A DNA stretch of 64,000 nucleotides, taken from assembly GCF_030068605.1 (NCBI RefSeq), contig NZ_JASJOU010000013.1:62001-126000 (forward strand), given 5' to 3'. Origin of the DNA: Xanthocytophaga agilis (lineage in GTDB: Bacteria; Bacteroidota; Bacteroidia; Cytophagales; 172606-1). Numbering within the stretch: position 1 is the stretch's first letter; every line of letters begins with the position of its first letter. The notes under the pieces are model-generated. The model was not told the origin of the DNA. It searched no databases and was given only the letters and a program-made list of their open reading frames with translations. Shown here one piece after another: positions 1 to 64,000 of this stretch. The translations under genes and the position numbers were made by a program.

Positions 1-166
1 TGATACATGTCCCGGCCAAGGTACCCGGATTACACTTTCTTTCAAGCCTTAATATATTTACCAGATACAAAACAAAAAACAGGTTTCTTCATTTATATAA
101 CATATTTTTATCCTTTCTTCGATTACAAAACACATTTTCCAAAGCCTGTTCAATTAAGTACCTACC

Positions 167-817
167 ATGAAAAATGCCCCATTGAGAGTTGCCATTGCAG
201 AAGATAATCATTCATATAGAGAAGGACTCGTATTTATGCTTCAACTCTCTGATGATTTTGAGTGCGTGGGTAACTACTCTTCTGGCGCGGACCTGCTTAG
301 GGACTTACCACATATTCAACCGCAGGTGATTCTGATGGATATTGAAATGCCGCACATGGATGGTATTACCTGTACACAAAAAATCAAGGCACTGCCAGCC
401 TTTCAACATGTTCATATAGTGATACTAAGCATTTTGGAGGAGAATGACAAAGTTCTGGAAGCTATTGTAGCAGGAGCCTCAGGCTATCTGCTCAAAGGTG
501 AAAAGCCAGAAAATATCCTGATTGCCCTCCAGCAAGTATACAATGGGGGTTCGTTTATGAGTGCCAATATTGCCCGTAAAGTACTCTCACTGATTCGTCT
601 TTCCCACCAAATCCCTGCTGAAAAAATAGAACTGAATGAACGGGAAACTCAGGTACTCAACGGCCTGGTAGAAGGACTTAGCTACAAAATGATTGGGGAT
701 AAGTATGCCATGGCAATAGATACAGTACGAGGATATATCAAACGTATCTACGAAAAGCTACAGGTTCATTCCCGCTCAGAAGCCGTAGCCAAAGCGTTAA
801 AAAACAAACTAGTTTAA
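167..817 (+). CDS. NarL/FixJ-type response regulator (REC + LuxR HTH)
   Basis: A 216-residue two-domain response regulator, probably a cytoplasmic DNA-binding output protein of a two-component system. The receiver domain spans about residues 6-125. The acidic pocket is AEDN near residues 11-14, the phosphoacceptor is Asp58 in ILMDIEMPHMDG, and a conserved Lys follows in SGYLLKGEKP. The C-terminal LuxR helix-turn-helix covers about 150-212 (LNERETQVLNGLVEGLSYKM, then TVRGYIKRIYEKL). Length is normal for the family. The start at 167 sits directly before the receiver domain; an overlapping frame beginning at 7 has no support. No cognate kinase lies inside the window, so the partner may be to the left. 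The gene is convergent with the serine hydrolase at 1127-3007, and the gap holds a 28-bp-period repeat array. Confidence 0.93.
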   Translation: MKNAPLRVAIAEDNHSYREGLVFMLQLSDDFECVGNYSSGADLLRDLPHIQPQVILMDIEMPHMDGITCTQKIKALPAFQHVHIVILSILEENDKVLEAIVAGASGYLLKGEKPENILIALQQVYNGGSFMSANIARKVLSLIRLSHQIPAEKIELNERETQVLNGLVEGLSYKMIGDKYAMAIDTVRGYIKRIYEKLQVHSRSEAVAKALKNKLV

Positions 818-904
818 TCACCAATCTATACTCTATATTCAACTAACTTTCTGCTCTGTCAGTAATTCGAGTCTGATAGCGTTGATTTGAATCCATTTTC
901 AATG

Positions 905-1034
905 TGATCAGAGTTCAAATCACTCTCAAAAAACATCTATATTCCGATCCTATGTCAGAGATATTCAAACTCCAGTCACATTGAAGGAATATCCGAACGC
1001 TGTTCACGTTCCTTATTGACTGAAGTTTGAATAC
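905..1034. repeat. 28-bp-period array of 18-bp quasi-palindromes, locus 1
   Basis: Five units start at 905, 933, 961, 989 and 1017, exactly 28 bp apart. Examples are TGATCAGAGTTCAAATCA (905), ATATTCAAACTCCAGTCA (961) and ATATCCGAACGCTGTTCA (989). Each 18-bp unit tends to begin TGA or ATA, to end TCA, and to have a GAATTC-like or GAGTTC-like core; a 10-bp AT-rich spacer follows. The array lies between two convergent genes. The same architecture recurs near 10.5, 46.9 and 63.1 kb. Units are degenerate in sequence but strict in spacing. Function unknown. Confidence 0.75.
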
Positions 1035-1126
1035 TATAAAGCAAAAAAGGTTGATCAATTTGTTTAAGTAGAGTTACTACGATAACCAACAGCTAGTAGC
1101 CATAGTAAGAAGATCATACAATTGAT

Positions 1127-3007
1127 CTATAAAGCCCAAACTCTAACGCCTATCCACCCATGCATCAAGAGCAGAATAGCTAGGTATGTCAGGAAGAATG
1201 CGTTAAACGCCAGTATACCTCTGATCCATGAGCTTTTTAAGTGTGTCCATTGTTTTATAAGCAATCCCAGACCTGTAAAAGCAAACAAACCAAAACAGAG
1301 GGAAGTGAAAAAGATAGTTACCGATGTCAGATTGATGGAGTTAAAGGCAATCCGGTTTGTATAGTCTGTAACAGTCGTTATCCTAAATGCGATCACACCT
1401 GATAGAACCGCCATCCCAGGTAAAAGTCCAACCAGAATCTGACTCCGGCTTACCTTTCTAACTAATACCATAACCAACCATACCAGTACCCATATCACTG
1501 ATAATACGATTGCAAGTGCAGACAGACCCAGAAGAAGTTGCTGAATCAGTACTGGCAGATAGGACGTCTTCTCATAATACTGGTGCATATCAGACTGTAA
1601 AAATGGATTTCCATTTTCATCCAGTCCAACTACCACCGACGCCTGATGTTCATATTTTCGTTTGAATAACCGATCTTTAACCCATTCTACGGTGTCAGCC
1701 CTTCCCAATAAAGGCTTTATAATCAGTCCACCTTCCCATTGGGAGAGCTTTACTACTCCAATGATTCGCTGAAGAAAGTTCCACTGTTCACTTCGAACAT
1801 TTATCGGTTTATAGTAACCCGGATAATCCCTTAAAACAGGTTTTGTTGGCTGTTGCACCAATGTAGCAGGCACAAAGTCGGGTAACTCCCTCGTCAGAAA
1901 GTTTTCAATCAAAACAGAAATCCGCCACATGCCTTTTCCTCCATTATTTGCAATCGCATAGCCAATCCGGTGCCGACGGTCATAATTAACTAATGACTCA
2001 AACCCATCTCCTCCTCCGGCATGCCCTCTGAAATTAGCCTTGGGATGATTATAAAATGTACTATTACCTAGAGCATAGCCAATCTGAAGTCCTTCTCTGG
2101 CTCCGGCTGTACTATGAATGGTTTCCATTGCAGACAAATACGTTGTATCCAGCCATTGCTCACCATGTATATTCCAGTCATTCAGAAAAAAACGAAGGTA
2201 TTGGGTCATGTCTTCGGCACAGGAATGCAAAGCACTGGCGGCTCCATTCCCGGTTGGGACAAAAAATGGAAACGGAATGTAATGACCATCAGCAAACCGA
2301 TACCCACGGGCATACCTCTTCTCCTCTTTGATTCTCAGATCAAAGTCAGAATAATGCATTCCTAATGGTTCCAGAAGTATCTTTTGAAGATAACTATCCC
2401 AAGACATACCTGAATATTTCTCAATCAGATATCCTACTATGGTGTAATTGGGATTGGCATACGAACTAACCAGTCCTGGCTTCCATCTTGCTATCAGACA
2501 GGTTTGATAAAAGTTGACGGCATCTATCCCCTTCAGATCATGGATGGATGTATTATGTATCATATTCAGATGCGTATCATCAAAACCACTGGAGTGTTCG
2601 AGCAGATGTACCAGCCGTACCGGATGAGTACTTTCCCATGGATTAGTATAAACCAATTCCGGAGCAATGTCTCTCAGTTTATCCTGTAAGTGTAATGACC
2701 CACTTTGTATGAGCCTAAGTATAGCCAGTGCTGTAAACATCTTGGTGATAGAATACAAATGAAATAATGTCTTACCATCTACCTTTTGTCCAGACTCCAC
2801 AACAGACACTCCTAAACCACCTGAAAATAAAACAGAGTCTTTCGAAACAATGGATACCATCAGTCCGGGCATCTTTTCTTCCTGCATTACTTTTTCAATC
2901 TCATGAATCAACTCAGGTAGTGTTTCGGGAGAAGAATTGGACTGGGCAAACAACGAATGAACGGATATAAGAAATACCCAGAAACATACAGACAAATATC
3001 TTTTCAT
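1127..3007 (-). CDS. Class C beta-lactamase-family serine hydrolase with C-terminal membrane segments
   Basis: A 626-residue penicillin-binding-protein/beta-lactamase-fold hydrolase. A signal peptide (residues 1-21, ending SLFAQ) predicts export. The catalytic motifs are visible: S86-I-T-K89 (SxxK), Y183-A-N185 (YxN) and H329-A-G331 in place of KTG. After the catalytic domain, about residues 490-626 hold four strongly hydrophobic stretches, so the enzyme is likely anchored in the inner membrane with its active site in the periplasm. Proteins of this family include esterases, D-aminopeptidases and peptidoglycan-modifying enzymes; the substrate cannot be read from sequence. It is monocistronic and convergent with the regulator at 167-817. 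A second, unanchored hydrolase of the same fold is at 7287-8456, with a promoter relic between them. Confidence 0.9.
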   Translation of the reverse strand: MKRYLSVCFWVFLISVHSLFAQSNSSPETLPELIHEIEKVMQEEKMPGLMVSIVSKDSVLFSGGLGVSVVESGQKVDGKTLFHLYSITKMFTALAILRLIQSGSLHLQDKLRDIAPELVYTNPWESTHPVRLVHLLEHSSGFDDTHLNMIHNTSIHDLKGIDAVNFYQTCLIARWKPGLVSSYANPNYTIVGYLIEKYSGMSWDSYLQKILLEPLGMHYSDFDLRIKEEKRYARGYRFADGHYIPFPFFVPTGNGAASALHSCAEDMTQYLRFFLNDWNIHGEQWLDTTYLSAMETIHSTAGAREGLQIGYALGNSTFYNHPKANFRGHAGGGDGFESLVNYDRRHRIGYAIANNGGKGMWRISVLIENFLTRELPDFVPATLVQQPTKPVLRDYPGYYKPINVRSEQWNFLQRIIGVVKLSQWEGGLIIKPLLGRADTVEWVKDRLFKRKYEHQASVVVGLDENGNPFLQSDMHQYYEKTSYLPVLIQQLLLGLSALAIVLSVIWVLVWLVMVLVRKVSRSQILVGLLPGMAVLSGVIAFRITTVTDYTNRIAFNSINLTSVTIFFTSLCFGLFAFTGLGLLIKQWTHLKSSWIRGILAFNAFFLTYLAILLLMHGWIGVRVWAL

Positions 3008-3180
3008 AGGAATAAAAGGATAACACAGGTTAGTGAGATAAACCGTTTTGCTATAACAATTGCAAGCGGAAGTCTAAATATATGATACTACATTCTGTAT
3101 GGTGTTCCGTTGGATCCAACCGAACATAAGAAGAACAGATTTATCCTTTAGTCTATGAGCCTCACCACTTTCTATACCTC

Positions 3181-3325
3181 CAATTACACATATTGATGTC
3201 TTGAACACACTCCATACCCATTCTACCTTTGTTTCGGTAGCTGAGCAAGGATTCAACTGAACAATTCTAACTATGATTATCAACGTGTCTTTTTATCACT
3301 CATTTACCTTCAACCCGCTTCCTAG
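3181..3325 (+). promoter_or_regulatory. Orphan promoter and leader relic (copy 1 of an extended promoter)
   Basis: TTG at 3202-3204, a 20-bp spacer and TACCTTTG at 3225-3232 form a Bacteroidota-type promoter. The block from about 3184 (TTACACATATTgATGTCTTG) to the -7 is nearly identical to those at 7169 and 8801. Similarity to the 7169 copy continues into the leader and the start of its gene (CTTCAACCCG at 3311-3320 versus 7290-7299). No intact gene follows: the reading frame is lost and the next coding remnant is part of an unrelated SDR. It is therefore probably the decayed 5' end of a duplicated lipoprotein gene. Confidence 0.6.
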
Positions 3326-3393
3326 AAGCCGGTTCTCTTACTTGCACCACAAACGCGATATCAGAGTATAAAAGCGATAAATCTCACAAGGGT

Positions 3394-3588
3394 ATGTCAA
3401 TCAGGAACAGTAAGCAATCCGGCGATCCGCAGAAACTAGTCGAGGAGCTTGTTAATCTGGTAAATATGAGCCCTCCTGTCCATCTGATCTTAGGTCCTGA
3501 CAGCTATAAATTGATCAAGGATAAAAAGGCTAAGAATATGGAAGAGTTTGAGACTTACAAAGAAATCACCATGTCTACCAACTTATAA
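3394..3588 (+). pseudogene. C-terminal remnant of a short-chain dehydrogenase/reductase
   Basis: The 64-residue frame looks like only the last quarter of a classical SDR. It has the SGDPQKLVEELVNLV helix, the HLILGPDSYKLIK strand-helix and the terminal E-x-Y-K-x-x-T-x-STNL tail typical of SDR oxidoreductases that co-occur with AraC regulators. The Rossmann TGxxxGxG motif and the YxxxK active site are absent, and no in-frame upstream sequence encodes them. It sits downstream of a promoter/leader relic that belongs to a different gene family, so the locus looks like a deletion junction. The alternative, a genuine small protein, is less likely because similarity starts mid-fold. An intact SDR is present at 21263-22066. 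Confidence 0.65.
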
Positions 3589-3614
3589 GACGTTGATTTA
3601 CTAATTCAAAACTT

Positions 3615-4382
3615 TTAACGTTTATCCAGCCAATGAAGGAACTGGCTGGTTTTATCTTTCCCAACCAACAGCTTTTCTTCAACGGGAACGGTCAGTTTCA
3701 CCCATAGCTTCCTGGAAAAGTAATGTTCCACTTCTTTAATTGCACGAAAACAAATAAGGAATTGACGATTCAATCTGAAAAAGTCTTTTTCCGGCAATTG
3801 TGATGCGGTCTGATCAAGTGACTGATCAACAGGATACCATTCGTTGTCAAATGTCACTATCCGGGTTTCTTCGTTATGGACAAAGAAATATGCGATATCA
3901 GAGGTATCAATGGTTAGGTATTTGGTGCCTTTATAAACTAAAAAGCTTTTCTTGCCGTCGGTTTCCTGCGAAGCTTTGATCATTTTAGCCAGATAAGCCT
4001 CAGCAAAATTTTGGTTCTTTGTCGGCTTAGTTAACAGATCTAATTTATCGAATGCCGCTGTGATATCCGCTCCATTAAAAGGCTTTAAGATATATGCTAT
4101 TCCATTTGTTTTGAAAGCCTCTAACGCGTATTCGTTGAAGGCTGTGCAAAAGATGACAGGAGCTGGCACTTTAATTTTCCCAAAGATCTCAAAAGAAAGG
4201 CCGTCGGATAATTGTATGTCCATGAAAATTAAATCAGGTACCGGATTAGTCTCTAAAAAGGCAATGGCTGAGCGAACACTTTGAACGGGGCCGCTTATTT
4301 GCACATCAGGTTTTACAGATGTAATCAATTTTATCAAAGCCCTTGCAGCTTTTAATTCGTCCTCAACGACTAAAATTTTCAT
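3615..4382 (-). CDS. LytTR-family response regulator
   Basis: A response regulator of about 255 residues. The receiver domain (MKILVVEDE..., phosphoacceptor Asp55 in LIFMDIQLSDG, Lys in ILKPF) is followed by a C-terminal LytTR DNA-binding domain (about 150-255; FLVYKGTKYLTIDTSDIAYF ... FFRLNRQFLI). I chose the start at 4382 because MKILVVEDE is the canonical receiver N-terminus and overlaps the kinase gene by 20 bp. A longer frame to 4421 adds 13 residues with no family support. It is the last gene of the operon 6809->3615, after its LytS-type kinase and two P460/haem proteins, and is the likely transcriptional output of that system. Confidence 0.92.
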   Translation of the reverse strand: MKILVVEDELKAARALIKLITSVKPDVQISGPVQSVRSAIAFLETNPVPDLIFMDIQLSDGLSFEIFGKIKVPAPVIFCTAFNEYALEAFKTNGIAYILKPFNGADITAAFDKLDLLTKPTKNQNFAEAYLAKMIKASQETDGKKSFLVYKGTKYLTIDTSDIAYFFVHNEETRIVTFDNEWYPVDQSLDQTASQLPEKDFFRLNRQFLICFRAIKEVEHYFSRKLWVKLTVPVEEKLLVGKDKTSQFLHWLDKR

Positions 4383-5406
4383 AAACTGGTAATTTGACGG
4401 TGAAATATTTGCCCGAATCATTTACGATTATAGGCATTCCGGTGATATGTTGGTATCGTTGATTCACGTTTTGCAAACCCAGGTTTGTTGATGGCTCCGT
4501 TAATGATTTTACCTGTAAATTGTTTCGTATCACAATATAATCTTCATCCGAAAATATTTCGATATGTAAGGGCAGGTCAATAGCGATCACGTTGTGTTTA
4601 ACTGCGTTCTCGACAAGGAGTTGAAGTACGAAAGGTGGCACAAACGATGCTTTATGGCCTGCAGTAAGTTTAACATCAATATGAATGCCTTCTTCAAACC
4701 GGGCATGGAGCAGGAAGAAAAACGAATCAAGTAGCTTCAACTCCTCTTCCATACTAACTACATCGAGTTTTTTGGTGTCGAGAGATGCCCGATAAAAGTT
4801 CGAAAGCTTGACAATAAAGTCTGACGCGTGCTCATCGCCAATATCGACCATTGATTTTAACGTATTCAGGCTGTTGAACAGGAAGTGCGGGTTAATCTGT
4901 TGCTTCAAAAGTTCGAATTGTGCAGCGAGATGATCGGACTTGATTCTTTCCAGTTCAACTGCAATAACCTGGTTGGCATAACTTTGATATAGTAAATACA
5001 GAAACAAATAAATTGTGAGATTGATCAGTATCCCTCGGAATTGATACATTAAGATCATTGATCCGAACCCATAGGATGAAAAGAACAACTGATTGATGAT
5101 AACAAGAATCGCCATAAAGATTATTCCTAAAGCGAGGCTTTTCACCAGTCTCAGACCAAAAAACCTTGTGGTAATGTTCCCAATCAGCACTCTTGGCAAC
5201 GTAAAAAGATTATAATACCAGACAAACAGCGAAAAGCTAAAGGCGATCAACGAATCAATGGCGACTTCTCCAAAACTGATGTTTAACCGCAGGATTTTCG
5301 GAATAGAAGCTAATACCCCCATCACGAACGCGCTTACCCAGATAACCAGTGAAGAAACTGTAAAAGACTTTCTGTTAGATGAGGTTAAATATTTACCAAG
5401 TATCAT
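4363..5406 (-). CDS. LytS/YehU-family sensor histidine kinase
   Basis: A 347-residue inner-membrane sensor kinase. Four or five hydrophobic segments occupy about residues 15-145, followed by the His_kinase domain (QQINPHFLFNSLNTLKSMV, phosphoacceptor His174) and a HATPase region with an N-box (LVENAVKHNV) and a glycine motif (NLGLQNVNQRY). No periplasmic sensor domain is visible, so the membrane bundle probably senses directly or through a partner. The start overlaps the end of the P460-like lipoprotein gene by 4 bp, and the stop overlaps the response-regulator gene by 20 bp, implying translational coupling and a dedicated two-component pair. Confidence 0.93.
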   Translation of the reverse strand: MILGKYLTSSNRKSFTVSSLVIWVSAFVMGVLASIPKILRLNISFGEVAIDSLIAFSFSLFVWYYNLFTLPRVLIGNITTRFFGLRLVKSLALGIIFMAILVIINQLFFSSYGFGSMILMYQFRGILINLTIYLFLYLLYQSYANQVIAVELERIKSDHLAAQFELLKQQINPHFLFNSLNTLKSMVDIGDEHASDFIVKLSNFYRASLDTKKLDVVSMEEELKLLDSFFFLLHARFEEGIHIDVKLTAGHKASFVPPFVLQLLVENAVKHNVIAIDLPLHIEIFSDEDYIVIRNNLQVKSLTEPSTNLGLQNVNQRYQHITGMPIIVNDSGKYFTVKLPVYENFSR

Positions 5407-5879
5407 GGAGTCAAGGATGCTTCCTGTGAAATTATAAAATTGACCCTATCGCTTGCACCTAAAGTATCACTTACAGGCGTAAGCGATTTGCCAAGTAATT
5501 TCCTATAGTGAAGTTCCGTTTTTTGTTGATTGTTGCCTACCTCCAGTATTTCAACAGCTAAAAGGTCGCCGGGAATGTTGGCACCAAACCAATGCTTGTC
5601 ACATTGCTGTTTCCACGTTACCAAGGTAAACTTTTCGCCCAGGCTTGGTTTTTTCAAATGTTGCATAGCAGACTGGTAAGCTATTTCATTTCCGTAAAGA
5701 AGTGATGTGGTACTATCGTGACGATTCAACATAGTAGTTATCACCTTCAAGTTTTTTCCAGATATATCAAATGTTTCCGGAATGGATGCTTTTGTATTAA
5801 TCAGTTCCTCTTTTTGCTTAGTAGGTCCGCAGGAAAAAAGAAACAACACGGCTATAAATATTGTTGAATGTGATTTCAT
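5403..5879 (-). CDS. Lipoprotein related to the cytochrome P460 fold, without a haem motif
   Basis: A 158-residue predicted lipoprotein (signal ending FLFSC17). Its central part (LLYGNEIAYQSA ... GEKFTLVTWKQQ ... LLAVEILE) aligns with the P460 domain of the neighbouring 308-residue protein (IIYGNDIAVKAV ... GTIFAKAAWDEL ... FKQVEYMI). The CxxCH haem motif of that neighbour is missing, so it is either a haem-free paralogue or a binding partner. It lies 3 bp downstream of the cytochrome gene and overlaps the kinase by 4 bp. I infer a sensory accessory role from this context only. Confidence 0.6.
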   Translation of the reverse strand: MKSHSTIFIAVLFLFSCGPTKQKEELINTKASIPETFDISGKNLKVITTMLNRHDSTTSLLYGNEIAYQSAMQHLKKPSLGEKFTLVTWKQQCDKHWFGANIPGDLLAVEILEVGNNQQKTELHYRKLLGKSLTPVSDTLGASDRVNFIISQEASLTP

Positions 5880-5882
5880 GAG

Positions 5883-6809
5883 TTAATTTTTAATAGGAAA
5901 AGTGAATACCAAGTCATTATCGCTCATAGGCTTATGACAGTTGATGCATTCTTGCGTAAACAGTATAGTTTTGCCGTAGGGAACAAGTTTAGGCGTTTTA
6001 AAGCGGGCAAAGCCCCACCCGTTTGTTTTGGAAAAGCGTTTGCTGTCCTTGATCATATACTCAACTTGCTTAAATGCCCCAGTCTTAACATTTCCGTCTT
6101 TATCTTCAAGTTCATCCCAAGCGGCTTTTGCGAAGATAGTTCCGTCTGGCCATGGATTGATGTTATGCGATCTTACGGCTTTTACTGCGATATCATTACC
6201 ATAAATAATTCTTAGAGTACCGTTGTCAAATCGCTCGGATGTGCTGATGACCTGCCAGTTCTTGTAGTCAGGAATATAGGTAATGCCATTTAAAGACTTG
6301 GGAAGTGTCTCGTCTGAACCTGCATTAGAGTGATATTGTTTTTGCAAATCATTCAACTTTGAGGTATCACCTATATCTCTTTTAACCATTCCCTGTAAAT
6401 AGTTTTTAAGAATCAACAGATCTTGTGCTGAAACATGGGAATCCTGATGAACAAAAGAGTAACTTGCTATTGGCATTGCTCCTTGCTCAATTTGGTTGAC
6501 GGACTCCCAAAGTTTCGCCTTTTGATCTGGCTTAGCTAATTTATCCCACTCGGAAAAATTCAAAACCTTTCTACCGTCTTTAATGTGGTTTGACACCGTC
6601 GAATAAATTGGTTGAATCTGGTCATACCAGCGAAGATTGGTTTCATTCGAATGACAATCATAGCATGCCCGAACCAAAATACTCTTCACTTGTGGTGGTG
6701 CCGTAAAATCATGTGTAACAGGTGGATTTTGAATCTTTGGCCGGAATAGCTGCATAATCGCAAAAACCCCACCAAGGACTAAGGCCGAAATGATGATTAT
6801 TTTCTTCAT
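5883..6809 (-). CDS. Haem-binding domain plus cytochrome P460 fusion
   Basis: A 308-residue exported or membrane-anchored protein with an N-terminal hydrophobic segment (residues 3-20). Residues about 40-145 match the small haem-binding domain of Bacteroidota, with C49-Y-D-C52-H53 and the region around RWYDQIQPIYSTVSNHI. Residues about 175-305 match cytochrome P460, with the second CxxCH at C288-I-N-C291-H292 near the C-terminus. P460 haemoproteins act on hydroxylamine or nitric oxide, but many Bacteroidota homologues are uncharacterised. It is the first gene of a four-gene operon ending in a LytS/LytTR pair, which suggests redox or reactive-nitrogen sensing in the periplasm (inference). Confidence 0.85.
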   Translation of the reverse strand: MKKIIIISALVLGGVFAIMQLFRPKIQNPPVTHDFTAPPQVKSILVRACYDCHSNETNLRWYDQIQPIYSTVSNHIKDGRKVLNFSEWDKLAKPDQKAKLWESVNQIEQGAMPIASYSFVHQDSHVSAQDLLILKNYLQGMVKRDIGDTSKLNDLQKQYHSNAGSDETLPKSLNGITYIPDYKNWQVISTSERFDNGTLRIIYGNDIAVKAVRSHNINPWPDGTIFAKAAWDELEDKDGNVKTGAFKQVEYMIKDSKRFSKTNGWGFARFKTPKLVPYGKTILFTQECINCHKPMSDNDLVFTFPIKN

Positions 6810-7168
6810 AAATATAAATCAGTAATTGAATGACAGTACAAAGGATAAATAAGTTTTCCAAAGAATAAAGTGTAAAACCTTAAAACTGGCGAATTGAATC
6901 TTCAATCCGGCAATTTGAAAGGTCATCTGGCTTCAATCTCAACTTAGCTTTGCGACCTGGCTGATCGTCTAGACTTTAAAATCTAGCATACTGCAACAAC
7001 GCGATTTATTCATTTCCGAATTTAAACGGCAAGTTGGCCGACTTAACATCAGTTTTGCCTGTCCATCAAGTTCCATATTCTCAAGAAAGAACGGTGTAGT
7101 AAATCTATAGCAAGTAAGTTGGATTCAAATTTGGCAGTTCACTCCAGATAAACTTCTCTCATAAGCAT
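6810..7168. other. Intergenic region, no gene seen
   Basis: About 360 bp between the divergent haem-protein operon and the serine hydrolase gene. I see no coding frame with family similarity. It should hold the promoter of the minus-strand operon. A short inverted repeat, CTAGA-ctttaaaa-TCTAG, lies near 6970-6986; too little structure is present to call a site. Confidence 0.4.
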
Positions 7169-7216
7169 TTACACATATTCATGTCTTGAATGCCCTTCAT
7201 ACCCATTCTACCTTTG
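7169..7216 (+). promoter_or_regulatory. Extended promoter of the lipoprotein hydrolase gene (copy 2)
   Basis: TTG at 7186-7188, a 20-bp spacer and TACCTTTG at 7209-7216. The upstream block TTACACATATTcATGTCTTG is shared with the copies at 3184 and 8801, as is CATACCCATTCTACCTTTG with copy 1. Conservation beyond the core promoter suggests a binding site for a common regulator just upstream of and overlapping the -33 element. Confidence 0.75.
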
Positions 7217-7286
7217 TCCTATTACCTGATTAGTGTATCAGACAAAATAATTCCAAACACAATTACTCATACTATCTTTTCACTCA

Positions 7287-8456
7287 ATGATCTTCAACCC
7301 GTTTATGAAACTATTGTCCAAAGTACTTACCCTATGTTTTACTTTTTGTCTACTCACTGCCTGCGATACTGTGGTAGAAGTATCGCCTGGCAAGGAACTG
7401 GATACTGATAAGCTGGCAGATCTGATCGAACAACGTCTCAAAGGCAATTGCGTAGGATATCAGTTTACTATTGGCTTTAAAGGAGAGAACAAAGTGATGC
7501 GGGCAGGTGGTGATGCCCGACTTGCCCCTGATGCTAATCCAAGAGCTATGTTGATTACGGATCGATATACTTTGGCGAGTGTAAGCAAAAATATCACAGC
7601 TACAGCTCTCATGCAGCTACTGGCAGCCAAAGGACTTACCCTGGATACCAAACTAGCCCCCTATCTGCCTGCTCACTGGAAGGTATCTGCTTCTTTACAA
7701 ACGGTTACATTCCGGCAACTGCTTACACATACCTCGAATCTATATGATGCCCAAACAGATTACCAAACATTGAAAAATTTTGCTGATACAGCTACACGGA
7801 ATTCACCTACTGGCTATCGCAATGTAAATTACGCGTTGTTACGTTTTGCTATTGTACATCTTTCTGGTAAAACAGTGACCAGCCTTCCCAACAATGCGAC
7901 TTCGAGTCAGCGACAACAAGTAGAGGCTAAACAGGCACAGGAATATGGTGACAATTATGTAGCTTATTGTCAGGAAAATATCTTTGGCAAAATAGGCTCC
8001 TATCCCAATGTCAACTGCAAACAGTTACCGGATAGCGATAATCCAGGCTTATGTTATCAATTCCCCAAAGATGGTAAAAATGGAGAGCCCTGGGGTGACC
8101 TCACCACTCTGGCGGCAAGCCAGGGCTGGTATATGACATCAGCTCAACTAGCCAGTTATTTTGGCAAACTTATGTACTCAACTCAGTTGCTGCCCTCTGC
8201 CACTACAACACAAATGAGAACAGAAAATATAGGCATGTTTTCAGGTCAGACACCCAAAGGATTAGCTTGTTACTCTCACAATGGGTATTATCCAGGTCAG
8301 GGCTATGGAAACAAAGGGGAATTAAATACTATCATAATTGGGTATGACAATGGTATACAGATTGCACTTATCATCAATTCCCAATACAGTAATCCAGCCT
8401 TTAATAATAACTATACGCTGGCTCTTCATGATGCTATAGATACCTGGAATAAATAA
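7287..8456 (+). CDS. Class C beta-lactamase-family serine hydrolase lipoprotein
   Basis: A 389-residue serine hydrolase. The N-terminus is a lipoprotein signal (lipobox LLTAC26), so it is probably attached to the outer membrane. The catalytic motifs are S99-V-S-K102, Y178-R-N180 and a C-terminal SHNGYY in place of the KTG/HxG box. Residues 340-389 complete the beta-sheet. Compared with the 626-residue hydrolase at 1127-3007 it lacks C-terminal membrane helices. An internal ATG at 7305 (MKLLSK) is an equally plausible start because it gives a more standard signal peptide. It is monocistronic, driven by the promoter at 7169-7216 and closed by the terminator at 8484. Confidence 0.9.
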   Translation: MIFNPFMKLLSKVLTLCFTFCLLTACDTVVEVSPGKELDTDKLADLIEQRLKGNCVGYQFTIGFKGENKVMRAGGDARLAPDANPRAMLITDRYTLASVSKNITATALMQLLAAKGLTLDTKLAPYLPAHWKVSASLQTVTFRQLLTHTSNLYDAQTDYQTLKNFADTATRNSPTGYRNVNYALLRFAIVHLSGKTVTSLPNNATSSQRQQVEAKQAQEYGDNYVAYCQENIFGKIGSYPNVNCKQLPDSDNPGLCYQFPKDGKNGEPWGDLTTLAASQGWYMTSAQLASYFGKLMYSTQLLPSATTTQMRTENIGMFSGQTPKGLACYSHNGYYPGQGYGNKGELNTIIIGYDNGIQIALIINSQYSNPAFNNNYTLALHDAIDTWNK

Positions 8457-8483
8457 ATGGCATCACTATAACATAATTTTAAC

Positions 8484-8528
8484 AGGCTCATTCATAGTCA
8501 ACTATAGACTAAGAATGAGCCTAATCTT
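8484..8528 (+). terminator. Rho-independent terminator after the hydrolase gene
   Basis: Arms AGGCTCATTC (8484-8493) and GAATGAGCCT (8513-8522) flank an inner stem TAGTC (8495-8499)/GACTA (8507-8511) with an A-A mismatch between them. A T-rich stretch follows. Confidence 0.8.
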
Positions 8529-8800
8529 TTGTCATAAACTATCTTCAAAATAGTAAGTATCCACTCATTTTGTATAAATCAAAAATACCCTGATATACCC
8601 TCTCACCAACTTACTTTTTTCAACCACTTTCCTGGTTTGTCCGTGGCGCACACATGATAATGGATCTTTTATTGAGTCTTTTCTATCCTTTAAAGAACTT
8701 CCCTTACTAAAAGTTTGCTCTCAAATTTTCCTTTCTGACAACCAAAGCAACGATCCATCAACCATCACCTTGCTTTTCACACTCACCTGATTGACAACCA

Positions 8801-8849
8801 CTTACACATATTTATGTCTTGAATACGCCTTATAGTGATATTACCTTTG
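8801..8849 (+). promoter_or_regulatory. Extended promoter (copy 3); fixes the start of the next gene
   Basis: TTG at 8819-8821, a 20-bp spacer and TACCTTTG at 8842-8849, preceded by TTACACATATTtATGTCTTG as in copies 1 and 2. The open frame extends back to this very TTG, but a promoter inside the frame means translation must begin further down, at 8927. Confidence 0.75.
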
Positions 8850-8926
8850 TTATGTTCTCTGATCATTCTATCAGAGAAAAAATCATAAACAGCACTCTAA
8901 TTGTTTCACTTTTCTTCCTAAATCTT

Positions 8927-9784
8927 ATGAAAACTTTTCACATCAAAACAAACGTATTTCAGGGAGCCTTTCTATTGGTTCTGTTTCTGCTCACCGCCTG
9001 TCAAAAAGACAATGACATCAAACCTCAGACATCAGACGCAAGTTCAAGAATAAGTCCGGACATTATCCTCATTGATCAGGGGTATCTATCCAAAATTACG
9101 CTGGCTAGTGATAAGTCCATTACCTTTGCCTATCGCTCAGGAAGCATCAGGCCTAATTTATCGAAGGTAACAGATGGAGCCACTACACATACCTGGTCTT
9201 TCATATACAATACCACAACAGGCTTTTTGCAACAGGTTAAACGCGAAGACGGCGCTGTCATCAATGTTTCTACCAATGCAACTGGAAAAATCACAGGTTC
9301 TAATTTTACAGTGAATGGAAGTTATGTATTTAGTAACTCTATCACGTATGATGCATCCAACCGAATCAGTACGCTTGGGTGCGGTTATACAGGTGGATAT
9401 AACAATTATCAGTTTACCTATTTATCCAATGGCAATCTCGACAAAATGTCACTGGTTCAGACGGCAGGAGGAAGCCACTATACTATTCAAGCAACAGGTT
9501 ATGACACCAAGTTAACACCCTGGTCGTCTGTTAATGGCAATATCGCACTCTGGTGGCTTATTACCATGAATGGAGGTTTGCAGAATTCACCAGCCCAATG
9601 GCTTTCCTATAAGAATAATGTAACAGCCTATACATTTACTCCTTTGAATACAGCTAACGCCTATAATGCTAAGATAACATATGGCTATGAAAATTACGGA
9701 TATGCCAATCAGATGACAGCCGTAAACCTTGCTACAAATGCAACTGTTGCGGGACCTTACTCATTCACTTATTTCTACCAGTAA
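8927..9784 (+). CDS. Secreted lipoprotein of unknown function
   Basis: 285 residues beginning MKTFHIKTN; the signal peptide ends in the lipobox LLTAC25. I do not recognise a named family with certainty. The body is rich in Thr, Asn, Ser and Tyr, with repeated short beta motifs (ITYDASNRISTL, FTYLSNGNLDKM, ITYGYENYGYANQMTAV) reminiscent of the YD/RHS-like strands common in Bacteroidota lipoproteins of the DUF4595 type. That resemblance is weak evidence. The start at 8927 rather than the frame start at 8819 is required by the promoter at 8819-8849. It is monocistronic with its own terminator, and shares its promoter type with the hydrolase at 7287, so the two may be co-regulated. Confidence 0.75.
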   Translation: MKTFHIKTNVFQGAFLLVLFLLTACQKDNDIKPQTSDASSRISPDIILIDQGYLSKITLASDKSITFAYRSGSIRPNLSKVTDGATTHTWSFIYNTTTGFLQQVKREDGAVINVSTNATGKITGSNFTVNGSYVFSNSITYDASNRISTLGCGYTGGYNNYQFTYLSNGNLDKMSLVQTAGGSHYTIQATGYDTKLTPWSSVNGNIALWWLITMNGGLQNSPAQWLSYKNNVTAYTFTPLNTANAYNAKITYGYENYGYANQMTAVNLATNATVAGPYSFTYFYQ

Positions 9785-9827
9785 GTACTATAAAATCACT
9801 AGTTAATACTGCTATAACATGCTATCT

Positions 9828-9878
9828 ACAGGTTTATTCTGCCTTTGCATTCGGGCAAGAATAAACCTGTATTTTTTG
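9828..9878 (+). terminator. Strong rho-independent terminator
   Basis: Arms ACAGGTTTATTCT (9828-9840) and AGAATAAACCTGT (9858-9870), with an inner TGCC/GGCA pairing, are followed directly by ATTTTTTG. It closes the lipoprotein transcript and lies upstream of the true start of the DoxX-like gene. Confidence 0.9.
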
Positions 9879-9967
9879 TCGCAAACTACCCTTTAAAATG
9901 CCGTAAGAGCACCCCATCAAAGTGGCAGGGATTCGCTTACTTTGTATTAATCAAAAACAATACGGAC

Positions 9968-10414
9968 ATGAAAACAACCAAACGAATTTACTGGACAGCC
10001 ACTGTGATTTTATTTTTACTGGAAGGACTTATGCCTGCCTTAACGTCTCATACCCAACTGGCCGTAGAAGGTATCCGGCATCTGGGCTATCCGGATTACT
10101 TCAGGGTGATGTTAACCATATTTAAAGTAGCAGGAGCCTTGGCACTGGTGTTGCCGTTTGTGAAAGGTAATGTAAAAGAATGGGCGTATGCCGGATTTGG
10201 ATTTACACTCATCAGTGCCTGTGTTAGTCACTGGGCAGTAGATGGCTTTACTGGACAAACTATATTTCCATTAGTAGTATTCGCTATCCTGGTAGTATCC
10301 TATAAATCGTATCATAAACTTGTGGCATTTGCTAAACAGGATGCGTCAACACAAGGGATGGAATCCAATACAGCCCAACCCAATGAATTGATAGTATCAG
10401 GTGCATCCCGCTAA
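9968..10414 (+). CDS. DoxX-like small membrane protein
   Basis: 148 residues with four hydrophobic helices (about 8-22, 46-64, 70-88, 94-112) and the DoxX-family pattern GYPDYFRVMLTIFKVAGALALVLP. Such proteins are inner-membrane subunits of uncertain biochemistry, in some bacteria linked to redox or thiol metabolism. The frame extends back to 9845, but that region overlaps a terminator stem. The ATG at 9968 (MKTTKRIYW) begins exactly at the family N-terminus. The C-terminal 30 residues are polar. It is monocistronic and convergent with the MocR-type gene; the gap holds the longest repeat array of the window. Confidence 0.85.
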   Translation: MKTTKRIYWTATVILFLLEGLMPALTSHTQLAVEGIRHLGYPDYFRVMLTIFKVAGALALVLPFVKGNVKEWAYAGFGFTLISACVSHWAVDGFTGQTIFPLVVFAILVVSYKSYHKLVAFAKQDASTQGMESNTAQPNELIVSGASR

Positions 10415-10508
10415 TCCTGTTGGTAAGATAATTATATAGCCTGATTCGAATTCTGTTCAAACACATCTAACAAAAGTTGAGACAGGTTTATCAGTTGGAA
10501 ATAAAAAA

Positions 10509-10750
10509 TGATCAGTATCCGAATCAGTTTTGCGTTTGACCAGAATACCGATCACTTTCAAGAAATATTCGAATAATGGTCATTTTCTTGTTTGACCTGA
10601 ATTTAGTTCAAACTTGTGTTTGACTGGAGTTCCGGTCAGATCAGAGAAATATCAAAACACCGATCACACTTCAGGAATATCACTATTTCGATCACTTTTT
10701 AAAATAATCGAAATAGTGATAGTTTTTTATTTTGATCAGAACACCGATAA
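10509..10750. repeat. 28-bp-period array of 18-bp quasi-palindromes, locus 2 (nine units)
   Basis: Units begin at 10509, 10537, 10565, 10593, 10621, 10649, 10677, 10705 and 10733, each 28 bp from the last. Examples are TGACCAGAATACCGATCA (10537), TGACTGGAGTTCCGGTCA (10621), ATATCAAAACACCGATCA (10649) and TGATCAGAACACCGATAA (10733). Spacers are 10 bp and mostly AT-rich. Unit 10621 is almost a perfect palindrome. Units 7 and 8 together form a 15-bp perfect inverted repeat (TATCACTATTTCGAT at 10678-10692, its complement at 10707-10721) followed by TTTTTT, which could act as a terminator for the convergent flanking genes. Confidence 0.85.
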
Positions 10751-10777
10751 TACCTATTTGAGATTCCAGAACTATCC

Positions 10778-12208
10778 TTATTGGTGATTCGCTATCAGTT
10801 CTTTTGCCAGTTGTCCTAATGTCTTTAAAGCCTGTTCAGTTTGCTCACTAGTTACAGAGCCACAGCTTAATCTTAGAAAGTGTGAGTGTACCATGCCTGT
10901 CGAAAACAAATGTCCGGGAGTGAATCCAATCCCTTGCTGTAAGGCAACTTTATACAGCTCCATTGAAGAAACTTTCTCAGGTAGCTCTATCCATACTACA
11001 TACCCTCCCTGCGGATGAGAGATACTGGTCCCTTCTGGAAAATACGCTTCTACAGCAGCTTGTACTTCTGTCATTTGCAGAAACAGTTTACTTCGCATTC
11101 GTTTCAGATGTCGCTCAAAACTACCGGCTTCCAGTAAACGGGCTATAACCAGTTGGGCCACTGTCGTAGCAGCAATATTAGTCATAAACTTAAGGCGTTC
11201 AATAGACTGACGAAAACGCCCTCCTGCCACCCAGCCTACCCGAAGTCCGGGAGCCAGCGTTTTGGAAAAAGAAGAACACACAATCACCCAGTCTTCTTTA
11301 TCGTACATTTTCAGAGAGGTAGGCCGCGTGCCTTGAAAATACAGCTCACCATAAATATCATCTTCAATCAGAGGTACCTGGTAACGGGTAGTCAGTGCAA
11401 CCAACTCTTTCTTATTTGACTCAGACATCAAAGAGCCGGTAGGATTACTGAAGTTTGGAGTGACAATACATGCTTTAACAGGATATTGTTTGTACACATC
11501 TTCCAGATAATTCAGATCGATACCTGTCTGAGCATGCGATGGAATTTCAATAACCTGTAATCGCAGTCCCTGTATAGCTTCCAGAAACCCATAGTAACAA
11601 GGAGATTCAACCGCTACGATATCTCCCTGTTGTGCAGTAGCCCGTAAAGCAAGGTGAATTGCCTCCAGACATCCTGACGTAACACAAATATCTTTGGCAG
11701 TAAGCATTCCACCCCAACCCAGAGATCGTTTGGCAATCTCGTTTCGTAAATGATCATTGCCCTGAAGCTGGGTATAATTCATTACTTCATATTCATCTAT
11801 ACGAAGCACCTCCAGCATATTCCGTTTCAGAATCTTACCAGGAATCAGATGATTACCAGGTATAGCCCGCGAAAAAGAAACCACTTCCCTGATAAACCGT
11901 TCCTGCATGATTGTCTCCAGCAAAGAGTCAATTACTACAGATTCCGGTTTTAGAGCCGGAATCACCTGAGAAGGTACTTGTTCTTTGTTACGTCTCCTAC
12001 CACTGACATAATATCCGGACTTCTTCTGTGCCACTATCAATCCTCGGTCTTCCAGATGGTGATAAGCTTCCAGTACTGTTGATATACTGATTCCCTGCTC
12101 TTCATGTACACTACGTACGGAAGGTAGCTTCTCCCCTGCTTTATACGTTCCATTTTCAATATGTTCTTCTATTCGTTGTGCAATCTGTAAATAAAGATAA
12201 TTGGCCAT
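10778..12208 (-). CDS. MocR/PdxR-type regulator (GntR HTH fused to class-I aminotransferase fold)
   Basis: 476 residues. A GntR winged helix (about 1-70; LYLQIAQRIEEHIENGTYKA, GYYVSGRR) is fused to a fold-type-I PLP domain (about 110-470). PLP-site residues are visible: the PNFSNPTG segment around 251-258, EDDIYGE around 282-288, and the Schiff-base Lys316 in CSSFSKTLAPGLRVGW. MocR regulators bind PLP as effector and commonly control an adjacent divergent gene. Here the divergent neighbours are a DJ-1/PfpI protein and a PLP-dependent decarboxylase, which are plausible targets through the 135-bp intergenic region. The domain may be regulatory rather than catalytic. Confidence 0.92.
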   Translation of the reverse strand: MANYLYLQIAQRIEEHIENGTYKAGEKLPSVRSVHEEQGISISTVLEAYHHLEDRGLIVAQKKSGYYVSGRRRNKEQVPSQVIPALKPESVVIDSLLETIMQERFIREVVSFSRAIPGNHLIPGKILKRNMLEVLRIDEYEVMNYTQLQGNDHLRNEIAKRSLGWGGMLTAKDICVTSGCLEAIHLALRATAQQGDIVAVESPCYYGFLEAIQGLRLQVIEIPSHAQTGIDLNYLEDVYKQYPVKACIVTPNFSNPTGSLMSESNKKELVALTTRYQVPLIEDDIYGELYFQGTRPTSLKMYDKEDWVIVCSSFSKTLAPGLRVGWVAGGRFRQSIERLKFMTNIAATTVAQLVIARLLEAGSFERHLKRMRSKLFLQMTEVQAAVEAYFPEGTSISHPQGGYVVWIELPEKVSSMELYKVALQQGIGFTPGHLFSTGMVHSHFLRLSCGSVTSEQTEQALKTLGQLAKELIANHQ

Positions 12209-12343
12209 ATGAGTAAGTAAGAACGCAATCTGTTATGGAAAAATATTCAAAAACTGTATCTGTTCTGCTATAAAGATAAAGTAGAAATTTGTCAGAACGA
12301 CTAACAGTCTTGATTTCTCATTTATCATACCTAATATAACACT

Positions 12344-12913
12344 ATGAAAGTCACTATTGTAGCTTTTGATCAATGCACCGACATTGATGTATTTCTCCCC
12401 TGGGATTTGTTTAACCGGGTTCGTCTTATTCACCCTGAATGGAGTATACGGATTGTAGGCACTAAAGCTGTTCACACTTCTGCTACCGGATTACCTGTTA
12501 CCGTACACGGTGATATCGAAGAGTGTAACGCAGCTGACATTGTATTTTTCAGCAGTGGTGCAGGTACCCGCTCTCTGATAAAAGACCCCACTTATCTGAA
12601 CCGCTTTACATTCAATCCTGAAAAGCAATTAATTGGATCTATGTGCTCAGGTTCCTTATTGGTAGCAGCCTTGGGGTTACTGGATGGACTTACAGCCACT
12701 ACCTATCCGTCTGTGCAACACATACTGGAATCAATGGGCATAACAGTAGTAGAAGAACCATTGGTAGTACATGGTAACATTGCGACCGCTGCTGGTTGTC
12801 TGGCAGCTATGGATCTGGTTGGCTGGATGGTTGAAAAGGCTGTCGGCACAGAAACAAAAGATCGTGTACTAGCCTCTGTGCAACCTGTCGGCAAACTAAC
12901 CTGTATCTATTAA
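12344..12913 (+). CDS. DJ-1/PfpI family protein
   Basis: 189 residues of the class-I glutamine-amidotransferase-like DJ-1/PfpI fold. The nucleophile elbow is GSMCSGSLLVAALGLLDG around residues 104-121, with the conserved Cys107; ATTYPSVQHIL and a downstream GNIATAAGCLAAMDL complete the fold. The family includes isonitrile hydratase-like enzymes, amidases and stress chaperones; I cannot choose between these. It is divergent from the MocR regulator and 21 bp upstream of the PLP decarboxylase, so the last two probably form an operon. Confidence 0.88.
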   Translation: MKVTIVAFDQCTDIDVFLPWDLFNRVRLIHPEWSIRIVGTKAVHTSATGLPVTVHGDIEECNAADIVFFSSGAGTRSLIKDPTYLNRFTFNPEKQLIGSMCSGSLLVAALGLLDGLTATTYPSVQHILESMGITVVEEPLVVHGNIATAAGCLAAMDLVGWMVEKAVGTETKDRVLASVQPVGKLTCIY

Positions 12914-12934
12914 CCTATATTCGTTGAGTAATCT

Positions 12935-14359
12935 ATGAACTCTACATTGCAAACGGATCTACAGTCGCTGGACACTATTTTACAAACTACACAGGAATAT
13001 GCCCTTTCCTTCCTGAACGAGATAGATAATATCGCACCCGGAACGCTATTTCCAGAACACTTGCCAGATGCTATTCCAGAGAAAGGAGAAGGATTTACTA
13101 CTGCACTGCAAGAGTTTCATCACAGATACCGTGATGGAATTACAGCAGCAGCAGGACCTCGGTACTTTGGATTTGTCACAGGAGGTGCCACTCCGGCAGC
13201 TTTAGCTGGAGATTGGCTTACAAGTGCCTTCGATCAGAACTCAACCAACAGCAGTCAGAGTGCAGCCGCTCAGGTAGAGATTGAAACTATCCATATGCTC
13301 AGACAACTCTTTGGACTACCGGAAAGCTTCTTTGGAACCTTTGTTTCAGGAGCAACCATGTCCAATTTTGTTGGATTGTCGCTTGGCAGACAATGGGTTG
13401 GAAAACAATCGGGCATCAACGTGGCACAGGAAGGAGTATCAGCACTACCCCAACTAAACGTATTGAGTGCTGCTATTCATGCTAGTGCTGTGAAATCCCT
13501 GGCAATGCTGGGCATGGGACGCAATAGCCTCATTACGATACCCACACAACCAGACAGAGAAGCAATTGATCTGCAAAAACTAGAAGAAGCCTTACAATCT
13601 CTACAGGGCACACCCTGTATCGTTGTAGCCAATGCCGGAACTGTAAACACCGTTGATTTTGATGATATCGCAGCCATTGTTCAGTTACGAAAGCGTTACT
13701 ACTTCTGGCTGCATGTAGATGCTGCTTTTGGTGGGTTTGCAGGTTGTACTCCTACTTATAGTCACTTATTGAATGGATGGCAGGAAGCAGACTCTATCAC
13801 CATAGATGCCCATAAGTGGCTCAATGTTCCTTATGATTCTGCCATGATCTTTACACGTCACAAATCTCTTCAACTGGAAGTTTTTCAGAATGCCAACGCC
13901 AGATACCTTGGTGACCTGGAAGCAGATTTTAACTACATCAATTATACTCCTGAAAACTCGCGTCGGTTTCGGGCATTGCCAGCCTGGTTTAGCCTGAAAG
14001 CCTATGGAAGAGATGGCTATCGGGATATTGTAGAAACAACTATCTCACTGGCTCAACAATTAGGTAACTTTATAGAAGAATCTGAAGCATTTACGTTGCT
14101 TGCGCCTGTTCGTATCTGTGTGGTATGTTTCACTATAAACACTCCTCATACTGAGAACCTGCAAAAGCTGGTTAATCAGTTTCTGGAAAAGCTGATTCAG
14201 AATGAAAAGGTAGTACTTACTCCAACAGTTTACAAAGGTGTACCTGCTATGCGGGCCGCACTGGTTAACTGGCGTACCACACAAAAGGATCTGGAAATAA
14301 CAAAATCTGAACTGATGCAGGTAGTATCACAATTGTTGTCTACCTCAATACCAGCCTAA
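12935..14359 (+). CDS. Group II pyridoxal-dependent decarboxylase
   Basis: 474 residues of the glutamate/aromatic-amino-acid decarboxylase superfamily (fold-type-I PLP). The cofactor site is intact: HVDAAFGGFAGC (Asp262 region, pairs with the pyridine nitrogen) and ITIDAHKWLNVPYD with the Schiff-base Lys. PRYFGFVTGGATPAALAGDW near the N-terminus and FVSGATMSNFVGL are family signatures. Substrate cannot be read from sequence; an aromatic or branched amino acid is possible. It follows the DJ-1 gene by 21 bp and is closed by the terminator at 14363. The divergent MocR gene suggests PLP-linked or substrate-linked control. Confidence 0.9.
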   Translation: MNSTLQTDLQSLDTILQTTQEYALSFLNEIDNIAPGTLFPEHLPDAIPEKGEGFTTALQEFHHRYRDGITAAAGPRYFGFVTGGATPAALAGDWLTSAFDQNSTNSSQSAAAQVEIETIHMLRQLFGLPESFFGTFVSGATMSNFVGLSLGRQWVGKQSGINVAQEGVSALPQLNVLSAAIHASAVKSLAMLGMGRNSLITIPTQPDREAIDLQKLEEALQSLQGTPCIVVANAGTVNTVDFDDIAAIVQLRKRYYFWLHVDAAFGGFAGCTPTYSHLLNGWQEADSITIDAHKWLNVPYDSAMIFTRHKSLQLEVFQNANARYLGDLEADFNYINYTPENSRRFRALPAWFSLKAYGRDGYRDIVETTISLAQQLGNFIEESEAFTLLAPVRICVVCFTINTPHTENLQKLVNQFLEKLIQNEKVVLTPTVYKGVPAMRAALVNWRTTQKDLEITKSELMQVVSQLLSTSIPA

Positions 14360-14362
14360 AGC

Positions 14363-14404
14363 AGAAGGCTCCAACATTTTTAACTACTGGAGCCTTCTTT
14401 TTCA
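14363..14404 (+). terminator. Rho-independent terminator between convergent genes
   Basis: Arms AGAAGGCTCCA (14363-14373) and TGGAGCCTTCT (14388-14398) are followed by TTTTTC. It serves the decarboxylase operon and may also work on the minus strand for the alcohol dehydrogenase. Confidence 0.9.
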
Positions 14405-14418
14405 ATAAACTGGTTGTG

Positions 14419-15576
14419 TTAGGGCTTTAATACCACTTTTACACAATTGTCTTGCTTTTTGTTAAAGATGTCATACATTTTGGGAGCTTCACTCAGCGAA
14501 ACTTTATGTGTAATGATATCATCAAGCACTACCTTACCTTCTACAACCAATGAAATCAGTTGGTCAATATACCGATGAACCCAGGCTTGTCCACCCATTA
14601 GTTTGATGCCTTTATCAAAAAACTGATGCAATGGAAAGTTGTCAAACGTAGTCCCATATACACCAACTACAGTTACTACTCCTCCCCGACGTACGGCATC
14701 CATACATTTTTCCAGTACTTTCATAGTTCCCTTTTCCATCTGGATCACATTCATTGCCTTTTCCAGTATGCTGCGTTCGGCTTCCAGTCCTACGGCATCC
14801 ACACATACATCCGCGCCATACCCTCCTGTCATAGATCGTATGGCATCTACCACATCCACTTCACTGGCATTTATGGTCTCTACCTTTGCAGCTTTTCTAG
14901 CCATCTCTAAGCGATAAGGCTGAATATCCACTCCAATTACTCTGCCTGCACCTTTTATCCAGGCTGACTTTTGTGCCATAATTCCTACAGGACCACAGCC
15001 GAAGACTACTACTGTTTCTCCCCCTTTCAGTTCAGCCCAGTCTATAGCCGACCAGCCTGTCGGAAAAATGTCTGTCATAAATAAGATTTGCTCATCGGTA
15101 AGTCCTTCCGGCACTTTACGCGGGCCGACATTGGCATAGGGCACCCGCACATATTCGGCCTGTCCTCCATCATAGCCACCATACAAGTCTGTATATCCAA
15201 ACAAAGCCCCACCTTTCCCTTTTAATAATCCTCCCTCCGGACCATAATGCTCAGGATTAGAATTCTCACAATGGGTAGGTAATTCCATAGAACAGAATTT
15301 ACAGTGACCACAGGCAATCGGAAATGGAACAACTACTCTGTCTCCTTTTTTAAGTTTAGAAACCCCAGGTCCTACATCTTCTACGATACCCATAAATTCA
15401 TGACCTAGTATCATATTGCGTGGCTGTGGAAACATACCATTGTAGATATGCAGGTCTGAACCACAAATAGCGGTAGAGGTAACCCGGATAATAGCATCAT
15501 CTGATGCTTTCAGCTTTGGATCTTCGACTGTTTCAACGCGAACATCCTTGGGATTGTGAAATACAAGCGCTTTCAT
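14419..15576 (-). CDS. Zinc-dependent alcohol dehydrogenase (formaldehyde dehydrogenase-like)
   Basis: A 385-residue cytosolic medium-chain dehydrogenase. Catalytic-zinc ligands C38 and H59-E60 (GHEFMGIVEDVGPGV) and the structural-zinc cluster C89, C92, C95, C103 (ACGHCKFCSMELPTHC) are present, followed by a Rossmann domain with VVVFGCGPVGIMAQ. The long insertion and the SALxxLxD-like region place it near the glutathione-independent formaldehyde/threonine dehydrogenase branch; the substrate is not certain. It is monocistronic, with a convergent terminator shared with the PLP decarboxylase, and faces away from the TonB-receptor operon across a 470-bp regulatory gap. Confidence 0.9.
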   Translation of the reverse strand: MKALVFHNPKDVRVETVEDPKLKASDDAIIRVTSTAICGSDLHIYNGMFPQPRNMILGHEFMGIVEDVGPGVSKLKKGDRVVVPFPIACGHCKFCSMELPTHCENSNPEHYGPEGGLLKGKGGALFGYTDLYGGYDGGQAEYVRVPYANVGPRKVPEGLTDEQILFMTDIFPTGWSAIDWAELKGGETVVVFGCGPVGIMAQKSAWIKGAGRVIGVDIQPYRLEMARKAAKVETINASEVDVVDAIRSMTGGYGADVCVDAVGLEAERSILEKAMNVIQMEKGTMKVLEKCMDAVRRGGVVTVVGVYGTTFDNFPLHQFFDKGIKLMGGQAWVHRYIDQLISLVVEGKVVLDDIITHKVSLSEAPKMYDIFNKKQDNCVKVVLKP

Positions 15577-15778
15577 GAGATTGTAATTGGTTGTATAAAA
15601 AATGAAAGAATGAGATCAGCAAAACAACTACCTGATCTACAACTACATACATTCACAATTAGCTAAAAAAACAATACCCTTATCAGAAAAGAAGTGTATA
15701 TTCTTATACATTTCTGCCCAAGAATCACTGTTATTTTCACCCTAAAAAAATATTTTAAAAAATTTTTATTCTGACATG

Positions 15779-15826
15779 GGGGTAACAGGGGATTACATCT
15801 GTCATAGTGTTACCTGGCCGGTAATC
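15779..15826 (+). promoter_or_regulatory. Candidate pseudoknot or nested operator upstream of the TonB-receptor operon
   Basis: Two interleaved inverted repeats: GGTAACA (15781-15787) pairs with TGTTACC (15808-15814), and GATTAC (15791-15796) pairs with GTAATC (15821-15826). The order 1-2-1'-2' is that of an H-type pseudoknot if transcribed. It could equally be a pair of overlapping dyad operators. It lies about 220 bp upstream of the receptor start, in a 470-bp gap (15577-16044) with no gene. Confidence 0.4.
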
Positions 15827-16044
15827 AAACCATACAAAACCTAAATAAAGTAATCCGTAAGCCATGCCTGATTTCCATTTTTAGATTATTCTACACATTC
15901 AGCCTGAAGCAGGCCTACATGTCGTCAGATTTTATTCCTGTGGTCTGTCCGGTTATGCAGACAAGCGCATTCTTGTACTTCTAAACACCTTTATTTCTTA
16001 TCTAAAACCTTTTTCCACATAAAACACTGTGGGCTGGAAAAACT

Positions 16045-18459
16045 ATGCCTTTAAAACCTATGAAACAGCACATTTTTATTTTTCTTATCTGCCTTGGCAC
16101 TACTCTATCTGGCTGGGCACAAACCAAAGTTACTATTAGCGGATACATGCGTGATGGTGCCAATGGAGAAGGACTCATTGGCGCTACGGTTCAGATCAAA
16201 GGACAAACTACCGGCACCGTAACAAACGAATATGGATTTTATTCTCTTACAATCCCTCAGGGAAACTACACCCTGGTATATCAATACATTGGATATCTGA
16301 GTCAGGAAAAAGCCGTTACCCTGCAGGCAAATCAGAAAATAGATATTCAGCTATCAGCAGACCAGGTGCAGATACAGGAGGTGGTTGTCACTGAAACACG
16401 TCCGGATAACAACGTCCGTAGTATGGATATGGGTGTCAGCAAACTGGAAATGAAAGCCATCCGGTCAATGCCTGCCCTGTTAGGTGAAGTGGATGTAGTT
16501 CGCAGTATTCAGTTATTACCAGGTGTCAGTACTGTTGGGGAAGGGGCTTCAGGATTCAATGTTCGTGGTGGTGGAGTAGACCAGAATCTGATCCTGCTGG
16601 ATGAAGCTCCTGTCTATAACTCTTCACACCTGATGGGCTTCTTTTCTGTATTTAACCCTGATGCAGTGAAAGATGTAAAACTGATCAAAGGAGGCATACC
16701 AGCCCAATATGGTGGCCGTCTTTCCTCTCTGCTGGATGTACGGATGAAAGAAGGCAACAACAAAAAATTTGGTCTTTCTGGAGGAATTGGTACTATTTCC
16801 AGCCGCCTCACAGTAGAAGGCCCTATTCAGAAAGACAAAAGTTCATTTATTATCTCAGGTCGCCGATCCTATGCAGATATGTTTCTGAAATTATCTTCTG
16901 ATGAGGATCTCAAAAACAACCAGCTTTATTTTTATGATCTGAGTGCCAAGGTAAACTTTACACTTAGTCCCAAAGATCGTCTGTTTGTATCAGGATATTT
17001 TGGCAAAGACGCTTTTAAATTTGAAGATGCCAGTGGCAATTCAGGAGGATTCAAAATGAACTGGGGAAATAAAACAGGTACAGTACGCTGGAATCACCTG
17101 TTTAGTGACCGGATGTTCGCCAACTTTACAGCTGTATACAGCGACTATGACTATCAACTGGGCGTTCTTAGTGGATCACAAGCTTTTGAATGGACATCTC
17201 ATATCTATAATTATAGCGGCAAAGCGGATTTTTCGTACTATCTCAATGCCCGTAATACCATTACATTTGGTATAAGTGCTATCCGCTATCAGTTTGAACC
17301 TGGTAAGGCTATTCCAAAAAGTGAAGAATCAATCTTCAATCCATTGGAACTGGCACATCAGAACTCCATTGAATATGCAGCATATATTGATAACGAACAA
17401 CAGCTCACTCCTCAGTTGTCAGTGCAATACGGACTTCGGTTCTCTGCCTATAACTATCTGGGAGCTATGACTGTATATGATTATGTAGGCGAAAACAACG
17501 AAAAGAAAGTTCCGGTAAATCAGCGAACCTATGGCAAAGGTGAATCTATTAGCTTCTATACTAATCCAGAGCCTCGTTTTTCTTTGCGATATAACTTGAA
17601 CGAACGTAGTTCCATTAAGGCTAGCTATAATCGTATGGCACAGTATGTACACCTGATCTCCAACACCACAGCAGCTTCGCCACTGGATGTATGGTCGCCT
17701 ACCACCAACAACATCAAACCTGAACTGGCAGATCAGATAGCCGTAGGGTATTTCCGCAATTTCAAAAACAATATGTTTGAGACTTCAGCAGAGGTATTTT
17801 ACAAAACCATGAAAAACCAGATCGACTATCGTGATGGAGCTGAAGTATTGCTGAATCAGGAACTGGAAGGTGATTTATTATATGGAGATGGCCGTGCGTA
17901 TGGACTTGAGTTATATGTTAAGAAAAACTCAGGCAAGCTAACAGGCTGGGTAAGCTACACATTATCCCGTTCAGAACGTAAGATTGACGGTCTGAACATG
18001 AACAAGGAAGGAGAAGCTCAATGGTATGCAGCCAAATACGACAGAACACATATTCTCTCTGCAGTAGGTATCTATACATTTAATAAAAAGTGGAGCTTTT
18101 CCAGCAACTTCTCCTACACAACAGGTGTAGCAACCACCTTCCCTAATGCCCGATACGAGGTAGAAGATGGCACACTGGTAGTACCTCATAATACAGAGGG
18201 CACACGCAATAATTACCGTGTTCCGGCCTATCATCGTCTGGATCTGTCAGCAACCTTAACACCTGCCAAGAATGAACATCGTCGCTGGAAGAGTGAATGG
18301 GTATTCTCGATCTACAACGTATACGCCAAACGAAATCCATTTACTGTGTATTTCCGCCAGAACGACGAAAACAATGCTTCGAAGATACAAACAGAAGCTG
18401 TCCGTCTGTCAATCTTCGGTTCTATCCTGCCTTCTGTTACCTATAACTTCAAATTCTAA
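16045..18459 (+). CDS. TonB-dependent outer-membrane receptor with carboxypeptidase-like N-domain
   Basis: 804 residues. The signal peptide ends near GWAQ. A carboxypeptidase-regulatory-like beta-sandwich (about 28-110: ISGYMRDGANGEGLIGATVQ) precedes the plug (about 120-235, including GVSTVGEGASGFNVRGGGVDQ) and a 22-strand barrel ending in an aromatic residue (ITYNFKF). This is the common Bacteroidota import receptor for siderophores, peptides or glycans; the ligand is not evident, and no SusD-type partner is present. Instead a DUF4249 lipoprotein follows after 29 bp. MKQHIF at 16060 is an alternative start. The upstream gap carries interleaved dyads that may regulate it. Confidence 0.93.
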   Translation: MPLKPMKQHIFIFLICLGTTLSGWAQTKVTISGYMRDGANGEGLIGATVQIKGQTTGTVTNEYGFYSLTIPQGNYTLVYQYIGYLSQEKAVTLQANQKIDIQLSADQVQIQEVVVTETRPDNNVRSMDMGVSKLEMKAIRSMPALLGEVDVVRSIQLLPGVSTVGEGASGFNVRGGGVDQNLILLDEAPVYNSSHLMGFFSVFNPDAVKDVKLIKGGIPAQYGGRLSSLLDVRMKEGNNKKFGLSGGIGTISSRLTVEGPIQKDKSSFIISGRRSYADMFLKLSSDEDLKNNQLYFYDLSAKVNFTLSPKDRLFVSGYFGKDAFKFEDASGNSGGFKMNWGNKTGTVRWNHLFSDRMFANFTAVYSDYDYQLGVLSGSQAFEWTSHIYNYSGKADFSYYLNARNTITFGISAIRYQFEPGKAIPKSEESIFNPLELAHQNSIEYAAYIDNEQQLTPQLSVQYGLRFSAYNYLGAMTVYDYVGENNEKKVPVNQRTYGKGESISFYTNPEPRFSLRYNLNERSSIKASYNRMAQYVHLISNTTAASPLDVWSPTTNNIKPELADQIAVGYFRNFKNNMFETSAEVFYKTMKNQIDYRDGAEVLLNQELEGDLLYGDGRAYGLELYVKKNSGKLTGWVSYTLSRSERKIDGLNMNKEGEAQWYAAKYDRTHILSAVGIYTFNKKWSFSSNFSYTTGVATTFPNARYEVEDGTLVVPHNTEGTRNNYRVPAYHRLDLSATLTPAKNEHRRWKSEWVFSIYNVYAKRNPFTVYFRQNDENNASKIQTEAVRLSIFGSILPSVTYNFKF

Positions 18460-18488
18460 TTCCATACATTATTTAATCTGAATTCCCT

Positions 18489-19316
18489 ATGAAACGATAT
18501 ATTTTGCCCGTACTGATTTTGTTGTCTGTAGTGCTAACCAGTTGTGAAGATGTTATTGATGTAGATCTGAAACAAGGAGAAACTCTGTTAGTTGTAGATG
18601 GCTGGGTGACCAATCAACCTGGCCCCTACAAAGTTCGTCTCACATCAACAGCACCCTATTTTACCAATCAGGAAACACCTAAAGTAACCGGAGCCACATT
18701 GATTATTAGCGATAGTGAAGGTGTAACAGATACATTAAAAGAATCTGAACCAGGTATTTACCTGACTCAGCATTTGCAGGGAAAAGTAGGCAATACCTAT
18801 ACACTCAAAATACTTTCCAATGGAGAGGAATATATGGCTCAGACAGAGATAAAACGTGTACCCCCTATTGATTCCTTAACAGTGAAATACCATGAGGAGT
18901 CAGCCTTTTATGAAGAAAGCGGATATTATATCTATTACAATGGTCCGGAGCCTGTTGGTATTGGAGACTTTTACAGATTTAAAATTTATCAGAATGATAC
19001 GTTATTAAGTGGTCCGGGCGACCTCACCTTTGCAGAAGATAAACTGGTAGATGGCAATTACATCGGTGACCTTCAAATGAATGATGATAAAGCATTTCGG
19101 AAGGGTGACACTATACGCGGAGAAAACTGGGCTATTACAGAAGACAATTATCGCTACTATGTGGAGCTTTCTGCTCAAATCAATAACGGAGGACTATTTT
19201 CCAATCCGCCAGCTAACGTACGCACTAATATTCATAACAGCAATAGCAAAGGGAAAAAAGCAGTTGGTTGGTTTGGAGGTGCAGGTGTATCCAGCAAAGA
19301 AATTGTTATCCAATAA
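18489..19316 (+). CDS. DUF4249-family lipoprotein
   Basis: 275 residues with a lipoprotein signal (VVLTSC19) and the DUF4249 pattern: CEDVIDVDL, LLVVDGWVTNQPGPYKVRLT, ATLIISDSEG and LKILSNGEEYMAQTEI. The family regularly follows TonB-dependent receptors in Bacteroidota and is thought to be a surface lipoprotein partner, but its role is unproven. It is the second gene of the receptor operon and ends at a strong bidirectional-looking terminator. The end of the protein (KKAVGWFGGAGVSSKEIVIQ) is also typical. Confidence 0.9.
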   Translation: MKRYILPVLILLSVVLTSCEDVIDVDLKQGETLLVVDGWVTNQPGPYKVRLTSTAPYFTNQETPKVTGATLIISDSEGVTDTLKESEPGIYLTQHLQGKVGNTYTLKILSNGEEYMAQTEIKRVPPIDSLTVKYHEESAFYEESGYYIYYNGPEPVGIGDFYRFKIYQNDTLLSGPGDLTFAEDKLVDGNYIGDLQMNDDKAFRKGDTIRGENWAITEDNYRYYVELSAQINNGGLFSNPPANVRTNIHNSNSKGKKAVGWFGGAGVSSKEIVIQ

Positions 19317-19397
19317 GTCCTGCTGATTATTTTTTACCTGCTTATTTAGTATTTACACTAACAGCAACCTAAGCAGTTACACAATATCTTATTAATC

Positions 19398-19438
19398 AAT
19401 AGTTCATATACATAGTTGTATATGAACTATTCTTTTTA
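19398..19438 (+). terminator. Rho-independent terminator of the TonB/DUF4249 operon
   Basis: A perfect 15-bp stem, AATAGTTCATATACA (19398-19412) with its complement at 19417-19431, with a 4-nt loop TAGT, followed by CTTTTT. Confidence 0.92.
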
Positions 19439-19439
19439 T

Positions 19440-20267
19440 CATTCAACCATTTATTGTCTATTACTTACCATTCTTCTCACGAATTTTCATAAACGCTCCA
19501 CTAGGTTATCCTAAAAGCAGGCAATATTTCTTTTTTACAAAAATCACATGGGATAAATACAATTCGACTAAAATACCTAAAAAAGCACGATTAGTGATTC
19601 CTCTCATAAAGAATACAATATTTCGCAATGATGTATCCGGAATATATTTATCAAAAGCTAGAAGTTCTCTGTTTTTAAGCAAATTACAGGCTCTCATACC
19701 CTTAAAAAGTACTTACATCTATTTTCGACTACAGATGTCTTTACAAATCACTCAACCTATACATTAATTATCTGAAAATCAACAAATTAAAACAAAAACA
19801 ACGTTCATCATGTTTTTTGTCTGTTGTGAAGTCTACAACAAAAAGAAGCACTTTTTGACAAATTCCACACATTTCTTACATCATTTTTTAGAATTTTTAG
19901 CCTCTAATTTCTTTTTTTTCAGCAGCTTGAACGATCTGTATTATATCCTACTTACACATTTTTTTTATTTTTCCTTTCTAAAAGAAATTATTAGAAAACG
20001 ACTAATAGCATATTGGATAAATACAAAACCTCACTAAACAAATTTGACATTACCTTGAAAAAGATTGTACATTTTCAGGACATAGGAGTATGCATACATA
20101 CCGACTATAACTTTCTTTTTTTGAGATATATTTCTGACACAAATCCACAATTGTACTATTCTAAGTTAGAGGTAGCATATTTTTGACATCTGTCTACTAC
20201 TTTTTTGAATTTTATTACGAAAGCTCCTTCCTGGCTTCATTGCACTTTTTTTATGCCAAAGCTGCAG
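19440..20267. other. AT-rich intergenic region, no gene supported
   Basis: About 830 bp. Two short frames (minus 19506-19697, plus 19810-20037) are low-complexity, rich in Phe, Leu and Asn, have no ribosome-site context and match no family I know. T-tracts occur around 19910-19920 and 19960-19975. It may be a long upstream control region for the secreted protein gene at 20369, or decayed sequence. Confidence 0.5.
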
Positions 20268-20275
20268 TACCTTTG
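20268..20275 (+). promoter_or_regulatory. -7 promoter element of the secreted protein gene
   Basis: TACCTTTG at 20268-20275 matches TAnnTTTG. The expected -33 position holds only TTT (20246-20248), so the promoter may need an activator. It predicts a leader of about 85 nt before the ATG at 20369. Confidence 0.6.
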
Positions 20276-20368
20276 TATCGTTGGTTCTGATAAGAGCCAC
20301 ACATTCAAAAGCAAATCAAAAAAAATTATTATATAAAAAATCATTCATTTTATAACTATCGAAAAACT

Positions 20369-20953
20369 ATGAAAACGTCAATTTTAACTTTCGCTCTTGG
20401 TCTGGTTCTTAGTGCTAACGTATTTGCTGCTGACGATCTGGAAAGTGTTTCAACTGCGTCAATTAATACAACTAACCGCGTATCTGTTTATAACTTAGTA
20501 TATGCTTCAGCAAAAACAGGTCTGGTAACTGTAAGCATCAAAAATCAGGATGGACAAGTAGTATTACAGGAACAAATCTTCAACGATAAAAAAGGATTTA
20601 TCCGTCCATATAACTTCTCTACAATGCCTGAAGGAAGTTATACGTTAGAAGTAAAAGATGCAGCTGGTAAATCCGAACTTTCTCTTGCTTATAGCAATGT
20701 AGCAGTAAATGCAGTACGTAAAGCTGAAATCAAAGCATTAGAGAGTAACAAATATCAGTTACGTTTGGTAGGTAACACAGCGGATGCAGTAGAAGTATCT
20801 ATCTACGATCAGTTTGGTTCAACTATCCACAGCGAATCTTTATCTCAAAAAGGTAGCTTCACACGTATATATGATCTAAGCAAACTGAAAAATGCTAAAG
20901 GTGCTATCGAAGTGAGAGCAAATGGTAAAGTAGTAAACCGTGTAGAATTATAA
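20369..20953 (+). CDS. Small secreted protein with two beta-sandwich-like halves
   Basis: 194 residues with a clear signal peptide (cleavage after NVFA-A). The mature part contains two halves of about 80 residues. Each reads like the C-terminal secretion or Ig-like modules of Bacteroidota: VSIKNQDGQVVLQEQIFNDK...GSYTLEVKD, and VSIYDQFGSTIHSESLSQKG...IEVRANGKV. The resemblance to type IX sorting domains is one of fold, not a diagnostic motif. No catalytic motif is visible. It has its own promoter and terminator and a 1-kb upstream gap, and its codon use is simple and highly regular, which is consistent with abundant expression (inference). Confidence 0.8.
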   Translation: MKTSILTFALGLVLSANVFAADDLESVSTASINTTNRVSVYNLVYASAKTGLVTVSIKNQDGQVVLQEQIFNDKKGFIRPYNFSTMPEGSYTLEVKDAAGKSELSLAYSNVAVNAVRKAEIKALESNKYQLRLVGNTADAVEVSIYDQFGSTIHSESLSQKGSFTRIYDLSKLKNAKGAIEVRANGKVVNRVEL

Positions 20954-20998
20954 TAGGTAGCTTAGCTACAAAAAATATAAATCTGATCCTTCAACAGC

Positions 20999-21032
20999 AA
21001 GCCCTGGTATCATAACCAGGGCTTTTTGTTTT
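20999..21032 (+). terminator. Rho-independent terminator
   Basis: AAGCCCTGGT (20999-21008), loop ATCATA, ACCAGGGCTT (21015-21024), then TTTGTTTTT. Confidence 0.93.
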
Positions 21033-21137
21033 TAGTACCTTCTCAACACTCCTGATTAAAGTTATTCTTTCTATCCCAGAAATCCTCTTTATTTGAATCT
21101 CAGAATATAATCTGCACTACTCAATAGCCAGAAAAGT

Positions 21138-21177
21138 TCTGAGCCAATTACGAAAATAATCTGAGCTTTTTACGAAA
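21138..21177 (+). promoter_or_regulatory. Tandem 22-bp-spaced direct repeat, likely activator site
   Basis: TCTGAGCCAATTACGAAA (21138-21155) and TCTGAGCTTTTTACGAAA (21160-21177) match at 15 of 18 positions and are offset by 22 bp, two helical turns. The second copy abuts the -33 position of the promoter whose -7 is at 21199-21206. AraC-family proteins typically bind such direct repeats; the AraC gene is the second gene of this operon. Confidence 0.6.
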
Positions 21178-21198
21178 GTGAAAATCAATTACTCATGC

Positions 21199-21206
21199 TA
21201 CCTTTG
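21199..21206 (+). promoter_or_regulatory. -7 promoter element of the SDR-AraC operon
   Basis: TACCTTTG at 21199-21206 fits TAnnTTTG. No good TTG is found 20 bp upstream, consistent with activator dependence. It also argues that translation begins at 21263, not at the earlier frame start 21215. Confidence 0.6.
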
Positions 21207-21262
21207 TAAAGTGTTTGGGAAGCCGGCTACTCAGATTATTTTCAATAATAAAGCCCAAAACA

Positions 21263-22066
21263 ATGAAGACTATTTTTATTACAGGAGCTTCCAGTGGACT
21301 TGGAAAGGCTGCTGCCAGATTATTTATATCCAAAGGTTGGAAGGTAATCGCAACGATGCGTAATCCAGAGAAAGAAACAGATCTGAATCAACTACCCAAT
21401 GTCACACTTTTGCCAATGGATGTTACTGACCACAAACAGATCAACGAAACAGTATCCAAGGCTATATCACTTGGAAAAATAGATGTCGTTTTTAATAATG
21501 CGGGTTATGGTCTCATGGGTCCTTTGGAAGGAACGTCAGAGGAACAGATACATCGCCAACTGGATACAAATCTTATAGGAGTAATCCTGGTCACACAAGC
21601 TCTTATACCTCATTTTCGGGAGAATAGAGATGGGCTTTTTCTAACTACCACGTCTATCGGAGGTCAGATAACTGTTCCCTTCTCTACTTTGTACCATGCA
21701 ACAAAATGGGCATTGGAAGGATTTAATGAGAGCCTTGCGTTTGAATTACAGGAATTTAATATTCGTGTAAAAACGATTGCTCCAGGTGGAATTGCCACTG
21801 ATTTTGCTGGACGATCCATGAATCTGAGTACACATGAGGCTTATCAGGAAACGTTTGACAAAATGCTAAAGGTTCTATCCGGATCTTCTATATTTGAATT
21901 CTCAACTGCCGATAAAATTGCAGAGGTTGCATATGAAGCAGCTACTGATGGCAAAGATATAGTAAGATACCTCGCAGGCCCAGATGCACACACATTATCT
22001 ATGCAAAGAGCACAACAAGGTCCGGAAACTTTTCGAAAAGAAATCGCCAAAGCATTGTTGAGCTGA
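21263..22066 (+). CDS. Short-chain dehydrogenase/reductase
   Basis: About 267 residues of a classical SDR beginning MKTIFITGASSGLGKAAA (nucleotide-binding TGxxxGxG). NNAGYG, the active-site Ser in TTTSIGG and the Y-H-A-T-K catalytic pair (YHATKWALEGF) are intact. The C-terminal segment (IVRYLAGPDAHTLSMQRAQQ) belongs to the same subgroup as the pseudogene fragment at 3394-3588. It is an NAD(P)-dependent oxidoreductase of unknown substrate. I chose the start at 21263 because it puts the Rossmann motif at the N-terminus. The stop is followed after 21 bp by the AraC regulator. Confidence 0.92.
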   Translation: MKTIFITGASSGLGKAAARLFISKGWKVIATMRNPEKETDLNQLPNVTLLPMDVTDHKQINETVSKAISLGKIDVVFNNAGYGLMGPLEGTSEEQIHRQLDTNLIGVILVTQALIPHFRENRDGLFLTTTSIGGQITVPFSTLYHATKWALEGFNESLAFELQEFNIRVKTIAPGGIATDFAGRSMNLSTHEAYQETFDKMLKVLSGSSIFEFSTADKIAEVAYEAATDGKDIVRYLAGPDAHTLSMQRAQQGPETFRKEIAKALLS

Positions 22067-22087
22067 TAGAACATTACTCTTGCAACA

Positions 22088-22885
22088 ATGGGAGAACAAA
22101 CCAAAGATCTGGGTGGAATTATTTATTCCACTTATACAGATGCTAACCGATCTGGAGAGCAATTTATCCATGAACACCATTTAGCATATATTATTTCAGG
22201 CAGTCTGTCCATCATTGATGGTGGTCAAACTGATACATTTAATGCAGGTGATATAGTATTGCTGCGAAAAAATAATCTTGGAAAGTTTATTAAGCAGCCT
22301 GCAAAAGACGGGCATTTTATTGCCATTACAATTCTTCTTGACAATGAAACTTTAGTAAATGTCAGTAAAGGACAACAGCTTGCCGAAGAAGTATATGCTT
22401 CTTCGCAAGCTGTTGTGTCGATAGGCCCAGATGTATTGCTAACAAATTATTTTCATTCGCTGCTTCCTTACTTTGAAGAAGTATTGACAGAAGATCTAAT
22501 ACACTATAAAAAACAGGAAGCAATTCTATTACTGCTAAGATGTAATCCTTCCTTAAGAAATATTCTCTTTGACTTTGGCGTTCCAGGCAAAATAGATCTG
22601 GAAGAATTTATGAATCGCAACTTCCGATACAATGTCTCTCTTGATAAGTTTGCCTATCTGACGGGGAGAAGTCTGGCATCTTTCAAACGAGACTTCGAAA
22701 AGATCTTTAATACCTCTCCTAATCGATGGATACAACAACGCAGGCTCAAGGAAGCTCATTATCTCATCAGAGAAAAGAAGCAAAAGCCATCAGATGTATA
22801 CCTGGAAGTAGGCTTTGAAAGCTTATCCCATTTCTCGTATTCTTTCAAACAGTTTTTTGGAAAGAACCCTTCTTCTCTATCATAA
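22088..22885 (+). CDS. AraC-family transcriptional regulator
   Basis: 265 residues. The N-terminal cupin-like half (GSLSIIDGGQTDTFNAGDIVLL) probably binds a small ligand. The C-terminal pair of helix-turn-helix motifs (LDKFAYLTGRSLASFKRDFE, then PSDVYLEVGFESLSHFSYSF) binds DNA, ending in the signature KQFFGKNPSSLS. It is co-transcribed with the SDR. The tandem direct repeat at 21138-21177 is its most likely site, giving autoregulation. SDR plus AraC pairs of this type are common in Bacteroidota. Confidence 0.92.
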   Translation: MGEQTKDLGGIIYSTYTDANRSGEQFIHEHHLAYIISGSLSIIDGGQTDTFNAGDIVLLRKNNLGKFIKQPAKDGHFIAITILLDNETLVNVSKGQQLAEEVYASSQAVVSIGPDVLLTNYFHSLLPYFEEVLTEDLIHYKKQEAILLLLRCNPSLRNILFDFGVPGKIDLEEFMNRNFRYNVSLDKFAYLTGRSLASFKRDFEKIFNTSPNRWIQQRRLKEAHYLIREKKQKPSDVYLEVGFESLSHFSYSFKQFFGKNPSSLS

Positions 22886-22925
22886 GCAACTAATACACTT
22901 ATGATATCTCAGACATTTTTATTTA

Positions 22926-23288
22926 TCAGGCAATTACGGCATCTTCGTTATGCAACCATGCCTTTTTAGCTAATAGTTCCTCTTCTGTTTCCCGGTAATC
23001 TGGATCTTCTACACAGCAATCTACCGGACATACAGCTGCACACTGAGGTTCTTCATGAAACCCTTTGCACTCTGTACATTTTCCGGGTACGATATAATAG
23101 AAGTCATTGGAAACAGGTTCCTGAGGATCTTTCCCCCCTAACTTTGAGCCGTCTTCCAATTCGATAAACTGTAGTTGCGTTCCTTCACCCCAGGTCCACT
23201 CAGCCCCCCCTTCATAGATAGCAGTATTTGGGCATTCGGGTTCACAGGCACCACAGTTGATGCAATCGTCGGTTATGATAATAGCCAT
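22926..23288 (-). CDS. 4Fe-4S dicluster ferredoxin
   Basis: 120 residues with two cluster motifs: C9-x2-C12-x2-C15-x3-C19-P and C71-x2-C74-x8-C83-x3-C87-P. The central linker (residues 25-65) and the acidic tail are typical of the ferredoxins of about 115-120 residues found in aerobic Bacteroidota. It is a cytosolic electron carrier; the partner enzyme is not encoded nearby. It follows the LysR regulator gene on the same strand with a 79-bp gap, so it could share a transcript with it. Confidence 0.93.
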   Translation of the reverse strand: MAIIITDDCINCGACEPECPNTAIYEGGAEWTWGEGTQLQFIELEDGSKLGGKDPQEPVSNDFYYIVPGKCTECKGFHEEPQCAAVCPVDCCVEDPDYRETEEELLAKKAWLHNEDAVIA

Positions 23289-23367
23289 GTTTCTTTTCTT
23301 CCAAGTTTTCTTTTACAAGTTTACATCTCATCTCTATCAATTACCAATCAGAAAAAATTATAGCCCA

Positions 23368-24267
23368 TTACTTAAAGTTATAATGACTCATGCAAAAACG
23401 TTTAAACAGCAGTACCAGTTTATTAGTCTGGCCATGCAATTGAATAAACTGAAATGTACGGTAAATATCCAAGCCTTTGATATCGAGAATGCTAAGTTGG
23501 TTTTGCTGTAATTCGGAAGTAATAGAGTGAATAGAGAGAAAAGCAGCACAGTTGGAATGCATCAGGTATTGTTTAATGCTTTCAGTATTTTCCAGCTGAA
23601 TTTCAATATTCAGTTCTTTTGGGTGTATCTTGATCTGAGCAAGAGCCTGGTATACTACATCTAATGTACCTGAACCATGTTCCCGCAATACCAGTGGGAT
23701 AGCATGCAGCTGTTCAGCCTTCGTCTCCGCTTTAGCAGCTAATTTGTTGTTGGTTCGGGTCACCAGCACTATCTCATCTTTTACAAACGGTTCATACATA
23801 ATTTGCGGATGGTGAGAGATACCTTCCACCAGTGCCACATCTATCTTTTCATGAATAATCTGCTGTTCAATCTGTTCGCTGTTACCCGTAAAGAAGCTGA
23901 TCTGGACAGAAGGATGCGTGGATTTAAACAGAGCAAGAATCTTAGGAAGTACATATTGAGCTAGGGTAGTACTGGCCCCAATCCGGATGTTACCACTTGT
24001 TTCGGTACTGAACTCAGCCAATTCATTTTCCAGTGCAGCGTATATCTGAAAAATCTGTTCAGCATATCGCACCAATACCTGTCCGGGCAGAGTCAATGAA
24101 ATACTATTCCCATGTCTTTTGAACAGGGCTACTCCCAGTTGGTGCTCCAGTTCATTGATATGCTTCGTTACAGCTGGCTGTGTAATAAACAATTCATTGG
24201 CTGCTTTTGTAAAGCTCAGTTTCTGGGAAACTGTATAAAATACCTTTAATCTAAAATCAAAGATCAT
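23368..24267 (-). CDS. LysR-family transcriptional regulator (CysB/CbbR-like)
   Basis: 299 residues. The N-terminal winged helix (FTKAANELFITQPAVTKHINELEHQLGVALFKR) is followed by a substrate-binding-protein-like effector domain (IRIGASTTLAQYVLPKIL ... VALVEG ... LVLREHGSGT). The HGSGT motif is common in the CbbR/CysB-like branch that senses small anions or metabolites. The ferredoxin gene lies downstream on the same strand; LysR proteins usually regulate divergent genes, but no close divergent gene is present here. Confidence 0.92.
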   Translation of the reverse strand: MIFDFRLKVFYTVSQKLSFTKAANELFITQPAVTKHINELEHQLGVALFKRHGNSISLTLPGQVLVRYAEQIFQIYAALENELAEFSTETSGNIRIGASTTLAQYVLPKILALFKSTHPSVQISFFTGNSEQIEQQIIHEKIDVALVEGISHHPQIMYEPFVKDEIVLVTRTNNKLAAKAETKAEQLHAIPLVLREHGSGTLDVVYQALAQIKIHPKELNIEIQLENTESIKQYLMHSNCAAFLSIHSITSELQQNQLSILDIKGLDIYRTFQFIQLHGQTNKLVLLFKRFCMSHYNFK

Positions 24268-24362
24268 GTATGTGAACTGTAATCTATATGGATGTAGAAA
24301 ACCATTGATTTACAAATCAACCCACAACTAGTTGATAATTCAACTCTTTCAGCAGATTATAT

Positions 24363-26120
24363 TCATTCATTTTGCTGAATGTTTCCAAATTCTTTGAATG
24401 CATCATGTCCTTTCTTCTTTTCCAGCACAGTATTCATATCTTTTAATACCTGATCCAGTTCTTTAGTTGTTCCAATCAGTTTCTCTATATACATTCGTTC
24501 TTCTTCCGGCTCAGAAAATCGTAAGACCTCCCCTAATCCGAGAATACGTGCTACAGGTGTCCGAAGGTTATGCGCCGTCATAAATGCCAGTTCTTCCAGA
24601 TGATGGTTATATTCAAGCAATTTGTGTGTTCGCTTTCTGACCTCTTCTTCCAGTGTCTGGTTTTGTGTACGGATTTCTTCATTCTGAAGAGCAATGATAT
24701 CGTGTGCCTGGTATAAGTCCTGATTTTGGATAGTTAATATATCCCGTTGAGCCTCTATCTCTTCCCTGCTCTGCAACAGTTCTTCATTCTGAGCTTCTAT
24801 TTCTTCCTGTTGTTGCTGCAACATAGTATTTCGCTCCTGAAGTTCTCTTTTCTGATGTAGAAGCAACTTATTGAATCGGATCTTCTGCATAATACGTAAT
24901 CCAAGAATTGTAGTAGCTGCCACCAGAATTATGACAATTCCCAAACCAATATATAATTGCTCTCTTTTCTGAGTCAGAATTTGTAGTGTAGTAATTGCAC
25001 TCCGATGTTTCTGCAGATCAAATGCCGACTGGATCTTTATAGATTCTATTTCTTTGGTATGCTGAGCTAACGAATCATTTATCTGAGTGAAAAGTTTCAA
25101 ATAGTAGTGTGCTTTCTGAAAAGCTTTTTCCTGTTCATAAAACTCTGATAATAATAAGTATATTTTCTTCTTTGAAGTTGTTCCATGCCCCTTTAGTGCT
25201 AGCTCCAACCCTTTCTTGAGATAATACAGGCCCATAGGTCTTTGGTTTTTATGCAGATATATTTCTGCAATAGAGCGAGCAGTGGAAGCTGCAGAAGCAA
25301 GTTCATTGTACCGGATGCTGCTGTTCAAATCATATACCAGATACTCCATCGCTTCATCATACTTTCCAGTCAGGACCAGCACCTGACCAATATTTCCCAT
25401 AGCTAATCCGATCCAGACAGAATCTTTATAGGCACTTGCCAATTCCAGTGCCTTTTTATAATAGTCAATAGACCTTTGATATTGTTTGCCCTCCTCATAG
25501 ACCATGCCTATTGAATTGTAGTCATTAATCAGCTCCCTTTTTGTCAGAGAGTCTTTACCCAAATGTATTGCCTGTAAAAAATAAGGAACACTATTTCCTT
25601 CTTTGGCATGATAGCTGATCAATCCCAGCTTTGATTGCATTAATGCGGCCAGCCTGATGTACCCCCATTTATAATAAAGCTGATAAGCTTGTTTCAAGTA
25701 GTCTATAGACTCAGAATATTTATAAATGTCACTATACAATTCGCCAAGATCTTTTAAGGTTTCCGGCTCTTCGTATTTAAGCTGTTGCTCATGAGCATAC
25801 AAAAGTGTTTGTTGTAATACACTATCTGCACTATGATATTTCTTTTTTGCCTTAAACAATCTGCTTACGGTACGTCCAAAATAATAAGGAACCCGAACAT
25901 CACTCAGATTCTCTGTATTTTTCTTTAACTCAGCTACAAAAGTTAAAGCGTTGTCCAGAGGGACCCCCTTTAGCTGAACATCTACTGAAAAGAAAAAATC
26001 ACTATACTCTTTAGGGTCCAGGGCTAAAAGTTCTTTTGACAAACTATCAGAAGAAACAGATACAGCCTTACTTTCAATCCCCAAAAAGAATACAATCAAA
26101 ATAAAACCAAATACCCTCAT
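24363..26120 (-). CDS. TPR sensor protein with a DHp (HisKA-like) domain but no ATPase domain
   Basis: 585 residues. Signal peptide, then about seven tetratricopeptide-type repeats (residues 90-350, e.g. SIDYYKKALELASAYKDSV), one membrane helix (about 390-410, LYIGLGIVIILVAATTILGL), a long Glu/Gln-rich coiled coil (about 415-500), and a dimerisation/phosphotransfer helix with MTAHNLRTPVARILGLGEVL (phosphoacceptor His in AHNLRTPVARI). The protein ends about 60 residues later, with no N, G1 or G2 box. Normal kinases of this architecture carry a HATPase domain after DHp. The frame ends in a normal stop and the next gene is unrelated, so a recent frameshift is not evident. It may be phosphorylated by another kinase or act as a scaffold. 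Confidence 0.88.
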   Translation of the reverse strand: MRVFGFILIVFFLGIESKAVSVSSDSLSKELLALDPKEYSDFFFSVDVQLKGVPLDNALTFVAELKKNTENLSDVRVPYYFGRTVSRLFKAKKKYHSADSVLQQTLLYAHEQQLKYEEPETLKDLGELYSDIYKYSESIDYLKQAYQLYYKWGYIRLAALMQSKLGLISYHAKEGNSVPYFLQAIHLGKDSLTKRELINDYNSIGMVYEEGKQYQRSIDYYKKALELASAYKDSVWIGLAMGNIGQVLVLTGKYDEAMEYLVYDLNSSIRYNELASAASTARSIAEIYLHKNQRPMGLYYLKKGLELALKGHGTTSKKKIYLLLSEFYEQEKAFQKAHYYLKLFTQINDSLAQHTKEIESIKIQSAFDLQKHRSAITTLQILTQKREQLYIGLGIVIILVAATTILGLRIMQKIRFNKLLLHQKRELQERNTMLQQQQEEIEAQNEELLQSREEIEAQRDILTIQNQDLYQAHDIIALQNEEIRTQNQTLEEEVRKRTHKLLEYNHHLEELAFMTAHNLRTPVARILGLGEVLRFSEPEEERMYIEKLIGTTKELDQVLKDMNTVLEKKKGHDAFKEFGNIQQNE

Positions 26121-26731
26121 ATTCTACCAAACATTGGAAGATTGAATAATCTTAAAAATATGATCTGAAAATTGTTTTGAATCTATAGTCCGGATATAGA
26201 AATAAAAAATTACCCTACCCTACACAAAGGGAAGATACATCTACAAACAAGCTATAGTATTACATACTTGACAGATTTACTTATAGAGAAATGATTGTCA
26301 GAGCATTTTTTCAATTCTACAATAATGGCAAGCAAAATGCGGATTCCCATCTTAAAAAGAGAGATTATCTTACCTGATAAGATCCCTAAAAAGAATAGCT
26401 ATCTAAAAAAGTAAGTTTGGTAACAGAAGTATACTTTAATGCTTCTCAACTTTCTGCAAAAACACTACTGTACCTTTAGACTAAATCTCTCATAATCAAA
26501 ACTGATCTACATACATACGTTTTCGCTTGTATGTTCAAGAATATTCTATAGTTACGGCTCAGAGAAGGAAACAGAAGAGAGATGTAAAAATTGCTTCTCT
26601 CTTCTGAATGTCAAAATATACACATACTTAGAGAAAAAAAATATATTTACTACATTTTCATTACCACAAATGGGAAAATTAACAGATAACATCTCTTTTA
26701 TTAACTACCCTTCCAGCAAATTAGCTTTGAG
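26121..26731. other. Intergenic region with one hairpin
   Basis: About 610 bp of AT-rich DNA between two minus-strand genes. No coding frame is supported. A hairpin with 11-bp perfect arms (CAGAAGAGAGA at 26572-26582, its complement at 26596-26606) lies 125 bp downstream of the GyrI-like gene and may be its terminator. A TACCTTTA near 26470 resembles a -7 element but leads into no gene. Confidence 0.5.
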
Positions 26732-27385
26732 TTATGTAGCCTTGACAGGTTCTCTCAGTATTGTTTTTAGTTTCTCAGGTAACGTTTTCCTAAAATCTGA
26801 TAAATAGATTTCATGATGTTCTCCTGCTTTCTGCAGGTTATGCTCTACAGCAAAAGCCATTATTTTTTCCAGACTTCTGGGCTCTTCTGAGAAAGGGCCC
26901 ACATGTAGTATCTGGATTGCAGTACCTTCTTCATACTGAAATCCTACAACCTGTTTAACAAGACTTGTTTGTTTCTTTTGCCAGACAGCCTCCTTCACAA
27001 CATCTATGTCATTCTTTGTAACGAAGCCTGGTAGTTGAATCAACAACTTCCATTGCCATTCTGTACGAGGAACCATCAAAGGAGTCTGAACAGCATCCAG
27101 GCCTGAATATTTCTTTGTATCAAACCATAACAAACTTTCCAGCTTGGGTACAACAAAATCTCTCAGCTGCTTTTTTGTATGAAATTTTATACTATATGCC
27201 ACACTGTACAAAGCCTGCAAGTGTTCTGCATAATGCGTTGAGGAAGGATCTCCTTTCCCTTCAATGGCTAAGAAGTTTTTCTGAGGGATTTTGACAAGCT
27301 GAGGCAGTAGCCCTGCTGAGTAATACACTTTGTCTTCTTTGGTAAGGTCCGTCTTTTCCATAATTTCCAAATAGAGTGAAGACAC
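26732..27385 (-). CDS. GyrI-like small-molecule-binding domain protein
   Basis: 217 residues of the SOUL/GyrI-like fold: KTDLTKEDKVYYSAG, FLAIEGKGDPSS and the C-terminal AIQILHVGPFSEEPRSLEKI. Family members bind drugs or other small hydrophobic ligands and some protect gyrase; a DNA-binding domain is absent here. It is co-directional with the PPOX-family protein upstream (70-bp gap), so the two may be co-transcribed. Confidence 0.85.
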   Translation of the reverse strand: MSSLYLEIMEKTDLTKEDKVYYSAGLLPQLVKIPQKNFLAIEGKGDPSSTHYAEHLQALYSVAYSIKFHTKKQLRDFVVPKLESLLWFDTKKYSGLDAVQTPLMVPRTEWQWKLLIQLPGFVTKNDIDVVKEAVWQKKQTSLVKQVVGFQYEEGTAIQILHVGPFSEEPRSLEKIMAFAVEHNLQKAGEHHEIYLSDFRKTLPEKLKTILREPVKAT

Positions 27386-27455
27386 AAAGAAAATACAGGA
27401 TATGACAGCCCTATGTCAGCAGGGTGAATTGAACAAGATTATTTATTCTTTGGTT

Positions 27456-27992
27456 CTACATGCCAGTCGGCTTTCCATCTAAGCTGTACCTGTTTTTCCG
27501 GCTCCAATATTCTTCTATCTTTTCAGAGCCTTGTTTCTCTGCCCAATGCTTTAATTCTTCTCTCTCAGACTGAAAATCCATGAAAGGAACAGCCATTCCA
27601 CAGGAAGACTGCACAAGGTCGACTGATACATCGATAATCTGACGGGCACCTGCAATAGGTGGAAACAATGCAATTAAGTCGGCCCATGCATCATCTTTCG
27701 CATAGATAACAGAAGCCGTTCCATATAATCGCAGAATATTGGGTTTTCCTTCAAAAGCACAAAACATAAGAGTCATACGATTACTTTCCTGCAGATGAGC
27801 AGCCGTTTCATTACCACTTCCTGTCAGGTTCAGCCACACAACCCGATTACTTCCCAGTACCCGTAATGTATCCATTCCTTTGGGAGATACATTGACTCTA
27901 CCATCAGGGGCAGCCGTACCTACAAAGAATATTTTCTGTGTCTCAATAAATTCTCTTGTCGATGCATCAATTTCAGTAAATTGCTTTCCCAT
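27456..27992 (-). CDS. Pyridoxamine 5'-phosphate oxidase-family protein
   Basis: 178 residues with the FMN-binding split-barrel pattern FIETQKIFFVGTAAPDGRVNVSPKGMDTLRV, then NLTGSGNETAAHL and RLYGTASVIY. This subgroup is a general stress or flavin-reductase-like family and is not PdxH itself. The C-terminus (MDFQSEREELKHWAEKQG) is typical. The ATG at 27992 is right at the family N-terminus. Confidence 0.88.
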   Translation of the reverse strand: MGKQFTEIDASTREFIETQKIFFVGTAAPDGRVNVSPKGMDTLRVLGSNRVVWLNLTGSGNETAAHLQESNRMTLMFCAFEGKPNILRLYGTASVIYAKDDAWADLIALFPPIAGARQIIDVSVDLVQSSCGMAVPFMDFQSEREELKHWAEKQGSEKIEEYWSRKNRYSLDGKPTGM

Positions 27993-28201
27993 ATATATAT
28001 TGTTGAAGTAGAATTGCTCTGTAGCTTCAAAAATACAAATAGCAAATTATCTATTGCTACTCTCTGCGGTCTATTTCTTTGATACCCATATAAATATTTC
28101 ATAAAATCATTTCTTATCAAAATATATTTATTGTTTACCCGTCTTTGCTTCCAGTAGCAACAATAAAAGATATCTCGCAGCAGTAAACTGCCATTTTATT
28201 C

Positions 28202-28209
28202 TATTTTTG
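28202..28209 (+). promoter_or_regulatory. Possible -7 element of the ModE-HTH cluster
   Basis: TATTTTTG fits TAnnTTTG and lies 27 bp before the ATG at 28236. No TTG is found at the -33 position. Confidence 0.35.
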
Positions 28210-28235
28210 CAACAGACTGCTTACTATACATTCCG

Positions 28236-28571
28236 ATGCAAAAATTCAAACTAAATGGCCGAATCTGGATTGAAGGAGAGAAACGTTTTATGGGTATTGG
28301 ACGCATGGAACTTCTGGAACATATTCAGCGAACAGGCTCTATCTCACAGGCGGCAAAGGCGATGCAAATGTCATATAAACGTGCATGGGAGCTGGTAAAC
28401 TCTATGAATAGTCAGGCCAGCAAGCCACTGGTAATTACACAGACTGGTGGAGAGAAAGGAGGTGGAGCTGTAGTTTCAGAGGAGGGTGAGAAGTATCTGG
28501 CTTTTTACAAAGAGCTTCACAAACGTTTCGCAGAATTTATGCGTAGCGAATCTGAACACATACCATTCTGA
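28236..28571 (+). CDS. ModE-type winged-helix protein without a TOBE domain
   Basis: 111 residues covering only the N-terminal LysR/ModE-like helix-turn-helix: GRMELLEHIQRTGSISQAAKAMQMSYKRAWELVNSMN, then GGEKGGGAVVSEEGEKYLAFY. Full-length ModE carries molybdate-binding TOBE domains that are absent here. Such short forms are common in Bacteroidota and could act as repressors or co-regulators. It is first in a three-gene cluster with an NAD(P)-binding protein (11-bp gap) and a VOC protein. Confidence 0.9.
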   Translation: MQKFKLNGRIWIEGEKRFMGIGRMELLEHIQRTGSISQAAKAMQMSYKRAWELVNSMNSQASKPLVITQTGGEKGGGAVVSEEGEKYLAFYKELHKRFAEFMRSESEHIPF

Positions 28572-28582
28572 TTTGTAGTATT

Positions 28583-29257
28583 ATGATGAATCAAAAAATC
28601 AAAGCCATTGTCACAGGTGCCACCGGAATGGTGGGAGAAGGTGTACTCCATGAATGCTTGCAACATCCGGATGTTGAATCTGTTCTGGTTATTGCACGCA
28701 AGCCTTCTGGTGTAACACATCCCAAGCTGAAAGAAATTATCCATTCCAACTTTCTGGATATTAACCCCATAGAAAATCAGCTTACCGGATATAATGCCTG
28801 TTTCTTCTGTCTGGGAGTATCTTCTGTGGGAATGAAAGAACCTGAGTACTACAAGCTAACCTACACCTTAACCCTACATGTAGCTCAGATACTCAGTAAA
28901 GCCAATCCGGACATGACATTCTGTTATATTTCTGGCAGTGGAACAGACAGCACAGAAAAAGGCAGATCAATGTGGGCTAGAGTGAAAGGCAAAACAGAAA
29001 ACGATCTGACGAAACTTCCCTTTAAGGCGGTATATAATTTTCGCCCTGGTTACATGCAACCAACCAAAGGGTTGAAGTATACTCTTCCCTATTATAAATA
29101 CGTAGACTGGTTATATCCTTTCTGGAAATTTGCATTTCCTAATTTTGTTACTACACTCAGTGAACTGGGTCTGGCTATGATCCATGTAGTATCCCATGGA
29201 TATCACAAGTCTGTTATCGAAGTGAAAGATATTCTAATTCTGGCAAAACCTGTCTGA
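28583..29257 (+). CDS. NAD(P)-binding Rossmann protein (atypical/extended SDR)
   Basis: 224 residues. The nucleotide-binding motif is GATGMVGEGVLHECL; FCYISGSGTDSTEKG and FRPGYMQPTKG are typical of the small Bacteroidota NAD(P)H-binding epimerase-like family. A membrane-associating hydrophobic stretch (KYVDWLYPFWKFAFPNFV) lies in the C-terminal half. The substrate is unknown. The gene lies between the ModE-HTH gene and the VOC gene with gaps of 11 and 6 bp, so the three probably form one transcript. Confidence 0.88.
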   Translation: MMNQKIKAIVTGATGMVGEGVLHECLQHPDVESVLVIARKPSGVTHPKLKEIIHSNFLDINPIENQLTGYNACFFCLGVSSVGMKEPEYYKLTYTLTLHVAQILSKANPDMTFCYISGSGTDSTEKGRSMWARVKGKTENDLTKLPFKAVYNFRPGYMQPTKGLKYTLPYYKYVDWLYPFWKFAFPNFVTTLSELGLAMIHVVSHGYHKSVIEVKDILILAKPV

Positions 29258-29263
29258 TTATAT

Positions 29264-29659
29264 ATGCAGCAACACCTTGCTCTTGTGACATTGCTGGTAG
29301 AGGAGTATGATGAGGCGATTGCCTTTTACACAGAGAAACTGCATTTCTCGCTACTTGAAGATACTCCACTCAGCGAAACCAAACGATGGATAGTGGTAGC
29401 ACCTCCTAATTCTACAGGTTGTAGTCTGCTACTTGCTAAAGCGGCAACAGAGCAACAAGCACGCTATATTGGTAACCAGACAGGAGGGCGGGTATTTTTG
29501 TTTTTATATACAGATAACTTCTGGCGGGATTATCATCAGATGAAGTCCAATCAAATCCAGTTTGTGAGAGAACCGAAAGAAGAACCGTATGGAACTGTAG
29601 CCGTATTTGAAGATTTGTATGGGAATCTCTGGGACTTGCTTGAGCCAGCTACAAAATAA
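29264..29659 (+). CDS. VOC (glyoxalase/bleomycin-resistance/dioxygenase) family protein
   Basis: 131 residues of the paired beta-alpha-beta-beta-beta VOC fold: LALVTLLVEEYDEAIAFYTE and the C-terminal GTVAVFEDLYGNLWDLLEP, where the Glu is a probable metal ligand. The subgroup has no assigned substrate. It is the last gene of the three-gene cluster and is closed by a terminator at 29660. Confidence 0.9.
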   Translation: MQQHLALVTLLVEEYDEAIAFYTEKLHFSLLEDTPLSETKRWIVVAPPNSTGCSLLLAKAATEQQARYIGNQTGGRVFLFLYTDNFWRDYHQMKSNQIQFVREPKEEPYGTVAVFEDLYGNLWDLLEPATK

Positions 29660-29692
29660 AATAGCTGGAAAGGGTATTCTTCCAGCTATTCA
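29660..29692. terminator. Hairpin terminator between convergent operons
   Basis: AATAGCTGGAA (29660-29670), a 9-nt loop, TTCCAGCTATT (29680-29690). On the minus strand it follows the RNA-repair operon and is followed by TTTTATTTTG, so it may serve both directions. Confidence 0.8.
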
Positions 29693-29705
29693 ACAGAAAA
29701 TATTG

Positions 29706-30827
29706 TCAACATGAGATAACTTTTAATTCATGACACTCAGTAATATCCGGAAATTCGAATCGTTCAAACATATTCAGAATTTTACTGTCAGGTACCCGTG
29801 CCTCATCTTCTCGTTTTGCATTATCAGATAAAATCTGACCGATGTTTTTATGCAAATGGATAATATGAATCTTTGGCTTATAAGGCAACCACATCCCAAT
29901 CAAAGTTGATCTGATCTGTACATTGATATTCGTAGCATTCCAGACAAAAGACTGCCGTTTACGACAAAACTCCTTGCTTCGTTCTCTGCTGATTTGAATT
30001 ACCTGTCCCTGATTATCGGTTGGATCAATATCAAATTCTTCCCGAATGCCGTCCAGATGTACCTGAGGCAAATCTGTCAGATGTTTTCTCAGATAAGTAT
30101 CCTTACCAGCTGCTGGCAATCCACACATCAGATAGATGTTCAATGCATAGTCAGGATACAGTTGTGTATCAGGATAAGCACCATCTACATTAAAGTAATG
30201 AAACCGATCATACTCTGATGCAAACTGTTTGGTTTCGCCATAGATATTGTGCTCTATACAAAACTCTCTGAAAAGCTCCAGATTATACAACATCTCATCA
30301 TGTGTATTACAAATCCGTCCCAGTAAATCAGCTTTGGCAAAAATATATAACCATTTTGTATTCGTTAACAGACTCAGTCGGATAGCATCTTTCAGTGGAT
30401 TTTCACGATTTAACACCCAAAATGGATAGCCATGAAAACGCACCAATGAATATACTTTAGAAATAAAATCCAGCGACTCGTTTTCTTTATCCAGAATCTG
30501 ACGCGTCAGAGTTGCACCCCTCAGTGCATGGCGCGGATGAGAAATACGACCAGCTTCTCCTGGCCAGGTTTGCATAGTGTCTGGTTTGCAGATGTCATGA
30601 AAGATCGCTGTATAGGTAAGTATACGTTGTTCATACTCTGACAACTCCTGAAATTCAGGTAAACCCAGCAGAGCATTCAGTACCATCTCCGTATGCATAT
30701 ATACATTCCCTTCCTGGTGATGCACAGAATCCTGAGGAGTATTCTTCATCCAGTCAAACCGACTCTGGTACTTTCTGACAATAGCAAACTCTGCCAGTTC
30801 TTTCTGCAAAACATTCATAGTATTCAT
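29706..30827 (-). CDS. HD phosphohydrolase fused to a polynucleotide-kinase-like P-loop domain
   Basis: 373 residues. The N-terminal HD domain (about 35-175) shows His45, the H77-D78 pair (FHDICKP) and a distal Asp167 (KADLLGR). It is a metal-dependent phosphohydrolase and in this context is probably the phosphatase half of an end-healing enzyme. The C-terminal P-loop kinase (about 228-350) has Walker A GLPAAGKDT (236-244), a DG near 259 and WNATNIN, similar to T4 polynucleotide kinase. The pair would convert broken RNA ends into ligatable 5'-phosphate and 3'-hydroxyl. It is last in the RNA-repair operon and overlaps the small protein upstream by 4 bp. No other HD-kinase fusion is in the window. 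Confidence 0.85.
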   Translation of the reverse strand: MNTMNVLQKELAEFAIVRKYQSRFDWMKNTPQDSVHHQEGNVYMHTEMVLNALLGLPEFQELSEYEQRILTYTAIFHDICKPDTMQTWPGEAGRISHPRHALRGATLTRQILDKENESLDFISKVYSLVRFHGYPFWVLNRENPLKDAIRLSLLTNTKWLYIFAKADLLGRICNTHDEMLYNLELFREFCIEHNIYGETKQFASEYDRFHYFNVDGAYPDTQLYPDYALNIYLMCGLPAAGKDTYLRKHLTDLPQVHLDGIREEFDIDPTDNQGQVIQISRERSKEFCRKRQSFVWNATNINVQIRSTLIGMWLPYKPKIHIIHLHKNIGQILSDNAKREDEARVPDSKILNMFERFEFPDITECHELKVISC

Positions 30828-31093
30828 CCATTAATTACTGAAATATGTTTACACTGAGGCAAATTGCGAATGGATATCCAGTACTCTTCCTGTATATCTT
30901 TGTCAATTTCAATAGGTAACCGTTCACCATATAGCCGATCTGCTCCATCTTTTCTGCAACCAGAGAATCTCTGAAAATGCATTCCATTATAATACAAACT
31001 TTTTCCTGATTTAGAGAAAGTTATCTTACCAATACGCGCTTCTCCTGTAAGACTCTCTGCTTTCCGCTCTATATACATAATTCTTGTTTTCAT
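30824..31093 (-). CDS. Small conserved protein in the RNA-repair operon
   Basis: 89 residues starting MKTRIMYIERKAESLTG. It resembles a widespread family of about 80-100-residue bacterial proteins with the pattern GEARIGKITFSKSGKSLYYNGMHFQRF ... KDGADRLYG ... IDKDIQEEYW, which databases sometimes mislabel as a deoxyxylulose-phosphate synthase. It has no catalytic motif that I can name. A frame start at 31162 is possible but would overlap the fusion gene; the ATG at 31093 gives the family N-terminus and a 29-bp gap. The 4-bp overlap with the HD-kinase gene suggests a fixed stoichiometry and a supporting role in the repair system. Confidence 0.75.
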   Translation of the reverse strand: MKTRIMYIERKAESLTGEARIGKITFSKSGKSLYYNGMHFQRFSGCRKDGADRLYGERLPIEIDKDIQEEYWISIRNLPQCKHISVING

Positions 31094-31122
31094 TCTAATT
31101 AATTTCAAAAGTTCTAAATAAC

Positions 31123-34077
31123 TTATTTGCTTTCTACTATCATCAGGCTTCTCTCCGGACAAAACTCCCAGCTTTCAAACTGATGAATAAACTCGGCTGT
31201 TTTCTGTGCAAAACCATCCTTATTTGTCTGTCCAGAGAATTGGATGCCCAGAAAAGTCTGAGCTGTTATTTGTGTCTTTACAAATCCGGGATAAGGCCGA
31301 ATAAATAGTCCTACCTCCTCCAGTGAAATAATGAGTCCCACTATATGTCCCTCGATCCATCCACAACACAATTCCAGTTCTTCCTCAGTCTGGCAAGCCA
31401 GTTTCAGTATCAGTATATTATCTTCAGATATAGCCTGCTCTGCAAATACATCTGTCCAGTTTGATTGAATCCGTTTATATGCATGGCTCAGCTCTGTCTT
31501 TAGAATATGGAAAGTGGATGTTGTAACATTTCTAGCACTGTTAAACACCGGTTTAACCACTGTGACAATGGGCATCTGATCACGTTTTCCCCGAATCCGA
31601 AAGTTTTTGCTCTCCTCAGTAATACCTATTGGAATCCGCCAGTCATGCTGACTCACCACCTGAAAGAAATGCATCAACAAAGTTTCTGCATCTCGCCTGC
31701 CCTTCTTTGGCTGATAGGTTTTACAACTCCAGAGCGCTAGTACTGTCCAGGAAAAACTCCCCAAGTATCCCCATCCATTTCCCTGTATCTTTCGTTTCTT
31801 AGCCCAAAGCTTAACAGCCCGAACCAATAATCGAAATTCTTCCAGCGAAACATACTTCTGTGCTTCTTCCAGTATCCGATCAGCTTCCAGACATCCACTC
31901 ACAGCCTGCCAGCTTACAGAATCAAAGTCATACATCCGATCTTCTGTAATTTGTGCCGGAATCACAGGAAAAAGCCTGTAGTTGGCACAAAGCAGATCAA
32001 TCTGTTGTCCTTCTATACTCAATCTGAGTGCAGGTATCTGTACATCAGTAGCAAAACGGGCCTTTTGGTAAATACCCTCCAGCTGAATTTGTACGTTTTG
32101 CAGAAAATCCGCCTGTGAAATACCTTCCGGAATCAGACAAACCACATCCTTATCACTTGTTATAGTCTGAACACCCAACCGTGCTGAACCTAATGTATAC
32201 AGCGGTGTATGCTGGCCAATAACATCACTGCAAGCCTGTTCTATTATAGACAAAACTACTTGTTGCTGTTCTTTCTGGTGACTTGCAGGCAATGGTAATG
32301 ACTGTTCAATAAAACCCGCCAAGCTTGAGTCTGAAACCTGTTCAATCTGTCCACTTTCCAAATAAATACGATAACGTACAGAAAACGGATTGTTTCCCTT
32401 CCGACTAATCAAAGCAACCTGAGAAACCAGAAAAGATACAGGCTCCCATTCGGGTAATACTTTTTGTGCCTGTTGTTCATTGGCAAACTGCCCCACACTC
32501 AGATGTGGTGTAAAACCTGTTGCACGACTTGTCTGTTCAGTACATTGAGGAAACAATTCCTGTAATGCACTTTGTAATTCCTGCCATTGTCCTGCTGTTT
32601 CCGTTTCAGGTTTTAACCACGCAGTGATATTATTCCGGTGAGTAAACGTTTCATACCCTGTTAGCGTTACTTCAAATGGTCTGAGTCTGGCTAGCTTTTC
32701 GGCTAGTAAAGCAGTGGACGAGCCAAAATATTCATCTGGAATAAACCCATACATTAGCGTAATATGTGGCATCCATCGTGCTACTTTGCTATCATATTGC
32801 TTGCGAATAGCCTGAATAGGTCCCCACAAACTTTCCGGAGGTATGGCCACTATAGCACTCTGATAGGTAGGCTGTAGTGTAGTCAAAGTATCGTTATCCA
32901 GTTGCACAGATTCTTTCTGGAAAGCCAGTGTAGCACATATCCCAAAATGATCCGAAGGGTATAATTGTCCTTCCGTCCCTTCAACAGGCTTGTTACCAAA
33001 TAATTCTACCTGTTCTGCAATCCATTGTCGGGTAACTGAACGAATCAGAATACGATCTAACCGACCTGGATAACCCGAAAGCGTATTACTGGCTGCCAAT
33101 GGATTTACAGCAGGATCAAATGTATATCCTGGCTGATCAGGATAAAGCTGATGCCAGCAATCTTTCCATTCTTTTTGCAAGAGAGGTTCCACTATTTCTT
33201 CTCTGGCATTAAAGTCACCTGCTATTACAGTTGCTCCTGACAATGTATATAAATAATCACGGACCACTGAAATCTGTTGTGTACGGATCTTCTCCGCATC
33301 CACTGCCCGATTACTGGTCAAATGCACTACTGCTATGTGCATGCTGTTCTCTCCCAACTGCAATGATCCTACCAAACATCCTTTATGAGATGAAAAGGAA
33401 TGTGATGCGAGCGAAAAAGGAAACACAGATAACAATAGCAATCCTTGTTCTACAACAAATGTTTCCCCAATAGCTGATACATACATCTTCTGCACCCAGG
33501 ATTGTTCCAATAGCTTACTCAACAACTCCAGAGTAACTTCCTGAAGACAAATAATCTCCGCTTCACATCTCTGTAATTGTTCTATAACAGCAGGTATACG
33601 TTTGTGTATAGTTGTATCTTCACCATCAAACCGATTGGTCAATACGTTATACGTAGAAATCCGCAACTTTTTTGAATTACCAGCTTCTGATTTCTCTGAT
33701 ACTACCTGCCACTTTCCATTTCTATATCCATATACAGGAACAGGTTTAAAAATAACTACGGGAGCATTTACTGTTTCAGGTTCACTATTCCAAACAGCCT
33801 CAGGCAACTGATCACCTGTAAACAAATCGATACGTTGCTCCCGATCCCATACCACTACCTCACCACACCGGACATACCGGATACGATGCCAGGGAATTTC
33901 TCCGTTTTCATCCCATTCCAGCAATGGTTTCTCTCTCAATCCACTGACAGACATGCGATCCAGAAAACCGATCACAAACACCTGTGGATTCAGACGAGGG
34001 TCCCATAGAATACGATGTATAATCTCGTGACTGGTAATAAACTTTTCTTTGGGATCGTCTTTTTTCTTTGTTTTCAT
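31123..34077 (-). CDS. Four-domain RNA-processing fusion (MJ1316/DUF504, EEP, 2H, PAP-like)
   Basis: 984 residues. (1) MJ1316/DUF504 domain, about 10-85 (WDPRLNPQVFVIGFLDR, PWHRIRYVRCGEVVVWDR), proposed to recognise RNA cyclic phosphate ends. (2) Endonuclease/exonuclease/phosphatase domain, about 138-385, with N144, E180 (CLQEV), GDFN 287-290, D341 and S375-D-H377. (3) 2H phosphoesterase, about 405-575, with H438-x-T440 and H525-x-S527. (4) Eukaryotic-type poly(A) polymerase-like nucleotidyltransferase, about 590-870, with GSARLGV, Asp642/Asp644 and Asp694, then a PAP central domain with YLGSFSWTVLALW. All active-site sets are complete. It lies between an RNA ligase gene (3 bp upstream) and the small protein. 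It probably trims, opens cyclic ends on, and extends damaged RNA. Confidence 0.88.
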   Translation of the reverse strand: MKTKKKDDPKEKFITSHEIIHRILWDPRLNPQVFVIGFLDRMSVSGLREKPLLEWDENGEIPWHRIRYVRCGEVVVWDREQRIDLFTGDQLPEAVWNSEPETVNAPVVIFKPVPVYGYRNGKWQVVSEKSEAGNSKKLRISTYNVLTNRFDGEDTTIHKRIPAVIEQLQRCEAEIICLQEVTLELLSKLLEQSWVQKMYVSAIGETFVVEQGLLLLSVFPFSLASHSFSSHKGCLVGSLQLGENSMHIAVVHLTSNRAVDAEKIRTQQISVVRDYLYTLSGATVIAGDFNAREEIVEPLLQKEWKDCWHQLYPDQPGYTFDPAVNPLAASNTLSGYPGRLDRILIRSVTRQWIAEQVELFGNKPVEGTEGQLYPSDHFGICATLAFQKESVQLDNDTLTTLQPTYQSAIVAIPPESLWGPIQAIRKQYDSKVARWMPHITLMYGFIPDEYFGSSTALLAEKLARLRPFEVTLTGYETFTHRNNITAWLKPETETAGQWQELQSALQELFPQCTEQTSRATGFTPHLSVGQFANEQQAQKVLPEWEPVSFLVSQVALISRKGNNPFSVRYRIYLESGQIEQVSDSSLAGFIEQSLPLPASHQKEQQQVVLSIIEQACSDVIGQHTPLYTLGSARLGVQTITSDKDVVCLIPEGISQADFLQNVQIQLEGIYQKARFATDVQIPALRLSIEGQQIDLLCANYRLFPVIPAQITEDRMYDFDSVSWQAVSGCLEADRILEEAQKYVSLEEFRLLVRAVKLWAKKRKIQGNGWGYLGSFSWTVLALWSCKTYQPKKGRRDAETLLMHFFQVVSQHDWRIPIGITEESKNFRIRGKRDQMPIVTVVKPVFNSARNVTTSTFHILKTELSHAYKRIQSNWTDVFAEQAISEDNILILKLACQTEEELELCCGWIEGHIVGLIISLEEVGLFIRPYPGFVKTQITAQTFLGIQFSGQTNKDGFAQKTAEFIHQFESWEFCPERSLMIVESK

Positions 34078-34080
34078 ATC

Positions 34081-35124
34081 TTATCCTTTCTCTCTCAAAA
34101 ACTCTTTTATGGTTTCTTCCATGGCTGCATGAATATGCCTTTCGATCATTTCTTTTTCCATTTGAGTAAGCTTATTCAGTGACTTACGAAAGTTTGTCTC
34201 AATTTCGTACTGTATATCTTCCCGAAAATACTGGCTCAATTGTGCTATTTTGTGGCTATCAGAAGCCTTAACCCGGCCAATTTTTGAAACAGCATTCGAC
34301 ACACGATTAGCATTAACCAATCGTAAAATATCCCTTATCAGGCGGGTAGTTTTACCTTTAGGCTCAAAAGCATTCCATTTTTCAGACTGATGAAACTGCA
34401 CTTCTGAAAACTCCCGAATCTTCATTTTCAATACAGGACGGAATATTTCCTTAGGAGTAGTCAATACGAATGAAACCCGTGGCTTAATCACCACTCCTTC
34501 TGCCAGATTAGGAAAAGGCAATCGGGGGAGATTCAGCTTTGCAGGAAGTGTGCTTTCAAAATGGATATTAAAATGCAAAGCTTCTTCATAACTCCCAATC
34601 AAAAGTGCCTCTGCATATATCAAACCTACCTGATTACACAAGGAAGCCATAGTATCATAATCCAAGTATTTTTTAGCCACATCAGAAGTCTCATTCTGTA
34701 TAGCAATATCAAAGATGCAAAACTCAATATTGGGTGAATAGTATATACCGGATTGTACCAGATCTACCAAAGGATTAGGCTCAATATCCGGATGTGGATA
34801 CCCACCTCCACAAAGTTCGCCATACAACAAGGCAGTTTCTTCTGCTTTGAGTAGTCCTTTCTTCTGCAAAAGATCCTGTATCTCCAGAAACTTTCCTTCC
34901 AAAGTCGCTACAAGATCTTGATATCCGAAGAAATCATCCTCAGGCAAAAGGATTTCCTTTCGTTTTGCATACTGTATTTCCTGTGCAGTGAGTACTACAC
35001 AGAAATTTGCGCCATGCAATTTCTCTGTAACTACCCATTCTGCCTTTTGTATCTGTCTGTAGTGTTCCTGAGTCAGCCCTCGATTCAGTAAACCTTCTTC
35101 TATTTTTTCGTATGATGTAAACAC
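34081..35124 (-). CDS. RNA ligase, Rnl2-like (K-x-H-G active site)
   Basis: 347 residues of the covalent nucleotidyltransferase superfamily. The AMP-accepting lysine is Lys35 in TEKLHGANF, the same register as T4 Rnl2 (334 residues). Motif III FCIFDIAI, motif IV AEGVVIKP and motif V VLKMKI follow in order. The C-terminal 90 residues (KVRRLIRDILRLVNANRVSN region) match the Rnl2-type helical domain. It seals 3'-OH/5'-phosphate RNA ends. The second ligase is 40 bp upstream and the four-domain fusion 3 bp downstream. Confidence 0.9.
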   Translation of the reverse strand: MFTSYEKIEEGLLNRGLTQEHYRQIQKAEWVVTEKLHGANFCVVLTAQEIQYAKRKEILLPEDDFFGYQDLVATLEGKFLEIQDLLQKKGLLKAEETALLYGELCGGGYPHPDIEPNPLVDLVQSGIYYSPNIEFCIFDIAIQNETSDVAKKYLDYDTMASLCNQVGLIYAEALLIGSYEEALHFNIHFESTLPAKLNLPRLPFPNLAEGVVIKPRVSFVLTTPKEIFRPVLKMKIREFSEVQFHQSEKWNAFEPKGKTTRLIRDILRLVNANRVSNAVSKIGRVKASDSHKIAQLSQYFREDIQYEIETNFRKSLNKLTQMEKEMIERHIHAAMEETIKEFLREKG

Positions 35125-35164
35125 AAATCTCTTATTTAGTCATGGGTTAAACCAATCCTGGCAA

Positions 35165-35953
35165 TCATTCAAACAGATTAACACCTTCTGCCAGTCGGTT
35201 AGGAATAATAGGACGGTCCAGCCAGTGTGTTTCTGAATCCAGAATGCTGGTCAGAAAATCGGCTCGTACAAACTTAAACCGGTCTTCAACAATCTGCTCG
35301 TTCTCCTGTTTGATATACAAACCTTCCATCACAGGACTTGGATTGGTTTCCTTTGCTGCAATGTCATATCGTAACCCCAGCTTTTCACAATCTGATTTCA
35401 AACATTCCATATGATGGTCGTTGATAAAATGAGAATGTGTAATAAAATCGTAAAACTGTTCTTTACGAGTCAGAGGACCTTCAAACAATATCTTCACAGA
35501 TTTCATAAAAGGCATAAACTCCAGTATATCACGACGTTGGAACGTACTCAGAAATACATCTTTTACCTTATCATAAATATCAAATTCCAGAAAGTAATGA
35601 GGCAGATCTGTATAGTATACTGTGTGTTTAGCATACATCCATTCACCATAAATAATATACTCATCTCCAATTACATCCCACATTTGTGGAGCATAGGTAT
35701 TTGCCCAGGTTTTCAGTAAATCAAAATGACGTTCCCGATAACCTCCGGTTAGGTAGTGTCCACGACTTTGTAACAACAGTTCGCCACGTTCTGAAAAGCT
35801 AATTCCGGCATTTGCACCATCCATCTTTTCTTCGATAACCAGAAACTTGCCCTTTATTTCTTCAAAAGGTACACTTTTCAGATCTTCGTCACCTTTTTGC
35901 AATCTTGATCCCTCAATATGGCGTGTACGAGGATATTTTTTTATAGTAATCAT
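35165..35953 (-). CDS. RNA ligase family protein (K-x-D-G active site)
   Basis: 262 residues, a second, distinct RNA/DNA ligase-fold enzyme. The nucleotidyl Lys43 is in EEKMDGANAGIS. Motifs: YIIYGEWMYAKHT, FLEFDIYDK (III), MEGLYIKQE (IV) and DRFKFVRADF (V). It is first gene of the operon, and the promoter should lie in the 36.0-36.2 kb region, which contains four hairpins. Two ligases with different active-site sequences in one operon suggest different substrates, such as nicked duplex versus cleaved anticodon-loop RNA (inference). Confidence 0.88.
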   Translation of the reverse strand: MITIKKYPRTRHIEGSRLQKGDEDLKSVPFEEIKGKFLVIEEKMDGANAGISFSERGELLLQSRGHYLTGGYRERHFDLLKTWANTYAPQMWDVIGDEYIIYGEWMYAKHTVYYTDLPHYFLEFDIYDKVKDVFLSTFQRRDILEFMPFMKSVKILFEGPLTRKEQFYDFITHSHFINDHHMECLKSDCEKLGLRYDIAAKETNPSPVMEGLYIKQENEQIVEDRFKFVRADFLTSILDSETHWLDRPIIPNRLAEGVNLFE

Positions 35954-36008
35954 ATGTAATCAGTTATAGATAGCCTATCCAGAAAAGATCCTGTATAGTC
36001 ACAAGTAG

Positions 36009-36152
36009 CTGTTACGTTCACTAACAGTCAACAATCAGACACTATACACGTATCCTTCCTGATTGGCTCAGGTAGTTTTTAAAATAAGAAAATAGGCAAT
36101 AGAATAATTAAGAAGATCTATTTGGGAGATCTTCCTGCCTGAGGATCAGGCA
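36009..36152. ncRNA. Candidate structured RNA: four consecutive hairpins upstream of the RNA-repair operon
   Basis: Perfect stems in order: CTGTTA/TAACAG with 7-nt loop (36009-36027); CCTGA/TCAGG with 5-nt loop (36058-36072); GAAGATCT/AGATCTTC with 7-nt loop (36112-36134); TGCCTGA/TCAGGCA with 3-nt loop (36136-36152). The TCAGG arm of the second could also pair with the CCTGA arm of the fourth. The region is 55-200 bp before the first ligase start and is non-coding. It may be the operon leader (minus strand), a separate small RNA, or a set of operators. Strand unknown. Confidence 0.4.
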
Positions 36153-36465
36153 AGAGGGGTAGTATGTAGATTACAAGACACGCACTGTTTAAAAGGCGGA
36201 ACAAAAGTCTGTTATATATTAATTCAACTTTCTATGAAAGGTAACCATAAATAAACCACGTTTTTTTCAATCAGAGATAGATAGATTGTTTTCTATTACC
36301 TTATTTATCAAAACAAATTCTGCCTCAATAGGATTTCTCATAAAATAACTATCTACTATTCCAATTAAGCACAAAAAAATAAGGTTGTTTATACAAATTT
36401 ACATTTTAATTTATTTTTTTTGTTCATTAGCCAACTTAACTATCTTATCCTCTTAACCAATCCTC

Positions 36466-37155
36466 ATGAATAAAGCAGTTCTTATTACTGGTGCCGCAGG
36501 CAATCTGGGTAGTGCCGTTACTGAAAGGTTTTTAACAGAAGGTTATCAGGTGATCGCTGTAGTAGAGCCCCGGACACGTCATCATTTTCCAGAAAATCCT
36601 AATCTAACTGTAAAGGAGGCAAATCTTTTTGATGAAGATGCTGCTCGCATAGTAGTTCAACAAACATACGATCAATACCCTTCACTTCAGGCAGCGGTAC
36701 TTCTTGTAGGTGGTTTTTCGATGGGAAATCTGGTCCGAACCAGTTACCATGAAGTAGAACAAATGTTTGAGTTAAATTTTAAGTCAACCTATAATGTAGC
36801 TCGTCCTCTGTTTTTACGTATGCAGTCACATGGCAATGGAGGACGCATGGTACTGATTGGAGCACGTCCTGCGCTGGAATCTGAGGCAGGTGCAGATCTG
36901 ATAGGATATTCTCTTTCCAAATCGTTGATTTTTAAACTGGCAGAACTCCTCAATGTAGCAGGTAAAGAGAAGAATATTGTCACTTCAGTAGTAGTTCCCA
37001 GTATCATAGATACCCCAACTAACCGGGCTTCTATGCCCAATGCAGATTTCTCAGCATGGGTAAAGCCAGAAGAGCTTGCAGAAAAAATAGAAAACGCCTG
37101 TCATATTGACACGCGTCCAGAAGAAACTGTTATAAAAGTCTATGGTAAGTTATAA
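36466..37155 (+). CDS. SDR-family oxidoreductase
   Basis: 229 residues of a classical SDR. The Rossmann motif is ITGAAGNLGSAV; there is a catalytic Tyr-Lys pair in GYSLSKSLIFKL and a Ser-containing strand RMVLIGARPAL. The small size and C-terminal KPEELAEKIENACHI fit the family; the substrate is unknown. Transcription is away from the RNA-repair operon across a 510-bp gap, so their control regions are adjacent. It is closed by the hairpin at 37158. Confidence 0.9.
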   Translation: MNKAVLITGAAGNLGSAVTERFLTEGYQVIAVVEPRTRHHFPENPNLTVKEANLFDEDAARIVVQQTYDQYPSLQAAVLLVGGFSMGNLVRTSYHEVEQMFELNFKSTYNVARPLFLRMQSHGNGGRMVLIGARPALESEAGADLIGYSLSKSLIFKLAELLNVAGKEKNIVTSVVVPSIIDTPTNRASMPNADFSAWVKPEELAEKIENACHIDTRPEETVIKVYGKL

Positions 37156-37157
37156 TA

Positions 37158-37188
37158 TCACAGTACAGATACAAGTTCTGTACTGTGA
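37158..37188. terminator. Hairpin between convergent genes
   Basis: TCACAGTACAGA (37158-37169), loop TACAAGT, and the perfect complement 37177-37188. There is no T-run, so it is a likely but weak intrinsic terminator. Confidence 0.6.
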
Positions 37189-37192
37189 GTAG

Positions 37193-38326
37193 TTAATAAT
37201 TCTGATAATATTTACGTAGAGTACCTGTTGCCTGTGTATAGATAGGCTTGCAGAATTCAATAAATAAATCCTGAGGAGCAGGAGGTTGAGCTTCACGTAA
37301 CTGTGATAGCTTTACCTGCTTGTCAGTCAATGCACGTTCATCTCCTTTGTAGCTAGCCCATTCAGACTTCCAGATAAATTCACCAGGCATCTTTTCCTGG
37401 AACAATACACGTTTGGTGTGAGGGTCCATTACCTGTAGATCCATTAATCCACGAGAACTTATGGTTTTCTGAAACAATGTAAATTTAGCTTTTACCGTAC
37501 CATACACATTTTTGTTCCCCGCAGGCGTTTTAACCTGTCCCACAATCACACTATCCCGTGAAATCTCTTCTGTACTCTCTTTCATGTATACCTGTCCTAC
37601 CACAAAATCATCAAACTGCATACGTACCAGATGATCAGGATCACGTAAACCTACTTTTTGTGCTTCACCTGGTGTATAGAAACGAACAAACTCGTTCATT
37701 TTTTCACTCCCTACAAATTGATTGATCTTATTCTGGAAAAACTCATTACTCAGGCTATAAGCACGAGAATGAACTGGGATCTGTTCAAAAACTACTTTAA
37801 GAGTAGCCTCAAACTTGGCTTGCTGCATTCGTTGTTGTACATCTTTATAGTTAGGCACAAATTCTGAGGCTCTCAGAAAATGAAGGTAAGCTTCTTTTGC
37901 ACTCTCCCGGGTATTATCCCGATCAAAGGCAACCACACCCGCATTGTATCTCTCTGTAGCAGCCAATTGTTTGGCTTCACTAATCTCACTCAAATATGTG
38001 CGTGCATTAGGAACTTCTTCACGACAGGCAGGGCAGCGCTGAATCTCATTCGTTAACTGAGTCAATGTTTGATAGGAAGCAATGATCCCTTCATACTTAA
38101 AGGCTTCGTTTGAGTTTCGGAGATTGCTTATGCGGTTAGTATGATACTCCAATGTAAGAGGATATCCATCACGTAAGGTTTCGCGGGCTTTGCTATTATT
38201 TGGACTACTTCGTAACCGATTGATAGCCTTCATAATAGCCTCTTCATAATTTCCCTTTTGCAAGGCTTTCTTTCCTGATGAACAAGCCCCTGAGAGGATT
38301 AGTATTATCAGTAAAATTCTTTTCAT
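37193..38326 (-). CDS. Lipoprotein with TPR-like helices, function unknown
   Basis: 377 residues with a lipobox (LSGAC15). Residues 20-180 look like helical repeats (ALQKGNYEEAIMKAINRLRSSP; AYLHFLRASEFVPNYKDVQQ) with a CPAC pair in the middle. The second half is beta-rich (VYGTVKAKFTLFQKTISSRGLMDLQVMD) and ends ATGTLRKYYQNY. Similar proteins occur across Bacteroidota without assigned function. It is probably anchored in the outer or inner membrane facing the periplasm. No enzymatic motif is visible. Confidence 0.8.
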   Translation of the reverse strand: MKRILLIILILSGACSSGKKALQKGNYEEAIMKAINRLRSSPNNSKARETLRDGYPLTLEYHTNRISNLRNSNEAFKYEGIIASYQTLTQLTNEIQRCPACREEVPNARTYLSEISEAKQLAATERYNAGVVAFDRDNTRESAKEAYLHFLRASEFVPNYKDVQQRMQQAKFEATLKVVFEQIPVHSRAYSLSNEFFQNKINQFVGSEKMNEFVRFYTPGEAQKVGLRDPDHLVRMQFDDFVVGQVYMKESTEEISRDSVIVGQVKTPAGNKNVYGTVKAKFTLFQKTISSRGLMDLQVMDPHTKRVLFQEKMPGEFIWKSEWASYKGDERALTDKQVKLSQLREAQPPAPQDLFIEFCKPIYTQATGTLRKYYQNY

Positions 38327-38454
38327 AAACTTGGACGAGTGTAGTTTTAATACGAGGTGTCAGATACAATATTAATTAGTATCTTTCCTTTTATTAAGTA
38401 AATATCGTGCCATTTTTACCAGATGAAAGAAAATTGGCAAAAGAGTAATTTTAC

Positions 38455-38664
38455 TCACTCAGAAATTTTCTCGCTTTCCTGGCTGGAAAAAGAATTTAGT
38501 ATTTTATAGAGGACTCGGGAAAAGCCTGAAAACAACCAGACAATTCCTGTAAATATAAGAGAAAATGTTACCAGAAAGGGATAAAATAAGGCAAACAATA
38601 TGTTCCAGGCATATTTTAGCCATGTTGAGTTGGGATTTTGCTGTTCTTCCATAAAATAAGACAT
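38455..38664 (-). CDS. Small membrane protein, unknown
   Basis: 69 residues with two close hydrophobic segments (about 17-34 and 36-52; YAWNILFALFYPFLVTFSLI) and a Ser/Glu-rich tail. It has no recognised family. It is retained as a gene because the composition is membrane-like and not an antisense shadow. MEEQQNP at the fifth codon is an alternative start. Confidence 0.55.
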   Translation of the reverse strand: MSYFMEEQQNPNSTWLKYAWNILFALFYPFLVTFSLIFTGIVWLFSGFSRVLYKILNSFSSQESEKISE

Positions 38665-38772
38665 ATTGATCCAGAGGAGTGACTCACTATTTACTATCCG
38701 AAACCATTACTTCTGATCTAACATACATTTTCGTATCCACTGATCAATATGCAAATAGAGAAGCTGGAAAGG

Positions 38773-38820
38773 TTTGTTCAACAAGTTCGCATCAGGTTTA
38801 TTACGAACTCGTTGAACAAA
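38773..38820 (-). terminator. Hairpin after the LysM protein gene
   Basis: TTTGTTCAAC (38773-38782) and GTTGAACAAA (38811-38820) with an inner GTTCG/CGAAC pairing. It lies 19 bp beyond the stop of the LysM gene on the minus strand. The T-run is weak. Confidence 0.6.
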
Positions 38821-38838
38821 TTACATTTTAGTTACTTA

Positions 38839-40131
38839 TTATTGAGGCATATAAGACACCTGTACGCGAAAACGCTTGTCAACAGCAGCTAATCTTTCAT
38901 AGGCTTTCTTAGATAATTTTACGATTACCTTATCATTATCGCCAGTATCAGGAAGTTTACCTACTACTTTTACGAAAACACTCTGATCATTCATTTCGTT
39001 TCGTACCTGCATAATTGTGCCAACCGGAGCAGTTCTGTGAAGTGCAAGAAACAAATCGCTGCTTGCACCATCTGTAATTGCCTCAGCCATACCAGTTTCA
39101 ACTGTTTTTACATATCCGCTGTTATTAATCACCAATGGAGTTGCCTTTTCCGCTGCCTTTTCTTCTTCTTTGTTTCCAATACTATCCACAGATTTTCCAG
39201 TTGAAGCAGGTGTCGCCATAGCCGTTGCTGTTGGATCTATGGTTACAGGCTTACTTTCGGTACTTACAGGTGTAGTGACTGCAACCGTATTGGTTACAGG
39301 TGCAGGAGTTGTTGTGGAAACTATAGGAGCCGTCGTTTTTTTCTCTGGTACTTTTTCTATAATGGTTGTTTTTACAGTCTCGTGTGGTTTGGTTTCTGTA
39401 TGAGCAACAGTAGTAGCCGCCTGTGCATTTTCAGGCAAACTTACAACCAGCTCCTGTCCTATATCAATATTATCTGAACGCAAATCATTCCAATCTCTTA
39501 GATTATCCACTGTCACTTTATATTTGCGGGCAATACTATATAATCCTTCGCCATTGGCTACTGTATGTTTCTTACCACCAGCAGGCAGTGGAGCTTTCTC
39601 TTCGGTAGAAGCAGCAATAATGGCTGCCTTCTCAGCTTTTTCAGAAGCTTCGCCATTCCCTACAACCAGTTCCTGCCCAATGTGCAATTCATCAGAGGAT
39701 AAGTGGTTCCACTTACGAAGATTATCCACTGTCACTTTATATTTGCGGGCAATACTATATAATCCTTCGCCATTGGCTACTGTGTGTTTCTTACCATTTA
39801 TAATAACATCATTGTCTTTGAGAGCACTGGTTGTAACAGGTGTAGTGGATGTATTTACTGCAACAGAACCTGTATAAGGTATTTTTATAATTTCTCCTGA
39901 CCTCAATGCATCTTTCATTCCGGGGTTTTCACTTTTAATAGTGTTAACAGAAGAATGATAACGGCGAGCCAATGAAAAAAGGGTCTCACCTGACTCTACC
40001 TTATGTAAAACCAAGGTGCTTTTTCCTTTGCGTTCTACTCCAACTGAATCCTTTGGTATAGAAACAGACGCAAAAACAGATACATTTACGAATAGACAAG
40101 TAGAAAACAAAAAAAGGTGTTTAGATTTCAT
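38839..40131 (-). CDS. LysM-repeat protein with C-terminal RlpA-like barrel
   Basis: 430 residues. Signal peptide (ends SVFA), then three LysM peptidoglycan-binding modules: HKVESGETLFSLARRYHSSV (about 42-86), HTVANGEGLYSIARKYKV (about 116-160) and a near-identical third (about 188-232). A Thr/Pro/Val-rich linker (about 240-330) follows, then a C-terminal double-psi barrel similar to RlpA (about 335-430; TGMAEAITDGASSDLFLALHRTAPVGTIMQVRN). RlpA barrels are lytic transglycosylases or peptidoglycan binders, but the Bacteroidota LysM forms are not well characterised. It acts in the periplasmic cell wall. Modules 2 and 3 share a 77-bp DNA repeat. It overlaps the upstream gene by 11 bp. Confidence 0.88.
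   Translation of the reverse strand: MKSKHLFLFSTCLFVNVSVFASVSIPKDSVGVERKGKSTLVLHKVESGETLFSLARRYHSSVNTIKSENPGMKDALRSGEIIKIPYTGSVAVNTSTTPVTTSALKDNDVIINGKKHTVANGEGLYSIARKYKVTVDNLRKWNHLSSDELHIGQELVVGNGEASEKAEKAAIIAASTEEKAPLPAGGKKHTVANGEGLYSIARKYKVTVDNLRDWNDLRSDNIDIGQELVVSLPENAQAATTVAHTETKPHETVKTTIIEKVPEKKTTAPIVSTTTPAPVTNTVAVTTPVSTESKPVTIDPTATAMATPASTGKSVDSIGNKEEEKAAEKATPLVINNSGYVKTVETGMAEAITDGASSDLFLALHRTAPVGTIMQVRNEMNDQSVFVKVVGKLPDTGDNDKVIVKLSKKAYERLAAVDKRFRVQVSYMPQ
39501..39796. repeat. Recent internal duplication of a LysM module
   Basis: 39501-39577 and 39720-39796 (77 bp) differ at one position. They encode the VANGEGLYSIARKYKVTVDN part of LysM modules 2 and 3. Such identity implies recent duplication or gene conversion. 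Confidence 0.9.
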
Positions 40132-40906
40132 AGCCTAGAAGGAGGGTTTGCTCTTTTACAAAGATTAATAACTGCTCAAAAATGAAAAACGTACCTTTTC
40201 CGATACCCGTGCGTTGGGTTGCTATTTTTTCGTGCAAGAGCGGCACTCGGGAATGGATATCGAAAACAACCAGATAATTTTCGATCTGGTCTTCGGCGTA
40301 AATATAATAAGAAATAATTATACTATGCTTGGTTTCCGCATATTCCAATGCATTTTTTGGTAAAATTTTAAGGGTCTTGGATAAAAATTCTGCAATAATC
40401 TGAAAATAATCATCTTCCAATGTATAATGTACTGGAAAGATAGCAGAAGATCCGGGTACAGATACAGTAAAAAGTGGCTCATCAGATTGCCGGATGATTT
40501 CCCCAGACAAGGCATCCAATGTAAAATACTCAGGTAATACCTCTTTTATTCTACGGGCTAATACAGAACCGTCCAAAGCTAATTGCATAAATTGCAACCC
40601 TGTTTGCTCCCAGCAGATTTGCTGCGTTTCTATATTCAGGGCAACGATACCGCGTGGATCCGGATTCTGACCATCCGGAAAAATTTGCAGAAATAATATG
40701 CCCCTGTCAGCAGCAACACCACTACTCCACCAACGTTCAGAAGGGGACCAATTAGCCCATATAAGTGATTTCTCGTGGATATCTACAGTAGCAAATACAA
40801 CTTTGTGAGAGGAATGACGTATTTCTAGTATCAAATAAGGCTTATGAAGATCTGGAATCACACGCCAGATGAGTCCATCAAAGGAAAAAGAAAAAGCAGG
40901 TAACAA
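40121..40906 (-). CDS. Conserved protein, possibly DUF4905
   Basis: 261 residues without signal peptide or membrane helix. Aromatic-rich beta-strands recur (IWRVIPDLHKPYLILEIRH, VFATVDIHEKSLIWANWSP, IVALNIETQQICWEQTGL, LFTVSVPGSSAIFPVHYTL), suggesting a beta-propeller-like or WD-type fold. The pattern recalls the DUF4905 proteins of Cytophagales, but I cannot confirm this. It overlaps the start of the LysM gene by 11 bp, so the two are probably co-transcribed and may work together at the cell wall or in its regulation. Confidence 0.65.
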   Translation of the reverse strand: MLPAFSFSFDGLIWRVIPDLHKPYLILEIRHSSHKVVFATVDIHEKSLIWANWSPSERWWSSGVAADRGILFLQIFPDGQNPDPRGIVALNIETQQICWEQTGLQFMQLALDGSVLARRIKEVLPEYFTLDALSGEIIRQSDEPLFTVSVPGSSAIFPVHYTLEDDYFQIIAEFLSKTLKILPKNALEYAETKHSIIISYYIYAEDQIENYLVVFDIHSRVPLLHEKIATQRTGIGKGTFFIFEQLLIFVKEQTLLLGYEI

Positions 40907-41136
40907 AATTTAATTTATATCGTAATGATTTGCATTTTGTTTTTATAGAAGGCTATCTGGTAATCTGCTCATTCTCAAACACTAACCAATAAGAAGCAGA
41001 TTAAAAATAATCCTTTCTGTATATACATTGACTATTATAATATTTAGTATATTTATTGCCAAACATTTTTCCGTAAATTTGGTTTCAATTCTAATTAAAT
41101 TTTAATACGATTTACGTTTTAATTTATTGCTTTTTT

Positions 41137-41165
41137 CACAATATTGTGATAATATTCGCGTCTTG
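41137..41165 (+). promoter_or_regulatory. Palindrome and -33-like box before higA
   Basis: A perfect 12-bp palindrome CACAATATTGTG (41137-41148) is followed by ATATTcgcGTCTTGAACAC, which matches the core of the extended promoter at 3193-3208. It is a candidate autoregulatory operator. A separate promoter-like pair lies at TTG 41055 and TAAATTTG 41074-41081. Confidence 0.5.
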
Positions 41166-41194
41166 AACACTCTTTACTCTACTCTAAAGCAATC

Positions 41195-41473
41195 ATGGAA
41201 AAAGAACACCCAATGCATCCAGGTATCTTGCTGAAAAAGCAATTACAATCTGCTAACATCAAAGCAAAGTTTGTAGCAGAAAAAATCCATGTTTCCAACT
41301 CTCAATTTGGAGACATTTTAAATGGCAAACGCCGTATTACACCCAAAATAGCCCTGCTTCTTGAGAAAGAGTTCGGTTATCGGGCTAAAGAATGGGTTCG
41401 CCTACAAGCCGACTATGAATTAGAACTTGAACGTATTGAGATGGTAAATGGCGTTAATGAATCTACTCTTTAA
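41195..41473 (+). CDS. higA: HigA-family antitoxin-like HTH protein (orphan)
   Basis: 92 residues matching the HigA addiction-module antidote: HPGILLKKQLQSANIKAKFVAEKIHVSNSQFGDILNGKRRITPKIALLLEKEF. Canonical higBA operons place the HigB toxin gene directly upstream. Here the 288 bp before the gene contain no toxin frame, and the next gene downstream is on the other strand and not toxin-like. It is therefore an orphan that may act as a repressor of its own or other promoters, or protect against a toxin encoded elsewhere. The C-terminal 25 residues are acidic and helical, as in HigA. Confidence 0.85.
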   Translation: MEKEHPMHPGILLKKQLQSANIKAKFVAEKIHVSNSQFGDILNGKRRITPKIALLLEKEFGYRAKEWVRLQADYELELERIEMVNGVNESTL

Positions 41474-41531
41474 ACATAAAGTAGTATATTCAGAAATATA
41501 TACCATATCTAGTGTTTATTAAATATATTTT

Positions 41532-41572
41532 TTCCTCAAAATTCTCAATTTTGAGGAATTTTATTTTTATAA
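41532..41572. terminator. Rho-independent terminator downstream of higA
   Basis: TTCCTCAAAAT (41532-41542), loop TCTCA, ATTTTGAGGAA (41548-41558), followed by TTTTATTTTT. Confidence 0.9.
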
Positions 41573-41625
41573 CTATTTCACTCTGAAGTTAAATAGTTAA
41601 AGGTCTCTTTTCTGGTAAAAGGATT

Positions 41626-42021
41626 TTATCTTCCGGAAACAGTTCCTCTCTGGCGATTAGTCTGTAGATTAATTTCTATTCGCGGAATAGAGACTCCAGG
41701 CCTGCTGGCAGCATATAAAAAGTTCAGATAACTTTGCCGAACTCTGTAAAGAACTACTACCATATCCCATACTCTATAGCGGTTTACATAGGGCTTGTGT
41801 CTGGAATGTGTAAACAACCAGATTCTCTCCTTCTTATCTACCTGGATTTTAGCTACGCGACAATCTTTATACAAAACATAAGGTTCCCGAATAGCATACC
41901 CCCGCGACGAAAGTGCACGCCTTACAAAAGGCATCGATACCTTTCTGCGGCAAATGATAGCCCATAGAGTTCTAAAAAAGCCTCCAACGGCCCCTATCTG
42001 AATATTGTAATCGCTACTCAT
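41626..42021 (-). CDS. Small basic protein, unknown, with a strong Shine-Dalgarno
   Basis: 131 residues, rich in Arg and Lys (RRKVSMPFVRRALSSRGYAI; ERIWLFTHSRHKPYVNRYRV). It has no signal peptide or named family. The start is certain because AAAGGAGGTGGGATCATG precedes it on the minus strand, a near-complete anti-16S match that is uncommon in Bacteroidota, whose genes usually lack such sites. It could bind nucleic acid. It stands alone, divergent from dnaE, with 179 bp between them. Confidence 0.7.
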   Translation of the reverse strand: MSSDYNIQIGAVGGFFRTLWAIICRRKVSMPFVRRALSSRGYAIREPYVLYKDCRVAKIQVDKKERIWLFTHSRHKPYVNRYRVWDMVVVLYRVRQSYLNFLYAASRPGVSIPRIEINLQTNRQRGTVSGR

Positions 42022-42200
42022 GATCCCACCTCCTTTTATATCACTTAACCAACATTAAATATAATTTAACTACTCAATTATACGAAAATGCAACTTCATA
42101 ATCAAGATGTTTTGTTAAGAAAAAAGATACTATTTTTGAGTATCTTTCCGTTGTATCGGATAGTTCGATTGCCTGGATTTTTATTTGTCTTTAAATTACT

Positions 42201-45200
42201 ATGCCTATATTCAGTCACTTACATTGCCATACTCAGTTTTCGCTGCTTGATGGTGCAGCAGATATATCTAAACTGATGAAAAAAGCTAAGGCAGATGGAA
42301 TGCCCGCTGTTGCGCTTACAGATCATGGAAATATGTTTGGGGCATTCAAGTTTGTAGCAGAAGCCTCAAAAAATGATATTAAGCCCATTGTAGGATGCGA
42401 GTTCTATCTGGTCGAGAACCGACATAAAAAGGAATTCTCCAAAGAAGATAAAGACGTTCGGAACCATCAATTGCTGTTAGCTAAAAACCAGGAAGGCTAT
42501 AAGAACCTTGCCAAGTTATGTTCACTGGGTTATATGGAGGGCCTTTATAGCAAATGGCCTCGTATTGATAAAGAGATATTGTTGAAATACCATACAGGAT
42601 TAATTGCAACTACCTGTTGTATCGGTGCAGAAGTGCCACAGGCTATTCTGCATCAAAGCGAAGAAATTGCAGAGCAAAAATTCAAATGGTGGCTGGATTT
42701 GTTTGGCGAAGATTATTATGTAGAACTGCAACGCCATAAACTAGATGACCAGGAAAAGGTAAATGCAGTATTGCTTCGCTTTGCAGCGAAATACAATGTA
42801 AAAGTAATTGCGTCCAATGACTCTCATTATGTGAATCAGGATGATGCCAATGCACACGACATTTTGCTTTGTGTAAACACAGGAGAATTACAAAGTAAAC
42901 CTGTTTGGAAAGGAGATGGTTTTGGAGGGAAAGACTATCGGTTTGGCTTTCCAAACAATGAGTTTTACTTTAAAAATACGGCAGAGATGAGCGATTTGTT
43001 CAAAGATCTGCCACAGGCAATTGACAATACAAATGAGATTGTAGACAAAGTAGATACACTTAAACTCAAGAAGGATATTCTTCTTCCTAACTTCCCTATT
43101 CCTCCAGGGTTTACAGATGGGGATGATTATTTGCACCATCTAACCTATGAAGGGGCAAAACGCCGTTACAATGGATTACCATTGGATGCAGTTGTAAAAC
43201 CAGACGAAAATCTTCCGTTGCCACAAGAAGTAGTAGAACGACTTGATTTTGAACTACATACAATCAGAACAATGGGGTTTGCCGGATACTTTCTGATTGT
43301 ATCCGATTTCATCAAGGCTGGTAGGGAACTAGGTGTAATGATTGGACCTGGCCGGGGTTCAGCCGCAGGTTCAGCTGTAGCCTACTGTATTGGGATTACG
43401 AATCTGGACCCCGTGAAATATCAATTGCTGTTTGAACGGTTTCTGAATCCTGACAGAAAGTCAATGCCTGATATTGATACGGACTTTGATGATGCAGGCA
43501 GGCAGAAAGTTATTGATTATGTAGTTGAAAAATATGGACGCAATCAGGTAGCCCAGATTATTACGTATGGTACAATGGCAACTAAATCAGCCATTAAAGA
43601 CGTTGCCCGAGTAATGGAGTATCCATTAATGGACACCAATATTCTTACCAAATTAATTCCAGATAAACCAACCTACGGAATTAATTTTCAAAAGCTTATA
43701 CATATGCCGTTGGAAGATCTGGCGGATATTGTCACTCCGGATGAACTGGAAAATGTAAAAAAGGTGAGGCAGCTATATAATGGAAAAGATCTGGCGGCAA
43801 CAGTACTGAGAGAAGCTGAGAAACTAGAAGGAACGGTACGAAATACAGGTATACATGCAGCAGGTATTATTATCGCGCCAGACGATTTAACAAACATTTT
43901 ACCAGTATCAACAGCAAAAGATTCAGATCTGTTGGTCACTCAGTTTGATGGAAAAGTAATTGAAGATGCAGGTGTAATCAAAATGGATTTTCTGGGATTG
44001 CGAAACCTGACAATTATTCGTGATTGCCTGAATCTGATCAAACGGAATCACGGAGTGGAGATTGAGATAGATAATATCCCATTGGATGATGCACCTACCT
44101 ATGAACTGTTCCAGCGAGGTGAAACCAACGCTGTATTCCAGTTCGAATCGGATGGTATGAAAAAATACATGAAAGATCTGAAACCTGACCGGTTTGATGA
44201 TCTGATTGCAATGAACGCCTTGTATCGTCCGGGTCCGATTGCCTATATTCCAAACTATGTAAACAGGAAGCATGGTCGTGAAGAGGTGACTTATGACTTG
44301 CCTGAAATGGAGGAGTTTCTGAAAGATACCTATGGAATTACAGTATATCAGGAACAGGTAATGTTGCTTTCCCAGAAACTGGCTGGCTTTACCAAAGGAG
44401 ATGCCGACGTTCTTCGGAAAGCAATGGGTAAGAAAGACAGGAAAACGCTGGACAAACTGAAACCTCAGTTTATTAACAATGCCAAAGCAAAAGGACTTTC
44501 AGAGAAAAAGCTGGAAAAGATATGGACTGACTGGGAAGCCTTTGCATCCTATGCTTTTAATAAGTCCCACTCTACCTGTTATGCATTTGTTGCTTATCAA
44601 ACCGCCTATCTGAAAACTCACTATGCAGCAGAATATATGGCGGCTGTAATGACTTCCTGTCTAGGTAATATTGAAAAGATAACGTTCTTCATGGAAGAAT
44701 GTAAACGGGCGGGAATTCCCGTACTTGGACCAGATGTAAATGAAAGTAGTATTGTATTTGACGTAAATAAAGCAGGCCAGATACGTTTCGGATTGGGCGC
44801 TATCAAAGGGGCCGGAGAAGCGGCTGTAGGTGATCTGATAAATGAACGGGAAACCAATGGCCCCTACAAAGACATCTTTGATCTGACCAAACGGGTAAAC
44901 TTACGAACAGTCAATAAAAAAACATTTGAAAGTCTTGCCTATGGTGGCGCATTTGACAGTTTTGGCCTACACAGAGCACAGTACTTTGCTGATAATGGAG
45001 GTACACTGATTGAAAAAGCAATCAAATACGGTAACCAGGCACAGTCTGAAAAAGGAAAAATTCAGCAAAGCTTGTTTGGGGGAGCAAATGGCGGCGGAGA
45101 ATTACCCCCTCCCCGTGTAATGCCTTGTGAGCAGTGGACTGAAATTGAGCGGTTAAAACACGAAAAAGAGGTAGTAGGCTTCTATATCTCAGGACACCCG

Positions 45201-45782
45201 CTGGATCAGTACCGGATTGAGATGTCACAGTTTGCCATCACTCCTATTGATCAGGTTGAGAACTTTAAAAACCGGGAAATCAACATTGCCGGTATCATCA
45301 CCAAAACCGGAACCCGTATTTCCAAAAGTGGTAATCCTTTCACAATATTCACGCTGGAAGACTATAACGCTTCATTGGAAATTGCACTATTTGGCGAGAA
45401 TCACGTAAAATTTGCGAACTACCTGCAGGAAGGTGGCTTCATATTTATTAAGGGTAAATATGAGCCTCGTTTCTTTAACTCAACAGATCAATTTGAGTTT
45501 AAGCCACAACAAATGCAATTGTTAAGTGAAATGCGCCAAAAGTTATGTAAGGGCGTTCAACTTAGTTTGGATCTGACTACCATCAATACAACTGTAATTA
45601 ACAAACTGGCAGATCTGGCCAAAAACTATCCGGGCGACTGTGAACTGCGTATTTCTCTTTCTGACTCCCGTGAGAAGATGCAGGTAGAAGGAAAATCCCG
45701 ACTATATCGCATCAATCCAAGCAATGAGTTAATAAAAGAAATTGAAGAGATGGATGGAGTTGTGTATAAGCTAGTATGGTAA
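42201..45782 (+). CDS. dnaE: DNA polymerase III alpha subunit
   Basis: 1193 residues, the replicative polymerase catalytic subunit. The N-terminal PHP domain begins SHLHCHTQFSLLDGAADI; the palm carries PDIDTDFDD (about 421-429) and the third catalytic Asp in VIKMDFLGL (about 595). GPGRGSAAGSAVAY, a helix-hairpin-helix region and an OB-fold (NIAGIITKTGTRISKSGNPF) follow. The His residues of the PHP metal site are mostly retained, as in bacteria with intrinsic proofreading potential. It is monocistronic with a strong terminator at 45842. Confidence 0.97.
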   Translation: MPIFSHLHCHTQFSLLDGAADISKLMKKAKADGMPAVALTDHGNMFGAFKFVAEASKNDIKPIVGCEFYLVENRHKKEFSKEDKDVRNHQLLLAKNQEGYKNLAKLCSLGYMEGLYSKWPRIDKEILLKYHTGLIATTCCIGAEVPQAILHQSEEIAEQKFKWWLDLFGEDYYVELQRHKLDDQEKVNAVLLRFAAKYNVKVIASNDSHYVNQDDANAHDILLCVNTGELQSKPVWKGDGFGGKDYRFGFPNNEFYFKNTAEMSDLFKDLPQAIDNTNEIVDKVDTLKLKKDILLPNFPIPPGFTDGDDYLHHLTYEGAKRRYNGLPLDAVVKPDENLPLPQEVVERLDFELHTIRTMGFAGYFLIVSDFIKAGRELGVMIGPGRGSAAGSAVAYCIGITNLDPVKYQLLFERFLNPDRKSMPDIDTDFDDAGRQKVIDYVVEKYGRNQVAQIITYGTMATKSAIKDVARVMEYPLMDTNILTKLIPDKPTYGINFQKLIHMPLEDLADIVTPDELENVKKVRQLYNGKDLAATVLREAEKLEGTVRNTGIHAAGIIIAPDDLTNILPVSTAKDSDLLVTQFDGKVIEDAGVIKMDFLGLRNLTIIRDCLNLIKRNHGVEIEIDNIPLDDAPTYELFQRGETNAVFQFESDGMKKYMKDLKPDRFDDLIAMNALYRPGPIAYIPNYVNRKHGREEVTYDLPEMEEFLKDTYGITVYQEQVMLLSQKLAGFTKGDADVLRKAMGKKDRKTLDKLKPQFINNAKAKGLSEKKLEKIWTDWEAFASYAFNKSHSTCYAFVAYQTAYLKTHYAAEYMAAVMTSCLGNIEKITFFMEECKRAGIPVLGPDVNESSIVFDVNKAGQIRFGLGAIKGAGEAAVGDLINERETNGPYKDIFDLTKRVNLRTVNKKTFESLAYGGAFDSFGLHRAQYFADNGGTLIEKAIKYGNQAQSEKGKIQQSLFGGANGGGELPPPRVMPCEQWTEIERLKHEKEVVGFYISGHPLDQYRIEMSQFAITPIDQVENFKNREINIAGIITKTGTRISKSGNPFTIFTLEDYNASLEIALFGENHVKFANYLQEGGFIFIKGKYEPRFFNSTDQFEFKPQQMQLLSEMRQKLCKGVQLSLDLTTINTTVINKLADLAKNYPGDCELRISLSDSREKMQVEGKSRLYRINPSNELIKEIEEMDGVVYKLVW

Positions 45783-45841
45783 AGCAGCTCATATCTGTCT
45801 CTATCCTATAAAATTAGCTTAAAACAGACTTAAAATAAAAA

Positions 45842-45888
45842 GCGTCTAAAAGCAGTGCTTCACAAAACTTTTAGACGCCTCTTTTTTC
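45842..45888 (+). terminator. Rho-independent terminator of dnaE
   Basis: GCGTCTAAAAG (45842-45852) and CTTTTAGACGC (45868-45878), then CTCTTTTTTC. It can also serve the convergent nitroreductase gene. Confidence 0.9.
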
Positions 45889-45902
45889 TTCAAAGAAAAT
45901 TA

Positions 45903-46535
45903 TTACTTCAGTTCTGTAATAAAGTTCTCTTTGCTCTTTCTGATTTTTTTCTGACTCACCAGAAAATCTTTTTCTGCATCCCGATATCCCAGTGGAAGAA
46001 GAGCTACACTGCGTAATCCTTTTTCCTTTAGCTTCAAAAATTCATCCAGAGCTTTGGCATCAAATCCTTCCATAGGAGTGGCATCTACTTTTTCTAATGC
46101 CGCGGCCGCTATAGCAAGACCTAATCCAATATATGCTTGTCTAGCAGCATGCTGAAAATTCTCTTCAGCCGGACGAGCAGGATATATACGTAACAACATA
46201 TTACGATACGCCTCAAATCTCTCATTTACAGTTCCACGCTCAGCATTGGTACGATCAAAAAATTCGTTGATACGATCTTCGGTATAATTGTCCCATGCAG
46301 CAAATACCAATAGATGAGAACCACTTACGATTTGTGGCTGACCATTGGCAATAGGTTGTATCTGTTTTTTCAATTCTGGATTCGTGATAACCAGTATTTC
46401 GAAAGGTTGTAAACCAGAAGAGGTAGGAGCTAGACGGGCAGCCTCCAGAATAATGTCTACTTTTTCCTGAGGTACGATTTCCCCAGTCATTTGTTTAGTG
46501 GCATAGCGCCAGTTTAGTGCGTCAATCAGACTCAT
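45903..46535 (-). CDS. Nitroreductase-family flavoprotein (NfsB/YdjA-like)
   Basis: About 210 residues starting MSLIDALNWRYATKQMTG. FMN-binding features are RYATKQ, APTSSGLQPFEILVITN and the C-terminal LPLGYRD. The frame extends to 46607, but that extra part runs through an operator-like palindrome and is not conserved. It is a cytosolic NAD(P)H-dependent reductase of nitroaromatics or quinones. It is preceded by two overlapping inverted repeats (46579-46619), suggesting control by a redox- or xenobiotic-responsive repressor. Confidence 0.92.
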   Translation of the reverse strand: MSLIDALNWRYATKQMTGEIVPQEKVDIILEAARLAPTSSGLQPFEILVITNPELKKQIQPIANGQPQIVSGSHLLVFAAWDNYTEDRINEFFDRTNAERGTVNERFEAYRNMLLRIYPARPAEENFQHAARQAYIGLGLAIAAAALEKVDATPMEGFDAKALDEFLKLKEKGLRSVALLPLGYRDAEKDFLVSQKKIRKSKENFITELK

Positions 46536-46578
46536 AATTCGTATGGAAGAGATAGTTTCTGACCATACAACTCGGATC

Positions 46579-46619
46579 ATATCGAAAATGTTCGATATAC
46601 TATACATTTTATAGTATAT
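46579..46619 (-). promoter_or_regulatory. Overlapping operator-like inverted repeats before the nitroreductase
   Basis: ATATCGAA-aatg-TTCGATAT (46579-46598) and ATATACTATA-cattt-TATAGTATAT (46595-46619), both perfect. They are 44-84 bp upstream of the ATG at 46535, in the expected promoter zone. Confidence 0.6.
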
Positions 46620-46725
46620 TCCTAAATAATATTAGAAAAGCGCTATTATTTGTAAAGAGTTCTCTTTAGTAGAGTGTATCGTGGGTAAAGGCAGCTTGCG
46701 GTTATATCAGAGCGAAGTAGTAAAT

Positions 46726-46776
46726 ATAAACCCAATGCTGATTTCACTAAGATAGTGAAATCAGCATTGGGTTTAT
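46726..46776. repeat. Perfect 24-bp inverted repeat
   Basis: Arms 46726-46749 (begins ATAAACCCAATGCTGATTTC) and 46753-46776, separated by AGA. No T-run follows. It sits between the nitroreductase promoter and the locus-3 repeat array. Confidence 0.9.
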
Positions 46777-46855
46777 GGTTAAGCTATCTAATCAGAATTC
46801 CAATAAAAGTTTTGGTTAATTCTGACAGAGCAGAATGCTCTCCAAAAATAAAAAA

Positions 46856-46957
46856 TCAACTGTATTTCAATCAATTTCAGGAAATATCAGCATTCTGATT
46901 AACCCTCTGGCTTATCAAAATTCTGATAATAATCAGCTATTACCAGAATTTTGATAT
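46856..46957. repeat. 28-bp-period array of 18-bp quasi-palindromes, locus 3
   Basis: Units at 46856, 46884, 46912 and 46940: TCAACTGTATTTCAATCA, ATATCAGCATTCTGATTA, TTATCAAAATTCTGATAA and TTACCAGAATTTTGATAT. Spacers are 10 bp. A further unit, AATCAGAATTCCAATAAA, lies at 46790, out of phase by 10 bp. The third unit shares the 15-mer ATCAAAATTCTGATA with locus 4 (63104). Confidence 0.75.
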
Positions 46958-47038
46958 TTCCAATGTACAACCAAAACCCAGGTTGCTATTACTTTGGTTC
47001 TCTATAAGCAAAATACTATTATAAAAACGATATATCTA

Positions 47039-47281
47039 TTAGTATGTATTATCGTCTATAGATGGCTTATCTGTATTTCGGTTGGGATGCAGCACCCGTA
47101 CGTTTGCACCTGGTTCATCCGGGCCATCGGTATACTTTTCCCGCATCTCCTCATGTTGTTCCGGATTGTCCAGATCTAATACCGGTTTGCTTCCTGCTTT
47201 ACTTCTACCCTCTCCAGATGGTGAACCTTTTTTAAGTGGAGAATCATTCCTGTTGGGCCCTTTTACTCGATTCTGACTCAT
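47039..47281 (-). CDS. Small hydrophilic protein, unknown
   Basis: 80 residues, highly polar, with a basic N-terminus (MSQNRVKGPNRNDSPLKKGS) and an acidic middle (DLDNPEQHEEMREKYTDGPD). It is probably intrinsically disordered and cytosolic. No family is recognised with certainty. An overlapping plus-strand frame is judged a shadow because it is Ser/Pro-rich and lacks a start context. It lies 90 bp downstream of the baeRF-like gene on the same strand, with a terminator between them. Confidence 0.6.
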   Translation of the reverse strand: MSQNRVKGPNRNDSPLKKGSPSGEGRSKAGSKPVLDLDNPEQHEEMREKYTDGPDEPGANVRVLHPNRNTDKPSIDDNTY

Positions 47282-47317
47282 AATCGTACATAGTTAAAAT
47301 GAAAAATAGGTAACAAT

Positions 47318-47358
47318 CCGTATTCAGGTTATTTGTATTACTTGTTACCTGAATACGG
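47318..47358 (-). terminator. Hairpin terminator after the baeRF-like gene
   Basis: CCGTATTCAGGT (47318-47329) and ACCTGAATACGG (47347-47358); an alternative GGTAACA/TGTTACC pairing overlaps. On the minus strand a T-rich stretch follows. Confidence 0.75.
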
Positions 47359-47371
47359 AAAATCAGATGTA

Positions 47372-48550
47372 CTAAAACCGATGTAGGGCAGCAATGCCAA
47401 TATTACTTTCTGATGTATGTGGAAGCACATTTACATCATTCATGATATAGATCTCGCCTCCATTACGCAATGTTAGCATGATCGCCTTATCGATTAAAGA
47501 TTCATCATTGTCTTTACGTTCATCATGAATAGTAGCAGTCAGATTGTTTTCATCAAACAATCCCCAGACCTCGGCATCATTCTTTACAAACAAAGTATCA
47601 ACCCGACCAGTCACAGCAGATTCCAGAATCTGGCGCAAATCGTGTGAAATTAATCCGCTCCCGCTACTATTCTGGTATTGAGTAATACGTTTATCCTGAC
47701 GTTCAGTAAAATAGTCTCCGAGCAGTTCGTTTGCCTTCTGATGTATTTCATTCTGATTTATAGTACCCATACTTCCTGTAATGCCCTTATCCTTAAGAAA
47801 CGGATAGGTATTTACTTCATGATAGATAGGATGGTAGTATTCCACACATGCCAGCACCAAAGGTTTTTTCGATTGGGCCAGCAATTGTTTCACACCTTTA
47901 TCAATTTCCCGGAAGTAATCGGCAAGTAAATGATCTTTGTATTTGTTTTCTTCTTTTGCTCCCCGATGTACACTTGCTTCTCCTTGCATTCGGCCAGACT
48001 TGCTTTGTGGCTGTCCTTGACCTTCAGATTCCAGCTCATAAGGCTCCAGTATTTCGTCCATACTGGCAGGAAACAAATCCTGTGTATCAACAGGATGAAT
48101 GAAATACTGATCTGCCTGAAAAAGCGAAGCTCCTTTTTGGGTAATATTAAGAATATAATATTCCGATGACGATTGGGTAAACGAAAACAAAGGACGTAAT
48201 CTGAACTGACTATTTATCTCGCACAACTCATTAAATGGAATCGGACTTTGAAAGTATTCAAACAACTCAGGGCTCCGAAATACAGCCAATCCCTCTGTTT
48301 GATTCTTCCAGAATTCTTTATCATTTAATAATCCTTCCAAAGGGTTTAACAACTCATCTACCTCATTACTGCGCATATTCGAACTTTGTAACTGAGTTCT
48401 TACTTTCTGGACTTGATTTTTGAACAGAATCCGATCATACCCTTCATTTACCTCATCACCCTTACGGTGAGTAGGAATATAAACAGAAATGCAAGGTTTG
48501 GCATTCTGATTCGCTAACTTCAGAATAGTTTGTTTATCGATAGCCTCCAT
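47372..48550 (-). CDS. Bacterial archaeo-eukaryotic release-factor-like (baeRF) protein
   Basis: 392 residues. The N-terminal pattern PCISVYIPTHRKGDEVNEGYDRILFKNQVQKV is that of the baeRF families, bacterial homologues of the central and C-terminal domains of eRF1/Pelota. A low-complexity GQGQPQSKSGRMQG insertion near residues 185-205 sits before the C-terminal L7Ae-like half (LILACVEYYHPIYHEV...GRVDTLFVKNDAEVWG). These proteins have been proposed to act on stalled ribosomes or in conflict systems. It is monocistronic. No other translation-rescue gene is adjacent. Confidence 0.75.
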   Translation of the reverse strand: MEAIDKQTILKLANQNAKPCISVYIPTHRKGDEVNEGYDRILFKNQVQKVRTQLQSSNMRSNEVDELLNPLEGLLNDKEFWKNQTEGLAVFRSPELFEYFQSPIPFNELCEINSQFRLRPLFSFTQSSSEYYILNITQKGASLFQADQYFIHPVDTQDLFPASMDEILEPYELESEGQGQPQSKSGRMQGEASVHRGAKEENKYKDHLLADYFREIDKGVKQLLAQSKKPLVLACVEYYHPIYHEVNTYPFLKDKGITGSMGTINQNEIHQKANELLGDYFTERQDKRITQYQNSSGSGLISHDLRQILESAVTGRVDTLFVKNDAEVWGLFDENNLTATIHDERKDNDESLIDKAIMLTLRNGGEIYIMNDVNVLPHTSESNIGIAALHRF

Positions 48551-48750
48551 AAGATTAAATACACAAAATGATCACTTTATTTATTTTCCTGTGTAATTCA
48601 CAGGTATGTAAGTTACTCTACGGGTTAAAAAAGTATGCCTATAAAAATGAAGTTGGGTACACACAAAAATTTTAGTTTCTTTGTTCTCAAACCTACTGTT
48701 GTTATAACCTGTTTTTCGTACTTCTTTTATTTTTAACTAAACTAATTAGG

Positions 48751-49416
48751 ATGCCTGTATCGAATGAACTTTATGAGAGAATGTTGCAAAACAACGAGTC
48801 TTGGGTAGAATCAAGACTTTCTCAGGACCCAGACTATTTTGATAAACTATCCAGTGGTCAGAGTCCTCATGTACTTTGGATTGGTTGTGCAGATAGTCGT
48901 GTAGGAGCAGAAGTAATTACCCAATCTGAGCCAGGCGAAATTTTTGTTCACCGAAATATTGCCAATGTAATTGTACATACAGATTTAAATGCCATGAGTG
49001 TTGTGCAGTATGCAGTAGAAGTACTTCATGTACAACATATCATTGTTTGCGGACACTATGGTTGTGGAGGTGTACTGGCAGCCATGAAACAGGAAAACTA
49101 TGGTTTGGTAAATAAATGGCTACAGAATATTAAAGAAGTTTACTTCAAACATGCAGTTTTACTTGATAGCCTGAACGATGATCAGGAACGTGCCGATCGT
49201 TTGGTAGAACTGAACGTAATTACCCAGGTTTATAATCTGGCAGAGACATCTATTGTACAAAAAGCATGGGAACGCAGAGAACTTAATATCCATGGCTGGG
49301 TATTTGACATGCGTACCGGAAAGATTAAAGATTTGAATGTTAAGGTAAATGATCAGGAGAGCCTCCATCCTATTTTCCGATTCAAACAACTTACTACTGA
49401 TAAAACCGACGAATAA
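48751..49416 (+). CDS. Beta-class carbonic anhydrase
   Basis: 221 residues. The zinc ligands are C46 (CADSRV, with Asp48-Arg50), H102 and C105 (CGHYGCGGV). It catalyses reversible hydration of CO2 in the cytosol. The spacing and length fit the bacterial type-II Can-like group, and the C-terminal VFDMRTGKIKDL is usual. It is monocistronic, with a convergent terminator at 49441 shared with YceI. Confidence 0.96.
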   Translation: MPVSNELYERMLQNNESWVESRLSQDPDYFDKLSSGQSPHVLWIGCADSRVGAEVITQSEPGEIFVHRNIANVIVHTDLNAMSVVQYAVEVLHVQHIIVCGHYGCGGVLAAMKQENYGLVNKWLQNIKEVYFKHAVLLDSLNDDQERADRLVELNVITQVYNLAETSIVQKAWERRELNIHGWVFDMRTGKIKDLNVKVNDQESLHPIFRFKQLTTDKTDE

Positions 49417-49440
49417 CGGTCAAAACAGCCTTATAAAACA

Positions 49441-49485
49441 AAACCTCATTCAACAAGAGAATAGCTCTCGTCGAATGAGGTTTCT
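49441..49485. terminator. Convergent terminator (carbonic anhydrase / YceI)
   Basis: AAACCTCATTC (49441-49451) and GAATGAGGTTT (49473-49483), with an inner GAGA/TCTC stem and flanking A and T tracts, so it should work on both strands. Confidence 0.88.
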
Positions 49486-49515
49486 ATTTGTATGAATTGA
49501 TTGCTAAAAGGTCGA

Positions 49516-50043
49516 TTAAGCTTGTTTTGCAACCTGCACGTTCAGTATCAAACGAATTTCATCAGATACTACAGCTCCTCCAGCTTCAGTTACAGCATCC
49601 CATGTTAAACCAAACGCTTTACGGCTGATTTTACCTTTTATTTCGAAGCCAGCTTTAGTGTTGCCATACAGGTCTTTTGTTGTTCCACCAAATTCTACTT
49701 CCAGTTTTACAGGCTTGGTAACTCCTTTTATAGAAAGATCACCTTCCAATGTAAACTCATCTCCACTCACTTTTTTAAAGGAAGTAGATTGGAACGATAA
49801 TTTCGGATGTTGAGCAGCATCAAAGAAATCGCCAGACTTTAAGTGTCCGTCACGTTGCTCATTACCTGTAAAGATGCTGTCGATATCAGCTGAAAATGCT
49901 ATAGAAGCATCTGAGAAATCTTCTTTGTCAGCTTCCACCTTACCTTCAAATTTCTGAAAGCTTCCTGTTACGTTTGAAATTACTAAGTGTTTAACCCGAA
50001 ACTGAATTTCTGAATGCAGTGGATCAATTGCCCATGTTGCCAT
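49516..50043 (-). CDS. YceI-family lipid-binding protein
   Basis: 175 residues of the YceI lipocalin-like barrel: WAIDPLHSEIQFRVKHLVISNVTGSFQKFEG and RKAFGLTWDAVTEAGGAVVSDEI. The barrel binds isoprenoid or polyisoprenoid chains. No signal peptide is present in this copy, so it may be cytosolic, unlike E. coli YceI. It is monocistronic and regulated from the upstream 200-bp region. Confidence 0.93.
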   Translation of the reverse strand: MATWAIDPLHSEIQFRVKHLVISNVTGSFQKFEGKVEADKEDFSDASIAFSADIDSIFTGNEQRDGHLKSGDFFDAAQHPKLSFQSTSFKKVSGDEFTLEGDLSIKGVTKPVKLEVEFGGTTKDLYGNTKAGFEIKGKISRKAFGLTWDAVTEAGGAVVSDEIRLILNVQVAKQA

Positions 50044-50172
50044 AGTTTTAAGTATTATAAAGTTTATAAAATGAATAAGTGATAACTACTTGATGACACA
50101 AATGTATAAACATTTAATGTATATACAAATATTTTTGAAATTAATTTTCTATTAAAAAATGAGGGTATAACA

Positions 50173-50213
50173 GATAAAAAAATCTGCCAGACCGACAATC
50201 CGATCTGGCAGAT
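50173..50213 (-). terminator. Rho-independent terminator of the MFS gene
   Basis: ATCTGCCAGA (50182-50191) and TCTGGCAGAT (50204-50213). On the minus strand it is followed by TTTTTTT from the A-run at 50175-50181. Confidence 0.9.
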
Positions 50214-50258
50214 AACATATGAAATTCAATAAGTTATAACAAATCTTACTTCTCTTTA

Positions 50259-51470
50259 TTACGATAAGACCGTTGCTTTTTCTTTTGTTGAGGGCTTATC
50301 TTCACGGAAGGCAACCAGGAACATGATTAATACAACAACAGCAATACCGGCAGGAATTAACCAAATATGCGTCCAGTCTTTCACATTATTCACTGTATAC
50401 ATATCTGTAACCTTACCAGCCAGTTTAGACCCGATAAACATACCCACACCATAAGTAGCCAGAGAAATCAACCCTTGTGCTTGAGACTTTATCTTTTCAC
50501 CCGCTTTTGTTTCTGTATAAATCTGCCCAGTCACAAAGAAGAAGTCATAACAAACACCATGTAAAACAATTGCCAGATAAAACATCCATTCTCCAGAACC
50601 TGCATCACCATAAGCGAAGAATACAAATCGGGCAATCCATGCCAACAATCCGGTTACTAATATCCATTTTACTCCTAAACGACTAAATGCAAGTGGAAGT
50701 AGTAACATAAAAATAACTTCAGAAGCCTGTCCAAGAGACATTTTATTTTCCACATTGGACATTCCGGCATCTGTTAAAGCAGGATTAGCCATTGCATAAT
50801 AGAATGATAATGGAATACAAATAAGAATAGAAGCAATGAAGAAAATGACAAATGAACGATTCCGGAAGAGAACGAAAGCATCTGCACCTATAATCTGTGT
50901 AAAGCTAGTTGGTCCCGTAGATGTAGGAGGAGTATTTGGCAGAGCAAATGAAAACAACCCTAAAACAAGTGATGAAATCATGGAGATCTGAAATATGGTA
51001 ACTTTATCTCCAACCCCCATAAAGCCAATTATATTGGTTACAATTATCCAGGCCAGAGTTCCAAGTACACGAATGGATGGAAAATCTTTTTCCGGATTTG
51101 CCATCTGACGCATTGAAATGGATGTTGTCAAAGCAATTGTCGGAGCAAAAGATAAACAATAAGCTAACATAACCCAGAAAAACAAATCTGCATTTGTAAT
51201 CTGAGTAAGATAAAACAGAAGGCCGGCGCCTAGTAAATTTAAGGTTCCTAAAACTTTTTGAGCTGCGAAATAACGGTCAGCAATCATACCTACAAAAAAC
51301 GGTGCAAAAATCATTGCTACAGAAAATGCAGCATATGCACTCCCTACCTGATCGCCAGTTGCATTGAGTTGTGTAAATAAATATTTGCTCATTTGTCCAT
51401 ACCAGGAACCCCAGACAAAGAACTGGAGAAACATCATTACCGAGAGTTGTATGCGCACTTTAGCATTCAT
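50259..51470 (-). CDS. Nucleoside:H+ symporter-type MFS transporter
   Basis: 403 residues with about 12 transmembrane helices (e.g. MMFLQFFVWGSWYGQMSKYL, FAPFFVGMIADRYFAAQKVL, VVLIMFLVAF). The opening segment and FVWGSWY are those of the nucleoside permease (NupG/XapB-like) family. It imports nucleosides or related sugars across the inner membrane. The cytosolic loop between helices 6 and 7 is short. It is monocistronic with its own terminator. Confidence 0.88.
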   Translation of the reverse strand: MNAKVRIQLSVMMFLQFFVWGSWYGQMSKYLFTQLNATGDQVGSAYAAFSVAMIFAPFFVGMIADRYFAAQKVLGTLNLLGAGLLFYLTQITNADLFFWVMLAYCLSFAPTIALTTSISMRQMANPEKDFPSIRVLGTLAWIIVTNIIGFMGVGDKVTIFQISMISSLVLGLFSFALPNTPPTSTGPTSFTQIIGADAFVLFRNRSFVIFFIASILICIPLSFYYAMANPALTDAGMSNVENKMSLGQASEVIFMLLLPLAFSRLGVKWILVTGLLAWIARFVFFAYGDAGSGEWMFYLAIVLHGVCYDFFFVTGQIYTETKAGEKIKSQAQGLISLATYGVGMFIGSKLAGKVTDMYTVNNVKDWTHIWLIPAGIAVVVLIMFLVAFREDKPSTKEKATVLS

Positions 51471-51646
51471 TGATTCAATAAAAGGTTAAAAGTGAAAGAC
51501 AGAAAAGAAATGAAACAGGAGCCCAATCTACAAAAATCAGAAACACCTGCTTTTTAAAACCGTGTTAAAATTTCATTGTATAAGGATAGCTCTGCGATCT
51601 GCGAATAGGATACACACCTATTTCCCTGAGCCTTATCATCAGAATA

Positions 51647-52462
51647 TCAGCCATTAACAGAAGAGACAGACACCAAATCACCAACACGTATGTCAGATCC
51701 CTTGCGTCCAAAAATCAGGTTCTGCCCAAATAAAATCTTATTTCCTACTTTCCGGTATGTCGCTAAAGTGCGTAACGGTTCTTTGCCAATTCTGGCAGTT
51801 TCCTGATCGGTAGTGGTCACAACACAACGGGCACAGGGCTTTACTCCATAAAAATGAGCATCTCCTACCTGTATCTCCCGCCAGCTTTCTTCCGCATAGG
51901 GAGTCGCTCCACTAACTACCAGGTTAGGTCGGAACCGATTCATGGGTAGTTTCTCTTCCAGTTTGTCATTCAGATCATCCAGTGACGATTGTCCAATCAT
52001 CAGAAACGGATATGCATCTGAAAAGCTGGTATAGTTATCTGTAACAGCATAACGCGGATCTACAGGACGAATGGAAGAATCGGGCATATAGACCAACCGA
52101 CAACGGCTACCCATATAGTCACTAAAAAATGTGTCTACAACCGAATCAACTACTACAGCCTCACAGGTGTCATCCCATACCTGTACCTGAAGATGTTCGG
52201 AAGTATGAGGTTGTAAAGGGATAGCAATTTGTTCATTGGTTTGCTTATGTGTCACCAGTAAGCTGTCATTAGACATAGACACCTGCAACAAAGCAAGTCT
52301 GGCATTACTTCGCTGTGTCAGAAACTTGTTGTTTTCATCGACAAGCATCCAGCGACGATCATATTTCAGTCCTCGCTCCTCAACAGAGGATTCGGTAACA
52401 GAAAAACCACCCAATGACTTGATAGGATAGATATAAATGGCAGACAAATGCAACGTGTCCAT
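51647..52462 (-). CDS. MOSC-domain protein (YcbX-like)
   Basis: 271 residues. An N-terminal MOSC beta-barrel (LSAIYIYPIKSLGGFSV, YDRRWMLVDENNKFLTQR) is followed by the MOSC domain with the conserved Cys in KPCARCVVTTTDQETA (about 212). MOSC proteins bind molybdenum cofactor and reduce N-hydroxylated compounds. No [2Fe-2S] C-terminal domain is present, so it needs a partner reductase. It is monocistronic and divergent from the 174-residue protein at 52608. Confidence 0.92.
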   Translation of the reverse strand: MDTLHLSAIYIYPIKSLGGFSVTESSVEERGLKYDRRWMLVDENNKFLTQRSNARLALLQVSMSNDSLLVTHKQTNEQIAIPLQPHTSEHLQVQVWDDTCEAVVVDSVVDTFFSDYMGSRCRLVYMPDSSIRPVDPRYAVTDNYTSFSDAYPFLMIGQSSLDDLNDKLEEKLPMNRFRPNLVVSGATPYAEESWREIQVGDAHFYGVKPCARCVVTTTDQETARIGKEPLRTLATYRKVGNKILFGQNLIFGRKGSDIRVGDLVSVSSVNG

Positions 52463-52607
52463 TAGAATATAGAGAAATGTATGAATCCTTGCTTTATGAT
52501 ATGAGGATATAATTTTCCGATAATTCAGAGCAAGGTACTATTTTACGTTCACTTTATTGCTTGTTAATATTGCGGAAATATAGAAATTTGCACCAACATT
52601 CAATCTC

Positions 52608-53132
52608 ATGGGAATAGCAAAGTCATTCAATAGTGACCGGATCTTTGGAATTACCGCCTTCCTTATCAGCGTAGGCACTTTCGTTATCTATATTTATGAA
52701 GCCCGACTGATTCAGAAACAGCAATATGCCTCTGTATTACCCTATCTGGAGATGTGGAACTCTAGTCCCAGAGAGAGCACCTACAAACTAATTCTGGTTA
52801 ATAATGGTGTAGGACCCGCCTTTATCAAAGATATTCGTGTTCACTACAAAGGCAAAGCCTATATAGGAGATCATACCGATTTTTACCAAACTGCCATTTT
52901 TCCTAAAGACACCATTTACTCTCTGACATCTAACGTGCGGTCCGGAAGAGTGATACCCGCTGGCCAGACTATAGAGCTTATCAGTATCGAAGGCTCTCAA
53001 AAGGATGCAGAAAAGATGAGAAATCTTTTCGGTAATCAAACCGCAAAACTCGAAATAACGTATGCATCTGTTTATGAGGAGACCTGGAAACTGTCAGGTA
53101 TGGAAAACCCTCCTCAAAAACAAGATAAATAA
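52608..53132 (+). CDS. Membrane-anchored protein, unknown
   Basis: 174 residues with one N-terminal transmembrane helix (about 12-30, GITAFLISVGTFVIYIY) and a beta-rich exterior domain (YKLILVNNGVGPAFIKDIRVHYKGKAY) resembling the immunoglobulin-like anchors of unknown proteins in this phylum. It has no enzymatic motif. It precedes the M20 hydrolase gene by 56 bp on the same strand, so the two may be co-transcribed. Confidence 0.75.
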   Translation: MGIAKSFNSDRIFGITAFLISVGTFVIYIYEARLIQKQQYASVLPYLEMWNSSPRESTYKLILVNNGVGPAFIKDIRVHYKGKAYIGDHTDFYQTAIFPKDTIYSLTSNVRSGRVIPAGQTIELISIEGSQKDAEKMRNLFGNQTAKLEITYASVYEETWKLSGMENPPQKQDK

Positions 53133-53188
53133 CTATACACTAATCAACACAAACAAATCGTAGTACTCAAATACTCCTAACATACACA

Positions 53189-54376
53189 ATGCTTGACCAG
53201 ATCAAATCTCTAGCCAATCAATATTCAGAAGAAATTATCTCCAACCGGAGACATCTGCATATGCACCCGGAATTATCTTTTCACGAAAAGAAAACCGCCC
53301 GCTTTGTTGCCGACTATATTCGTCAGATAGGATTGACTCCACAGGAAGGCATAGCCGATACAGGGGTGGTTGTTTTAATAGAAGGAAAGAATCCGGAATC
53401 CAAAACCGTAGCTCTACGGGCAGACATGGATGCTCTGCCAATTACAGAAGCCAATGATGTTCCCTATAAATCGTTGAATGAGGGTGTTATGCATGCCTGC
53501 GGACATGATGTACATACATCTTCCCTATTGGGTACAGCCAAAATACTGCATGCCTTACGAGATCAGTTTGAAGGTTCTGTGAAACTGGTTTTTCAACCAG
53601 GTGAAGAAAAAATTCCAGGCGGAGCTTCTTTGATGATACGGGATGGCGTTTTGCAAAATCCGGCTCCCAATGGTATGTTTGGACAGCATGTAGCCCCTAA
53701 TATTCCTGTTGGCAAGGTTGGATTTCGGGAAGGTTTGTATATGGCCAGTACCGACGAGATTTATATAAAGGTAAAAGGCAAGGGTGGTCATGGAGCTATG
53801 CCTGAGTATAACATTGACCCTGTTCTGATAGCTGCACACCTTATTGTATCTCTGCAACAGATTGTAAGTCGCAATGCACCACCGAAAATCCCATGTGTGC
53901 TTTCCTTTGGAAAAGTGATTGCCAATGGTGCAACCAATGTTATTCCCAATGAAGTGTATATAGAAGGTACTTTCCGAACTATGGATGAAGTATGGAGAGA
54001 GAAAGCTCATAAGACTATGGTGAAAATGGCAGAAGGGATTGCAGAAGCGATGGGCGGAAGTTGTGAGTTTGAAATCCGGAAAGGCTATCCGTTTCTGAAA
54101 AACCATCCGGAACTGACTCGCCGCGCCAAAAACTATGCAATCGATTATCTGGGTGCTGAAAATGTACTGGATCTTGATATCTGGATGGCAGGAGAAGACT
54201 TTGCTTTCTATACTCAACACACAGATGCTTGTTTCTATCGCCTGGGAACACGCAATGAGGCTCGTGGTATTATCTCATCTGTACATACTCCTACCTTTGA
54301 TGTTGATGAAGCAGCTCTTCCGCTTGGAGCCGGATTAATGACATGGTTAGCACTGAACGAACTTCAAATAGTGTAG
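53189..54376 (+). CDS. M20-family amidohydrolase
   Basis: 395 residues of the M20D amidohydrolase/aminoacylase type (hippurate hydrolase- or IAA-amino-acid-hydrolase-like). Metal-binding HACGHDVHTS (about 103-112), QPGEEKIPGG and WMAGEDFAFY with a late His are intact, and the dimerisation domain lies between. It hydrolyses N-acyl amino acids; the physiological substrate is unknown. A 221-residue antisense frame exists over its middle but is a shadow. It has its own terminator at 54399. Confidence 0.94.
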   Translation: MLDQIKSLANQYSEEIISNRRHLHMHPELSFHEKKTARFVADYIRQIGLTPQEGIADTGVVVLIEGKNPESKTVALRADMDALPITEANDVPYKSLNEGVMHACGHDVHTSSLLGTAKILHALRDQFEGSVKLVFQPGEEKIPGGASLMIRDGVLQNPAPNGMFGQHVAPNIPVGKVGFREGLYMASTDEIYIKVKGKGGHGAMPEYNIDPVLIAAHLIVSLQQIVSRNAPPKIPCVLSFGKVIANGATNVIPNEVYIEGTFRTMDEVWREKAHKTMVKMAEGIAEAMGGSCEFEIRKGYPFLKNHPELTRRAKNYAIDYLGAENVLDLDIWMAGEDFAFYTQHTDACFYRLGTRNEARGIISSVHTPTFDVDEAALPLGAGLMTWLALNELQIV

Positions 54377-54398
54377 ACTATCTCTTCTAAAAATATAG

Positions 54399-54450
54399 AA
54401 AGCTACTCTGGTTAGTATTATTCGATACAAACTGGGGTAGCTTTTTCTTT
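54399..54450 (+). terminator. Rho-independent terminator after the M20 hydrolase
   Basis: AAAGCTACTC (54399-54408) and GGGTAGCTTT (54435-54444), one wobble pair, followed by TTCTTTT. Confidence 0.8.
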
Positions 54451-54534
54451 TCAAATCAGTAGAGAGAGTAGCACGTCTACTTTACAGATGATATAAAAAT
54501 CAGTATATTGTCTGATATCAAACCAAACCCTCAT

Positions 54535-55050
54535 ATGTCCGTTACTATTCGTCAGGCAACTCCAGCAGATTCAGCTATGCTTGCAACTCTGGGAAAACAA
54601 ACTTTTGAAAGCGCCTTTGCTTCACAAAATACTCCTGAGAACATGGAAGCTTATGTTTCTGAAGCCTTTACCACAGAAGCATTCACAGAAGATATTCAAG
54701 ATGTGAACTCGTTGTATTATGTAGCCTATCTCAATGATTCACCAGTAGGGTATGCAAAACTCCGTCAAAACAACAATCCGGAAGAATTAACAGACCCTCT
54801 GCCTATAGAACTACAACGCATCTATGTAGACTACAATCAGATAGGTACAGGAGTTGGCAAACATCTGATGGAACATTGTCTTCAAGTATCCCGTCAACAG
54901 GGATTCCAAACAATCTGGTTAGGTGTATGGGAGCATAATACTAAAGCTATTTCCTTTTATCAGAAATGGGGCTTTGAAGTATTTGGCTCACATGTTTTTC
55001 TGTTAGGTGACGATCCTCAAACAGACTTACTGATGAAGAAAAGTCTGTAA
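54535..55050 (+). CDS. GNAT-family N-acetyltransferase
   Basis: 171 residues beginning MSVTIRQATPADS. The acetyl-CoA pyrophosphate-binding loop is QIGTGVGKHLMEHCL (about 105-119), and IWLGVWEHNTKAISFYQKWGF is the usual third motif. The frame reaches back to a TTG at 54508, but the ATG at 54535 is at the family start. The substrate is unknown. It is convergent with the DUF4328 gene, with only 3 bp between them. Confidence 0.93.
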   Translation: MSVTIRQATPADSAMLATLGKQTFESAFASQNTPENMEAYVSEAFTTEAFTEDIQDVNSLYYVAYLNDSPVGYAKLRQNNNPEELTDPLPIELQRIYVDYNQIGTGVGKHLMEHCLQVSRQQGFQTIWLGVWEHNTKAISFYQKWGFEVFGSHVFLLGDDPQTDLLMKKSL

Positions 55051-55053
55051 CTA

Positions 55054-55737
55054 TCAATAGAATTCTTCTTCCTGATTATCTTCTGTTACAGGAACAATTG
55101 TGCCTAATGATTCAATCTTTTGCTGCTGCATATACTGTTCCTCAAACGAAGCAACCTGTTTCACCACATAGATAGCTATTAGAATTGCCGGGATGGTAAT
55201 AATACCTCTGCTAATATCTATTATAGTATTACGCATCAGACTTTCCGATTTACCACTTACATTAATTTCAAACCGGAAGTTACTTAGTAAGAATAGAATC
55301 CACCAGACACGCAATATGCCATGACTTTTCAAATCAGAGGTATAGGTTCCTTGTGTCTCATACCAAATCTCTTTCATAATCTTGTAAGGTCTAGAAAAGT
55401 TAAGAATGGGAATAAACCAATACCAGGCCGCAGCACCTTCAGAGTTCTCAATATAATTACCTCCTCTTTGGAGGTTATGGTAAGCTCTTCTAAACCACTG
55501 AATAAAAACAATAATAACAGCAATAAAGATGGCAAACGTGCTTAGGCTAACCAGAGGAGATATCCAATTATATACATTGGTTAAAGTATCGCTTACATTA
55601 CCTCTAGTTTGCAATTCATTTACCTCCCATAGCAGTACACACTTCGTACCTATAAAAGCTAGTATTACTACTGAATACACCCAAAAGAAAAGAACCGCAT
55701 GGCGTGCTCTATCACTATTATCAAGAATTGGTATCAT
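55054..55737 (-). CDS. DUF4328 membrane protein A
   Basis: 227 residues with about five transmembrane helices. The DUF4328 signature FIQWFRRAYHNLQRGGNYIENSEGAAAWYWFIPILNFSRPYKIMKEIW is present around residues 80-128. Function unknown. It is a paralogue of the gene at 55784: both begin MI-x-ILDNS-x-RA and end DNQEEEFY, so they arose by tandem duplication. Orientation and 46-bp spacing suggest one transcript. Confidence 0.88.
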   Translation of the reverse strand: MIPILDNSDRARHAVLFFWVYSVVILAFIGTKCVLLWEVNELQTRGNVSDTLTNVYNWISPLVSLSTFAIFIAVIIVFIQWFRRAYHNLQRGGNYIENSEGAAAWYWFIPILNFSRPYKIMKEIWYETQGTYTSDLKSHGILRVWWILFLLSNFRFEINVSGKSESLMRNTIIDISRGIITIPAILIAIYVVKQVASFEEQYMQQQKIESLGTIVPVTEDNQEEEFY

Positions 55738-55783
55738 ACTTTTTTGTAAGTAATAGACTATGAGCTATAAGGTAGCAACTCAA

Positions 55784-56482
55784 TTAATAAAACTCTTCTT
55801 CCTGATTATCTTCCAACACGGGTTGCTCTTTTCCTACTGTCTCTATTTTTAATTGCTGCTTAAACTGCTCTTCAAATGCTGAAACCTGTTTGATTACCAT
55901 TACAGTTACTATAATAGCAGGAATAGCAAAAATACTTCCAAATAGATCTAATTGTGTATCACGTATAAAATCTGCAGTAGTCTCACTTTTCATACTCAAA
56001 CGAGTAGTAGCATTATCATACCAGCCTCTCAGTAAGAACAAAATCCACCAACCACGTAAGATACCATGTGATTCTATTCTGGATGCATATGTCATCTGTG
56101 TCTTAATCCAGACCTCTTTCATAATCTTATATGGCCTTACAATGTTCAAAAAAGGAATAAACCAAGCTCCTGCAGCCCATCCTTCTGAATAATTAATACG
56201 ATATCCAGCTCGTTGAAGATTATTATATGCTCGTCTAAACCATTGAATAAAAGTAATAATTACTCCTACATTAATTCCACCAGCCAGGATCACAATCAAC
56301 CCATATTGCAAGTCATTCCATTCAACCCAGAAGTTCTCGGTATATTCTCCTGTTTGAATAAGGTCTAACGTCCAATACTGTATCAGGTTAGAGACAATCC
56401 TAAGTATTTTTGCTCCCAGATAGATCCAGAAGAAAATAACTACACGTTTTGCCCGTTCACTATTGTCAAGAATTGCTATCAT
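55784..56482 (-). CDS. DUF4328 membrane protein B
   Basis: 232 residues, about five membrane helices, with the same DUF4328 core (FIQWFRRAYNNLQRAGYRIN, SEGWAAGAWFIPFLNIVRPY). It shares its N- and C-terminal ends with the gene at 55054 and has diverged most in the loops between helices 1 and 2. Function unknown. It is the first gene of the pair. Confidence 0.88.
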   Translation of the reverse strand: MIAILDNSERAKRVVIFFWIYLGAKILRIVSNLIQYWTLDLIQTGEYTENFWVEWNDLQYGLIVILAGGINVGVIITFIQWFRRAYNNLQRAGYRINYSEGWAAGAWFIPFLNIVRPYKIMKEVWIKTQMTYASRIESHGILRGWWILFLLRGWYDNATTRLSMKSETTADFIRDTQLDLFGSIFAIPAIIVTVMVIKQVSAFEEQFKQQLKIETVGKEQPVLEDNQEEEFY

Positions 56483-56523
56483 ACTTTTTTTATACCAAGA
56501 AACGTATTATAAATCTGTAACCA

Positions 56524-56562
56524 AAATAAAAAACCTACACTTCTATGAAATGTAGGTTTTTA
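56524..56562 (-). terminator. Rho-independent terminator of the sugar-isomerase gene
   Basis: AAACCTACA (56531-56539) and TGTAGGTTT (56551-56559) with extended A/T arms. On the minus strand TTTTTTATTTT follows. It separates this gene from the DUF4328 pair. Confidence 0.88.
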
Positions 56563-56637
56563 GTTGATTCCGACAATTTATTATTTACTCATGTATTAGT
56601 AGTCTGGTAGCAATAGTATTTTATCTACCTACTGCTT

Positions 56638-57531
56638 TCATGCCAGCACCTTTTTCAGATTATCCATACTGGCTTTGATGCTTTCAAAGGGCTGAGGTGC
56701 CATATCATGCTCCACGAAGAAATATTTCATACCAGCAGTCTGTGCAGCGGCAAATATCTTCTTAAAATCTACTACACCTTGTCCTACAGGAAGTAAAGTT
56801 TTAAATTCTTTATCAAAATCCTTAACATGCCATAATGGGAAACGGCCCGGATATTTTTTAAACAATTCAACCGGATCTACTCCTGCTTTGGTCACCCAGG
56901 CCAGATCCAGTTCCATTTTCATCAGGTCAGGGCTTATCTGTGAGAGGAAAACATCATAGGGGCGCTTGCCATCTACCTGTGCAAATTCTTTATCGTGATT
57001 GTGATAGACAAACGTCAACCCTGCTTTTTTGGCAGCCTCCCCTGCTTTACTCAAAATATCTACCGCTTCTTTTACCTCATCCCCTGTATCAATTGGAATA
57101 TTTGCACATACCAGATAGGAAATTCCTCCTTCTGCTACTGAATCTACTATTTTTTGTGTGTCATTTTTTAAGGTATCGAACTTGGGAAGTTTGGTAACAT
57201 CAAAATTAGGATTAGGCTTTAGAGGTGCTCCCATTACATGGTGTGATCGCCAAAACAATCCCAGCTTCTTGGCAAGAGCCGCAAACTCTTTGGCACTCAT
57301 CCCATAAAATCCACCTTTCATACTAAAAGCAGATTCGAGGTCTTTATATCCCAAAGCAACTACCTGTTTTAATGTACCTTCTACATCTTTGTCAATTACA
57401 GACATCAGAGTATATAGCTGAATGCCAACAGAATGCATTGGCTTAGCAAAAAGTTGATCAGAATAGGAAAAGGCCAGGCCTCCCATAACCAATGAGGCTG
57501 ACTGCTTCAGGAAATCTCTGCGGTGTGACAT
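56638..57531 (-). CDS. Sugar phosphate isomerase/epimerase-like protein with twin-arginine-type leader
   Basis: 297 residues starting MSHRRDFLKQSASLVMGG. The RRDFLK motif with a hydrophobic stretch predicts Tat export. The mature part is an AP-endonuclease-2-type TIM barrel (VGIQLYTLMSVIDKDVEGTL, LVCANIPIDTGDEV, FVYHNHDKEF, WHVKDFD, MKYFFVEHDMAPQPFESI) with His, Glu and Asp metal ligands. A frame to 57612 adds a hydrophobic, unconserved stretch and is not used. Family members act on sugars or inositol; the substrate is unknown. Confidence 0.9.
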   Translation of the reverse strand: MSHRRDFLKQSASLVMGGLAFSYSDQLFAKPMHSVGIQLYTLMSVIDKDVEGTLKQVVALGYKDLESAFSMKGGFYGMSAKEFAALAKKLGLFWRSHHVMGAPLKPNPNFDVTKLPKFDTLKNDTQKIVDSVAEGGISYLVCANIPIDTGDEVKEAVDILSKAGEAAKKAGLTFVYHNHDKEFAQVDGKRPYDVFLSQISPDLMKMELDLAWVTKAGVDPVELFKKYPGRFPLWHVKDFDKEFKTLLPVGQGVVDFKKIFAAAQTAGMKYFFVEHDMAPQPFESIKASMDNLKKVLA

Positions 57532-57715
57532 ATAAACAAAACAAAGGTGGTGGAAAAGGGTGAACGTAGACGTGTACAAGAAGACAAATCCTCGAATGCG
57601 TCTATCTAACACAATGATAAGGATCTTGATGCAAAAAACCTACAACATGGTATTTTTTCGACTAAAACTTGTACATTTTACTATAAACCTTCACTACCAG
57701 TACAACCTGATTTTA

Positions 57716-59188
57716 CTATTTATCCGCAGTTTGACGCTTTTGAGCTTTTTCCTGAGCCGTTTTGATCTTCTTCAGATAAAATACTGCTTCCTGTTCCTTT
57801 ACAGGCCGGATTAAACTCTCTGAAGTATCTATAGCAGAAGGAACATACTCCAGGTAATTGATTTTGGTTACATCAGGAAGAAAAGAATAACATGGATTCT
57901 GTTGTCCCTCTACACATACATTTAGCTCCGACAATAAGTCCTCCCAGTTGATTTCTTCATATGAATCAACAGATAAGGTTAAAGGAACTACATCTGAAGC
58001 GTTGCGTAACTGAATAGTAACAGGTTTCTCATCAGAGTCCTTTCCTTTTTTGTAGTAAATCAATACTTTGGCAACAGCACCAGAGGTGGCATGTGAAACC
58101 GTTCGTGACTGATATTTATTAGCTTTCCAGTAGCCAACCTTTCCAGTCATGATATCAAGTTGATAGGTTTCTTTTTTACGTGGTACAGAAGCTTGTATTA
58201 GTATACTGGTTCCAGTTCCTACGAGAACACCTGATATACCACCTCCTGTAGGTACATAAACAGGTCGTTCTGGTTCATATCCATCAAAGAAAAATGCGCT
58301 TCCCTGCTGCCGGAGAGGAAAATAATCTTTATCATAGTAAATATAGATCTGATTTCCATCTGAAAATCCCCATATTCGCCTCAGAATCTTATGTTTGCCA
58401 TTTTCTTTTATAAGATAAGGAGTTACTTTGTCTGCTCCTTCCCAATCCACCCCTCTTCTGGGTTCACGCTCCATTCCTATGGGTTGTGTATTATCGGGTT
58501 TATTGTTACAAAAGTCTTCAAAAGAATAATAAAGTCCTTGCTCAGGAGCAGTCACCTGCAATATAGGCAGATCCAGCAGACTCTTCTCAAATACAACAGG
58601 TGCAACCAACTGTTCTTCTGTAATAGATTGTGCCAGGGGAAGCATTTCTTTCCAGGAGCTTTTGGCAAACTTTATTATACACTCACTCAATGCAGCAGCA
58701 AGGGTTGTGGCATGAACTGTACTCACATTTGCTCCACTTTTTCTGATCAGTGCCGATGTTTGCAGAACCAAATACAATGAATCTTTCTGTTTGACTACAA
58801 AATCAATTACGACAGCGGCAGTAGCCTTCTGCAAATCAACTCCGTCTTTTTCTGTAACAGATAACTGATTTAATCTGATTATTACAGGTAAATATCCCTG
58901 TTTAGCGGGTAAATTACTATTAAAAAATTCTTGCACCTGCTCTGCCGCTCCGTTCTGTAACACTACTGGTATTTTAGTCTTTGTAACACCACGCTGTACA
59001 ATACCTATATTTGTTTTGTCAGAACGGGTATCTACTACACGCACAATGTAAAAAGGTGTTTCCAGGAATGGGTCATCGCCCATCTCCAGTTTTTCTCTTC
59101 TTAAATCAACCTTAACTACATCCTGTGCCCACAAAGGCATAGTTGTAAACAGAAAAAAAACGATTGGTAAAATTCGTATTCTAAACAT
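57716..59188 (-). CDS. Secreted protein of unknown function, paralogue A
   Basis: 490 residues with a signal peptide (ends LWAQD). No named domain is recognised. Conserved blocks: FYIVRVVDTRSDKTNIGIVQ (about 47-66), LPAKQGYLPVIIRLNQLSV (about 94-112), KFAKSSWKEMLPL, then a beta-rich second half with KGKDSDEKPVTIQLRNASDV and ATDVTKINYLEYVPSA. A Gly-rich hydrophobic insertion (GGGISGVLVGTGTSILIQA) lies near 315-335. It is probably a periplasmic or surface protein. It pairs with the gene at 59276, with which it shares every block. Confidence 0.75.
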   Translation of the reverse strand: MFRIRILPIVFFLFTTMPLWAQDVVKVDLRREKLEMGDDPFLETPFYIVRVVDTRSDKTNIGIVQRGVTKTKIPVVLQNGAAEQVQEFFNSNLPAKQGYLPVIIRLNQLSVTEKDGVDLQKATAAVVIDFVVKQKDSLYLVLQTSALIRKSGANVSTVHATTLAAALSECIIKFAKSSWKEMLPLAQSITEEQLVAPVVFEKSLLDLPILQVTAPEQGLYYSFEDFCNNKPDNTQPIGMEREPRRGVDWEGADKVTPYLIKENGKHKILRRIWGFSDGNQIYIYYDKDYFPLRQQGSAFFFDGYEPERPVYVPTGGGISGVLVGTGTSILIQASVPRKKETYQLDIMTGKVGYWKANKYQSRTVSHATSGAVAKVLIYYKKGKDSDEKPVTIQLRNASDVVPLTLSVDSYEEINWEDLLSELNVCVEGQQNPCYSFLPDVTKINYLEYVPSAIDTSESLIRPVKEQEAVFYLKKIKTAQEKAQKRQTADK

Positions 59189-59275
59189 TTTGTTAATCGA
59201 CGGAAGTTAGTTAGTACTTTATACACTATTATTTACCCAGGTCACCAGCCATAGCTTTTTGACTGACAGATAGTT

Positions 59276-60763
59276 TTATTTCTGATTACGTTCTTGAGTC
59301 ACTTTTATCTTTTTCAGAGAAAATTCTGCTTCTGATTCTTTCACAGGCCGGATAATGATATCATCATCCTGAGTTGCAGAAGGCAGGTATTCCAGATAAT
59401 TTGTCTTTGTTGCATCGGGAGAAAATGTATAACAAGGATTAGCCCGTCCATTTACACACACAGTCACTTCAGAGGACAGATCTCCCCAGATGACTTCCTG
59501 ATACTGATCAGCAGACAGTTTCACCGAAACAGTATCTGTGGCACTATTCAACTGAATGGTTACAGATGTTGTACTCCCTTTTCCTTTCTTGTAATAAAGG
59601 AGCAGTTTGGTAACAGTATTTGCAGAAGATTGGGTACTTGTCTTGGCTTGATGGCTTGCTACATCCCAGGCTTTTATGTCTCCTGTCTTTATGTCAAGCT
59701 GATACGTTTGTCTTGAGCTTTTGGAAAGAGAACCCGCCAGAATTGCTGCAGTTGATGCTACTACAGCTCCTGCAACAACACCTGTAATAACAGCTTCAGC
59801 CACACCGGAAGCCGGAGGGGTAACTATATACACATTGTTCGGAAGTGGCACAAACCCATCAAATACAAATGTATTACCTTTTTGTACCAGTGGAAAATAG
59901 TCTTCATTATAGTAAATATACGCTTGGCTGCCATCCGAAAATCCCCATACATTTTTAAGCTTGTTCTGACTTCCATCGGATTGAATCAGATAAGGAATAA
60001 CCCGATCTATACCTTCCCAGCTCTTGCCCTTTCGCGGTTTAATATCCAACATAAATTGCGCCGAATTATCAGGACTATTTTCCAAAAAATCTCTTAAAGA
60101 CAGATAAATCCCTCTTTTTGGAGCAGCACCCATAAAAACAGGCAGATCGGGCAACTCAGGCTTTAGAGGAGTATTGGTTAGCAGTTGTTCTGATGTTAGG
60201 ACTGAACCTATATAAAGAGATTCTTTCCATGGACTCTTTGCAAACTTTATCATACACTTACTCAATGCGTCTGCGATATTGTCATCATGGAAACCTGTAA
60301 CATCCATACCATCCCGTTTGACAGAAGAAGAAATTTGAAATAGCAGGAACAAAGAATCGTTTCGGGAAACAATAAAATCTAATTCAGCAAATGCTGTAGC
60401 TGTTTCCATTGTAGCTGTCCTTTTCTCCGCAATAACCAATTGATTTACTTTCACAATAACAGGCGTATATCCCTGTTTAGCAGAGAGTCCACGATTAAAG
60501 AAATCCTGTAACTGTGATTCAAGACTCCCAACAAAAGAGGCAGGCGCATTTCTATTAAGCACTCCACGTTGCACAGTCCCGACAGTTTCTTTATCGGAAC
60601 GAGCATCTACAACTCTGGCAATGTAAAAGGTTTTGTTCAGGAATGTACTGGAACCTAAATCCAGCTTTTTTCTGTGTAAGTTGATCAATAAAGAATCCTG
60701 TGCATAAAGGGAAAATACAGAGAAAAACAGTAAGGTAGCTTGAAGAACTTGTTTACGTATCAT
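59276..60763 (-). CDS. Secreted protein of unknown function, paralogue B
   Basis: 495 residues with a signal peptide (ends SLYAQD). Same architecture as the protein at 57716: FYIARVVDARSDKETVGTVQ, LSAKQGYTPVIVKVNQLVI, FAKSPWKESLYI, and a final FSPDATKTNYLEYLPSATQ plus an acidic tail. The hydrophobic insert here is longer (EAVITGVVAGAVVASTAAIL around 330-350) and could span or associate with a membrane. Together the two form a tandem duplication, with paralogue B transcribed first. Function unknown. Confidence 0.75.
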   Translation of the reverse strand: MIRKQVLQATLLFFSVFSLYAQDSLLINLHRKKLDLGSSTFLNKTFYIARVVDARSDKETVGTVQRGVLNRNAPASFVGSLESQLQDFFNRGLSAKQGYTPVIVKVNQLVIAEKRTATMETATAFAELDFIVSRNDSLFLLFQISSSVKRDGMDVTGFHDDNIADALSKCMIKFAKSPWKESLYIGSVLTSEQLLTNTPLKPELPDLPVFMGAAPKRGIYLSLRDFLENSPDNSAQFMLDIKPRKGKSWEGIDRVIPYLIQSDGSQNKLKNVWGFSDGSQAYIYYNEDYFPLVQKGNTFVFDGFVPLPNNVYIVTPPASGVAEAVITGVVAGAVVASTAAILAGSLSKSSRQTYQLDIKTGDIKAWDVASHQAKTSTQSSANTVTKLLLYYKKGKGSTTSVTIQLNSATDTVSVKLSADQYQEVIWGDLSSEVTVCVNGRANPCYTFSPDATKTNYLEYLPSATQDDDIIIRPVKESEAEFSLKKIKVTQERNQK

Positions 60764-60976
60764 TTTTAAAAATACCAGAGCAGAGTGTTTGTGGTGTTAT
60801 ATAGTTTACAAAGATTCTACAAAAACAATGTCAGTTAGTAGTAAGAATACATAAAAAATAAACACACAGAAAAAATCTCTTTGTATGACCTAATAATTAA
60901 CCTATTTATTCTATTGATAATTAGTTATTTATCTGGTTATATGCTCCCCAAAAATCTTATCAGCCATAAAACAAAA

Positions 60977-61012
60977 TCTCCCTTATCCTGAACAAGTCAG
61001 ATATAAGGGAGA
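60977..61012 (-). terminator. Hairpin terminator of the phosphohexomutase gene
   Basis: TCTCCCTTAT (60977-60986) and ATAAGGGAGA (61003-61012). On the minus strand TTTTGTTTTA follows. It lies 26 bp beyond the stop. Confidence 0.88.
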
Positions 61013-61037
61013 AATAGTAGTGGTAATTATATTGTAC

Positions 61038-62768
61038 TTAGCTTAGCTTTAGCTCTTCTACGATGCTTGCCACTTTGCCTTTCAGCTTTTCAAAAACGGC
61101 ATCAAAGTCTTCTTTGTTTTCCAGTGGCTCATTAACAGACACATAAAACTTAATTTTGGGCTCTGTCCCTGAAGGGCGTGCAGATACTTTGGTACCATCA
61201 GCAGTGATAAATTGCAGTACATCTGATTTTTCCAACTCAGTTGGTTTGGTAGTTCCATTTATCAGATCGCGATCCTGTCCGAGTTCATAATCCAGCAGGC
61301 GTACCAATGAAGAACCTGCTACTGTTTTAGGAGGGTTGTTGCGCATATTGTTCATCATCTGCTTAATTTCCTCAGCTCCGGATTGACCTTTCTTAGTCAA
61401 AGAAATCAATGTTTCATAGTAAAAGCCATATTTGGCATACATCTCACGCATCATGTCAAACAAGCTAATGCCTTTATCTTTGGCATAAGCTACTAGTTCA
61501 GCAATGATCGCACAGGATGCAATGGCATCTTTATCACGAACAGCATCTCCTACCAGATATCCGTAGCTTTCTTCTCCACCTGCGATAAATTTCTTCTCTC
61601 CTTCGTATGCTTTAATTTTTGCGGCAATGTATTTAAATCCAGTCAGCACGTTTGGACATTCTACCCCATAGTCAGCAGCCATCTTATCAATCAGATCAGT
61701 GGTTACGATGGTTTTGGCAACAAACTCTTTTCCGGTAATCTTACCAGCCTGTTTCCATGCCTGTAACAGATAGTAGATGATCAGGCTACCTGTCTGGTTG
61801 CCATTCAGCAACTGCCATTTGCCATGGTGGTTCTTTACCCCAATTCCAACACGGTCACTATCCGGATCGGTAGCCAGTATAAGATCCGCATCCAGTTCAG
61901 CAGCCTTCTTCAACGCCAGGCTCATTGCCTCATGCTCTTCCGGGTTGGGGTATACTACAGTTGGGAAAGTACCATCTGGTTTTGCCTGTTCTTCTATTAC
62001 ATGTACATTGGTAAAACCCATCAGCTCCAGCACCTGTGGCACTTGCGTAATACCTGTTCCATGAATAGGTGTGAAGACAATCTTCATGGCTTTTTGCCGT
62101 TGAATCACATCCGGAAACACCACATTACCCAAGATCATTTTCCGGTATTTTTCATCCAGTTCAGGTCCGATTTTCACGATAAGATCCGGATTTCCGGCAA
62201 ACTTCACTTCATCTACAGACTTGATTTTCTGTACTTCACCGATGATATTCTTATCATGTGGAGCAATTACCTGTCCTCCATCATTCCAGTAAGCTTTATA
62301 ACCATTGTATTCTTTCGGATTGTGTGAAGCTGTAATCACTACACCTGAATGGCAGTTCAGTTCACGAACGGCAAAGGATAACTCAGGAGTAGGACGCAAT
62401 TCCGGAAAGAGAAATACTTTGATGCCATTGGCAGAAAATACATCCGCAGTAATCTGAGCAAAGGTATCACTCTTGATACGACTGTCATGGGCAATAGCTA
62501 CACGGATTTCTTCGTTAGGATAGGTCTGCTTCAGGTAATTTGCCAATCCCTGTGTAGCCATTCCGACTGTATACTGATTCATCCGGTTGGTTCCGATACC
62601 AATAGTACCCCGCAATCCACCTGTACCAAACTCCAGATCCTTATAAAATGCATCATTCAATTCCGCATCATTATTGTCAGTCAGAAGTTTATTCAGGTAT
62701 GCTTTGGTATCAGCATCATAATTACCACTAAGCCATGTGTCGATTTTCTGGCGGATAGCTGTTTCCAT
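61038..62768 (-). CDS. Phospho-sugar mutase (phosphoglucomutase/phosphomannomutase)
   Basis: 576 residues of the alpha-D-phosphohexomutase superfamily. The phosphoserine is Ser148 in VVITASHNPKEYNGYK; Mg2+ ligands Asp301, Asp303 and Asp305 lie in ATDPDSDRVG; the sugar-binding loop is GGEESYG (397-403) and the phosphate-binding loop RPSGTEPKIKFY is near the C-terminus. Length fits the PGM2-like branch typical of Bacteroidota, linking glycogen, nucleotide-sugar and pentose metabolism. It is cytosolic and monocistronic, with a terminator at 60977. Confidence 0.96.
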   Translation of the reverse strand: METAIRQKIDTWLSGNYDADTKAYLNKLLTDNNDAELNDAFYKDLEFGTGGLRGTIGIGTNRMNQYTVGMATQGLANYLKQTYPNEEIRVAIAHDSRIKSDTFAQITADVFSANGIKVFLFPELRPTPELSFAVRELNCHSGVVITASHNPKEYNGYKAYWNDGGQVIAPHDKNIIGEVQKIKSVDEVKFAGNPDLIVKIGPELDEKYRKMILGNVVFPDVIQRQKAMKIVFTPIHGTGITQVPQVLELMGFTNVHVIEEQAKPDGTFPTVVYPNPEEHEAMSLALKKAAELDADLILATDPDSDRVGIGVKNHHGKWQLLNGNQTGSLIIYYLLQAWKQAGKITGKEFVAKTIVTTDLIDKMAADYGVECPNVLTGFKYIAAKIKAYEGEKKFIAGGEESYGYLVGDAVRDKDAIASCAIIAELVAYAKDKGISLFDMMREMYAKYGFYYETLISLTKKGQSGAEEIKQMMNNMRNNPPKTVAGSSLVRLLDYELGQDRDLINGTTKPTELEKSDVLQFITADGTKVSARPSGTEPKIKFYVSVNEPLENKEDFDAVFEKLKGKVASIVEELKLS

Positions 62769-63101
62769 TTTAAATAAATAAAGGTTAATAAATAGTCTCA
62801 GTATATAATGTACATTTCCTCAGTCGTAAAATAATCCTGCCAGATGTATCTGATACACCTATATAGATTATTTTGATCCCTTTCTGCGAATATGCAATGA
62901 TTTTTTTAATATCGAAAAAGCCTGCTATGAAGAAAAAGAAAACTGTATGTTAATACGTAAAAGTAAAGACAGTAAACACATTTTCTTACAATTTTCCCTT
63001 TTCCACTCTTGTAATGAAGGCATAGAGCGCTCTGCAAGGTAGTACGATTTGCGTTATCACTCCCTGAACCTCAGCTTTCTCAATGCGTACACAACTACGA
63101 G

Positions 63102-63297
63102 ACATCAAAATTCTGATATCTCAGTTACATGATCAGTATTCCGATATTTTGAAAAATTGACCATTATTCAAATAGTTGTACAAAATGACCGGAGTTTAGG
63201 TCAACTACAAAAGTGACTTAAACTCTGGTCAAATCAAATGTTGATTAGCAGATTGACAAGCGTGTTGTCTGTGTAAGCCTGACCATAATTCCGATAT
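63102..63297. repeat. 28-bp-period array of 18-bp quasi-palindromes, locus 4
   Basis: Units at 63102, 63130, 63158, 63186 and 63214, a weak one at 63242, then one at 63280 (38 bp on, i.e. 28 plus 10). Examples are TGATCAGTATTCCGATAT (63130), TGACCGGAGTTTAGGTCA (63186), TGACTTAAACTCTGGTCA (63214) and TGACCATAATTCCGATAT (63280). Units 63186 and 63214 are imperfect inverse complements of each other. The array lies between the phosphohexomutase start and the histidine-kinase stop. Confidence 0.82.
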
Positions 63298-63389
63298 TTT
63301 TTCAGATGCAATCAAATTAACTAACTCTCACATGAGGAGTGAATTTATAGCAGTGGAGCAGTGAAAATCTATTTAAAGCTCTGATAAAA

Positions 63390-64000
63390 TCAAGTTTGTT
63401 TAACAGGCAAGATAATGACAAACTCAGCACCCTCACCTAACTGACTATGCGCATCAATAAGCCCGTTGTGCTTTTCGATAATTTTTTTGCAAAGCGCCAA
63501 ACCAATGCCTGTACCTTCGTATTCATCTGTACCATGTAGCCTCTGAAACAGTGTAAATATTTTGTCTTTGTAGGCTTCATCAAAGCCTATACCATTATCT
63601 TTGACAATGATGCGTACAAAACCACCCTCTTTCTGTGATGGACTACTGAATCTCTTCTCACTGATCACTGTTGAATGAATAGTAATTGATGGCACTACGT
63701 CTGGTTTTGAAAACTTGAGTGCGTTACTGATCAGATTCTGGAACAATTGCCGGATCAGACCGGGAATTGCTTCAATCATCGGGAAATGGCTAATCGAGAA
63801 GGTGGCGTCTTTCTCACGAATCACAATCTCAAGATCATCCAGAATTTCCGTAATGATAGTATTCAGGTTAAGCATCTCAAAGAAAGACCCGTCTGACACT
63901 TTCGAATAACTAAGCAGATCATTTACCAGCTTGGTCATACGGGAAGCAGACTGTATAATCTTATCTGCAAAGATAGTGGCCCCATCCATTTCCTGAAGAT
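63390..64000 (-). CDS. Sensor histidine kinase, C-terminal part (cut by the window end)
   Basis: The visible 199 residues or so carry the end of the DHp helix (ADKIIQSASRMTKLVNDLLSYSKVS) and the full HATPase domain: N-box LFQNLISNALKFSK, G1 IIVKDNGIGFDEAYKDKIF, F-box and G2 TGIGLALCKKIIEKHNGLI. The N-terminal sensor, and probably PAS or membrane segments, lie beyond position 64000. The NDLLSYSKVS pattern is typical of phytochrome-like and PAS-type hybrid kinases in this phylum. The reading frame is open to the window edge. Confidence 0.9.
   Translation of the reverse strand, partial: LQEMDGATIFADKIIQSASRMTKLVNDLLSYSKVSDGSFFEMLNLNTIITEILDDLEIVIREKDATFSISHFPMIEAIPGLIRQLFQNLISNALKFSKPDVVPSITIHSTVISEKRFSSPSQKEGGFVRIIVKDNGIGFDEAYKDKIFTLFQRLHGTDEYEGTGIGLALCKKIIEKHNGLIDAHSQLGEGAEFVIILPVKQT

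Follow-up and report, generated by a model that had tools for sequence, protein, structure and literature searches.

The 64,000-nucleotide stretch of Xanthocytophaga agilis DNA analysed here (the window) contains a phased array of short palindrome-like units, which we call array A, between two convergent genes; the open reading frames (ORFs) on its two sides end at 10414 on the plus strand and 10778 on the minus strand. The stop codon of the upstream ORF (9845–10414, plus strand) faces the array, while the downstream ORF (10778–12208, minus strand), presumably a regulator of the GntR/aminotransferase type, encodes a product 97% identical to its ortholog in Xanthocytophaga flavus, of which the host is a sister species. 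Lag analysis placed nine 18-bp units in the long arm of the array (10509–10750, plus strand), with starts at 10509 + 28n for n = 0 to 8 and 10-bp spacers, exactly as a preliminary description of this DNA had it. An isolated tenth unit, box 0 (10442–10459, plus strand), lies 27 bp past the upstream stop codon and 67 bp before unit 1, the two being separated by a 49-bp gap (10460–10508, plus strand). Units 7 and 8 form an 18-10-18 inverted repeat with a T run behind it (10677–10728, plus strand); the repeat matches at 16 of 18 positions and the run reads TTTTTT, in agreement with the terminator-like hairpin described previously, and a terminator for the plus-strand gene is plausible here. The units vary in sequence, and array A does not show the CRISPR arrangement of conserved repeats with variable spacers.

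The periodicity of array A exceeds that of its controls. Identity at lag 28 reached 0.543 in the best 140-bp window of the intergenic region (10415–10777), against a mean of 0.324 and a maximum of 0.421 in 1,000 dinucleotide shuffles; the best of all lags from 15 to 59 rose to at most 0.45 in 200 shuffles. In 138 intergenic regions without an array, each 250 bp or longer and taken from contig C1 and the window, lag-28 identity averaged 0.342 and peaked at 0.471, so that scores as high as that of array A, which the preliminary description had said would count against it, appeared neither in shuffled sequence nor in ordinary intergenic DNA. Lag 28 was the best lag between 20 and 40 in 10 of these 138 regions; in 18 array-bearing regions the mean was 0.472, and the best lag was 27–29 in 17 of them. 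Across the whole window, lags 28 and 140 tied for the top of the range 10–199, followed by 84, 56 and 112.

Array A is one of four in the window, as previously claimed: a profile built from arrays A and D picks up two more, B and C. Scored by strand, the four-unit profile gave 59 to 85 for A and D and 44 to 58 for B and C, with −6 at the best other place. Array C (905–1034) has five units between convergent ORFs and is found also in the sister species. Array B (46789–46957, plus strand) consists of a box (46789–46806), a 49-bp gap and four units; at the corresponding place in the sister (window 46600–47060 against about 69000–69500 of G001:C9), array-like sequence with other half-site words can be made out by eye. 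Array D (63102–63297, minus strand) has five units and a box (63280–63297), and is much shorter in the sister. A long near-perfect hairpin, probably a terminator, adjoins array B at 46725–46775.

Arrays of this type are dispersed through the host genome (G000; 9.77 Mb in 66 contigs) and that of its closest relative, a sister species (G001), in which array A is present at the same location with 95% identity. Searching G000 with array A by BLAST gave at least 62 matches at E ≤ 10 (the best 40 of 112 candidates were scored); many extend over its first 138 bases, and identity reaches 91–96% in the best of the short matches, indicating that the copies are paralogs rather than products of chance convergence. 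Within 700 kb of C1, a chain finder located 17 arrays of at least three units, or 14 once arms were merged across the gap, which extrapolates to roughly 200 arrays per genome. Their density is uneven, as positions 1–228000 of C1 hold no array and all 14 merged arrays fall in the 470 kb that follow. C1 and the window together gave 30 chains scoring at least 12, against none in reversed sequence; profile and BLAST searches thus return many loci, and not the noise-level handful that would have spoken against the preliminary description.

Two arrays were found directly before near-identical genes for small helix-turn-helix (HTH) proteins. A search with the small HTH protein returned 39 matches (18 in G000, 18 in G001 and 3 in G002, all three genomes belonging to the genus), 23 of them paralogs at E ≤ 1e-20: 12 in G000, 11 in G001 and none elsewhere among the three. 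An upstream array scoring at least 16 is present in 21 of these 23, its end 31–65 bp from the start codon in 20 and 111 bp in one; the remaining two have weak upstream arrays, scoring 10.6 and 11.1, and two more distant paralogs (about 43% identity) have no upstream array. As a control, 764 kb of reversed sequence gave no array scoring 12 or more, with a narrower set of spacings. The gene-linked arrays reach up to 13 units at one pitch, and array A is homologous to one of them, that of the clade-1 gene C1:507562 (L172; 110 bp, 72%, E 2e-8).

The HTH protein is about 75–80 amino acids long and consists of a DNA-binding domain only. Compared with 18 PDB sequences, its profile matches the 434 repressor, SinR, P22 c2, Stl and an ICEBs1 regulator; Pfam HTH_3 scored above its cut-off for two clade-1 proteins and below it for one clade-3 protein. 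In a sample of 390 genomes from the order, matches to the family at E ≤ 1e-9 were confined to G000 and G001. The arrays have a similarly narrow range: they occur in two of the three genus genomes searched (G000 and G001), and BLAST found neither arrays nor close HTH relatives in G002, the third, which is 72% complete. Among the matches listed for array A, 37 of 39 relatives and 6 of 8 family genomes had none; word-free pair analysis of 200 kb of G004 and 30 kb of G003 gave no 28-bp peak, and array A DNA had no match in a phage collection. The HTH genes sit in repeated modules. One such locus (L207, G000:C8:282000-297000) carries domains of a tyrosine recombinase, HTH_17, a ResIII helicase and a BT4734/VapE primase; four others (L205, L210, L211 and L212) have ORFs similar to those of the integrated element L207, in which alone the domains were checked. 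Small HTH genes with arrays appear to lie in or beside such repeated integrated elements.

What the arrays share is geometry and not wording: half-site words vary from array to array, whereas 18-bp units at 28 bp (27–29) are constant. Among 427 intervals measured in 85 arrays with half-word models, 363 were of 28 bp, 55 of 29 and 9 of 27, the finder applying no penalty for 28 and a small one for 26, 27, 29 and 30. The exact 28-bp period claimed previously thus stands for the nine-unit arm of array A but not across the family, where 27 and 29 also occur. Outlying units, counted at offsets of 31–140 from array ends, lie most often at 67 bp (41), 66 (22), 95 (19) and 39 (12), and the family geometry includes one irregular gap of 39 or about 67 bp (28n + 11); since 39 is 28 + 11 and 67 is 56 + 11, this gap amounts to one extra helical turn. 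Similar distances emerged with a simple mask, TG-N5-RR-YY-N5-CA, that matches 240 sites in C1 and 121 in reversed C1: the commonest distance between sites was 28 (13 pairs), then 57, 152, 29, 56, 85, 95, 124 and 180, with two pairs at 67, and no distance was counted more than once in reversed C1. The two halves of one unit agree at 2.36 of five variable positions, against 2.39–2.80 when the halves are taken from different units of one array, at most five units apart, and 2.08 for the whole-set background. Neighbouring units are inverted repeats (at least 15 of 18) in 42 of 504 pairs, and paralogous copies of an array keep the same unit order. The gap of array A is 98% identical to that of one other copy (L024), and its length is near constant among copies (48–50 bp). 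Judged from the arrays of clade-1 genes, it is made up of 21 bp, an 18-bp unit slot and 10 bp; all five HTH arrays of clade 1 carry a unit in that slot, at an interval of 39. We had considered the gap as unique cargo, and rejected this because gaps are alike within subfamilies and because of those five filled slots.

Half-site words differ between protein clades. Arrays of the VAQGNLSS clade use TGAC, TGAA, TGAT and ATAT; those of the [LI][GN]QSNIS clade use mostly TGCG and TGCC and some TGAT/TGAC, two members (L194 and L195) being degenerate; the QWEF clade has TAAC and CAAC, and the MGQGNISK clade TGAA. Array A has words of the TGA and ATA types. Over 14 representatives, protein divergence tracks half-site words with a Mantel r of 0.81, a value matched in none of 10,000 permutations. 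Such a correlation is expected under direct binding but does not prove it, as gene and array travel together, and it may also come from their shared descent. Of 576 units, 58 are clear A–C hybrids mixing two half-word classes, which is unexpected for a simple homodimer.

Few arrays have an HTH gene beside them. Of 72 arrays, 18 of which came from C1 and the window and 54 from BLAST-selected loci, at least three are gene-linked (C1:507186, L123 and L143); array A and most others are solo, at roughly 15 solo arrays per HTH gene copy. Relative to ORFs of at least 100 amino acids, which overlap 4 of the 72, 29 arrays lie in convergent, 33 in co-directional and 10 in divergent settings, compared with 19, 79 and 40 of the 138 array-free regions; convergent settings are commoner (p = 2.6e-5) and divergent ones rarer (p = 0.017). 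Solo arrays therefore tend to avoid promoters, unlike operators. The gene on the box side, taken from ORFs of at least 70 amino acids, points toward the array in 34 cases and away in 28.

To follow these arrays between species, 34 of the 72 loci were paired, most G001 loci having been chosen for array hits; six pairs were dropped as too rearranged and 28 used. Substitutions numbered 88 in 1,748 frame positions, 147 in 2,194 word positions, 146 in 1,653 spacer positions and 65 in 1,261 gap positions, so that units changed less than spacers (235/3,942 against 146/1,653, p = 1.5e-4). Whole arrays diverged by 6.9% and 6.0%, other intergenic DNA by 5.7% and 8.0% and fourfold sites by 13–16%; strong selection on solo copies is not evident, since arrays diverge like ordinary intergenic DNA. 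Small indels in units and spacers occurred at 0.54 times the rate of intergenic flanks (p = 0.036), a deficit that lost significance in the 15 cleanest alignments; a second, overlapping count gave 2 in 1,944 array bases and 218 in 33,687 other intergenic bases. Among 11 indels longer than 12 bp in units and spacers, 9 were of 26–29 bp. Ten arrays had been chosen independently of sister hits (4 from the window, 6 from the C1/C3 overlap), and all ten have a counterpart in the sister, which is array-like sequence or, for two, only a like length by alignment. The contrast of strict geometry with loose sequence, from which the preliminary description had argued for selection on geometry, is thus real; as evidence for ongoing selection on spacing the small-indel deficit is weak.

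We consider it probable that array A represents, in solo form, the multi-site operator array that belongs to a family of small cI/434-type HTH proteins specific to the genus, at least some of them carried by integrated mobile elements. What we observe is a dispersed family, its geometry, the linkage of arrays to HTH genes and the correlation of words with proteins; because arrays of the same type stand directly before the HTH genes, array A is most likely a landing strip for their products. This accords with one reading in the preliminary description, a protein laid along DNA, to which the arrays upstream of 21 of 23 paralogs and the 11-bp, one-turn increment in the irregular spacing now give substance. 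Each 18-bp unit would comprise two inverted 9-bp half-sites, TG-N5-AA, and bind one HTH dimer; the 28-bp pitch (2.67 turns), with 11 bp added at the irregular interval, would hold neighbouring dimers in a fixed helical relation, which may allow them to load cooperatively. Before an HTH gene such an array would serve autoregulation, whereas the solo arrays may bind the same proteins near the ends of host genes, mostly as decoy or roadblock sites. A bolder version, in which roughly 200 phased arrays, many of them at gene ends, let repressors of mobile elements regulate or structure the host chromosome as a stoperator, insulator or tethering network, with HTH proteins and half-site vocabulary co-evolving and heterodimers reading hybrid units, is a speculation that we think rather unlikely to hold.

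The strongest competitor, confined to the solo arrays and compatible with binding at the gene-linked ones, holds that these are inert relics: fragments of an array and HTH module that were duplicated or remained behind, are tolerated where genes end and are now decaying, with the 28-bp order surviving because substitutions outnumber indels and slippage adds or removes whole units. An intergenic rate of divergence, large indels mostly of 26–29 bp, a unit order common to paralogous copies and the under-use of divergent regions all fit this account, and we regard it as a real possibility, if somewhat short of an even chance. It sits less well with the slower change of units than of spacers, the deficit of small indels and the sister counterparts at ten of ten arrays, and for solo arrays we weigh sites that are bound but passive, or act as roadblocks, slightly above it. 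The other reading in the preliminary description was an RNA with a repeated hairpin: a transcribed 3′ region whose hairpins end or stabilise the upstream message. Array A does fold well as RNA (z = −4.7, with none of 200 shuffles as stable), a convergent location would suit such a role, and the terminator-like stem of units 7 and 8 is kept in the sister, where its 15 bp are unchanged and the differences fall in the loop and at the outermost bases of unit 8. Yet in 17 paralogous copies, in which unit 3 is near invariant and unit 1 drifts, covariation in the unit 1:3 helix was 0.107 against 0.109 in shuffles; hairpins within units gave 3 pairs with two-sided changes against 3.5 in shuffles (one of the three helices being two columns out of register), those within units 1 and 2 showed no covariation, and the match between two halves is no closer within a unit than across units. 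The mixed orientation of box-side genes speaks against it too, as does the terminal hairpin with T run, which by eye is not general among arrays. With covariation equal to that of shuffles and none within units 1 and 2, RNA is unlikely to be the selected form, and we hold this explanation for the arrays to be improbable; units 7 and 8 of array A may well end transcription all the same. Rfam gave no match at gathering scores in the window, and its three E-value matches in array A are miRNA models far below their cut-offs.

Two further explanations draw on mobile DNA. Being extragenic, palindromic, dispersed and enriched between convergent genes, the arrays could be repeats of the REP/BIME type spread by a REP-associated tyrosine transposase (RAYT), and RAYT-like genes do exist here: the NF047646 model scored 64.4 bits, below its cut-off of 80, and RAYT-like matches number 7 in G000 and 9 in G001. 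(A Y1_Tnp domain search of G000 gave no match, though RAYT-like ORFs occur there.) Six matches, whole or broken, are near HTH genes: G001:C5:200717 is separated from one by 19 bp, and the other five are at about 7–9 kb. Of 16 RAYT loci examined, several of which overlap, four have an array within 1.5 kb (L255, L256, L258 and L261; L258 is unbroken, the other three broken or partial). The remaining 12 have none within that distance, including two of the three unbroken full-length copies (L252 and L254), and the array beside the third (L258) belongs to an adjacent HTH gene. A GTAG-type foot beside a palindrome is the REP motif; the array units have no GTAG foot, their consensus words starting with TG, ATA or TA, and a GTAG-footed palindrome inside the L258 RAYT gene (G001:C5), GTAGGGGCGA...TCGCCCCTAC, is the better REP candidate. 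An origin of the arrays as RAYT-spread repeats seems improbable. The motif GTAGGGGCG is absent from the window, and a further RAYT-like gene lies at L212:1598–2209. Finally, a partition-like system, in which chromosomal arrays would pair an element with the host nucleoid, has the layout in its favour, a small DNA-binding protein with repeats before its own gene, as in StbA and the stbDRs of plasmid R388 (PMC3098194). The only element checked by domains, with its tyrosine recombinase, looks integrated instead, and we give partition hardly any credence.

Classical cI-type switches have about three operators. The cI, 434 and P22 c2 repressors resemble the present system in protein family, by profile, and in having sites directly upstream of a repressor-like gene, an HTH_3-type gene lying directly beside the sites in the same 21 of 23 paralogs; the arrays differ in having up to 13 units at one pitch and a protein reduced to its DNA-binding domain. 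We place nearest to them the stoperators of cluster A mycobacteriophages (L5 and TipsytheTRex), then tandem cI-type operators, StbA-stbDRs and REP/BIME. Stoperators are many repressor sites scattered over short intergenic stretches and proposed to halt elongation (PMC9283540), just as the arrays here are putative sites in such stretches, and a location outside promoters (29 of 72 convergent) fits. Stoperator sites are 13-bp, asymmetric, bound by monomers, oriented with transcription and located in the phage genome (PMC9283540); our arrays are phased units of two half-sites on the host chromosome with no clear orientation, the 34 genes toward and 28 away (ORFs of at least 70 amino acids) showing no stoperator-like tie to transcription. 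StbA is a small DNA-binding protein whose own promoter is surrounded by repeats, these being 9-bp direct repeats at 2-bp spacing on a plasmid (PMC3098194), unlike the inverted half-sites at 28 bp that are scattered over chromosomes here. REP/BIME are likewise dispersed extragenic palindromes in regular mosaics (PMC2817692), from which the arrays are set apart by different unit words, the link to an HTH gene and the 12 of 16 RAYT loci with no array within 1.5 kb. A partial survey of the literature on Xanthocytophaga, on tandem arrays of palindromes in Bacteroidetes, on repeats of REP type at convergent genes and on the operator arrays of integrative elements brought up no comparable array.

The known action of phage-type repressors is at a handful of operators belonging to their own element; here, arrays of the kind found before repressor-like genes are scattered, in strict helical register, over a very large number of host loci. 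Should they be bound, the arrays would offer a natural system for relating spacing to cooperative loading, for the co-evolution of operator words with recognition helices and for the effect of genome-wide foreign operators on a host. Identity to the HTH protein is 33–46% for the best 10 of 31 records of phage relatives, among which are repressors annotated in Rhizobium phage RR1-B and Rhodobacter phage RcapMu; the annotated relatives are about 240 amino acids long, in contrast to the bare DNA-binding domain of the HTH protein. The surroundings of three phage and two viral-contig relatives were examined with a palindrome comb of little discriminating power: on three known arrays it put lag 28 first for one, third for another and not among the best for the last. 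Upstream of the repressor of Rhizobium phage RR1-B (L250) it picked out four palindromic sites at lag 47, scoring 25/36 against 19.9 (s.d. 0.9) in shuffles.
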